Source: Deltaproteobacteria bacterium (GTDB taxonomy: Bacteria; Myxococcota_A; UBA796; UBA9615). From it: 34,007 nucleotides of DNA. Positions within the stretch are counted from its first letter, which is position 1. Each line of letters opens with the position of its first letter. A program made the translations under genes and the position numbers. Positions 1 through 34,007 of this stretch are shown piece by piece. Where the stretch lies: the NCBI GenBank assembly GCA_023954745.1, contig JAGSHC010000044.1, positions 1-34,007 on the forward strand, read 5' to 3'. Under the pieces are notes generated by a model. It searched no databases and was not told the DNA's origin. It saw only the letters and a list, made by a program, of their open reading frames with translations.

Positions 1-301
1 CTCCGGGCAACGGCAGCTGCACGAGGATTCCGTGCACACCGTCATCGTCGTTCAGCTCGTGCACCAACGCGACGAGCTCGGCCTCGGTGGTCGCCTCGGG
101 CAGGTGGTAGTGGCGGCTCTCGTAGCCGATCTTCGCGCACGACTTGATCTTGCTGCGCACGTACACGGCGGACGCCGGGTCCTCTCCCACCAGAACCGTG
201 GCGAGGCAGGGCGTGATGCCGCTGCTCTCCTTGAACTCGGTGGTCTCTACTTCGAGGGCAGCCTTGATGCGCTTCGCGAGCGCCTTTCCATCGAGAATCA
301 C
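1..301 (-). CDS. folD: FolD, methylenetetrahydrofolate dehydrogenase/cyclohydrolase (N-terminal part; C-terminus lies outside the window)
   Basis: Bifunctional enzyme of one-carbon metabolism that oxidises 5,10-methylene-THF with NADP+ and hydrolyses methenyl-THF to 10-formyl-THF in the cytoplasm. About 100 N-terminal residues are visible. They begin ILDGKALA, followed by the family segment PCLATVLVGEDPAS, then YVRSKIKSC, which carries the catalytic Tyr/Lys pair of FolD, and GILVQLPLP, the substrate-binding PLP loop. The GTG start at 301 is chosen because GGAG lies six bases upstream and the family N-terminus begins directly after it. It follows the FmdB-like gene by 24 bases on the same strand, so the two probably share the promoter at 703-730. 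The dinucleotide-binding half is beyond the left edge. Identification is secure; only the length is unknown. Confidence 0.95.
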   Translation of the reverse strand, partial: MILDGKALAKRIKAALEVETTEFKESSGITPCLATVLVGEDPASAVYVRSKIKSCAKIGYESRHYHLPEATTEAELVALVHELNDDDGVHGILVQLPLPG

Positions 302-325
302 GGGACGCTCCGGGGCAGGGAGGGG

Positions 326-679
326 CTAGTCCGACGAGGACGAGGACGAGGACGAGGACGCCGACGAGGAGGACGTGGACGAAGAAGAGGAGGTGGAGGA
401 GCTGGAGTCGCTCGTGCTGCTCGACGACTCGGTCTTCGCAGCAGGCGGGCTCTTCGTCGAAGAGCTGTCCGAAGACGACGACGCACCAGGCTTCTTGTTG
501 TCTGACCCCGCGTAGGCGTCGGAGTACCAACCGCCCCCCTTGAGGTGGAACGCAGCCAATGAGATCCGCTTCTTCACCCCTTCGCCGCAGGTCGGGCAGG
601 GGGGCGCGGGGTCACTGACCTTGTGAATCGTCTCGAACTCATGGCCGCACGCGGGGCAGGAGTACTCGTAGATCGGCAT
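326..679 (-). CDS. FmdB-family zinc-ribbon protein with long poly-Ser tail
   Basis: A 117-residue protein. It opens MPIYEYSCPACG, the classical FmdB/regulatory zinc-ribbon start, with a Cys4 site at C8, C11, C28 and C31 (CPAC...CPTCG). After a short basic and Gly/Trp-containing linker, roughly residues 60-117 are almost only Ser, with a few Asp, Thr, Lys and Ala. FmdB proteins are usually 70-110 residues and their exact role is unsettled; a regulatory or metal-binding function is only suggested by the family. The ATG at 679 is preferred over upstream in-frame codons because GGAG lies six bases before it and homology begins there. The Ser tail is coded by alternating TCG/TCC codons, so it is a low-complexity hexanucleotide repeat that can slip in frame. 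The gene is upstream of folD and divergent from the ArsA-like pair. Confidence 0.88.
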   Translation of the reverse strand: MPIYEYSCPACGHEFETIHKVSDPAPPCPTCGEGVKKRISLAAFHLKGGGWYSDAYAGSDNKKPGASSSSDSSSTKSPPAAKTESSSSTSDSSSSTSSSSSTSSSSASSSSSSSSSD

Positions 680-702
680 CGATTTCTCCGGGAAGCGAGT
701 CC

Positions 703-730
703 TATATAGGCAGGCCGCCAGCAAGGTCAA
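703..730 (-). promoter_or_regulatory. Sigma70-like promoter for the FmdB-like gene and folD
   Basis: On the minus strand, TTGACC (725-730; five of six bases of TTGACA) and TATATA (703-708; four of six bases of TATAAT) are separated by 16 bases. The -10 box lies inside the perfect palindrome CCTATATAGG (701-710), a rare AT-rich patch here. It is 23 bases upstream of the ATG at 679, giving a short leader that contains the ribosome-binding site. Assigned by eye. Confidence 0.6.
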
Positions 731-776
731 GCAGTCGGGCGCGCGCGGTCGCTGCGTGCTATCTGTCCGCGCTCTC

Positions 777-1754
777 ATGCAGGCTGAATCTGCCAGTCCC
801 CACCTACTCGATCGTCGCGTGCTCTTCGTGCTCGGCAAAGGTGGTGTGGGAAAGTCCGTCGTCTCGGCAAGCCTCGGGCTGCTCGCCGCGGAGCGTGGAC
901 GGCGCGCGATCATCACCGAGGCCGCAGGCGCCGAGACCATGGCGGCGCTCTTCGATCGCGAACCGGTGGGCTACACCCCCGGGCGCCTGGCGACCAACTT
1001 GCAGGCCCTCTCCATTCAGCCCGGCGCCGCAGTGGAGGAGTATCTGGTCCGCACCCTGAAGTTCCGACTGGTCTACGAGATGGTCTTCCGCAACCGCTTC
1101 GTGGAGCCGTTCATGAGCGCGGTCATGGGTCTGTCGGACCTGATCACCGTCGGCAAGGTCATGGACCTGGAGTGGGAGCGGGTCGACGGCAGCTTCGGGC
1201 CCGACGCCGAGGGCCCCAACAAGTACGACCTGATCATTGTCGACTCTCCCGCCACCGGGCATGGACTGAGTCTGCTCCGGTCACCGCAGGCGATGATGGA
1301 CGTGACCCGGGTGGGGCCGCTGTTCAACAACGCGCGACTCATTCGCGACCTGCTCGCTGACGAGCAGAAGACGGGGGTGGTCCTCGTGACCCTCGCCGAA
1401 GACATGCCCGTGAGCGAGACCATCCAGGCCGCGACGGAGCTTCGAGAACGCGGGAACGTACACATCTCCGGCATCGTCGTGAACGGCGTAGTCCCCCCGG
1501 TGTTCGACGACCCCGCCACCGCAGAGTGCTGGGACCGGGTGCGCAGGCAGGGCCTCGAACTCGGAGGAGCGGCCGCGGAGTCAGTGCGAGACGCCGAGCG
1601 CTCCTTGCGCGACCGGAACCGCGCCGAGGAGCACATCGCCAGGCTTCGCGAGACCCTCGGACTGCCCCTCATCGAGCTCCCTCTCTTGAGCAAGCGCGAC
1701 CTGGATGCGAAGGCCCTCGCCGAGCTCGGGACCGTCCTGGGGGCCTGGTCGTGA
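777..1754 (+). CDS. ArsA/Get3-like P-loop ATPase, first of a pair
   Basis: A cytosolic SIMIBI-class ATPase of the anion-transporting ArsA family, about 325 residues. The deviant Walker A motif GKGGVGKS is at residues 20-27, and a Walker B/switch region reading IIVDSPATGHGLSLL lies near residue 155. The family includes arsenite-pump ATPases and Get3/TRC40 tail-anchored-protein chaperones. No arsB or arsR is nearby and I see no Cys-rich arsenite-binding site, so an arsenic role is not supported. The ATG at 777 is used; an in-frame GTG at 756 would add seven residues, and neither has a convincing ribosome-binding site. Its end overlaps the second ATPase by four bases (GTGA), so the two are translationally coupled and may form a heterodimer. 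That last point is inference. Confidence 0.85.
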   Translation: MQAESASPHLLDRRVLFVLGKGGVGKSVVSASLGLLAAERGRRAIITEAAGAETMAALFDREPVGYTPGRLATNLQALSIQPGAAVEEYLVRTLKFRLVYEMVFRNRFVEPFMSAVMGLSDLITVGKVMDLEWERVDGSFGPDAEGPNKYDLIIVDSPATGHGLSLLRSPQAMMDVTRVGPLFNNARLIRDLLADEQKTGVVLVTLAEDMPVSETIQAATELRERGNVHISGIVVNGVVPPVFDDPATAECWDRVRRQGLELGGAAAESVRDAERSLRDRNRAEEHIARLRETLGLPLIELPLLSKRDLDAKALAELGTVLGAWS

Positions 1755-2911
1755 GCGACTCTTCGGCACCGGATCTGAACGAGGTCGTGAAGGCGCACAA
1801 GGTCCTCGTGATCTGTGGGACGGGCGGGGTAGGAAAGACCACGGTGTCCGCGTCCATCGCCCTCGGGGCGGCCCTGGCTGGCCAGCGGGTCCTGGTGATG
1901 ACCATCGACCCGGCGAAGCGGCTGGCGGACTCCCTCGGCGTGGTGGGCAAGCTCAATGAAGCCACGCCCATCGACCTGCGCGCGGCCCTCGGGGACGACG
2001 TGGAGCTCAGCGAAGGTGGCTCGCTGCACGCGATGATGCTCGACGCAAAGGGCACCTGGGACGACACCGTCCGGCGCTTCGCCAAGTCGCAAGACACCCA
2101 GGACCGCATCTTCAACAACAACTACTACCAGCGCGCCAGCGAGTCCCTCTCGGGATCCCAGGAGTACATGGCGATGGAGCGGCTGCTCGAGATGCACGCC
2201 ACCGAGGCCTACGACCTCGTGGTGCTCGACACCCCACCGACCCGCAACGCGCTGGACTTCCTCGAGGCTCCCGACCGACTCATGGCGGTGTTGGAGGAGG
2301 GGATCCTCGGCTGGCTGATCCCGAAGAAGCGCGGACGCTTCTCCCCCGTCGCCGCCGGGGCTCGTCTGTTTGGGAGGGGCCGCGAGGCGATGTTCAACGT
2401 GCTCGAGCGCTTCATGGGCGCGGACGTCATCCGCGGACTGGCCGACTTCATCAGCGCCATGTCGGAGCTGTTGGACGGTATGCGTTCGAGGGCCGGCGAG
2501 GTGATGGAGCTGCTCCGCAGCGAGGACTGCGCCTTCCTCATGGTGGCGGCGCCCAACCGCATCGCCCTGAGCGAAGGGCTGTACTTCCACGATCGGCTCG
2601 CCGAGGCAGGCATCCCATTCCGTGGGTTCGTCATCAACCGGGTCCGGCCCGCGTTCGGCGAGGGCAAGACGCCCGCGACGCCTTGGGAGTCCAACTGGAC
2701 TCGCTCCGGCGAGGCGACCTACGACGCCGCCGTGGAGCAGGTCTGGGACGAGCACCGCCGCCGCACCCGGTGGGCCCACGTCGACCGGCACCACATCAAC
2801 GCGCTCAAGGCGCACTGTGGTCCGACGCTGCCGTACGTCGAGATACCCGAGCTCGAGGGCGAGATCCACGACCTCGACGCCCTGCGCCTGCTGCTCGCCT
2901 ACCTCGAGTAG
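1751..2911 (+). CDS. ArsA/Get3-like P-loop ATPase, second of a pair
   Basis: A 386-residue ATPase of the same family as its upstream neighbour. The P-loop GTGGVGKTT is at residues 23-31, followed by a typical TIDPAKRLADSLG segment (switch I region). VVLDTPPTRNALDFL lies near residue 158 and a GFVINRVRP strand follows later. The start is the GTG at 1751, which overlaps the stop of the preceding gene (GTGA). The open frame runs further upstream, but that part only reads through the previous gene. Helix-rich middle residues (about 200-270) with Gly/Met/Leu content resemble the substrate-groove region of Get3-like proteins, but the client is unknown. The gene ends in a spacer with two 78-bp repeats and converges on the helicase gene. 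Confidence 0.87.
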   Translation: MSDSSAPDLNEVVKAHKVLVICGTGGVGKTTVSASIALGAALAGQRVLVMTIDPAKRLADSLGVVGKLNEATPIDLRAALGDDVELSEGGSLHAMMLDAKGTWDDTVRRFAKSQDTQDRIFNNNYYQRASESLSGSQEYMAMERLLEMHATEAYDLVVLDTPPTRNALDFLEAPDRLMAVLEEGILGWLIPKKRGRFSPVAAGARLFGRGREAMFNVLERFMGADVIRGLADFISAMSELLDGMRSRAGEVMELLRSEDCAFLMVAAPNRIALSEGLYFHDRLAEAGIPFRGFVINRVRPAFGEGKTPATPWESNWTRSGEATYDAAVEQVWDEHRRRTRWAHVDRHHINALKAHCGPTLPYVEIPELEGEIHDLDALRLLLAYLE

Positions 2912-2940
2912 ACGCAGCAAGCCGAGCGGAGGGAGGTCAA

Positions 2941-3018
2941 GGCGCGGAGGGAGACGTATTCCAATACGTCGCACCGACCGCCGACCGAAGTCGACTCGGA
3001 GCTCGGTCCCCTGGGACG
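2941..3018. repeat. 78-bp dispersed repeat, copy 1
   Basis: Direct repeat matching copy 2 (3063-3140) at 77 of 78 positions by eye; the difference is T versus G in GACTCGG/GACGCGG. Its core is the hairpin-forming GACGTATT-CC-AATACGTC at 2953-2970. It lies between the convergent ends of the second ATPase and the helicase gene. Related flanking words (GCCGAGCGG and GAGGTCAAGG) precede both copies. Confidence 0.85.
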
Positions 3019-3041
3019 AGCCGAGCGGCGTTCCAGGGGAC
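3006..3041. terminator. Stem-loop between convergent genes (possible bidirectional terminator)
   Basis: GTCCCCTGGGAC (3006-3017) pairs with GTTCCAGGGGAC (3030-3041), giving a 12-bp stem with one G-U pair around a 12-base loop. It spans the end of repeat copy 1 and the inter-repeat segment. No U-tract follows on either strand. A terminator role rests on the position between convergent stops; the stem could instead be part of the repeat itself. Confidence 0.35.
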
Positions 3042-3062
3042 TGAGGTCAAGGAGACGAGGGA

Positions 3063-3140
3063 GGCGCGGAGGGAGACGTATTCCAATACGTCGCACCGAC
3101 CGCCGACCGAAGTCGACGCGGAGCTCGGTCCCCTGGGACG
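3063..3140. repeat. 78-bp dispersed repeat, copy 2
   Basis: Second copy of the 78-bp element, with the same palindrome GACGTATT-CC-AATACGTC at 3075-3092. It ends three bases before the stop codon of the helicase gene (3144-3146, minus strand). There are 44 bases between the copies. No terminal transposase gene, target-site duplication or other copy was seen in the window. Confidence 0.85.
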
Positions 3141-3143
3141 CCG

Positions 3144-5321
3144 CTACTGGCCGGCGAGCATGGCCTCGGCGACGATCGGCGACGGCTCACCGACGCTCGT
3201 CACCCACAGCTGGTGCGCGGCGCGGGTGGCTCCCACGTGCATCTGGCGGCGGGCGGCCGGGGTGGCCGGCCAGCTCTCCGCGGAGACGTCCAGCAGCACG
3301 ACGTAGTCGAACTCGAGGCCCTTGGCCTGCTGCACGTCCGTCACCTCGATGCCGGCGGTGAAGCTGAAGTCCTGGTTCGCGACCCGCCGCAGCTTGTCGA
3401 GACCAGCCCGCTCCAGGCCTTCGTAGTACATGTCGGCCATGTTGGGCGTGCGTGCGAGGAGGGCCACGGACGCCTTCGGCTCGTTCTGCTCGAGGTCGCG
3501 CAGGGCGTCCACCATGAAGACGAGGGCCTCACCGTGGTCACCGAAGCTGAACACCTCCACCGGGGCGCCGTCACGGGCACCGCGGGGCGGCTCGTCGTCC
3601 TCGGCCAGGGGTCCGAGGACCTTCAAGGCGAAGTCGACGATGGGCTGCGTCGAGCGGTAGGACACCTTGAGGGTGTTCACCGCCGTGCCCTTCACGCCCA
3701 GGTGTCCGAAGAACTCCTCCCAGTTCGTGAAGCCGGCCTCTTGCAGCACGTGCTGCTGGGTGTCGCCCGCGAGGGTCAGGGAGCGCTCCGTGCTGGTGCA
3801 GTCCATGAGCACGCGCACCTCCAGCGGCGAGAGGTCCTGGACCTCGTCGATCACCAGGTGGGTGTACCGCAGCGGACGGCCGCGGCGAATGGACAGTGGG
3901 CCCACGCGGAGCTGGTAGAGACGGAGCAGCAGCGGATCGTCCTCGTCGTCGAGGAAGGTCTCGGTGTGGACCTCGTCCTTCTCCTCCGGGTCGTCCGGCT
4001 CCGACGTGTCGGGGTTGAGCCACTCCATGAGCAGGTCGACCTGGCGAGCCGTCCAGCTCACGAAGCGGTCGTAGTCGTCGTCCGTGAAGACGCCGGGGGC
4101 GTGCTTGTTGAAGCCTCGCTTGAGCCGAGCGCGGTCCGTCATCAGCGACATCCAGTCGTCGATGACCTGGCGCGGATCCTTGTGGCCCTTGCTGCGCCGG
4201 ATGTAGGTCTCCATGACCTTGAGCATCGCGGGGTGCAGCTTCATGCGGGTCACGATGGCCGGCGTGTCGTCGCTGCGCTCGCCGGGCAGGAACTGGAAGT
4301 GCCGCGAGAGGATGTTGTGGGCCCACTCCCCGAAGGTGCGGACGGGCACGCCGCCGACTCCGAGGTTGTCGAGGAGGCGGGAGATGAAGGCGCGCATGGC
4401 CTTGCTCCACACCACCACCATCATCCGGTCCTTACGGAACCGACGGCCGTCGAGGTAGTTGAGGTAGGCGAGGCGGTGCAGAGCCACCGTCGTCTTCCCG
4501 GAACCCGCGACGCCGCGGATGACGACCAGCTGGCTTTCACCCTCGGTGATGATCTTGAACTGCTCGGGGTCGATCAGGGCGCTGATCTCCGGCAGGTGCT
4601 TGTCGACCCGGTAGGCCTGACGGCTGCCGATGGTGCGACCCGCGGCCTCGTCACCACCGTTGTAGAACTTCAGGACGTCGCCGCCGCCACCCTCGAGCTT
4701 CGGGGCGCTGTCGGTCAGGTCGATCCAGCCACCGTCGGCGCCGCGGAACCAGGTGCCGTCGGGGCACTGCACGCGCTTGAGCTCGCCACCGTGCACGGCG
4801 AGGGTGCGTCGGGAGACGACCGTGCCTTCCTTGAGGCGGTCCCCGAAGAACTCCTCGTACTCGTCGCCCTCGGCGTGCCGGTAGAAGAGCGCGCTCACGG
4901 GAGCGTGGCGCCAGTCGACGATGCGCAGGCCGTTGTCGAGGCGCGTGGCGTTCCCGAGGAACACGTGACGCGTCTTGCCGCCCTCGTCGAGCTCCATGTG
5001 AGCGAAGTAGGGGCGCTCTGCGTCGACGCCGCCACCCTCTTCCTGGGAGCGACCCGCCTGCTCGATGAGGTGGCCGAGGCGCTCGTACTGCATCAGCAGC
5101 GAGGGGCGCTCATCGGTCTGGGCCTGGGGGATCTCGTCACGGAGACGGGCCATCTCACGCACGATGGCGTCGATGTCCACGTTGGCCATCGGGGGCCGCT
5201 TCGCGAGGCGAGTGCGGGTGTCCGCGAGGAATTTGACCTCCTCGGCGACGACGTCGGGGAGGCCAGCATTGGCGTCGACATCGACGGTTGAGGGGGACGA
5301 CTTGCTAGTTGTTGACGACAT
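3144..5321 (-). CDS. HelD-like superfamily 1 (UvrD/Rep-type) ATPase/helicase
   Basis: About 725 residues. A helical N-terminal region leads into a PYFAHMELDE...IVDWRHAPVSALFY segment, the HelD-type signature. This is followed by Walker A GVAGSGKTTVALHRLAYL near residue 270, Walker B VIDEVQDLSPLEV, motif IV-like VSYRSTQPIVDF, QQAKGLEFDYVVLLD and the terminal VGATRAAHQLWV. HelD proteins of Gram-positive bacteria clear stalled RNA polymerase from DNA; a helicase acting on DNA is the alternative. The start is uncertain: ATG 5321 (GAGAA six bases upstream) is preferred over ATG 5333. The first residues are Ser/Thr/Asp-rich and probably disordered. It lies downstream of the alpha/beta hydrolase with a 137-base gap that holds an AT-rich patch, so it may have its own promoter. 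Confidence 0.85.
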   Translation of the reverse strand: MSSTTSKSSPSTVDVDANAGLPDVVAEEVKFLADTRTRLAKRPPMANVDIDAIVREMARLRDEIPQAQTDERPSLLMQYERLGHLIEQAGRSQEEGGGVDAERPYFAHMELDEGGKTRHVFLGNATRLDNGLRIVDWRHAPVSALFYRHAEGDEYEEFFGDRLKEGTVVSRRTLAVHGGELKRVQCPDGTWFRGADGGWIDLTDSAPKLEGGGGDVLKFYNGGDEAAGRTIGSRQAYRVDKHLPEISALIDPEQFKIITEGESQLVVIRGVAGSGKTTVALHRLAYLNYLDGRRFRKDRMMVVVWSKAMRAFISRLLDNLGVGGVPVRTFGEWAHNILSRHFQFLPGERSDDTPAIVTRMKLHPAMLKVMETYIRRSKGHKDPRQVIDDWMSLMTDRARLKRGFNKHAPGVFTDDDYDRFVSWTARQVDLLMEWLNPDTSEPDDPEEKDEVHTETFLDDEDDPLLLRLYQLRVGPLSIRRGRPLRYTHLVIDEVQDLSPLEVRVLMDCTSTERSLTLAGDTQQHVLQEAGFTNWEEFFGHLGVKGTAVNTLKVSYRSTQPIVDFALKVLGPLAEDDEPPRGARDGAPVEVFSFGDHGEALVFMVDALRDLEQNEPKASVALLARTPNMADMYYEGLERAGLDKLRRVANQDFSFTAGIEVTDVQQAKGLEFDYVVLLDVSAESWPATPAARRQMHVGATRAAHQLWVTSVGEPSPIVAEAMLAGQ

Positions 5322-5333
5322 GGCGTTTCTCAT

Positions 5334-5458
5334 GGGGCGGGCAACCTGCCACCGGTCCTGTGAATTGGCAAGCCCCATTCTGCGTTTTGGTCGTAAGGTA
5401 TTGATTTTCAATAGCTTTAGGCGCACCGAACGACAGATAAGACCCCGAAAGTGCCTCG
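5334..5458 (-). promoter_or_regulatory. AT-rich leader upstream of the HelD-like gene with inverted repeat
   Basis: This gap contains one of the few AT-rich stretches of the window (about 5385-5425), including the perfect inverted repeat TATTGA-TTT-TCAATA (5399-5413). I could not settle on a well-spaced -35/-10 pair, although TTGAAA is present on the minus strand. It may hold the helicase promoter and an operator. Confidence 0.3.
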
Positions 5459-6334
5459 TCAGCTCTCCAGAAACCCGGCGATCTCGCCGGCCAGGAGGGA
5501 CGGAACTTCGTAGTGCACCATGTGTCCGCAGTCCTCGAAGTGCACGTGTCGACGCGTGGCGAGACGAGCCCGACGCGCCTCGAGGTCCGGCCACTTGTAC
5601 CAACTACGGCCCCCCGTCACGGTCAACACCGGACAGCTGATCGCCTCGAGGAACGGGGTGTAGCGCGCGGGCCTGTAGAGCTGCGGAGTGCGCGCTCGAT
5701 GCCACACGTCGTGGCGATAACGGACTTCCCCCTCGACCTCCTCGGCCAACCAGCCCGCGAGCTCCGCGGCCCGCTCCGGCGTAACCCGCGGGTTCTGGCG
5801 CGCCAGGCGTGAGGCCACATCGTCATAGGACGAGAATGGACGACTTCCTCGGGGGCCGTCGGCCAGCTCCTTCACCCAGCGAGCCATGCGCGCCGGGCCA
5901 TCACTGAGGTCCTCTTCCGGGGGCCCGAGCCCCTCGACGAGCACGAGACGGACGACTTCTTCGGCATACGTGCCGGCAAAGAGCACGGAGATCCCGCCGC
6001 CCATGGAGTGCCCGAGCACAGCCAGACTCCCCTCCCCGAGGGCGTCGACGACGGCGCGCACATCCCGCACGTAGTCGGAGAAGTGGTACCAGGTCGATCG
6101 GTCGATACGCCCCGACTCGCCGTGCCCGCGCATGTCCGGTGCGAGTACACGAAGCCAGGGCGGGAGCTCACGAACGAGGGGCGCAAAGGTGCCACCGCAG
6201 TCGAGGTATCCGTGGAGCAACAGCAGCGTGCGCGGGGCCCCAGGAGGTGGCTCTCCGTGGCCTTCCCAGACGTGGACACGAAGAGAGAGACCGGCGCTGT
6301 CGACGCGCTCGGTGCGGGGATCATCTTGACGCAA
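5459..6334 (-). CDS. Alpha/beta hydrolase (Ser nucleophile)
   Basis: A 291-residue cytoplasmic alpha/beta-hydrolase-fold protein. The oxyanion motif LLLLHGYLD is near residues 37-45, RGHGESG near 69-75, the nucleophile elbow is GHSMGG with Ser110, and the catalytic His is probably H271 (CGHMVHYEVP). The acid residue is less clear; TGGRSWYKWPD near residue 235 is a candidate. The substrate cannot be told from sequence: esterases, lipases, epoxide hydrolases and MenH-like enzymes share this pattern. The start is TTG at 6334, chosen because a strong GGAGGA lies eight bases upstream and no ATG or GTG fits the conserved N-terminus. It is divergent from the exonuclease gene with a 50-base gap. Confidence 0.82.
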   Translation of the reverse strand: MRQDDPRTERVDSAGLSLRVHVWEGHGEPPPGAPRTLLLLHGYLDCGGTFAPLVRELPPWLRVLAPDMRGHGESGRIDRSTWYHFSDYVRDVRAVVDALGEGSLAVLGHSMGGGISVLFAGTYAEEVVRLVLVEGLGPPEEDLSDGPARMARWVKELADGPRGSRPFSSYDDVASRLARQNPRVTPERAAELAGWLAEEVEGEVRYRHDVWHRARTPQLYRPARYTPFLEAISCPVLTVTGGRSWYKWPDLEARRARLATRRHVHFEDCGHMVHYEVPSLLAGEIAGFLES

Positions 6335-6384
6335 GGTCCGTTCCTCCGTTGTTCAGCGGCGCCTCGCATGGTAGATGCCGCTTC

Positions 6385-7095
6385 ATGCTGAGCTTCGACA
6401 AGGGCGCCCCATGGCGCGAGATGTCCTTCGTATCCGTCGACGTGGAGACCACCGGCTTCGATCGCGAGGCCTGTCGCGTCACTGAGGTCGGCATCGTGCG
6501 CTTCGAGCGGGGGCAGATCGCAGAGCGCTGGGGCTCCCTCATCAACCCTGGGGTCCCCATCCCCGAGGACAGCACGAAGGTCACCGGGATCACCGACGCC
6601 ATGGTGGCCGACCAGCCCAGCCTCGCCGACTTGAAGTGGGAGATCTACGGACGCCTTCGCGACCGGCTCTTCGTGGCCTGGAACGCGGAGTTCGACTGGG
6701 ACTTCCTGCAGAACGAGCTGACTCGTTGCGGACTGACGCTCCCGTCAGTGCCGATTCTCGACCCACTGGTGTGGGCCCGGCGGCTCATGCCGTCGGACAA
6801 CCGGCACAACCTCGGCGCCATCTGCGACAAGTTCGGCATCCCACTCGAGAACGCCCACCGCGCCGAGGACGATGCCGAGGCCTGCGGCCGCGTGGTGCTT
6901 CGACTCGCGGACAAGGTCCCGGTGAACCTGGGGACCCTCCTCGAAGGACAGGCCGAGTGGAAAGCCGCGCAAGACGCCGAACGGGAGCAGCGCCGCATGG
7001 CGCGGGCCATTGCGAAGGGGGTGGATCCCAACGCGCCCCGCGCCGCGGCTGCCCCCACCCCCGAAGAGCCGAAGCGACAGGCCGGCCTCTTCTAG
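6385..7095 (+). CDS. DEDDh 3'-5' exonuclease (DnaQ/epsilon-like)
   Basis: A 236-residue DnaQ-family exonuclease. ExoI is VSVDVETTG (D19, E21), ExoII is WNAEFDWDFL with the second Asp, and ExoIII is HRAEDDAEA with the His/Asp pair, so all four metal-binding acids and the general base are present. Such proteins proofread as DNA polymerase III epsilon or work as stand-alone RNases/DNases such as RNase T. This one lacks a clear beta-clamp motif and ends in a Pro/Ala/Glu-rich tail, so a stand-alone nuclease is at least as likely. The ATG at 6385 is used, although ATG 6421 just before the first motif is possible. It leads a same-strand run and is followed 69 bases later by ileS. Confidence 0.85.
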   Translation: MLSFDKGAPWREMSFVSVDVETTGFDREACRVTEVGIVRFERGQIAERWGSLINPGVPIPEDSTKVTGITDAMVADQPSLADLKWEIYGRLRDRLFVAWNAEFDWDFLQNELTRCGLTLPSVPILDPLVWARRLMPSDNRHNLGAICDKFGIPLENAHRAEDDAEACGRVVLRLADKVPVNLGTLLEGQAEWKAAQDAEREQRRMARAIAKGVDPNAPRAAAAPTPEEPKRQAGLF

Positions 7096-7164
7096 CTCCT
7101 CCGCCTTCCCTCCTTGCCTTCCGCCGCCGACGACCTAGGTTCCTCGGCCCCGGAGAATGTGACC

Positions 7165-10100
7165 ATGTCTCGCCATCCCACCCCGCCGAACGCCGCCGGC
7201 CTCCCTCAGTCTGAGGAGGAGGTCCTCGCGTTCTGGCAGGAGCACAGCGTCTTCGAGAAGACGCTCAGCAAGCCCGCTCCCAACGGCTCCTTCGTCTTCT
7301 TCGAGGGTCCCCCCACCGCCAACAACGTGCCGCACGTCGGCCACGCCCTCACCCGTGCCATCAAGGACGTGGTCCCTCGGTTCCGCACGATGCGCGGCTT
7401 CCGCGTGGACCGGAAGGCCGGCTGGGACACCCACGGCCTTCCAGTGGAGATCTCCATCGAGAAGGAGCTGGGCTTCACCGACAAGCACGCAGTCGAGCAG
7501 TACGGCATCGAGGCCTTCAACGAGAAGTGCTTCCAGTCGGTCCGCCGCTACGAGCGTGACTGGGTGCATGCCAGCGAGCGCCTGGGCTTCTGGCTCGACT
7601 ACGACAACGCCTACTTCACGTTCCTGAACACCTACGTCGAGAGCGTCTGGTGGATCCTCAACCGCATGTTCGACGAGGACATGCTGTACGAGGGGCACAA
7701 GGTCCTGCCGTACTGCCCGCTCTGCGGCACGACGCACAGCTCCCACGAGGTCGCGCAGGCCTACAAGGACGTGGCAGACCCCAGCGTCACCATCGCCTTC
7801 GAGGTCCTCCCAGGTCAGAGCCGAGGGGACGTCGACTTCGACGGCGTCTACGTCACCGCTTGGACGACGACCCCCTGGACGCTGCCGTCGAACATGGCGA
7901 CCTGCGTGCACCCGGAGTTCACCTACAAGCTCGTGGAGAGCAAGGCCCACCCGGGCCGCCGCTACCTGCTCGCTGAAGGCCTGCAGAGCCCTGCCCTGGA
8001 GCGGGTCGGCAAGGAGACCTTCGACCTCGGAGCCGCTCCCGCCCTCGCCACGTTCACCGGCAAGGAGCTCGAAGGGCTCCAGTACGAGCCTCTGTTCGGG
8101 TTCTCGGGGACCGGCACCGACGCCGAGGAGGACCGAGGCGCCAACTGGCAGATCACCGCCGACCCCTACGTCACCCTCGACTCGGGCACCGGCATCGTGC
8201 ACGTCGCCCCCGCCTTCGGTGAGGACGACCATCGCGTGGGCAACCGGTACGGACTCGACCTGTACTGCGCCATGAAGCTGGACGGGAAGTTCAAGGACCA
8301 CGCCGGCGCTCTGGCCGGCCTGTGGTTCAAGGACGCCGATCCCATCGTCACCCGGGACCTCAAAGACCGCGGTCAGCTGGTCTTCTCCACGAAGTACGAG
8401 CACCCCTACCCGCACTGCTGGCGCCACAACACGCCGCTGTACTACTTCGCCACGTCCTCCTGGTTCGTGCGTACGACGGCGATGAAGGACGAGCTCATCG
8501 CCGGCAACCAGACCGTCGACTGGAACCCTGCTCACATCAAGGACGGCCGCTTCGGTAAGTGGCTGGACGGGGTCGTGGATTGGGCGCTGTCCCGCAAGCG
8601 CTACTGGGGGACTCCGCTGCCCATCTGGCGATGCGACGAGTGCGGTGACATCGAGTGCTTCGGCTCCTTCGAGTCGCTCTTCGCGCGCGCTGGCAAGCCG
8701 TTGCCGGGAGACCCCTACGACCGGGAGCAGTGGAACCCCCACCGTCCCTACGTCGACGACATCTCCTTCTCGTGCAGCGCCTGCGACGGCGGCACGAAGA
8801 ACCGCGTCGTGGAGGTCATCGACTGCTGGTTCGACGCCGGCTCGATGCCGTTTGCGCAGCACCACTATCCCTTCAACAAGGAGATGGCGGAGCGCATCGA
8901 CAGCGGGGACGCCTTCCCCGCGGACTTCATCAGCGAGGCGGTCGACCAGACGCGGGGCTGGTTCTACACGCTGCACGTCATCTCGACGTTCCTGAAGAAG
9001 CGCCCCGCCTACAAGAGCGTCATCGTGTTGGGCCACGTGCTCGATGAAGACGGTCGCAAGATGTCGAAGAGCATCGGCAACGTCGTCGCTCCCGGGCCGA
9101 TCATCGATCAGTTCGGGGCGGACGCCTTCCGGTGGTTCTTCTACCGCGCCAACCCCACCCAGCCGTCCCGCTTCGGCCCGGCGATGGTGCGGGACAGCCT
9201 CAAGCTGTTCACCATCCCGTTGCTCAACGCGTGGCAGTTCTTCTCCATCTACGCGGGCATCGACGGCTTCACCCCGGCCGGTGAAGGCGCGACGCCTCGG
9301 CCGCAGGTAGCGGAGCGCGCCGACCTGGACCGTTGGGTCCTGAGCCTGCTCCAGCAGACGGTGGGCGAGGTGACCGCAGCCCTCGAAGGCAACCGGCTCA
9401 ACGTCGCGGCGAACGCCCTCGAGAGCTTCGTGGAGTCCCTGACCAACTGGTACATCCGTCGGTCTCGGCGGCGTTTCTGGAAGGCCGAAGGCGACACCGA
9501 CAAGCACGCTGCCCATTGGACTCTGTATGAGGTGCTGGTCTCCTTGAGTCAGTTGCTCGCGCCCTTCATGCCGTTCCTCGCCGAGCGCATGCATCAGGAC
9601 CTCGTGCGGGGCTTCGATGCCAGCGCGCCCGTCTCGGTCCACCTCACCGACTGGCCTTCCGTGGACGCCGACGCCATCGACAGCGTCGTGCTCGTGCGCC
9701 AGGCCGCAGCCCGGCAGCTCGTGACTCTGGGCCATGCGGCCCGGCAGGAAGCCGCCATCGGCGTGCGTCAGCCCCTCGCCGCGGCCACCGTGGTGAGCGT
9801 CGACGACGAGCTGCTCGCAGCCCTGTCCCACGAAGGCACCGCGGCCATCGTGCGGGACGAGCTCAACGTGAAGGAGCTCCGCTTCGCCGAGGACCGCGCT
9901 GCGTACGTTGACTACACCGTCAAGCCCAACTTCCGCGCCCTCGGGAAGCGGCTGGGCAAGCGCATGAAGCTGTGCGCACAAGCGGTCGGCCAGATGGCGC
10001 CCAACGACCTCTTGGCGGCCCTCGAGGCAGACGGCAAGGCCGTGGTGGTGCCTTCTGACGGTGAGCCCATCGAGCTGGAGGCCCACGAGCTGGACATCCG

Positions 10101-10440
10101 CATCCAGCAGAAGCCGGGCACGGTGTCGGCCTTCGACGAGCAGGCTCTCGTGGCGCTGGATACCGAGGTCGATGACGCCTTGGCGGCGGAAGGTCTCGCG
10201 CGCGAGGTCATCAACCGGATCCAGGGTCTCCGCAAGGACCGCGACTTGGCCTACGACGACCGCATCGCGGTGCAGTGGGACGCCGGGCAAGAGGTAGCGG
10301 CGGCGTTGGCCAAGCACCAACAGCTGGTGATGGACGAAGTCCTGGCGGTGGACATGCAGCGGGTGGACGGACTGAGCGGAGCGGTGTCTGCTGACCTTCG
10401 TGGCGAGTCCTTCACCGCGGACCTGGTGGTGAGTCAGTGA
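7165..10440 (+). CDS. ileS: Isoleucyl-tRNA synthetase, type 2 (eukaryote-like)
   Basis: Charges tRNA-Ile with isoleucine. About 1091 residues, longer than the usual ~940-residue bacterial type 1 enzyme. The class I signature HVGH is at residues 57-60 and KMSKS at 632-636. GWDTHGLPVE, the ESVWW...VLPYCPLCGTTHSSHE block, YKDVADPSV and the C-terminal GLAREVINRIQGLRKDRDL are features I associate with type 2 enzymes (eukaryotic, archaeal and some bacteria), many of which resist mupirocin. Cys pairs (CPLC, CDEC, CSAC) suggest zinc sites in the editing and catalytic regions. The ATG at 7165 follows GGAGA by nine bases and is preferred to the upstream codon at 7114. The last four bases overlap the GTG start of the sigma-factor gene. 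Confidence 0.95.
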   Translation: MSRHPTPPNAAGLPQSEEEVLAFWQEHSVFEKTLSKPAPNGSFVFFEGPPTANNVPHVGHALTRAIKDVVPRFRTMRGFRVDRKAGWDTHGLPVEISIEKELGFTDKHAVEQYGIEAFNEKCFQSVRRYERDWVHASERLGFWLDYDNAYFTFLNTYVESVWWILNRMFDEDMLYEGHKVLPYCPLCGTTHSSHEVAQAYKDVADPSVTIAFEVLPGQSRGDVDFDGVYVTAWTTTPWTLPSNMATCVHPEFTYKLVESKAHPGRRYLLAEGLQSPALERVGKETFDLGAAPALATFTGKELEGLQYEPLFGFSGTGTDAEEDRGANWQITADPYVTLDSGTGIVHVAPAFGEDDHRVGNRYGLDLYCAMKLDGKFKDHAGALAGLWFKDADPIVTRDLKDRGQLVFSTKYEHPYPHCWRHNTPLYYFATSSWFVRTTAMKDELIAGNQTVDWNPAHIKDGRFGKWLDGVVDWALSRKRYWGTPLPIWRCDECGDIECFGSFESLFARAGKPLPGDPYDREQWNPHRPYVDDISFSCSACDGGTKNRVVEVIDCWFDAGSMPFAQHHYPFNKEMAERIDSGDAFPADFISEAVDQTRGWFYTLHVISTFLKKRPAYKSVIVLGHVLDEDGRKMSKSIGNVVAPGPIIDQFGADAFRWFFYRANPTQPSRFGPAMVRDSLKLFTIPLLNAWQFFSIYAGIDGFTPAGEGATPRPQVAERADLDRWVLSLLQQTVGEVTAALEGNRLNVAANALESFVESLTNWYIRRSRRRFWKAEGDTDKHAAHWTLYEVLVSLSQLLAPFMPFLAERMHQDLVRGFDASAPVSVHLTDWPSVDADAIDSVVLVRQAAARQLVTLGHAARQEAAIGVRQPLAAATVVSVDDELLAALSHEGTAAIVRDELNVKELRFAEDRAAYVDYTVKPNFRALGKRLGKRMKLCAQAVGQMAPNDLLAALEADGKAVVVPSDGEPIELEAHELDIRIQQKPGTVSAFDEQALVALDTEVDDALAAEGLAREVINRIQGLRKDRDLAYDDRIAVQWDAGQEVAAALAKHQQLVMDEVLAVDMQRVDGLSGAVSADLRGESFTADLVVSQ

Positions 10441-11531
10441 GCGCAACCGACGACAAACCCGCAACGCCCGAGGTCATCACGCCCGAGGTGCTCGCCGCCG
10501 AGGTGGACGGTGACGAGGAGGAGGCATCGGACGAGGAGCTCAAGCGCATTGCTGCGGCCGGGACTGACGCCCCACGAGGCACGGCTGGCTCCGCGGCCAA
10601 GGAGATCATCGATCTGCTTCCTGCCCCTGGGGATCCGCAGCTCCCAGCCCGCACGGGTCAGAGCTCGCTGGCGGCCCAGGACCCGCTGAGGGCGTACATG
10701 GCCGAGGTGTCCATGTACCCGCTGCTCACGCCCGAGCAGGAGAAGGCGCTGGCCCAGGCGTTCCGCGACGACGGCGACGACACGGCCGCCTATCGCCTCG
10801 TCACGTCGAACCTGCGACTGGTCGCCAAGATCGCCTTCAAGTACCGGCGCTTCTACAAGAACGTGCTCGACCTCATCCAGGAGGGGAACATCGGCCTGAT
10901 GAAGGCCGTCCAGAAGTTCGATCCCTACCGCGGCGTGCGGCTCTCGACCTACGCCCGCTACTGGATTCAGGCGTACATCATGTACTTCCTGCTCGCGAAT
11001 CACCGCATGGTGAAGGTGGGCACGACGCAGGCGAAGAGGAAGCTCTTCTACAATCTGACCAAGGAGACGAAGCGGTTGCGGGATCTGGGGTTCGACCCAA
11101 CTCCCCAGCGCATCGCCGAGAGCCTCGATGTCGACGTGAAGGACGTCATCGAGATGAAGCAGCGCCTCTCTTCACCGGATGCGTCTCTCGATGCCCCCGT
11201 GGGTGGCGAGGACTCGCGGAGCCTCGGCGATACCTTCGCCAGCACCGATGAGCTCCCGGATCAGGAAGTCGAGAACGCTGAGATGCTGCAGATGGTCACC
11301 GGAGCCATGCGGCGCTTCGGCGACACCATTGAGAATGAACGTGAGATCGTGATCTGGTTCGACCGGCTGATGTCGGAAGACCCACTGACGCTCGAGCAGA
11401 TCGGCCGACAGTTCGGCGTGACCCGGGAGCGGGCACGACAGATCGAGGCCAAGCTGAAGAAGAAACTGAAGGGCTACCTGCTCGACACCCTCGGCCACGA
11501 AGTCGAGTTGAGTGTCGAACTGACGCACTGA
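10437..11531 (+). CDS. rpoH: RNA polymerase sigma factor, RpoH (sigma32) family
   Basis: A 364-residue sigma70-family factor without the long non-conserved insert of primary sigma factors. After an acidic N-terminal tail of about 75 residues come region 1.2/2.1 (DPLRAYMAEVSMYPLLTPEQ), region 2.2-2.4 (DLIQEGNIGLMKAVQKFDP; LSTYARYWIQAYI), an RpoH-box-like KRKLFYNLTKE near residues 200-210, and region 4.2 (LTLEQIGRQFGVTRERARQIE). The RpoH box is the best evidence for a heat-shock or stress factor rather than a primary sigma. The acidic tail is unusual for sigma32. The start is GTG 10437, inside the last codons of ileS (4-base overlap), so its translation is coupled to IleRS. Myxobacteria have several paralogues, so the exact stimulus is unknown. 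Confidence 0.88.
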   Translation: MSATDDKPATPEVITPEVLAAEVDGDEEEASDEELKRIAAAGTDAPRGTAGSAAKEIIDLLPAPGDPQLPARTGQSSLAAQDPLRAYMAEVSMYPLLTPEQEKALAQAFRDDGDDTAAYRLVTSNLRLVAKIAFKYRRFYKNVLDLIQEGNIGLMKAVQKFDPYRGVRLSTYARYWIQAYIMYFLLANHRMVKVGTTQAKRKLFYNLTKETKRLRDLGFDPTPQRIAESLDVDVKDVIEMKQRLSSPDASLDAPVGGEDSRSLGDTFASTDELPDQEVENAEMLQMVTGAMRRFGDTIENEREIVIWFDRLMSEDPLTLEQIGRQFGVTRERARQIEAKLKKKLKGYLLDTLGHEVELSVELTH

Positions 11532-11576
11532 GCGGCAGGGCCCACACACAGACGCAGACGCGCAGAAGAGAGAACC

Positions 11577-13760
11577 GTGGAGTACCAAGGCCTGACCCTG
11601 GATCGATTCCAGGAAGAGGCGATCAACCACGTCGACGCAAACCGCTCCGTGCTGGTTTCCGCCCCGACTGGCACAGGGAAGACCCTGATCGCCGACTACA
11701 TCGTCGAGAAGGCGCTGAGCGAGAACAAGGAAGTCATCTACACCGCCCCCATCAAGGCGCTGTCGAACCAGAAGTACCGCGACTACACGCGGCTCTATGG
11801 CTACGACAAGGTGGGACTCGTCACCGGCGACAACGTCATCAACCGCGATGGCCAGCTGCGCATCATGACGACGGAGATCCTCCGCAACATGCTGCTCGCG
11901 GGCGAGGAGCTCCCGCACCTCAGCCACGTGATCATCGACGAGATCCACTTCCTCGACGACATCGAGCGCGGAACCGTGTGGGAAGAGGTGCTCATCTACC
12001 TCCCCTCGCGCGTCAAGATCCTCGGGTTGTCGGCGACGCTCGCCAACATTCACGAGTTCAGTGAGTGGCTGGCCTACGTGCGCGACGAGGAGGTCCCCGT
12101 CGTCATCGAGGACACGCGCCACGTGCCGCTGTCCATCTACCTCGCCAACCGCGATGCCGGGATCTGCGACGCGACTCGCTACGGCTACCTGCACGAGCGC
12201 TGGATGCAGCTCGCGAAGAAGGCAGCGGACGAGGAGAAGAAGCGCAAGGACCAGGAGCGACGGTCCGAGGGGCGGCGTCGCCGTCGCGGCGGACGCAAGG
12301 GCGGAGGCAACCTGCGGCTGCCTGGCCAGCGGGAGACGAAGCACGTCGATCTCATCCGCATGTTGGGCGTGGAGTTCCAGCCCATCCTCTTCTTCGCCTT
12401 CTCCCGGAAGATGTGCGAGCAGTTCTCTCGGGAGCTGGCGCGCAAGCTGCCCGACGAGGGCTTCACGACCGAGGAGGAGAAGGTCAAGATCAAGGCCGCG
12501 GTGGACTCCTTCGACCTGCAGTTCGAGAAGGTGATGACCACCGAGCAGGAGAAGATGTACCTCAAGGGCATCGCCTGCCATCACGCCGGTCTGCACGTGG
12601 GGCTCAAGGCCTTCGTAGAGGAGCTCTACGAGCAGCGCCTCATCAAGGTGAACTACTGCACGTCCACCTTCGCCTTGGGCATCAACCTGCCGGCACGGAC
12701 GACGTGCTTTCAGGCCCTGCGCAAGTACAACGGACGCACCGTGGTGCCGCTGACTGTGCGCCAGTTCATGCAGAAGGCAGGACGCGCCGGACGCCGCGGC
12801 ATCGACGATGTCGGGTACGTCGTGATCCTCGAGGAGTTCTGGGACTACGAGCGGGACCGAGAGGCCATCGACGCCTACATCAAGGGCGCCCACGAGAAGG
12901 TGCGCTCGGCGTTCAACCTCTCGTTCAACTCCGTCGTCAACCTGCTCGATCGCCACGGCAGGGACCTCGAGCAGATCCGCCAGATCATCGACAAGAGCTT
13001 CCTCACCTTCAGCTACCGCCAGGCGGCGCAGCGCGAGGAGGAGCGCATCGACTCCATCGCAGACGCACTGGCCAAGTCCGGCTGGGATCCGCGAGACGAG
13101 GCCGCGGGTCCTCCGCCCCGCTCTCTCATGGCCCGCGCGAAGAAGTACCGCAAGCTCTCCCGCCGCACGAAGAAGGTGGGCGACAAGGTGTGGGACGACT
13201 TCATGGAGAAGGTCGGCATCCTCCAAGAGGTCGGCTACCTCGAGGAGGACCTGGAGTTCAACGCAGGCGCGAAGGTGCTGCGGCACCTGCAGATCGAAGA
13301 GATCTTCAGCACCGAGCTCGTGCTCAGCGGACTGCTCGACAGCATGGAGCCGGAGATGGTCTTCGGCGCCGTCTGCGTGCTCTGCAACTCCTTCTCGCGC
13401 GCGGTGAACATCCGCGTGCGACCGAAGGGCGAGCAGGGAGCGCTGGCCAAGGAGCTACGCAAGATTCGCTTCGGCGAAGCGGTGCGGAACACCGAGTACG
13501 CCATCGGCCAGCAGACCACCTTCACCCCCGAGATGATCGCCTTCGGCACCGCCTGGTACCGCGGCGAGTCGCTGCAGACCATGCTGCTCGGCATCGAGTC
13601 GGCGACGGACATCTCCGGGGACCTGGTGTCTGCGTTCCGGCGGGCGAAGGACCTCTGCCAGCAGCTCAAGCGGGTGTACGAGGAAGACCCCTACATGAGC
13701 GAGAAGCTCCGCGAGATCCTCAAGACGGTCTCCCGGGACGAGGTCGAAGTCGTCGACTGA
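11577..13760 (+). CDS. Ski2/Mtr4-like superfamily 2 RNA helicase
   Basis: A 727-residue SF2 helicase. Motif I is SAPTGTGKT (residues 28-36) and motif II is DEIH (121-124), the DExH form typical of Ski2/Mtr4/HelY. LSATLANIHEFSEWL is motif III, and FALGINLPARTTCF and FMQKAGRAGRRGID are motifs V and VI. An Arg/Lys/Gly-rich insert near residues 220-250 separates the RecA-like lobes, and the C-terminal part lacks an obvious arch domain. Relatives unwind RNA during exosome-type decay or ribosome maturation; mycobacterial HelY is a bacterial example. The start is GTG 11577 with GAGAG nearby. It follows the sigma-factor gene by 45 bases and precedes the second hydrolase by 30 bases, so it is probably in one transcript with them. 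The RNA target is unknown. Confidence 0.88.
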   Translation: MEYQGLTLDRFQEEAINHVDANRSVLVSAPTGTGKTLIADYIVEKALSENKEVIYTAPIKALSNQKYRDYTRLYGYDKVGLVTGDNVINRDGQLRIMTTEILRNMLLAGEELPHLSHVIIDEIHFLDDIERGTVWEEVLIYLPSRVKILGLSATLANIHEFSEWLAYVRDEEVPVVIEDTRHVPLSIYLANRDAGICDATRYGYLHERWMQLAKKAADEEKKRKDQERRSEGRRRRRGGRKGGGNLRLPGQRETKHVDLIRMLGVEFQPILFFAFSRKMCEQFSRELARKLPDEGFTTEEEKVKIKAAVDSFDLQFEKVMTTEQEKMYLKGIACHHAGLHVGLKAFVEELYEQRLIKVNYCTSTFALGINLPARTTCFQALRKYNGRTVVPLTVRQFMQKAGRAGRRGIDDVGYVVILEEFWDYERDREAIDAYIKGAHEKVRSAFNLSFNSVVNLLDRHGRDLEQIRQIIDKSFLTFSYRQAAQREEERIDSIADALAKSGWDPRDEAAGPPPRSLMARAKKYRKLSRRTKKVGDKVWDDFMEKVGILQEVGYLEEDLEFNAGAKVLRHLQIEEIFSTELVLSGLLDSMEPEMVFGAVCVLCNSFSRAVNIRVRPKGEQGALAKELRKIRFGEAVRNTEYAIGQQTTFTPEMIAFGTAWYRGESLQTMLLGIESATDISGDLVSAFRRAKDLCQQLKRVYEEDPYMSEKLREILKTVSRDEVEVVD

Positions 13761-13790
13761 GCCTCGGCTCGCGCGTGGGAGGTGCTGGGC

Positions 13791-14504
13791 GTGGGTCTGA
13801 TCGTGGCCCTTCACGGCTTGCCGACGGGACCCCGCCTCTGGGAGCGGGTGACCGTTCCCCGGGGCTACCACCTCATCCGGCCGCAGGTCCCTGGCCTGGG
13901 AGCCGACGGCACGCCTGACGACTTCAGCCTCGAGTGGGCGGCGACGCAGCTCAGCCAACGCTGGGCGACCGATGAGGCGGACGTGTTGATGGGGCACGAC
14001 ATGGGCGGGGTGCTCGCAGCGATGCTCGCGCAGCCTGGGCAGAAAGTCGTGCTGTCAGGAACGGCCCTCGGCCCCTATTGGTCGCTCATCCGGATGACAG
14101 CATGGCCGTTCTTCAATCGCGCCTTCTACCACCGCTACGCCGGGCGCACGTTCCTGCGCCGCGGCTGCCTGCCCGAGCACCGCGAGACCCTGCTCGACGC
14201 CTTCGCCGATCACGGCCCTGGCTGGGCCGAGCGGATGCGGCGCATCGCCATGGCCATGAAGCCCCCGCGCGCCCTGGGTCTCGACTTGCGGCGCAACGAC
14301 GTTCTTCTGGCGTGGGGACGTCAGGACCCCTGGTATCCCCCGTTTCCGGTGGCTCGGGCGGTGGCGGCAGCTTGTCGCGGGAGGCTGGAGCTGCTCGAAG
14401 CCGGACACTTCGCTCCCTGGGAGGCGCCGGGAGGGTTCAGCGAGGCGCTCGCCGCCTTTCTTCCGCCGCCCACGGAGCGACGAACGGGCGACGCCGCCGG
14501 GTAG
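13791..14504 (+). CDS. Alpha/beta hydrolase with Asp at the nucleophile position
   Basis: A 237-residue alpha/beta-fold protein. The oxyanion motif is ALHGLPTG near residues 6-13. The nucleophile elbow is GHDMGG, where the usual Ser is Asp70. The acid is probably the Asp of GRQDPWYP and the base His is in AGHFAPW. GHDxGG is the elbow of haloalkane dehalogenases and epoxide hydrolases, so an Asp-nucleophile hydrolase is a reasonable proposal; the substrate is unknown. The start is GTG 13791 because GGGAGG lies eight bases upstream; the GTG at 13782 would overlap that site. It is 10 bases before the pentapeptide-repeat gene on the same strand. Confidence 0.78.
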   Translation: MGLIVALHGLPTGPRLWERVTVPRGYHLIRPQVPGLGADGTPDDFSLEWAATQLSQRWATDEADVLMGHDMGGVLAAMLAQPGQKVVLSGTALGPYWSLIRMTAWPFFNRAFYHRYAGRTFLRRGCLPEHRETLLDAFADHGPGWAERMRRIAMAMKPPRALGLDLRRNDVLLAWGRQDPWYPPFPVARAVAAACRGRLELLEAGHFAPWEAPGGFSEALAAFLPPPTERRTGDAAG

Positions 14505-14514
14505 ACTGCCGCTG

Positions 14515-15360
14515 ATGCGGCGTGTGCTCTACGAAGTGACCAGGTTTGCGCCGTTCTTGCGCTCGGAACGAGGTGCACTGCAGATCCAGCGCGCGGTCGC
14601 GGCGGCGTCGGGCGACCCCGTCAAGGACACCGACGACGTCGATGCCCATGGGGCGACGGTCGAGGGCCGCGACCTCACCGGGCTCTCGTTGGGCCGGTGG
14701 AACGCGACCGGGGCGACGCTTCGAGGCTTCAAGGGGGACTCGATCACGTGGCAGGTCATGAACGCCGACCGGGCCACGGTCAGTGACTGGGAGCTCCCCG
14801 GAGCGCACCTCGCCCTCGTGTCGTTGCACGGGGCACTGCTCGATGGGGTCTCGCTCGACGGAGCCCAGTGTGTGCTCTGCGACTTCTCCCGCGCGACGCT
14901 TCGTGCCGTCTCCCTCCGAGGCGCGCGACTCGACGGATGCGACTTCACCGGCGCGGTGTTCGAGAGCGTCGACCTCACGGGCGCCGACCTACGCGGGACC
15001 GTGCTCCGTGGGGCGTGGCTCGCAGGTGCGACCCTGGAGGGGGCTCGCGTGGCGGGGGCGGACCTGCGCGACGTCGCGGGGCTCAGTGCGTCCCAGCGCG
15101 CAGACCTCTCGAGTCGAGGCGCGCGCGTCAGCGGATCGTGGCTCTATCGACTCTGGGGCCGGGTGCTGGGTGGCGGCGACCCACCCCTACCGAGCGCGCA
15201 TGCCAGGCTACGCGCAGCAGTAACTTGGACGTGGGCCGTCGCCATGGCTCTGTTGCCGGCGCTGTTCTTCCTGCGCGCCGCGCTGAACCCCATCAATCCG
15301 GACGAACCGCCGTTCTGGGAAGGCTCCTACGAAGAGCCGGAGGAACCTCCCCAGGACTAG
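14515..15360 (+). CDS. Membrane-anchored pentapeptide-repeat protein
   Basis: A 281-residue protein. Residues about 45-190 show the A(D/N)LXX-type pattern as TGLSL, TGATL, HGALL, DGVSL, SRATL, RAVSL, RGARL, DGCDF, TGAVF, TGADL, RGTVL, AGATL and AGADL, which predicts a right-handed quadrilateral beta-helix. A probable transmembrane segment near residues 237-257 (VAMALLPALFFLRAAL) follows a basic stretch, and the last 25 residues are acidic with many Pro and Glu. Pentapeptide proteins include gyrase-protecting mimics of DNA (MfpA/Qnr) and scaffolds of unknown function; a membrane anchor makes the DNA-mimic role less likely. The ATG at 14515 follows the previous stop by 10 bases. It converges with lipoprotein 1, with 10 bases between stops. 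Confidence 0.8.
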   Translation: MRRVLYEVTRFAPFLRSERGALQIQRAVAAASGDPVKDTDDVDAHGATVEGRDLTGLSLGRWNATGATLRGFKGDSITWQVMNADRATVSDWELPGAHLALVSLHGALLDGVSLDGAQCVLCDFSRATLRAVSLRGARLDGCDFTGAVFESVDLTGADLRGTVLRGAWLAGATLEGARVAGADLRDVAGLSASQRADLSSRGARVSGSWLYRLWGRVLGGGDPPLPSAHARLRAAVTWTWAVAMALLPALFFLRAALNPINPDEPPFWEGSYEEPEEPPQD

Positions 15361-15370
15361 TGGCGGCCGA

Positions 15371-16300
<930 letters not shown>

Positions 16301-16530
16301 GGTTGGCTTGGTCTCCCCAAGTGCCAGGTCAGGGGGTCCGCGAGGGAACACCCCCCGCAGTGGGGAGATCATCGGCGGGGGCGCCGCAGCTCCCTAGGGC
16401 GGCGCCGGACACGTGCGACGAGGCGCACGTGCTCGAAAAGACACGGGTTTCAGACGGCCCGATCGGTCCAAACCACGCCGCGGACGCAGCGCAGACACCG
16501 ACCTTGGTCGTGGATGCGCCCCGGACGCAG

Positions 16531-16560
16531 GAAGGGCGAGGTCCGAAGACCTCGCCCTTC
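16531..16560 (-). terminator. Strong stem-loop downstream of lipoprotein 2
   Basis: A perfect 13-bp stem, GAAGGGCGAGGTC (16531-16543) with GACCTCGCCCTTC (16548-16560). On the minus strand the loop is the very stable tetraloop TTCG. It lies about 40 bases after the lipoprotein 2 stop and before the start of lipoprotein 1. No U-run follows, so termination is likely but not proven. Confidence 0.6.
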
Positions 16561-16572
16561 ACTGATTCGCTT

Positions 16573-16589
16573 TTCGGGTCAGACCCGAA
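16573..16589 (-). terminator. Small hairpin after lipoprotein 2 stop
   Basis: TTCGGGT (16573-16579) pairs with ACCCGAA (16583-16589) around a 3-base loop, 9 bases past the stop codon. On the minus strand AAAG follows rather than U. It sits just before the larger TTCG hairpin, so the two may act together as terminator or mRNA 3'-end protection. Confidence 0.35.
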
Positions 16590-16598
16590 GAACGTCGA

Positions 16599-17537
<939 letters not shown>

Positions 17538-17553
17538 CTTCATCTCTCCGTGG

Positions 17554-17598
17554 GTGCCAGGTGGCGGGGTCATGCAGCGGGCCTGTCTTGACCCCGCC
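17554..17598 (-). promoter_or_regulatory. Leader block and hairpin of lipoprotein 2
   Basis: On the minus strand GGCGGGGTCA (17589-17598) pairs perfectly with TGACCCCGCC (17563-17572) around a 16-base loop. ACCTGGCAC (17554-17562) follows, a 9-base word also found at 16321-16329 at a similar distance from the lipoprotein 1 start. The hairpin could end lipoprotein 3 transcripts or control lipoprotein 2 translation. Confidence 0.4.
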
Positions 17599-17652
17599 GC
17601 GGATATTGCTCTGCCTTCGCAGAGGAAAAAAGGGCTACTAGGCGCCCGACTC

Positions 17653-18612
17653 CTACTGAAGGATCCAGAAGGAACCGAGCTGGTAAGCCCCACTCAGGTC
17701 TGTCTCAGGGGGTCCTCCCACTGGATCGGGTCGAAACACGAACCAGAAGGCGGACCAGTCTTCACCGGCTCCTGAAGAGCCGGCGACGGTATCGAAAGCA
17801 ATGTCGTCAAACACGGTGCCCCCTGCGGAGGACACGAAGCCGACGTGAGTCATGCGGTTGCCGGTCGTCGCGATCTGCCCCGCCTGGGTCGCCAGGTCGA
17901 GGTCGCCACTGCGCGAAGGCTGCACGCCCAAGTCGACGGCGGTCTCGAGGTCCATGAGCGCGATCTGCAGCAGCCCGCCACCGGCGGCGGTGCTCCCCGG
18001 CGCGGTGAACAGCTGGCCCAGGTCGCGATTGACCGACGCCAGATCCGCGGGGTCACACGCCTCAGGGTCCAAAGCCCGGTTCGAGGCGTCAATCACGCTC
18101 GACGGCTCGATGTCCAGCACTCCTGTGCATCCCGCGCAGGTCGAGACGAGGTTCGGCGCGAAGTCCACAACCCCGGTCCACGAGATCGTCTGCACGCATT
18201 CCACGAGGCCGGCCTCGAAGTCACGCCAGTAGTCGAGAACGAAGGTTCCCTCGACAGCGGCGGGGTCCCGCGCGGTCACGCCGCCTCCGGCGCTGTCGTC
18301 GTCGTCACCGCCCTCGACACCGGAGTCGTCGTCGTCGGCTGAGTCGTCATCGTCGTCCGCGACGTCGTCGTCGTCAGCCGTCGCGTCGTCGTCGTCGCCC
18401 TGGGCCTGCGCCACCAGGGCGCCCCGAAGCGTGACCGAGGAGTACTCGAAGGCGAGGTCGTCGTCGTCCGCGAGATCGTCGTCGTCGCCGACGAAGTCGT
18501 CGTCGTTGCCGAAGTCGTCGTCATCCGACCCACCCGAGGGGCAGCCGACGAGTCCGAGGACCACGCCACCGGCGAGGAGAACGGACCATGACGTGGACGA
18601 CTGAACCAGCAC
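17653..18612 (-). CDS. Asp-repeat lipoprotein 3 (divergent paralogue)
   Basis: A 319-residue predicted lipoprotein with a textbook lipobox: LGLVGC, Cys24. The Asp tracts differ from its neighbours. Instead of one long poly-Asp run it has many 3-5 residue Asp clusters separated by Phe, Gly, Ala, Leu or Val (about residues 30-110), with only one or two DDDDSAG-like units. The C-terminal domain is a distant relative: GTFVLDYWRDFEAGLVECVQTISWTG, a CAGC pair, THVGFVSSAGG and LGSFWILQ all align with lipoproteins 1 and 2. The start is GTG 18612, with GAGAGGAG about ten bases upstream. It is first in the transcription order of the trio, so a promoter is expected in 18613-18813. The function is unknown. 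Confidence 0.83.
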   Translation of the reverse strand: MLVQSSTSWSVLLAGGVVLGLVGCPSGGSDDDDFGNDDDFVGDDDDLADDDDLAFEYSSVTLRGALVAQAQGDDDDATADDDDVADDDDDSADDDDSGVEGGDDDDSAGGGVTARDPAAVEGTFVLDYWRDFEAGLVECVQTISWTGVVDFAPNLVSTCAGCTGVLDIEPSSVIDASNRALDPEACDPADLASVNRDLGQLFTAPGSTAAGGGLLQIALMDLETAVDLGVQPSRSGDLDLATQAGQIATTGNRMTHVGFVSSAGGTVFDDIAFDTVAGSSGAGEDWSAFWFVFRPDPVGGPPETDLSGAYQLGSFWILQ

Positions 18613-18813
18613 TCGCGACTTCTCCTCTCAACAGGGCATTTTCCCATCAAATTCAACAACTTGCGGGCGAAAAACACCCCCAAAACCCGGGCACGTTAAC
18701 AGGGCGGCACCGCAGCGACAAGGCGACGACACAAGGACCTACAGGGTTTTGACGGGATCCGGGGGCTTGCTGGACGCCTGGGCCTCAGGCCGGCAACGAC
18801 CGCAGCCGCGCGC
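18613..18813. other. 201-base gap between the TPR gene and lipoprotein 3
   Basis: Nothing coding. It should hold the lipoprotein 3 promoter (minus strand) and the end of the TPR transcript. The part nearest lipoprotein 3 is relatively AT-rich (18635-18690), but I see no convincing -35/-10 pair. The word AACAGGGC occurs twice (18630-18637 and 18698-18705) and might be a binding site or chance. Confidence 0.35.
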
Positions 18814-20517
18814 TCACTTCCCGAGGGCGCTCTTCACGCGCTGGGCCTGCCAGCCCTTCGGGCTCTGACGCAGGTATTGCTTGCGGGCCTGCTCCTGGGT
18901 GCGGCGCATTACGCCGTCCATCTCCAGGGTGTCGTAGATATCAGCCAGTGCGAGGCATGCCTGAGCAAAGTCCTGGCCGTTGTGGCAAGCGAGGAGGTAG
19001 GCGTCCTTGGCATCGCGGTTGTTGCCCGCGCTCTCGTGGTATCGGCCGTAGAGCCAGGCGCCCCACACGGTGCGCACGTCCTTGACGTAGGCCGCCTCGA
19101 GGATCTCCTTCGCTGCGTCCGCATCCCCGCCCATGCCCACGGCCACCCCTTCGTACATCTTGGCGATCGCGGCCTCGCGCGAGGTGTGACCGAACGTGGC
19201 TGCCAGCGCGCCGTGAGCCCGCTGAGCCGCAACCGCGGCCGCGTCGTAGTTCTTCGCCCGAAGGTTCGCCTCGGCGAGATACAGGTCCACGTCGCCGGGC
19301 TCACCGAGGTGAGCCGTCGCCTTGAGCCCCTCGATCGCCTGGTCGTTCAGTCCGCGCACCAGGGCGGCGATGGCCTCGGCTCGCTGCACCCCATCGCCGG
19401 AGCCCTGCTTCTTCGCCGGCGCCAGCCGACCTTCGAGCAGCTCCGCTGCGTCATTGAAGAAGAGCGCAGCAGACAGCTCAGTCAGCAGGCCCGAGTCGGT
19501 GGGGCGGTTGCGCAGCGCCTTGTCCGCGCGGGTCCACGCGGCCCCGAAGTAGCCTTGATATCGCTTCGTCCTGGCGACCTCTCGCGCGAGGCGGGTGGCG
19601 TCGGGACTGGACTCGAGGGCCCGCTCCAGCAGCTCGTCGGCCCGCTTCGGTCCCTCGGCGCGGCGAAGAGCGCGACTCAGGGCGACCACCACCCGCGCCA
19701 TCAACAGCGGAGGTAGGTCGGTCTCCTCCATGTAGCCCTGGAGGCGCTCGATGCGGTCGGCAGGCTCCAGAGAGCGAGCGGTCGCGAGGATCTGCGCAGT
19801 CCGCCCCAGCTCGTGCCCAGCGCGTGCTTGCACGACGGAGTCGGCGGCGGCCTTGGCGGCCTCCCAGTCGCCGATGTTCATGGCGATGCGCGTCATCCAG
19901 GTGGTGCAGAGTCCCGCGGCGCACGTCCCCAGGGCCGCCCGCGCCCCCTGCAGGTCCCCGGTGCGAAGAAGCGCCTCGGCGCGCGCGATGGAGTGCCATG
20001 TGCCCTTTGGACCGAGATTTCCTCCCTCAAGCATCTCGAGAGCCTGCGCCGGATCGCCCCGCATGGCCTCGAGGAGCACCTCACCGAGAGCCGTGATGGG
20101 CTCGTCGGGCCCCCGCACCTTCGCGGCATCGAGCATCTGCTGGGCCTTGGAGGTGAGGGACTGAGATCCGGTGTACAGCGACCAGAGCGCGAGGTCGGCC
20201 TTCATGCCCTGGATGTAGAACACCGCCGGTGCGAGGTCGTCCGCCGCAGCCGCGGCCGAGGCCAGCTGGGAGGCCTCGCGCAGGTCCTTGTACGCCCCGG
20301 TGCCCATCAGAAGCTCGGTCTTCGCCCTCAGGGCATCCTGTGCCGCCTTCTTCTGACCGATGGTGAAGAACACCCCTCCCACGACGAGCAGCACGGCCAC
20401 GAGGCCGATGACGAGACGCATGCGCGCCTTCTTCCGCTGCGCGAGCACATAGGGGTCGTCGGCGTCGGGGGACTCGCCCCCTGCGAAGAACGGATCGGCG
20501 GTGAAGTCGTCGGACAT
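18814..20517 (-). CDS. Membrane-anchored TPR-type helical repeat protein
   Basis: A 567-residue protein. An acidic cytoplasmic N-terminus (about 28 residues) is followed by a basic QRKKARMR and one transmembrane helix near residues 34-52 (LVIGLVAVLLVVGGVFFTI). The remaining 500 residues are Ala-rich helical pairs typical of tetratricopeptide repeats: AEALLRTGDLQGARAALG, ALRNRPTDSGLLTELSAALF, AEANLRAKNYDAAAVAAQRA and YGRYHESAGNNRDAKDAYLLAC. It probably lies in the periplasm with the N-terminus inside. TPR proteins of this kind scaffold secretion, motility or envelope complexes; nothing here identifies the partner. The start is ATG 20517 with no strong ribosome-binding site. It is separated from etfA by a terminator-like hairpin and stands alone between transcription units. 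Confidence 0.78.
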   Translation of the reverse strand: MSDDFTADPFFAGGESPDADDPYVLAQRKKARMRLVIGLVAVLLVVGGVFFTIGQKKAAQDALRAKTELLMGTGAYKDLREASQLASAAAAADDLAPAVFYIQGMKADLALWSLYTGSQSLTSKAQQMLDAAKVRGPDEPITALGEVLLEAMRGDPAQALEMLEGGNLGPKGTWHSIARAEALLRTGDLQGARAALGTCAAGLCTTWMTRIAMNIGDWEAAKAAADSVVQARAGHELGRTAQILATARSLEPADRIERLQGYMEETDLPPLLMARVVVALSRALRRAEGPKRADELLERALESSPDATRLAREVARTKRYQGYFGAAWTRADKALRNRPTDSGLLTELSAALFFNDAAELLEGRLAPAKKQGSGDGVQRAEAIAALVRGLNDQAIEGLKATAHLGEPGDVDLYLAEANLRAKNYDAAAVAAQRAHGALAATFGHTSREAAIAKMYEGVAVGMGGDADAAKEILEAAYVKDVRTVWGAWLYGRYHESAGNNRDAKDAYLLACHNGQDFAQACLALADIYDTLEMDGVMRRTQEQARKQYLRQSPKGWQAQRVKSALGK

Positions 20518-20584
20518 GGCGCCAAGCTATCAAGGCAGACCGGCGCCTTCATGGTTCAAGGGCAGTTCGCGCGGTCCCAAGCAC

Positions 20585-20618
20585 GAAGGCCCCGCCGACT
20601 CACGTCGACGGGACCTTC
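20585..20618 (-). terminator. Stem-loop downstream of etfA
   Basis: On the minus strand a 15-bp stem (20604-20618 with 20585-20599) forms with two G-U pairs and the loop GTGA. On the plus strand the same two positions are mismatches, so the structure is built for minus-strand RNA. It lies 21 bases past the etfA stop and ends the etf operon; the following sequence is only weakly U-rich. Confidence 0.65.
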
Positions 20619-20639
20619 AAGTACGTACCGCTGAGGGCC

Positions 20640-21602
20640 TCAGTCGAGGGCAGCGAACTCCTGCTCCAGCATCGGCACCACCTCGAAGAGGTCACCCACG
20701 ATGCCGTAGGTGCTGTGCTGGAAGATGGGCGCGTCCGCGTCCTTGTTGATCGCGACGATGACCTTGCTCGTGCGCATGCCAGCGAGGTGCTGGATGGCAC
20801 CGCTGATGCCAGCCGCGATGTACAGCGACGGGTTCACCGTCTTGCCGGTCTGACCGACCTGCATGCTGTGCGGCGCGTAGCCGGCATCCACCGCGGCGCG
20901 CGAGGCACCCACGGCGGCACCGATGGTGTCGGCAGCGGACTGAAGGATCGCGAAGTTCTCTTCGCTCTTCAGCGAGCGCCCACCGGAGATGATCCGGTCG
21001 GCCTCAGCCAGGTCGATGCTGTCGCCACCGCTCGTCTGCACGTCCACGACCTCGTAGCCGTAGTCGTCCTCGAGGTCCGCGTCGAGTTCCTCGACCTCAC
21101 CATCCTTCTCCTCGATGTCCTCGATGACGAAGGAGTTGGGGCGCACCGTGAAGAACGCGGTGTCCTCGATCGAGACGTTGGCGAGCACCTTGCCGGCGTA
21201 CAGCGGGCGGGTGCCCTCGATGCCGTCGTCGCCCTCGCGCAGGTCGACCACATCCGAGGCACAACCGGCCTCGGCCAGGGCGGCCACACGGGGGAGAAGG
21301 TCCTTGCCGATGACGCTGGCCGAAGCGAGCACCACATCGGGCTGCACGTCGTCCACCACCTGATGGAGCGCCGAGGCGTACGCCCCGGGCACGTAGCTGC
21401 CGAGGATGTCGGCTTCGACGGTCACGACCTTGTCAGCTCCCCACGCGCCGAGGCCATCAGCCACGCCGGAGAGGGAGTCGCCGAGCACCGCCGCGACGAC
21501 GTCGTCGCCATCGCACAGCTGCTGGGCCTTACCGAGGAGCTCGCGCGCGGACTTCTTCACCGCGCCGTCGGCCACCTCACAGAAAACGAGAATGTCTGCC
21601 AT
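20640..21602 (-). CDS. etfA: Electron transfer flavoprotein subunit alpha
   Basis: A 320-residue ETF alpha subunit. With EtfB it accepts electrons from acyl-CoA dehydrogenases and passes them to the membrane quinone pool through ETF:quinone oxidoreductase, which is not in this window. The FAD-binding C-terminal domain is clear: [55 protein letters not shown] and [12 protein letters not shown]. The N-terminal half ([12 protein letters not shown]) is the typical ETF core. An acidic stretch near residues 165-190 is longer than usual. ATG 21602 has AGGAG nine bases upstream and follows etfB by 31 bases, so the two are co-transcribed. The order regulator-etfB-etfA is the same as in the Bacillus fadR-etfBA locus. 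Confidence 0.95.
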
Positions 21603-21633
21603 TTGCTTTATCTCCTGAAAGTCTGGGGGTGGC

Positions 21634-22413
21634 TCAGAGGACCTTGGCTTCTTGGCGGAGAAGCTTCACGAGCTCCTTCACCTGATCGCCAAGCTCTCCG
21701 TCGAGGATCCGGCCTGCGGGGCGCGGGGGCGGCATGTGGTAGCCGTCCGTCGTCACCTTGGCGTTGTCGGCACCGGCTTCGACCCCGAGGTCGTCCGCCG
21801 TGTACCGCTTCACCGGCTTGCTCTTCGCCTTCATGATCCCGGGGAGGGACGCGTAGCGGGGGGAGTTGAGACCCTTGTCCGCGGTGAACACGGCGGGGAG
21901 GGTCACCTTGATCACCTCCGTCTGGCCACCGCCAACCTCGCGCTTGACCGTCACGCTGTCGCCATCCTGCTCGTAGCTGGAGATGGCGGTGGCGACGGGC
22001 CACTCGAGGAGGGTCCCGACGATCTGCGGCACCTGGACCGCGTCGTCGTCGATGGCCTGCTTGCCAGCGAAGAGCAGCTCGATGCCCTCTTCCTGCGCAG
22101 CCTTGGCGAGGGAGGCGGCCACTCCGAGGGAGTCGCTGCCAGCGAACCCGTCGTCATCGAGGATGACCGCGCGGTCCGCGCCCATGGCGAGGGCCGTGCG
22201 CGCCGCGTCGAGCGTGCGGGAGGAGCCGAGCGAGAAGATCACGACCTCTCCGCCCACTGCCGACTTGACCTGCAGGGCCTGCTCGACCGCGAACTCGTCG
22301 TACGGGTTCACGATCCACTTGATGTCGCCGTCTTCGATGCCGTTGGCATCGCCGTTGATCTTGATGCGGGATTCCGTGTCCGGAACCTGCTTGAGGAGCA
22401 CGCCAATGTTCAC
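21634..22413 (-). CDS. etfB: Electron transfer flavoprotein subunit beta
   Basis: A 259-residue ETF beta subunit, the partner of EtfA, which binds AMP. Family features are MNIGVLLKQVPDTES at the start, NPYDEFAVEQALQVK, AMGADRAVIL, LLFAGKQAIDDDAVQVPQ, LPAVFTADKGLNSPRYASLPGIMKAK and a C-terminal tail for contact with alpha. The GTG start at 22413 has AGGAGG five bases upstream. It sits 43 bases after the regulator gene with no terminator or operator in the gap, so transcription probably begins at the promoter before the regulator. Confidence 0.95.
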   Translation of the reverse strand: MNIGVLLKQVPDTESRIKINGDANGIEDGDIKWIVNPYDEFAVEQALQVKSAVGGEVVIFSLGSSRTLDAARTALAMGADRAVILDDDGFAGSDSLGVAASLAKAAQEEGIELLFAGKQAIDDDAVQVPQIVGTLLEWPVATAISSYEQDGDSVTVKREVGGGQTEVIKVTLPAVFTADKGLNSPRYASLPGIMKAKSKPVKRYTADDLGVEAGADNAKVTTDGYHMPPPRPAGRILDGELGDQVKELVKLLRQEAKVL

Positions 22414-22456
22414 GAGTGCCTCCTGGCCCTATGCGGGCGGTGGGGGGTTGAGACGC

Positions 22457-23089
22457 CTACGCGTCGGGCTTACGAAGCCCGGCTGCGAAGACGTCGGCGA
22501 TCTGACTTGCTGACTCCTTGAGCCCATAGCGGGCCGCCGGAGTCAGAATCCACTGCATTGCGATCTCGTCGAGCGCCCCGAAGAGCGCGCGACGGATGAT
22601 GATCGGGTTCACGTCGTCCCGCATGACTCCCTGGGACTGGCCCAGACGCACGATGCGACCGACGATATCGAGGTACTGCTTGAGCTTCGTGGGCTTGTAC
22701 TCCCGCATGAAGGTGTTCGAGAGCCGCAGCTCCACCTGAAGCACCTTGGCCACGCTCTTGTGCTTCTCCACACGCGACATGTGGAACGCAGCGAACGTGC
22801 GTAGCTGCTCGAAGGGATCGCTCAGCGGGGCGAGCTGGGCCTCCACCGCCTCGATCATCTCCGCCATGGCCTCTTCGAAGATCGAGAGCAGGATCTCGTC
22901 CTTGCTCTTGAAGTAGAGGTAGATCGTCCCGTCGGCGACGGACGCCTCCTTGGCGACATCGCTCACTCGTGACTTGTGGAAGCCCGCGCGCGCGAAGACC
23001 TCAACCGCCGCCTCGAGGATGTGACGACGCTTGTCCGCGCGGCTCTTCGCCGAGCGTGCGGAGGGCTGACGTGCAGCGTTTCCGGCCAT
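22457..23089 (-). CDS. TetR-family regulator, FadR/YsiA-like (fatty-acid oxidation repressor candidate)
   Basis: A TetR-type repressor of about 210 residues. The N-terminal HTH reads ILEAAVEVFARAGFHKSRVSDVAKEASVADGTIYLYFKSKDEIL, where quoted words are adjacent stretches: ILEAAVEVFARAGF, SDVAKEASVADG and TIYLYFKSKDEIL. Together with LQVELRLSN in the ligand domain this strongly recalls Bacillus subtilis FadR (YsiA), which binds long-chain acyl-CoA. The start is ATG 23089, with AGGAGG two to eight bases upstream. ATG 23128 is rejected because it lies inside the palindrome at 23114-23131. It precedes etfB and etfA on the same strand, as in Bacillus. It probably represses its own operon and perhaps acyl-CoA dehydrogenase genes elsewhere. 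Confidence 0.85.
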   Translation of the reverse strand: MAGNAARQPSARSAKSRADKRRHILEAAVEVFARAGFHKSRVSDVAKEASVADGTIYLYFKSKDEILLSIFEEAMAEMIEAVEAQLAPLSDPFEQLRTFAAFHMSRVEKHKSVAKVLQVELRLSNTFMREYKPTKLKQYLDIVGRIVRLGQSQGVMRDDVNPIIIRRALFGALDEIAMQWILTPAARYGLKESASQIADVFAAGLRKPDA

Positions 23090-23113
23090 ATCCTCCTCGG
23101 TTTCTTCGCCGAC

Positions 23114-23131
23114 TGAATGAGCGTTCATTCA
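23114..23131. promoter_or_regulatory. FadR-type operator upstream of the regulator
   Basis: TGAATGA-GCGT-TCATTCA: two perfect 7-base arms with a 4-base centre. From memory the B. subtilis FadR site consensus is TGAATGAMTANTCATTCA, with identical arms and spacing. It lies between the predicted promoter and the regulator start, where a bound repressor would block initiation or early elongation. Confidence 0.8.
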
Positions 23132-23140
23132 AGGCGGCGA

Positions 23141-23168
23141 AGAATACCGACTGAGACTTGCCGTGCAA
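23141..23168 (-). promoter_or_regulatory. Candidate promoter of the fadR-like-etfBA operon
   Basis: On the minus strand TTGCAC (23163-23168) and TATTCT (23141-23146) are 16 bases apart. The -10 matches TATAAT at four positions; the -35 is weak. Transcription would begin about where the operator starts, which fits repression, and gives a leader of roughly 45 bases. Confidence 0.45.
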
Positions 23169-23205
23169 CCGGCATCACGGGAAACCGGTCTGCGGGAGCT
23201 GCTCG

Positions 23206-23895
23206 CTACGAGGAGCGCTTCTCGAGGAAGCGCTTCGCCGTGGCCTCGACCCCTTCGCCCACCGTCTCCCAGTCCTTGAGGAAGGCAGCGTTGCCCTTGT
23301 CCGTCAGGGTGTGGTTGAACAGCTGACGCAGGACCTTGAAGGGCATCGTGCTGACGTGCGCACCGATGCGCGACACCTGAGTGACGTGCTGCGGGTGGCG
23401 GATGGACGCCGCGAGCACCTTGGTGTCGTAGAAGTAGTTCTCGTAGCAACCGACGATGTCGGCGATGAGCTCGCAGCCGTCGTGGCCGATGTCATCGAGA
23501 CGCCCCACGAAGGGCGAGATGTAGGTCGCGCCAGCCTTCGCGGCGAGCAGCGCCTGGTTCAGGCTGAAGCACAGCGTCACGTTGACGGGGGTGCCGTCTC
23601 CGCTCAGCGACTTGCAGGTCTTGAGGCCCTCGGGAGTCAGCGGCACCTTGATCACGACGTGCTCGTGAATCTGGCGGAGCAGGTGCGCCTCCCGGAGCAT
23701 GCCCTCGGAGTCCTGCGCGACGACCTCGGCGGACACGGGGCCCTGCACGATCTCGCAGATCTCGTAGATGGTCTCTGCAAAGTCGCGACCCTCGCGGGCA
23801 ATGAGCGAGGGGTTCGTGGTGCAACCATCGATGATCCCCCAGGAGGCAGCCTCCCGGATCTCGTCGAGGTTCGCGGTGTCGATGAAGAGCTCCAT
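23206..23895 (-). CDS. tal: Transaldolase, short TalC/fructose-6-phosphate-aldolase type
   Basis: A 229-residue class I aldolase-type enzyme. It moves a dihydroxyacetone unit between sugar phosphates in the non-oxidative pentose phosphate pathway or, in FSA members, cleaves fructose 6-phosphate. The start [13 protein letters not shown], the [11 protein letters not shown] loop and the Schiff-base lysine K83 in VVIKVPLT are typical of the short family, as are [12 protein letters not shown] and [12 protein letters not shown]. Choosing transaldolase over FSA needs residues I cannot judge by eye. The ATG at 23895 is used because the upstream frame is not conserved; only weak GGAT precedes it. It is flanked by the regulator and the glycosyltransferase cluster without obvious linkage. 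Confidence 0.9.
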
Positions 23896-23912
23896 GGTCT
23901 GATCCGGGGAAG

Positions 23913-23927
23913 GCGCCGGGCCGGCGC
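23913..23927 (-). other. GC palindrome in the leader of the transaldolase gene
   Basis: GCGCCGG-G-CCGGCGC forms a near-perfect palindrome between the STT3-like gene (ends at 24014) and the transaldolase start at 23895. It could end the glycosyltransferase transcript or be part of the transaldolase leader; there is no U-run. Confidence 0.3.
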
Positions 23928-24013
23928 GGGTTGAGCGGCGAACACTACACCCGCAGGAACAGATTCCCAGGGCTCTCCCACACTGATTTCCCGGGCTCCG
24001 ATGAAGCCCCTTC

Positions 24014-26449
24014 TCAGGGCAGGCGAGGCACCGACCTCGGGGCATCCTGGCTCCCCGTCGGCACCGTCCCGCGCAGAACCCCCGTGGCCCTCTGGGCCGC
24101 CCGGCGGGAGATCTCCGCCCGCTCGTGACGACCCATCAGCGAGTAGAGCGTCGCGAGCTGCTGGTGCGCCTCGACCATGTATGGCGCCACCTCGATGGCC
24201 TTCTGGAGACCGTACTCCTGCTCCGGGAAGCTCTCCGTGGGTGCCTCGGGGTCGCGATGCAGCGCGGAGTAGCTCATCCAGGAACGCGCCTTCAAGGTGG
24301 AATAGAGGAGGTCGTCGGGAGTGAGTCCCGCCCCCGCTCGGGCACTTGCCAGCGGCTTCAACGGGTCCCCGAACAGACCAGAGAAGAAGGGACGACTCCA
24401 GACCGGCGCCACCTCACCGCTCCGTCGGTTGCTCGCCCGCTCTCCCTCGGGGAGAACGCGGAACACACGGAACCACGAATTCTCCCAGGCCAACTCGAAG
24501 TGCTCGAGGGTCTCCGGTGCGAACGACATCCGCGCAGAAGCCGAGTCCGCCGGCCAGTCCATGGCCGCCGCCACGTAGCGCTGACTCATTCGAGGGTCCG
24601 TGCGCAACGTGAAGTGAGCTTCGTGCACATACCAGGAAGTCTCAAAGCTCCGCGCCGTCTCCCAGAGCACCTCCTCGGTGGCGAAGCGGGCGGGCACGAT
24701 GGTCTCCAGTCGCTCGAGCAGGTCGCCCTCGAAGAAGCAGTGAAGCACCGTGGGCCGGTCGAGATAGGTCAGCAAGAACGGGCTGATGTGGAAGGACGCC
24801 AGGACCACCTCGTCCTCTGCCGTGTTGTCCCCCACCCACGCGCTCAACTCCGCGAACCCGTCCGGGGGGAAGACCACCACCTCGCTCACGCTGTCGGCGT
24901 CTGCGGCGATCGACGCCTCGAAGAGCCCCTCCAAGCTGGGCGCGACACCGAGGCCCTGCAGGGCAACCAGCCCGACGAGCGGAGCGAGGGTGAGTCGCCA
25001 CAGCCAGCGGAGTCGCCGGAAGTACGCCCACGCGACGGCTCCGAGCAGCGCCAGGGGAACAGCTGCGAACAACATCAGCTTCAGGAACAGCAGGTAGGAA
25101 ACGACACACGCGCACGTGAGCCACAGCACGAACCACGCGATGAGGGGCGACATGGGATCGCTCGGCCCATCCCCTTCGAGCAGGCCCGTCGGTGGACGGC
25201 GGATCGGGCCCGGCCAAGGACGGCCCGCACGTCGCAGCTCCCCGAAGAGCGCGATGAGCCCGGGAATCGCGACTGCAGCGAGCCAGGGCCAGTCCCTCGC
25301 GAGGCGTCGCAGCGTCGGAGACCGGTAGTTGCCGGTCCAGTAGTGGCGGGCGTGGAACGACAGCTCCGTGGGGTCCAGCGGCTTCCCGCCGAAGGTGGTG
25401 AGCTTCGCGACGATCGTCTCCCACGCGTGCGTGTACGACGCTTCGCCCGGCAAGAGCAGCTTTCCGCCGAAGACGACCGCGACGCCCACCAGTAGCGGCA
25501 CGAATCGCGGCAACCCCGAGCCCCTCGCGGCCAGCAGGGCGGCCAGCGTCAGCCCAAGCGCAGCCAGGGCGGGGGTCGAGGTGGGAAACTGGTCGTAGCT
25601 GAGGCTCCAGGGCCCCAGCGAGGCGATGACGGCGGGGAGGAACATCCCAAAGGCGGCCAGCCCCACCTGCCCGGGCTCAACCCGTCCAAAGACCCACGCC
25701 GACGCGAGAAAGACCAACAAGAGCAAGGAGTAGAAGGTCACGACCTTCCAGAGCAACAGGGCGGCGGCGAGGAACAGCCCTGCGGTCAGCGCGCGCCCCC
25801 AGTGCGGTTTGCGAGCCCAGCCGGCGAGCGCCGCGATGTGGAAGAGGAGCACCGGGAACGCAAGGTCCTCGCGGTACAGGACCGCCCCGTTGCCTCGCTC
25901 CGCGACGGGGAGCGCGAGTCCGTAGAGCAGGGCCGCGAGCAGCGACGCGTCCCGACGCCTCGTCACGACCCAGGCGAGCCAGGCCATGGGAATCACCGCC
26001 GACGCAGCGATCACTCGGGTGAGGAAGCGAGTGAAGCGGGCGATGGACCAGTCCGGCGGACGATGTCGAGCCAGCGTCCCGTACAGGAGCTCCTGCCCGA
26101 TGGTGTCGCTCCGGGTCGGGTAGCCGTCGGGCGCTTGCATCCGCGCGTCCACGGCGGGGATCTCCTCCCCCTCCGCCACCATCCGCACGTACCGGAAGCG
26201 CTGCGCGGACTCCATCCAATAGGTGGCGTCGTCATCCCGGCCCAGCTTGCTGAAGGTGCCCACCTTCGCGCTCCAAGCCCCCACCCCGATGGTGGCCAGG
26301 GAGACGACGAAGATGAGGATCAAGGACAGCTCCCGCCCCGCGTCGCGCGCCCAGCGAGCGCGAAAGCCGTCGCGCCGGTCGCGCAGCTGCTCGGCCACCC
26401 TGGGAGACATCTGTTCACCGGGTCGGTACCCGTCTGGGACCTCGCTCAC
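24014..26449 (-). CDS. STT3/PMT-like integral-membrane GT-C glycosyltransferase with TPR-like tail
   Basis: A protein of about 811 residues. An acidic/basic N-terminus leads to a transmembrane helix (about residues 41-58) and the loop RDDDATYW (71-78), reminiscent of the DxD region of STT3/PMT-type enzymes. Ten or more further hydrophobic segments follow to about residue 500. A soluble part then begins [18 protein letters not shown]. Its placement (Asn-Thr before a beta strand, then YLDRPTVL) recalls the STT3 region around WWDYG, but that motif is not there. A final stretch, [23 protein letters not shown], looks like a TPR. GT-C enzymes transfer sugars from polyprenyl-phosphate donors. The GTG at 26449 overlaps the previous stop (GTGA); ATG 26410 is possible. 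It is the last gene of a four-gene cluster. Confidence 0.75.
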
Positions 26450-28443
26450 GGCGCCGCCGTCGCCGTCGAGACGTGATGCCCAAGGGTGAAGAGACGCTCG
26501 GCCGTCAGCAGCGCGACGGGATGGGTCGGCTGCTTGGCGAGGACCGCGTCCACCCCGTCCCTCGCCTTGCGGAAGTCGCCGGCCAACAGAGCATCGGCGG
26601 CCTCGAGAGCCTGCGCATCGGCCTCCCAAGGCCCAGCCACGTCCGCCCCGCTCTCCAGCCGATGACGAGCGAGGTGCACGAAGTCCCAGGGGTTCGGCGC
26701 GATCTCGCTTCCGCGCTGCCAGAGGCGCAGCGCGAGGTCCCGCTCGCCCCGTTGAAGGTGCAGTCCACCCCGCGCGAGGTCCCGGCGAGAGAGCGCCTCG
26801 CGGCCCACCCGGTCCCGCGTCCAGCCGGGGCCGCGGCGCAAGCCCTGGAGCACCTCCTCGTCGAAGGCACGCTCCGTCCGCCCCGCGTCGGGTGACGGAT
26901 CGGGGTGCGCCGCATGAAGACGCAGGAGCAGCCCGTGAGGTTGGCGGGCGGCGAGGAGCTCGGGCGCGATGAAGAAGTCGTTGACGAAGACGTCCACCGG
27001 AGGCCCGTGAGCGACGATGGCCCTCAGGGTGTGTTCGTGCTGGAGACCTGGCTTCGCCCCACCAATGGCCAGCCGCTCCGACTCCGTGAACCCGGCGGGA
27101 ATGGCCGCACTCCGGGCCGCGAGGTCGGGCAACGCGAGCCCCTCGAGCATATGGAGGCCGAACACGAACAGGTCGGGACGCCTCCGCTCCCACACGCGCG
27201 CCGCCAGAGCCGGCATCAGCCAGGAGTCTCCCCCTAGCAGGACCAGCGCGCCGGGCGTGGCGTCGTGAAGAAGCTCCGCGCTCAGTCGCCGCGGACTCTC
27301 CAGCTCACTGAAGTCGGCCTCGAGGGTGGTCTGCGACAGAGGCCCGGCCACCGCACCAATAACCAGGGTCACGCCGAGGGCAGTGGAGAGCGTTCGGCTG
27401 CGCTCCCGGAGGGGGGCAACGAGAGCCCACGCGCCGAGTCCCGCGCCCGCCGCGAGGACCGCCATGGGGCCCAGCAGGTAGCCGTGGGCGTCGGGGTTCT
27501 CGGGAAAGAAGACCCCCTGAAGGGCTGTCGGCAGGACCCCCGCGGCCACGAACACGAAGGCGACCAGCAGCGGACGAGGCCGCACCCGCCAGAGCAGCCA
27601 AAGGACAGACAGCACCGACAGAGCGAGGGCGAACCAGCCCAGGTCCGCCCGAAACACCGCCGCATGCTCACTCAAGTTTCGGGTCAGCTGCCCGGGCTCC
27701 AGGCGGTAGGAGCGGGCGTAGCTGGCCCCCGTGGCCGCCATCACGACACGCTCGAACGTCCGCGCCACCCCGAAGTCAATCTCCGGTCGGGTCATGGAGC
27801 GCAAGGGCAACCACAGGAACTGGAGCAAGCCGAAGGGAAGAAGGAGGAGCGTGGCCGTGGCCGCCGACCGGAGACTGCCTCGGCCCCTCCCGAGCGCGAG
27901 GAGGAAGAAGCCAGGCACCGCGGCGACCAGCATTGCGTGGTGCACCGCGCCCGCCACACACAGGGGAACCACGGCCAAAGCGAGTCCCCGCCTCCCGCCG
28001 CTCTGGACCGCCAGGGCGGCCAGCAACCCCAGCAGGAGTGCCAGGCCGTACAGCTCGGGACGCACGCCCTGAAGCGCCAGTCCCGGGCTCACACCAAGGA
28101 GGAGTCCGGAGGTCACCCCGGCGAGGGGCGCATGGCCCGAGGGCTCTCCCCAGAGGCGAGCCGTCGCCCGACTCACGAGGAGGGCGAGGGACCCGGCGGC
28201 AAGGGCCGCGCAGCCAGCAGAGAGCATCGAGAGGCGGAACGCGAGCGACCCGACAGGAAGCAAGGCCGCGAGCTTTCCCAGCACCATGAACGCAGGCTGG
28301 CCCGGCGGATGCGACACCCCCATGGAACCAATGACCGCCGCAAACTCTCCCCCGTCGAACCAGGTGACGCCGGGAGCGGCGAGGAGGACGTACAGCGCGA
28401 AGGTCGCCGCCGCCACACCGAGGAAGATGCGCTCTCCCATCAT
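26446..28443 (-). CDS. DUF2723-family membrane protein (GT117/TMEM260-like), complete acidic motif
   Basis: A 665-residue protein. The N-terminal 400 residues are many transmembrane helices. The DUF2723 signature is intact: WFDGGEFAAVIGSMG followed by SHPPGQP. Human TMEM260, a relative, is an O-mannosyltransferase and the family is placed in CAZy GT117. A likely activity is therefore glycosyl transfer from a lipid-phosphate donor on the outer face of the inner membrane. A soluble C-terminus (about 400-665) has helical pairs such as ALRLWQRGSEIAPNPWDFVHLA. The start ATG 28443 overlaps the previous stop by four bases (ATGA), and its own stop overlaps the next start, so the cluster is translationally coupled. 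The acceptor and sugar are unknown. Confidence 0.83.
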   Translation of the reverse strand: MMGERIFLGVAAATFALYVLLAAPGVTWFDGGEFAAVIGSMGVSHPPGQPAFMVLGKLAALLPVGSLAFRLSMLSAGCAALAAGSLALLVSRATARLWGEPSGHAPLAGVTSGLLLGVSPGLALQGVRPELYGLALLLGLLAALAVQSGGRRGLALAVVPLCVAGAVHHAMLVAAVPGFFLLALGRGRGSLRSAATATLLLLPFGLLQFLWLPLRSMTRPEIDFGVARTFERVVMAATGASYARSYRLEPGQLTRNLSEHAAVFRADLGWFALALSVLSVLWLLWRVRPRPLLVAFVFVAAGVLPTALQGVFFPENPDAHGYLLGPMAVLAAGAGLGAWALVAPLRERSRTLSTALGVTLVIGAVAGPLSQTTLEADFSELESPRRLSAELLHDATPGALVLLGGDSWLMPALAARVWERRRPDLFVFGLHMLEGLALPDLAARSAAIPAGFTESERLAIGGAKPGLQHEHTLRAIVAHGPPVDVFVNDFFIAPELLAARQPHGLLLRLHAAHPDPSPDAGRTERAFDEEVLQGLRRGPGWTRDRVGREALSRRDLARGGLHLQRGERDLALRLWQRGSEIAPNPWDFVHLARHRLESGADVAGPWEADAQALEAADALLAGDFRKARDGVDAVLAKQPTHPVALLTAERLFTLGHHVSTATAAP

Positions 28444-30041
28444 CGTGGGGTCGCCATCAAGTCGCGGAGCATCGCGGCCACCAAGGCCGCCTCCTCATCG
28501 CCGTGGGCCACGGGTCCTTCGAGATCGCGGAGAACGGTCTCCCTCAGAGAGGCGAGGGCGGCATCTTCCGGACCTACGCCAAGCTGGTGAACCACGCCAT
28601 GACGTCGCAGCAAGCTGCCCAGGAGAGCGCGCTCCGGGTCGCGGGCCTCAATGAAGACCGGGGGAGAGACGCCGGCGAAGGCTGCGGCAGGCTCGCTGCG
28701 GAGCGCGGGGCTCCAAGGCACGCCCAGCTCGGTCAGCGCGGGGGCGAGGCGCAGGCGCTCATGTTCGTGTCCGAGCAGCACCCGATGGAGGACGAGCACG
28801 TCCGGTCGGCGGCGCTCGACACCCTGGAGGTAGCCCCACACGAACGCGGTGTTGTTGCCTGAGGTCATCAACAGCGAACCGGGGGGCAGGCCGTGGGTCT
28901 GCGCGGTCGCAAAGTCTCGCGCGAGCTGATTGTCGCGGCGGTTGGCAGACAGTCCGTCCACCGCCTGAAGCCCCACTGCCACCACCGCCACCCACAACAA
29001 GGGCGTGCGCATGCGGGCGAGCGGGGTACCGTCGATGTCGTCGAGCAGGGCGATGCCCAGCGAAAGGAGCGGAACGAGCGCGAGGGCGCCCACCAACAGG
29101 TAGCCGAGGAGGTCGGGGTTGGTAGGCAATACCTTGTTCTGCGGGATGATCGTCAGAGCGTTCCCGAGGACCCACAGCGGCGCCGCCCACGCCAGCGCCC
29201 TGCGCGTCCGCGCCGCCTCGTCGTGGGCGCGGGGCTTGGACCGGAGCACGAACATCGCCACTGCGGCGAACACGACGGAGGCCGCCATCCCCGACAACGC
29301 ATGCAGCTCGAAGACCACCCCGGCGTTGGCGAGGGTCGCCTCTTCCCCTCCGAAGTTTCGGGCAAAGGCGCGTCCCAGGAGAACGTCGACGAACCTCTGG
29401 GGACTGTCGGGGACCCCCCACGCGCGGGCGGGATTGGCGACGGCCCGCAAGGGAAGCCAGGAGTAGACGGCGAAGCCAGCGAGGCCCCAACCGACTCCGT
29501 GCAGGGCATCCGAGGGGCCGAAGGAGGAGCGAAGCGCCCTCGCCAAGAGCATCCCCGGGGCGGCGGCGGCAGCGAGGAAGGGATGCACCGCGGCGGCGAG
29601 GCCGAGGAGCAGCCCGACCAGAGCTGAGGAGCGACGACCGGTGAGGCAGAGGGCGGCAGCGAGGCCGAGGAGCAGCAACAGGGCGACGAGCCCGTAGACC
29701 TCGGCCCGCTGGGCCTGCATTCGCGCGCCATAGCCGAGCAGCCCGAGACCGACGGCGAGGAGTCCAGCGCGGTCCGCGCGCCCGCCAAACAAGGCCCGGG
29801 AGATCCAAAGGAGAGGGGCCGCCAGCGCCGCCATGGCAAGCGCGGAGAGCACGTTGGTGCGAAAGGCGATGTCCCCGACCGGGAGCAACTGGGCGATCCG
29901 CGCAGGCACCAGCCAGCCCGGCTCTCCCGGCGGGTGCGGGATGCCGAGGGCCCAGGCCGAACTCGTGAGCGATCCGCCGTCGAGCCAGTCCACCGAGGGG
30001 GCGGCACCGAAGACAAAGGCAGCAAAGAGCACTGCGACCAC
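28440..30041 (-). CDS. DUF2723-family membrane protein, variant with Ser in the DGGE motif
   Basis: A 533-residue multispanning protein and paralogue of its downstream neighbour. It has DUF2723 features WLDGGSLTSSAWALG and PHPPGEPGW, and ten or so hydrophobic segments to about residue 370. The family motif DGGE is DGGS here, so the conserved Glu is lost. Since GT-C transferases use acidic residues at this extracytoplasmic loop, the protein may be inactive, or use another residue, or support its neighbour. The C-terminal 150 residues are soluble, with SGNNTAFVWGYLQGVERRRPDVLVL, similar in position to LLGGDSWLMPALAARVWERRRPDLFVF in the neighbour. The start is GTG 30041, the first in-frame start after the upstream gene; GTG 30032 is possible and there is no clear ribosome-binding site. 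Confidence 0.8.
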   Translation of the reverse strand: MVAVLFAAFVFGAAPSVDWLDGGSLTSSAWALGIPHPPGEPGWLVPARIAQLLPVGDIAFRTNVLSALAMAALAAPLLWISRALFGGRADRAGLLAVGLGLLGYGARMQAQRAEVYGLVALLLLLGLAAALCLTGRRSSALVGLLLGLAAAVHPFLAAAAAPGMLLARALRSSFGPSDALHGVGWGLAGFAVYSWLPLRAVANPARAWGVPDSPQRFVDVLLGRAFARNFGGEEATLANAGVVFELHALSGMAASVVFAAVAMFVLRSKPRAHDEAARTRRALAWAAPLWVLGNALTIIPQNKVLPTNPDLLGYLLVGALALVPLLSLGIALLDDIDGTPLARMRTPLLWVAVVAVGLQAVDGLSANRRDNQLARDFATAQTHGLPPGSLLMTSGNNTAFVWGYLQGVERRRPDVLVLHRVLLGHEHERLRLAPALTELGVPWSPALRSEPAAAFAGVSPPVFIEARDPERALLGSLLRRHGVVHQLGVGPEDAALASLRETVLRDLEGPVAHGDEEAALVAAMLRDLMATPR

Positions 30042-30064
30042 CGCAGCGTCGAAGTCGGCGCGCG

Positions 30065-31030
30065 CTATGGGTCGTCCGAGGAGTCTTGCCCCTCGCCCTC
30101 CGCGCCCACCTTGATGCCGAAGTCCACGCCGAGGGCGCCGAGGCCCGACTCGCGCGCCAGGCGCCCGAACTCGGTGTAGTAGTTCGACGAGTGCACCGAG
30201 CCGAACTCTGCTTTGGGATCGCGATTCCAGATCCAGGTGCCGCCGAGGGGATCAGCCGGCAGTTCGAAGCCCGCCTCCAGAACGGCCTTGGGCTCGGCGG
30301 GCAAGCGACCGTTGCGCCGCCGGTACTCGGAGATCACCCGACCCGCGTCACGCTCGGCGATGAGGTACTGCGTCTCCACGATCTTCACGCGCACGGCGTT
30401 CTTCGCGGGACCGTCCTGCAGGTTGGCCATCTCCTCTTCCAGGAACGCCAGGGCGACCTCGAGGTCGCGCGTTCCATCCATCAGCGAAGCGGCGAGGTTC
30501 CGCAGGTAGAAGGGCCCCTCGCCCGCGAGGGCGGCGCGCTGCATGTAGGGCCCTGCGAGCCGGCGGTCACCCTTGTACATGAAGTAGTTCATGGCCACGC
30601 CGAAGGGGAAGTACCACTCGTCGGGCATCGCGTGCATGCCCTTGGCGAACATCATCGTGCTCTGGTCCACGAACACGCCGTCCACGCGGAGCATGATGCC
30701 CCCGTACTTGTAGGCAGCCCTGAACTGCGGGTCGAGGTCCGTCGCCAGATCCATCATGTGGTAGAGCCACGAGTACCAGTCGAGGTCCTCGTCCTGGCCG
30801 AAGCGGTCCCCGAACAGGATGGTCGTCCGCACCCACAGAAGGTCTGCGAGGAACTCGTCGTACCCCATCGCGACGAGGCCCAAGGCCTTGCCGGAGGGCA
30901 AGAACTGAATGCTCTGGCTCGCGGCCTCGGGAGGGGCCCACGCCTCGACATGGCGATGCCCAGACCGCACGAGTCCGCACAAGACGAGGAACAACACCAG
31001 GGAGAGGGCGACGGGTCGGGCTTCTCGCAC
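30065..31030 (-). CDS. Single-TM protein of unknown function, first gene of the GT-C cluster
   Basis: A 321-residue protein I do not recognise by name. A basic N-terminus and one hydrophobic segment (about residues 8-23, LSLVLFLVLCGLV) predict an anchor with the bulk outside. The rest is helical and aromatic: GYDEFLADLLWVRTTILFGD, DWYSWLYHMMDLATDLDP and FRAAYKYGGIMLRVDG look like paired helices of TPR type. The C-terminus has DPLGGTWIWNRDPKAEF and ends in acidic residues. GTG 31030 is the only start because an in-frame TAG lies four codons upstream. It is 23 bases before the first DUF2723 gene and may be an assembly or acceptor-binding partner of the membrane transferases, which is an inference from position. 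Confidence 0.75.
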   Translation of the reverse strand: MREARPVALSLVLFLVLCGLVRSGHRHVEAWAPPEAASQSIQFLPSGKALGLVAMGYDEFLADLLWVRTTILFGDRFGQDEDLDWYSWLYHMMDLATDLDPQFRAAYKYGGIMLRVDGVFVDQSTMMFAKGMHAMPDEWYFPFGVAMNYFMYKGDRRLAGPYMQRAALAGEGPFYLRNLAASLMDGTRDLEVALAFLEEEMANLQDGPAKNAVRVKIVETQYLIAERDAGRVISEYRRRNGRLPAEPKAVLEAGFELPADPLGGTWIWNRDPKAEFGSVHSSNYYTEFGRLARESGLGALGVDFGIKVGAEGEGQDSSDDP

Positions 31031-31091
31031 GCCGGGATTCTAGAGGATCCCCGGCGGGAGCCGGCTGGTGCGAGGCGTCCCCAAGTGCAAA

Positions 31092-31115
31092 GCCCCAGGT
31101 CCGAAGACCCAGGGC
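31092..31115 (-). terminator. TTCG-loop terminator of tRNA-Gly
   Basis: On the minus strand GCCCTGGGTC and GACCTGGGGC form a 10-bp stem (two G-U pairs) with the tetraloop TTCG, starting 14 bases after the CCA end of the tRNA. A weak TTTG follows. The loop and core GGTC-TTCG-GACC match the hairpin at 16531-16560. Confidence 0.6.
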
Positions 31116-31129
31116 CAATGCATTTTTTA

Positions 31130-31204
31130 TGGAGCGGGACACGAGAGTCGAACTCGCGACCCCTGCCTTGGCAAGGCAGTGCTCTACCACTGAGCTAGTC
31201 CCGC
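31130..31204 (-). tRNA. tRNA-Gly (anticodon GCC), CCA encoded
   Basis: A 75-base cloverleaf on the minus strand. The acceptor GCGGGAC pairs with GTCCCGC, the D arm is GCTC/GAGC, the anticodon stem CTGCC/GGCAG holds loop TTGCCAA (anticodon GCC), and the T arm GCGAG/CTCGT (one G-U pair) has loop TTCGACT. Discriminator T and encoded CCA complete the 3' end. The gene is 41 bases downstream of the HAD phosphatase gene and has a terminator after it. An unusual inverted repeat lies just upstream (31216-31222 against the acceptor). Confidence 0.97.
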
Positions 31205-31245
31205 ACAAATTCGAAGCGGGACGATGATGGAAACGAGGACGGTCG

Positions 31246-31986
31246 TCAAGCCTTCGGTGAGCTTTTTGGGTCGGGAACGGCCTCAGGCACCTCATCACCC
31301 TCCTCGATGTCGTCGAGGACGGGGGCCAGGGCTTCGATCACCGACACCGTGTAGTGCGGGCGTTGCTGGGGGTGGGAGGCGGCCACTCCACCGCCCTCGC
31401 CCCCATCGACACGCACCGTCCACGTGCCCAGGGCCCTTCCGGCCGCGATCTCTCGGTCGATCCGGTCTCCGACCACCACGGTCCGGGGCGCCGCGACCTT
31501 GTGGTACCGCAGCAGAGACCGCAGTCCGGCTCGCTTGTCGGCCTCGTCGATCGTCAGGAACACCATGTCGTCGAAGTAGTGGGCGATCTCGAGCAGGGTC
31601 ACCTTGCTCCTCTGGGTCCCCGGGTGGCCCGTCGTCAGGAGCAGGAGCTTGCAGCGGCCGTGGAGGGCGTTGAGCAACGGGATCGTGCCCGGGAAGGGGT
31701 CGAGACTCTCGATCCGGCGCCGGTAGTAGGTGTCCCGGGCCGCGTGGACCATGGGGGCGTCGGCCCCGTGCCCGTGGGCACGCGCCGCGAGCACGTTGGT
31801 GTCTTCGGTGGGATAGCCACGCTGTAGCTCCAGCCTGAGCTGCACCAGCCCTTCGAGGTCGGCCACGAGCCCGGCATCGATCATCGCCTGCGCGGCCTCG
31901 CGGTGCGCGGGCTCCATCAGCTGACCCGTGGTGTCGAAGAGGGTGTCATCCAGGTCGAGGACGACGGCGTCGATGCGTTCGAACAT
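31246..31986 (-). CDS. HAD-superfamily hydrolase (HAD-IA phosphatase)
   Basis: A 246-residue cytoplasmic HAD phosphatase. Motif I is VLDLDDTLFDTTG (D11 nucleophile, D13 acid/base), motif II is LLLLTTGHPG, the motif III Lys is probably in DKRAGLRSLLRYH, and motif IV is VVVGDRIDREIAAG. The cap after motif I is helical, like HAD-IA members that hydrolyse small phosphates (YjjG, phosphoglycolate or haloacid types). The specific substrate is unknown. The tail after residue 205 is polar and acidic. ATG 31986 shares one base with the stop of the acyl-CoA dehydrogenase (TGATG), so translation is coupled. Its stop lies 41 bases before tRNA-Gly. Confidence 0.85.
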   Translation of the reverse strand: MFERIDAVVLDLDDTLFDTTGQLMEPAHREAAQAMIDAGLVADLEGLVQLRLELQRGYPTEDTNVLAARAHGHGADAPMVHAARDTYYRRRIESLDPFPGTIPLLNALHGRCKLLLLTTGHPGTQRSKVTLLEIAHYFDDMVFLTIDEADKRAGLRSLLRYHKVAAPRTVVVGDRIDREIAAGRALGTWTVRVDGGEGGGVAASHPQQRPHYTVSVIEALAPVLDDIEEGDEVPEAVPDPKSSPKA

Positions 31987-33134
31987 CAGGCGAACATAGC
32001 CAGCGTCTCCTGCGCGATGAGGCGTCGCTGGATCTCGCTGCTGCCCTCGCCGATGGGCCCGAGCCGCGCGTCCCGATAGAGACGCTCCACTCGATACTCG
32101 GCCATGTAGCCGTATCCACCGTGCACCTGAACGGCCATGTCCGTGCACTTGACAGCCGCCTCGGTGGCGAAGAGCTTCGCCGCGGAGAACAAGGACTGCG
32201 GGCACTCGCCGCGGCCATGCATCCAGCTGGCTCGGAGACCCAGCAGGCGTGCTCCGTCCACCAGGACGCGCATGTCCGCGATCTTGAAGTGCACCGGCTG
32301 GAACTTGATGATCGGCTTCCCGAACGCAGTCCGCTCCTTGGCGTACTTGATCGACTCCTCCAGGGCGGCCGCGGCGATGCCCACTCCGAAGGCGGCCATC
32401 CCCACCCGGCCGAACTCGAGGGTCTGCATCGCCTGGATGAAGCCCGTTCCCGGCTGCCCGAGCAGCCACTCGTCGGGGATCTCGCAGTCTTCGAAGAAGA
32501 GCGCAGAGGTCGGAGAGCCTCGGCACCCCATCTTCTCGAGCGAGGTGCCCGCGGAGAAGCCGGGGGTGTCCTTGTGGACGAGGAAGCTCGACACTCCGGC
32601 GTAGCCAGCCTCGGGGTCGGTCTTTGCGGCGACGACCACCCAGTCGGCGCAGTTGCCGTTGGTGATGAACATCTTGCTGCCGTTGAGGACCCAGCCCTTG
32701 TCGGTCTTGCGCGCCCTTGTCTTCATCGCCGCCGCGTCGCTGCCGCAGTGCGGTTCCGTCAGAGCCCAGGCGCCCACCAGGTCTCCCTTGATGAGGCCCG
32801 GCAGGATCTCGCTCTTCATCTCGTCGCTTGCAAAGAGGCGGACCGGGACCCCGAACAGACCGCAGGACGCCCCCGAGCTCAGGAACGTCGACGCGCATCC
32901 CCGGGCGAGCTCCTCCTGGGCGAGGTAGTGCACGACGGAGTCGGCGGGCGTGCCGCCGTATTCCTCGGGCATGCCCAGTCCGAGGTATCCCATCTCCGCC
33001 AGGGCCTTGTAGTTGTCCGTCGGGAACACCTTGTCCCGGTCCACCTGCTCTCCGCGGGGCACGATGGTGCTGTCGATGAAGCGGGAGAAGCCCTCGGCAA
33101 AGGCCTTCTGGTCGTCGGTCAGGGTGAAGTCCAT
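31986..33134 (-). CDS. Acyl-CoA dehydrogenase (short/medium-chain-type catalytic Glu)
   Basis: A 382-residue FAD-dependent acyl-CoA dehydrogenase that introduces a 2,3-double bond into acyl-CoA and passes electrons to ETF. It shows MPEEYGG, WALTEPHCGSDAAA (FAD/substrate loop), NGSKMFITNG, GRVGMAAFGVGIA, YAKERTAFGKPI, VQVHGGYGYMAEYRVERLYRD and the C-terminal GEGSSEIQ. The Glu in this last motif (E363) is the catalytic base in the short/medium-chain branch, and the helix-G position reads LEFGRVG, without Glu. ATG 33134 has GAGGAG upstream, and the gene is ten bases after the other dehydrogenase. The chain length of the substrate cannot be told. Confidence 0.93.
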   Translation of the reverse strand: MDFTLTDDQKAFAEGFSRFIDSTIVPRGEQVDRDKVFPTDNYKALAEMGYLGLGMPEEYGGTPADSVVHYLAQEELARGCASTFLSSGASCGLFGVPVRLFASDEMKSEILPGLIKGDLVGAWALTEPHCGSDAAAMKTRARKTDKGWVLNGSKMFITNGNCADWVVVAAKTDPEAGYAGVSSFLVHKDTPGFSAGTSLEKMGCRGSPTSALFFEDCEIPDEWLLGQPGTGFIQAMQTLEFGRVGMAAFGVGIAAAALEESIKYAKERTAFGKPIIKFQPVHFKIADMRVLVDGARLLGLRASWMHGRGECPQSLFSAAKLFATEAAVKCTDMAVQVHGGYGYMAEYRVERLYRDARLGPIGEGSSEIQRRLIAQETLAMFA

Positions 33135-33144
33135 CGCGCGCTCC

Positions 33145-34007
33145 TCAGAACTGGCCGATGGCGCGAGCGATGATGCCGCGCTGGATTTCAGAGGTGCCGG
33201 CCCCGATGGTGCCGAGCTTGCTGTCTCGCCAGTGGCGCTCCACGAGGTACTCCTTGGCGAAGCCGTAGCCGCCGTGAATCTGCACGACCTCCTCGCTGAC
33301 CTTCACCGCTGCTTCGCTCAGGTAGGTCTTCAGAATCGCCGCCTCAACGAGCACGGGCTCGTCCTTGTCGAGCATGTCGGCGACCCGATAGAGCAAGCCC
33401 CAGGAGGTCTCGTAGGCCACACGCATGTCGGCGACCTTTTCCTGAAGGGCCTGGAACTTGGCAAGAGGGCGACCGAATTGCTTTCGCTCGTGCATGTACC
33501 GACAGGCGGTGGCCATGCCGTGCCAGAGGCCCCCGAGAGCCGGCGAGAGCAGGCAGGTCCGCTCCCAGCCGAGGATGAGCTTGCCGACCAGAGCAAAGCC
33601 CATGTTCTCTGGCCCGAGCATCGCGCTCTGCGGCACCCGGCAGTCCTCGAAGAAGATCTCCGAAGTGGGCGACGTGCGGCAGCCCAACTTGTCGAGCTTG
33701 CGGCCGATCCGGAACCCGGGGGTGCCCGCGTCCACGATGAAGGTCGAGATCCCGAAGCTGCGGGGCTTCGCCTCCGGCTCCGTGACGGCAGTGACGATGA
33801 ACTGGTTCGCCACGGGGCCGTTGGTGATCCAGGTCTTGCTGCCGTTGATCACCCAGGAGTCGCCGTCCCGCACCGCGCGAGTGGCCATGGACCCGGCGGC
33901 GTCGCTGCCGGACCCTGGCTCGGTCAGGCAGAAGGCGCCGATCCACTCCCCGCTCGCGATCTTCGGGAGGTACTTCTTCTTCTGCTCCTCGGTGCCCAGC
34001 TTCCAGA
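33145..34007 (-). CDS. Acyl-CoA dehydrogenase, isovaleryl/long-chain-type catalytic Glu (N-terminus outside the window)
   Basis: The C-terminal 287 residues of a second acyl-CoA dehydrogenase, entering at the right edge. WIGAFCLTEPGSGSD, NGSKTWITNG, TSPTSEIFFEDCRVP, YMHERKQFGRPL and VQIHGGYGFAKEYLVERHWRDSK are standard. The C-terminal motif is GAGTSEIQ, with Ala where the short/medium-chain enzymes have catalytic Glu. Instead ILGWERTCLLSP places a Glu at the helix-G position used by isovaleryl-CoA and long-chain dehydrogenases. That suggests a branched-chain or long-chain substrate, different from its neighbour. Both genes share the transcript and should feed the same ETF. The upstream end and promoter are outside the window. 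Confidence 0.93.
   Translation of the reverse strand, partial: WKLGTEEQKKKYLPKIASGEWIGAFCLTEPGSGSDAAGSMATRAVRDGDSWVINGSKTWITNGPVANQFIVTAVTEPEAKPRSFGISTFIVDAGTPGFRIGRKLDKLGCRTSPTSEIFFEDCRVPQSAMLGPENMGFALVGKLILGWERTCLLSPALGGLWHGMATACRYMHERKQFGRPLAKFQALQEKVADMRVAYETSWGLLYRVADMLDKDEPVLVEAAILKTYLSEAAVKVSEEVVQIHGGYGFAKEYLVERHWRDSKLGTIGAGTSEIQRGIIARAIGQF

Follow-up and report, generated by a model that had tools for sequence, protein, structure and literature searches.

Between two convergent genes of a Deltaproteobacteria bacterium lies a pair of near-identical, hairpin-bearing repeats. The locus raises the question of whether such a pair is a simple local duplication, a signal at the end of transcripts or a trace of a mobile element. 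It was analyzed in a stretch of 34,007 nucleotides (contig JAGSHC010000044.1, assembly GCA_023954745.1), termed the window. An earlier note, made from the sequence alone, had proposed a dispersed intergenic element of the REP or MITE kind, perhaps used as terminator or mRNA end.

Repeat copies and neighboring genes

A repeat search of the window placed the copies at 2940-3018 and 3062-3140, with a start-to-start spacing of 122 nt. Each comprises 79 nt, and 78 of 79 positions are identical. The single differing base of the earlier description is thus confirmed, together with the 8-bp stem around CC in both copies, the convergence of the flanking genes and the end of copy 2 three bases before a stop codon (Table 1). 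Copy 2 is complete and consists of a left arm (3024-3042), an 84-nt core (3043-3126) and a right arm (3127-3145); its outer stem extends into the HelD-like gene's stop codon. In a profile search, core positions 10-84 of copy 1 were matched at 2933-3004. This copy has no left arm of its own and lacks ~12 nt of the 5′ (left) core, but retains the tip hairpin, the right core and the right arm (3005-3018). A further 12-bp stem had been assigned to the segment joining the copies and copy 1. The pairing exists as an inverted repeat (2999-3018/3029-3048; 20 nt, 85%), because the right arms of copies 1 and 2 are identical in sequence. For the joining segment, the right arm of copy 2 is the better partner, 3024-3048 and 3121-3145 forming the outer stem of that copy over 25 nt (88%).

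Table 1. Coordinates of the features at the locus, numbered along the window
Feature	Position	Strand	Remarks
ArsA/BagB-like ATPase gene	1751..2911	+	stop TAG 2909-2911; ORF from 1526 possible; own gene caller
Element copy 1	2933..3018	+	79-nt repeat 2940-3018; R1 match 2904-3024, 62.0 bits
Tip hairpin, copy 1	2953..2970	+	GACGTATT-CC-AATACGTC; 8-bp stem around CC
Element copy 2, complete	3023..3146	+	R1 127.7 bits, E 1.4e-24, as a member of the R1 training set
Conserved 5′ collar GAGGTCAAGGAG, copy 2	3043..3054	+	A1 columns mostly invariant or nearly invariant; same plan across phylum copies
Tip hairpin, copy 2	3075..3092	+	helix 6 of alignment A3, 99.6% of cells paired
Conserved 3′ collar, copy 2	3115..3126	+	consensus GACGCNGAGATC, here GACGCGGAGCTC
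Stop codon (TAG) of HelD-like gene	3144..3146	-	CTA on +; adjoined by element
HelD/UvrD-type gene, anchored by element	3144..5603	-	start uncertain (own caller: 5378)

The ArsA/BagB-like protein matches ArsA_ATPase (PF02374) with 100 bits and the BagB model NF053621 with 282 bits, the latter under the cut-off. The HelD-like protein contains PF13361 and PF00580 and reaches 163 bits with the HelD model NF041464, also under the cut-off. Elsewhere in the window, an isoleucine--tRNA ligase (7114-10440) passes the general ileS model with 853 bits; against the model of mupirocin-resistant MupA it reaches 780 bits, which is under that cut-off. Three adjacent genes on the minus strand (15371-18612) have long repeats in common, with low-complexity GTCGTC runs and 21-bp units; they resemble a family of tandem paralogs containing Asp-rich stretches.

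Copy number and distribution

The genome of the window (G000) comprises 7.13 Mb in 481 contigs. A DNA search with positions 2930-3160 found at least 29 places in this genome at E≤1e-3. The covariance model R1, built from 21 genome copies with arms, matched at least 56 places at E≤0.1; the G000 counts include these training copies, and 56 is a lower bound, with 150 of 11,632 candidates scored. A local duplication is rejected on both counts. The genome-wide search that the earlier note had proposed thus returned further copies, and its dispersed, intergenic, MITE-like element was borne out, the many genome copies being sited at stop codons. Among the R1 matches is a shorter subtype of ~103 nt. 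At several sites, units of left arm plus core are repeated head to tail, and a single right arm closes the array. Because such arrays run off the ends of contigs C438, C68, C480 and C462, the copy count in G000 is probably a lower bound. The tip palindrome itself, searched with up to two mismatches and any middle pair, has no other occurrence in the 7.13-Mb genome.

R1 matches were obtained in 9 of 71 genomes of the class. A second model, R2, built from 78 copies, matched in at least 47 of the 377 phylum genomes (E≤1e-5, nine candidates scored per genome). The 23 further phylum loci examined have the same plan. The right flank is readable at 21 of them, and 15 of these are anchored on that side. 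One element copy (L114, 1072-1217) carries extra short hairpins at the tip. No match to the 4227 Rfam models was found in 2400-3700 at E≤1, and searches for the element in plasmids, phages and viral contigs of named organisms gave no useful match.

Fold and constrained strand

On the + strand, the copies fold as a single rod with outer arms of ~20 bp, a collar, short pairs, G/A-rich internal loops and a tip hairpin. A full copy has the conserved collar GAGGUCAAGGAG…GACGCNGAGAUC and the covarying tip hairpin GACGTATT/AATACGTC. To judge from their sequence, the internal loops probably form tandem sheared G·A pairs. The 124-nt rod of the window (3023-3146, +) reaches -85.8 kcal/mol with RNA parameters, compared to -48.6 ± 3.9 kcal/mol in 200 shuffles (z -9.6), and the copies are therefore not a product of chance. 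In alignment A3, which comprises 78 copies fitted to the structure of R1, 93.5% of cells are paired (66.9% after shuffling). The covariation score is 0.638, as against 0.179 in shuffled alignments and at most 0.113 with the partners slid, and both-sided changes occur in 31 of 36 pairs.

In 88 of 101 full-length copies, the two outer arms can be aligned over their entire length and are paired; their sequence varies from copy to copy. Left arms of different G000 copies are 41% identical, compared to 34% after shuffling (31 copies). Within a G000 copy, 91% of left-arm positions pair with the right arm; when the right arm is taken from another copy, 58% do. What the arms keep is therefore pairing, not sequence. 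Pairing is constrained on one strand only. Counted on the + strand in the outer arms, GU far exceeds AC, with ratios of 66:17 for the 34 copies of G000, 145:27 for 41 copies of the sister species G001, which are related by descent, and 32:2 for 13 copies from other genomes; the 13 of 101 copies whose arms do not align end to end were left out. The rod of the window is less stable on the - strand (-65.8 kcal/mol with RNA parameters). With DNA parameters, which may underrate G·A steps, -40.7 and -35.7 kcal/mol were calculated for the + and - strand, respectively, and the inner rod does not form. The GU excess and the fold energies favor the + strand, perhaps as RNA.

Position behind stop codons

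The 3′ side of the folded strand adjoins the stop of a gene transcribed in the opposite direction. According to our own codon-based gene caller, the right neighbor is a minus-strand stop at 90 of 102 sites, and the folded strand is therefore antisense to the abutted gene. Between co-directional neighbors the stop is on the right in 31 of 32 cases and the other way in one. Independently of the caller, anchoring was defined as an open frame of at least 90 codons with its stop within about -8 to +22 of the boundary. Both flanks were readable at 110 of 125 sites; 63 of these are anchored on the right only, 4 on the left only, 28 on both sides and 15 on neither. The distance from stop to element varies little and is in most cases -2 to -6 for G000 and 8 to 12 for G001.

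A fixed stop-codon word as target was rejected, all three stops being used. The anchored genes end with TAG in 50, TGA in 30 and TAA in 4 cases (n=84), the other genes at the loci in 56, 62 and 8 cases, respectively (n=126), so that TAG is only mildly over-represented.

The arms are specific to the elements and not generic to gene ends. Of 835 gene ends in 1.09 Mb of G000, on contigs picked mainly for holding copies, 18 show a 16-bp stem close to the stop codon (2 in the control). Eleven of these are at elements, five are short-loop hairpins and two are others. A core jumping into pre-existing terminator arms was rejected, as such stems are rare at gene ends and the empty sites are without a hairpin.

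Empty and filled sites

In a relative MAG (L032), the stops of the same HelD/ArsA gene pair are 3 nt apart (TAG-GGG-CTA), compared to 232 bp in the window. Two sites filled in the sister species G001 are empty in G000. The proteins at L127 (filled) and L200 (empty) are 82% identical, those at L145 (filled) and L213 (empty) 79%, and the same stop codon is retained in both cases. The insert at L145 is flanked by a 9-nt direct repeat, GAGGACTAG. Direct repeats that contain or touch the stop codon occur at corresponding element-relative positions at L145 (9 nt), L153 (10 nt), L160 (11 nt) and L158 (7 nt). Clean direct repeats are present at only 4 of 38 G001 sites, array and arm repeats at L130, L136, L151, L159 and L164 being excluded from the count; the 41 G000 sites yielded no convincing direct repeats. 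The empty orthologous sites and the short stop-containing direct repeats argue for insertion.

Truncation was counted at 30 loci. The truncated standalone copies (L016, L023, L025 and L027) have an intact stop-codon end and have lost the opposite end; array copies at L002, L005 and L029 lose the right collar, which was not counted as 5′ loss. In G001, identity reaches at least 95% in 38 of 900 between-locus comparisons, while the best of 940 pairs in G000 is at 86%; the sister species has amplified element subfamilies recently.

At least four orthologous stops are filled in both species with differing arms and core (L012/L140, L029/L144, L024/L138 and L120/L152), which reflects either re-use of the site or selection to keep an element there. 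L122/L141 is a fifth filled pair, orthologous by the left gene only. At L138 and L024, the proteins of the two species are 91% identical and the element subtype behind the same stop differs. A rapid replacement of the element at a fixed site may be read from this pair.

Origin and mobility

A dispersed element, constrained on one strand, inserted where relatives have empty sites, held in one orientation behind stops and found in head-to-tail arrays, is probably a non-autonomous mobile element of the stop-codon-proximal palindromic MITE kind, with the Yersinia element YPAL as its closest counterpart in print. It is short, non-coding, multicopy and dispersed, as MITEs are, and its outer arms, the sequence of which varies between copies, are terminal inverted repeats. 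Several results count against this reading. Clean direct repeats are rare, no transposase or reverse transcriptase gene searched tracks the element, at least four orthologous stops are filled in both species, and 98 of 118 readable right flanks are anchored (33 of 117 on the left), hence not every copy.

A maintained 3′-end structure is an unlikely but serious alternative. It would act as bidirectional terminator, mRNA stabilizer or antisense block, be under selection and be spread or homogenized by recombination. The strict adjacency to stop codons, the at least four orthologous sites filled in both species and the strong pairing constraint would agree with such a function, and for YPAL a possible influence on upstream transcripts is reported (PMC2229807). 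The mRNA of the anchored gene, however, does not correspond to the constrained strand, and comparable stems are absent from most gene ends. No intrinsic terminator (hairpin plus U-tract) was found in 2700-3400, and the window site has no U-tract. At L145 of G001, the insertion separates the stop codon from a terminator-like hairpin which is also found in G000. The role as terminator or mRNA end that the earlier note had considered is weakened by the antisense orientation of the folding strand, the missing U-tract terminator and this site. For the host gene, the element's most likely role is that of a passenger that is tolerated, not of a terminator.

An improbable route to mobility is that of a bacterial SINE-like retroposon, in which the 3′ end of a + strand RNA would be joined to a 3′-OH behind the stop and then reverse transcribed. 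With RNA parameters the rod is one well-defined fold, which it is not with DNA parameters. The GU excess in the outer arms, the intact stop-codon end of truncated standalone copies and the variable length of the direct repeats (7 to 11 nt) point in the same direction. Yet G000 encodes no RVT_1 protein, and over 40 genomes RVT_1 is present in 10 of 20 with elements and in 11 of 20 without; a reverse transcriptase as mobilizer was rejected for this lack of association. The best reverse transcriptase of G001 resembles retron/DRT types. Its gene (L167, 142-2280) encodes an N-terminal part of ~390 aa outside the RT match, and no element copies were found in the 3.5 kb examined around it. Extended to the phylum, the idea would define a retroposon-like (SINE-like) class with a structured RNA rod in which Watson-Crick and G·A steps alternate, 3′-end insertion exactly behind stops, always antisense, and arms selected for pairing only; as a model, such a class is rather doubtful.

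Mobilization as a REP element by a RAYT, an IS200/IS605-type Y1 transposase, is very improbable. A one-strand hairpin would suit such an enzyme, and G000 encodes a RAYT-like protein of 291 aa (L031, 904-1776), with a second homolog, 39% identical, on contig C361. Among 71 genomes, however, Y1 homologs occur in 3 of the 9 matched by R1 and in 17 of the other 62, and searches with R1 and R2 over ~1.5 kb on each side of the G000 gene (L031/L169) and its G001 homolog (L173) gave no match. The A1 columns hold no conserved GTAG tag, nor does a CGTC tag stand in conserved columns; CGTC is changed in L004 and absent from the tip hairpin in L108-L110. A RAYT-driven REP was rejected for want of both genome association and flanking copies. 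The REP-like character considered in the earlier note is not supported in the strict sense of the term either, the unit measuring ~124 nt and not the 20-40 bp of a REP palindrome.

The attC sites of integrons are template-strand hairpins that follow a stop codon, and the element fits this layout in position, orientation and folded strand. Folding of attC on the bottom strand has been described (PMC2727003), and class relatives G011 and G015 have clear integron integrases (L249 and L250; 445 and 380 bits). An attC-like site recombined by an integron-type integrase is nevertheless hardly credible and was rejected, since of six genomes only these two pass the integrase cut-off, G000 (best 95.7 bits, cut-off 265), G001, G048 and G035 do not, no fixed outer core box was found in the free columns of the outer arms, and the neighbors seen are ordinary chromosomal genes.

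Related elements

YPAL is reportedly placed close behind stop codons, as is the present element. YPAL (RU-2) is palindromic, intergenic and ~168 bp long, with direct repeats of variable length, and is described as mobile by empty and filled sites (PMC2229807). The comparison is drawn as an analogy of kind. Unlike YPAL, the element has a core of short Watson-Crick steps and G·A-type loops, sequence-free outer arms, a fixed orientation to the gene and a phylum-wide presence. REP/REPIN sequences with RAYT, including CGTC-tagged REPs, are likewise palindromic, multicopy and often grouped, and the hairpin of the earlier note ends in CGTC. REPs have a length of 20-40 bp and a GTAG or CGTC tag (PMC3733652), whereas the element is longer, its tag is not conserved (e.g. 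L004 and L108) and RAYT does not track it. The MITEs ERIC, RUP and Correia/NEMIS are also small and non-autonomous with inverted repeats. Most of them have terminal inverted repeats and a TA motif, and they are A+T-rich (PMC2229807); here, the arms vary by copy and the element is G+C-rich. Variable but complementary arms in a hairpin behind a stop codon are common to the element and integron attC, while core boxes, an integrase over the cut-off in G000 and cassettes were not seen.

Multicopy palindromic families of deltaproteobacterial Geobacter genomes are intergenic as well. One of them, with the center GRCGTAGCGCTGCTACGCC, differs in that its intergenic positions are described as, for example, 5′ regions (PMC2700814). 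The families of the Geobacter and Pelobacter genome papers could be related to the element (PMC2700814, PMC2996986, PMC3543383). In the literature searched, supplements of the Geobacter papers aside, no description of the element was found.

Mechanism and implications

For the mobile element favored here, the mobilizing enzyme would recognize a folded single strand, either RNA or ssDNA. Such recognition would explain that the outer arms keep pairing only. Joining would occur at the 3′ side of the folded strand, just behind the stop codon, because this end stays intact in truncated standalone copies. Among the candidate enzymes (Y1/RAYT and reverse transcriptase), no gene searched tracks the element across genomes.

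If this reading is true, a bacterial phylum has been colonized by a small mobile element that keeps its shape rather than its sequence. Its address would be strict, immediately after the stop codon, and its direction fixed. The question then arises which machinery recognizes gene ends whatever the stop codon, and whether it acts on a folded single strand. For annotators, the element would be a warning that long hairpins behind stops in such genomes can be insertions and not terminators.

Follow-up and report, generated by a model that had tools for sequence, protein, structure and literature searches.

The window analyzed here is a stretch of 34,007 nucleotides from a Myxococcota MAG, in which four tightly packed minus-strand genes run from 31030 to 24014 in the order g1-g2-g3-g4. 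The cluster and its immediate flanks comprise the following features:

31130..31204, minus strand, tRNA-Gly(GCC) (ARAGORN), just upstream, bounding the cluster on its 5' side
30065..31030, minus strand, g1, PilG-like protein, 321 aa, GTG start, one transmembrane helix (TM)
28440..30041, minus strand, g2, TMEM260-like (DUF2723) GT-C protein with a degenerate first-loop motif (DGGS), 533 aa, GTG start
26446..28443, minus strand, g3, TMEM260-like (DUF2723) GT-C protein with canonical DxGE and a probable C-terminal TPR, 665 aa, ATG start
24014..26449, minus strand, g4, predicted DPY19/STT3-fold GT-C protein with a C-terminal TPR, 811 aa, GTG start
23206..23895, minus strand, transaldolase/FSA-like gene (PF00923, 3.8e-62), conserved downstream neighbor

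A gap of 23 nt separates g1 from g2, and 4-nt overlaps join g2 to g3 (ATGA) and g3 to g4 (GTGA). An earlier reading of the sequence alone had described one single-TM protein, two DUF2723 proteins, and one further GT-C protein packed in this way, and its coordinates, overlaps, and 23-base gap all hold. A simple hydrophobicity scale marks about 7 hydrophobic segments in g2, about 10 in g3, and about 9 in g4. The start of g4 was placed at about 26449, because the alignment of its relatives begins there; the start of the longest open frame, at 27193, was rejected.

The operon is real and conserved. Its order is kept in five genomes of the family, some of them split by contig ends, and in one order-level relative, with g1 and g4 showing 37 to 57% identity across these six genomes. 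All four genes lie in order in locus L035 (genome G003) and in L038 (G006; other family, same order). L034 (G002) carries g1-g2-g3 followed by a g4 that is cut by the contig end, L037 (G005) carries g1-g2-g3 up to a contig end, and in G004 the genes are spread over two contigs (L036, g1-g2; L059, g2-g3-g4-transaldolase). The search for the same four-gene order in other genomes, as the sequence-only reading had suggested, was thus successful in the family and in the order-level relative, and a picture of unconserved order without co-occurrence is not what the genomes show. Because the order is conserved, chance is ruled out for the arrangement of the genes. The cluster is absent from the same-genus genome G001, where a 3.6-kb contig stops past the transaldolase gene at the point where g4 would start; the absence is therefore read as an assembly gap, and true loss was rejected. 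The downstream flank is present in G001 (transaldolase, 79% identical; TetR; ETF). Genes of the relatives were called with a simple codon-usage finder, which missed genes in the lower-GC contigs L034, L035, L062, and L070 and in L074 called an antisense gene on top of g1.

Both g2 and g3 exceed the curated cut-off (24.2 bits) of the TMEM260-like family PF11028, with 42.2 bits (9.5e-11) and 58.0 bits (1.4e-15), respectively, which bears out the kinship to TMEM260 claimed for the two DUF2723 proteins; they are paralogues of about 32% identity. TMEM260 (GT117) is a protein O-mannosyltransferase, and the TPR parts of TMEM260 and TMTC enzymes are believed to guide the choice of substrate (PMC11292533). 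TMEM260-like proteins carry a first-loop motif of the form D-x-G/A-E..HPPG. The DxGE of g3 is kept in every orthologue that covers the motif region. In the g2 orthologues of the family (DGGS, DSGS, DGGS, DSGN, and DGGN), the Asp is kept and the Glu is replaced by Ser or Asn in 5/5, and the order-level g2 retains the Glu (DSGE). The Glu is present wherever the motif is recognizable in 30 control loci; a small alignment contains two further proteins without it (one in G265, near pil genes, and G004_C617). Since the conserved Glu is gone, g2 is possibly no ordinary active enzyme; judged from the motif, its activity was probably lost or changed after the family split. The order-level orthologue of g3 matches TPR_16 (8.3e-8), and g3 itself probably carries a C-terminal TPR tail. 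The pair resembles TMEM260 in PF11028, in the first-loop acidic motif of g3, and in the TPR-type tail of the g3 lineage, and differs from it in comprising two tandem paralogues, one without the motif Glu, in a bacterial, pilus-linked setting. TMEM260-like genes occur in 146/285 Myxococcota genomes. The window genome has a third one (L054 2027-3805, G000:C126) with the motif DTAE and no recognized pil genes nearby.

For g4, no Pfam family scores above its cut-off, and Pfam Dpy19 (PF10034) reaches 15.4 bits, below the cut-off of 27.2. The best solved relative by sequence profile, and the sole credible one, is DPY-19 (E 0.024). The AF2 model, built from a shallow alignment (pLDDT 64), matches DPY19 (7zlh, 2.1e-9) and STT3 (8b6l, 5.2e-9) in Foldseek. 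VIA gives a near tie over residues 39 to 666, with Z values of 26.7 for DPY19 (rmsd 9.3 over 439 residues) and 26.2 for STT3, followed by PglB (19), Pmt1/2 (17), and ArnT (16; ArnT/Aft/Emb, 16 or less). Of the STT3/PMT-like assignment made before, the STT3 part therefore stands, as a DPY19/STT3 fold, and the PMT part was rejected, as PMT structures reach a Z of 17 versus 26 for DPY19/STT3. Residues 714 to 792 match TPRs (Z about 9); soluble helical tails had been proposed on all three transferases, and such a TPR tail is found on g4 and probably on g3. The WWDYG motif of STT3 is absent from the g4 sequence and from the g4 alignment (A3), in which Glu80, located in the loop that follows TM1, never varies; the model is of low confidence at this loop. 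In CeDPY19, the proposed catalytic Glu is Glu71 in the first external loop (PMC10154233), to which Glu80 of g4 may correspond. In all, g4 shares with the C-mannosyltransferase DPY19 (PMC10154233; PDB 7zlh/7zli/7zlg) and with STT3/OST the GT-C fold over residues 39 to 666 and possibly the acidic residue in the loop behind TM1; it differs from DPY19 in being only 14% identical, in falling under the Pfam Dpy19 cut-off, and in its extra C-terminal TPR, and from STT3 in lacking WWDYG. The gene is rare, being found in 13/285 Myxococcota genomes, several of these being weak partial matches.

By contrast to the rest of the cluster, g1 is spread across the phylum: a profile search found it in 240/285 Myxococcota genomes, it is present in 43/58 relatives, and it is single-copy in the window's own genome. 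The protein consists of a signal-anchor TM (residues 4 to 31), a TPR-like helical solenoid (about 37 to 203), a long helix, and a small C-terminal β part. The AF2 model (pLDDT 82.8) shows the TM helix and the solenoid, whose best Foldseek matches are TPRs (best E 1.6e-3). The C-terminal domain (window 30131-30418, minus strand) has a conserved P-x-D-P-x-G after the long helix, which recalls pseudopilins; a GspG-like pseudopilin domain, with the motif LPxDPxGG, was considered for this part and found no backing in PDB or Pfam profile searches.

In most sampled loci, g1 adjoins type IV pilin genes, typically in the order pilC-pilS-pilR-pilA(-pilA)-g1, and a pilin gene lies within four genes of g1 in 16/19 loci outside the window's class. 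The order pilA-g1-PilH-PilI(-PilD) is found in L072, L073, L078, and L167; in the first three of these, g1 is followed by genes for an ABC ATPase, an ABC-2-type permease, and a prepilin peptidase, and L167 reads pilT-C-S-R-A-A-A-g1-PilH-PilI. Outside the phylum, PilI-g1 occurs in a KSB1 MAG and pilin-pilin-PilH-PilI-g1-pilin in a MAG labelled Proteobacteria; a scan of named records with a closer g1 alignment matched MAG records only. Among the 58 relatives, g1 and a strong PilT match are both present in 41, discordant in 2 + 2, and both absent in 13 (Fisher p = 3e-9, a generous value because related genomes are not independent). The M. xanthus order pilA-pilG-pilH-pilI corresponds to MXAN_5783-5780, with PilG termed an ABC accessory factor (PMC3546991), and PilGHI has been linked to PilA export (PMC3724824, PMC3924187). 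Since the pilA-g1-PilH-PilI order matches the published pilAGHI and g1 co-occurs with PilT, we read g1 as a PilG homologue: it very probably belongs to a PilG-type family, its likeness to MXAN_5782 being drawn from gene position and not from sequence. This position, between pilA and PilH-PilI, is found for the g1 family and not at the window itself. The sequence-only reading was right about the single TM; the protein is no nameless accessory, since its family spans the phylum, goes with type IV pili, and occupies the place of PilG. Likeness to M. xanthus PilG (PMC3546991, PMC3924187) extends to the pilA-G-H-I position in relatives, an extracytoplasmic accessory role, and presence with type IV pili (T4P); the difference is that the window's g1 heads a GT-C operon, with PilHI and PilA elsewhere in the genome. 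In one family (L040 4240-13561, L045 5088-14027), g1 follows Omp85-TamB and an 8-TM protein in place of pilA.

Within the class, further GT-C genes are common at g1 loci, where they separate g1 from pilA or from the transaldolase gene. PMT_2- or TPR-type GT-Cs lie with pilA around g1 in L042, L043, L044, L048, L051, and L053 (PMT_2 match of 2.3e-8 in L042/L043; 8 TMs plus TPR in L044), and L039 reads pilS-pilR-pilA-g1-TMEM260-like. A GT-C gene adjoins pilA or lies within one or two genes of it in L039, L044, L048, and L166, and does not do so in the window's cluster. Other class loci, arranged pilA-g1-HPPK-TAL, share the transaldolase neighbor with the window; this neighbor and g1, held in common, tie the window's cluster to the class pil loci. 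Outside the class, TMEM260-like genes near pilin or PilG genes are found in L063, L076, L132, L166, and L167, in at least five other families, and in L166 the TMEM260-like gene overlaps a pilin-like gene by 4 nt. In 114 genomes, 4 of about 125 TMEM260-like genes lie within 7 kb of g1, where about 0.25 would be expected (rough Poisson p 1e-4); most sit elsewhere, away from g1, so a general pil linkage of TMEM260-like genes in the phylum was rejected. When large multi-TM genes were counted neutrally, those close to g1 amounted to 33/305 and those far from it to 6/212 overall (p = 6e-4). The difference loses significance in subsets that leave out the window's families; without families f1, f2, and f4, the counts are 11/113 versus 3/84 (p = 0.16).

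In the lineage of the window, GT-Cs fill the PilHI slot next to g1, and PilH-PilI-PilD-PilT lie elsewhere. The cluster of the window genome adjoins neither pilA (contig C438) nor PilHI (C323). Its pil locus on C438 runs PilB-PilT-(a 7-TM + TPR protein similar to the class GT-Cs)-..PilC-PilS-PilR-PilA and holds no g1. Multi-TM proteins with C-terminal TPRs lie inside pilus loci beside PilT or pilA (L102, G000:C438, 16420-17835; L044 10230-11831). TMTC1-4 (GT105) are GT-C enzymes with a C-terminal TPR, a layout that these two proteins share; they are not part of the window's operon.

No donor synthase had been seen beside the cluster, and we likewise recognized no sugar-nucleotide or polyprenyl-phosphate-sugar synthase among the Pfam-scanned ORFs of the window, several of which are without any match. 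On C323 (L124, 3670-10725), the window genome carries PilH-PilI-PilD-PilT among genes for an NDP-sugar epimerase/dehydratase, two DegT aminotransferases, and a hexapeptide acyltransferase, and comparable sets flank PilH-PilI in L126 and L127. These genes are a plausible candidate for an amino-sugar donor route for pilus glycosylation, and they would also fit lipopolysaccharide (LPS).

We propose, at roughly even odds (probability about 0.5), that the operon encodes a module for protein glycosylation that faces the periplasm and is linked to the type IV pilus, for which we infer activity, a protein acceptor, complex formation, and the identity of the donor. g1, anchored by its TM, would use its periplasmic TPR domain to bind pilin or another protein of the pilus machine in the inner membrane and keep it close to the transferases. 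g3, with DxGE intact, and g4, with its TPR tail, would then move sugar from polyprenyl-phosphate(-linked) donors onto the g1-held protein. PMT1 and PMT2 act as heterodimers; by analogy, g2 would be a diverged g3 paralogue serving as a structural or specificity partner. Pilin itself is a tentative choice of acceptor, somewhat short of an even chance. The proposal draws on the linkage of g1 to pilin and PilHI genes, its co-occurrence with PilT, the recurrent TMEM260-like genes near pilin or PilG, the fold of g4, and the amino-sugar genes of the same genome; the separation of the cluster from pilA and PilHI in its own genome and the distance of most TMEM260-like genes from g1 count against it. 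g1 usually occurs without GT-Cs, and the core role of PilG therefore does not need them. The WxxW sequon of a DPY19-type reaction is missing from the PilA of the window genome, so C-mannosylation of this PilA was rejected, and its Ser/Thr content is not unusually high. A more sweeping version strikes us as unlikely: some of the Myxococcota would have a protein glycosylation machine dedicated to the pilus, to which PilG, as its TPR partner, presents the substrates, with unrelated GT-C families (TMEM260-like, DPY19/STT3-like, and TMTC/PMT-like) swapped at the pilin locus, the donor amino sugar supplied by genes beside PilHI, and one TMEM260-like copy turned into a noncatalytic partner.

The same genes could serve a general O- or C-glycosylation of envelope proteins, the GT-Cs modifying many exported proteins and g1 recruiting varied clients or having been captured from a pil locus and repurposed. 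The position of the cluster away from pilA in the window's lineage, the two or three transferases, which suggest several acceptors, the PilA without WxxW, and the substrate choice thought to reside in the TPR parts of TMEM260 and TMTC enzymes (PMC11292533) would all agree with this; however, g1 is single-copy in the window genome and co-occurs with T4P, and GT-Cs recur at pilin loci across several families, so that we consider it possible, if rather unlikely. An acceptor other than protein appears improbable. Many GT-Cs use lipid acceptors, and ArnT and Aft/Emb are among the matches of the g4 model, so the GT-Cs might extend a glycan that is lipid-linked or belongs to LPS/EPS, in the manner of arabinosyltransferases and ArnT, with g1 a mere neighbor; yet these matches are poorer (Z of 16 or less) than those to the protein-modifying DPY19/STT3 (about 26), TMEM260 O-mannosylates proteins, no genes for glycan assembly were recognized beside the cluster, and the linkage of g1 is conserved.

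A neighborhood by chance or history, in which pilG and the GT genes stand in one operon without a common function, is very improbable. The 4-nt overlaps, an order held in six genomes at 37 to 57% identity of g1 and g4, and GT-C/pilin neighborhoods that recur from different gene families all speak against it, even though g1 is widespread without GT-Cs and the HPPK and transaldolase genes, which have no clear link, are conserved neighbors as well.

The proposed pilus-linked module suggests that an uncultured myxobacterial lineage may attach sugars to its pili, or to further proteins of its surface, by means of enzymes resembling human TMEM260 and DPY19. In the open-access literature, we found no paper joining DUF2723, glycosyltransferase, and bacteria, nor one that treats glycosylated pilins of Myxococcota; the locus places bacterial TMEM260-like enzymes in a context that can be tested and shows PilG from a new side. 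It also adds a variant to pilus-linked GT-C systems such as TfpW, a GT-C enzyme that arabinosylates the pilin of P. aeruginosa (PMC11841053 and references therein). Relatives of the window locus share with TfpW a GT-C gene downstream of pilA; they differ in the unrelated families, the several GT-Cs, and the PilG-type partner, and pilin modification here is a proposal from genes. Since pilin glycans block phages in Pseudomonas (PMC11841053), the swapping of GT-Cs at the pilin gene could reflect an arms race of myxobacteria that is driven by phages.

A type of protein about 1,100 aa long, with 11 to 12 TMs, recurs beside PilG or pilin genes (L065 10086-13430, L064 5863-9141, L166 5979-9275, and L082 102-3380), and that of L065, the one of its kind scanned, has a spermidine-synthase-like domain. 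Beside pilA in both genomes of the genus lies a gene (L102 6569-8998, L108 1-1611) whose product looks Ser/Thr kinase-like at its N terminus.
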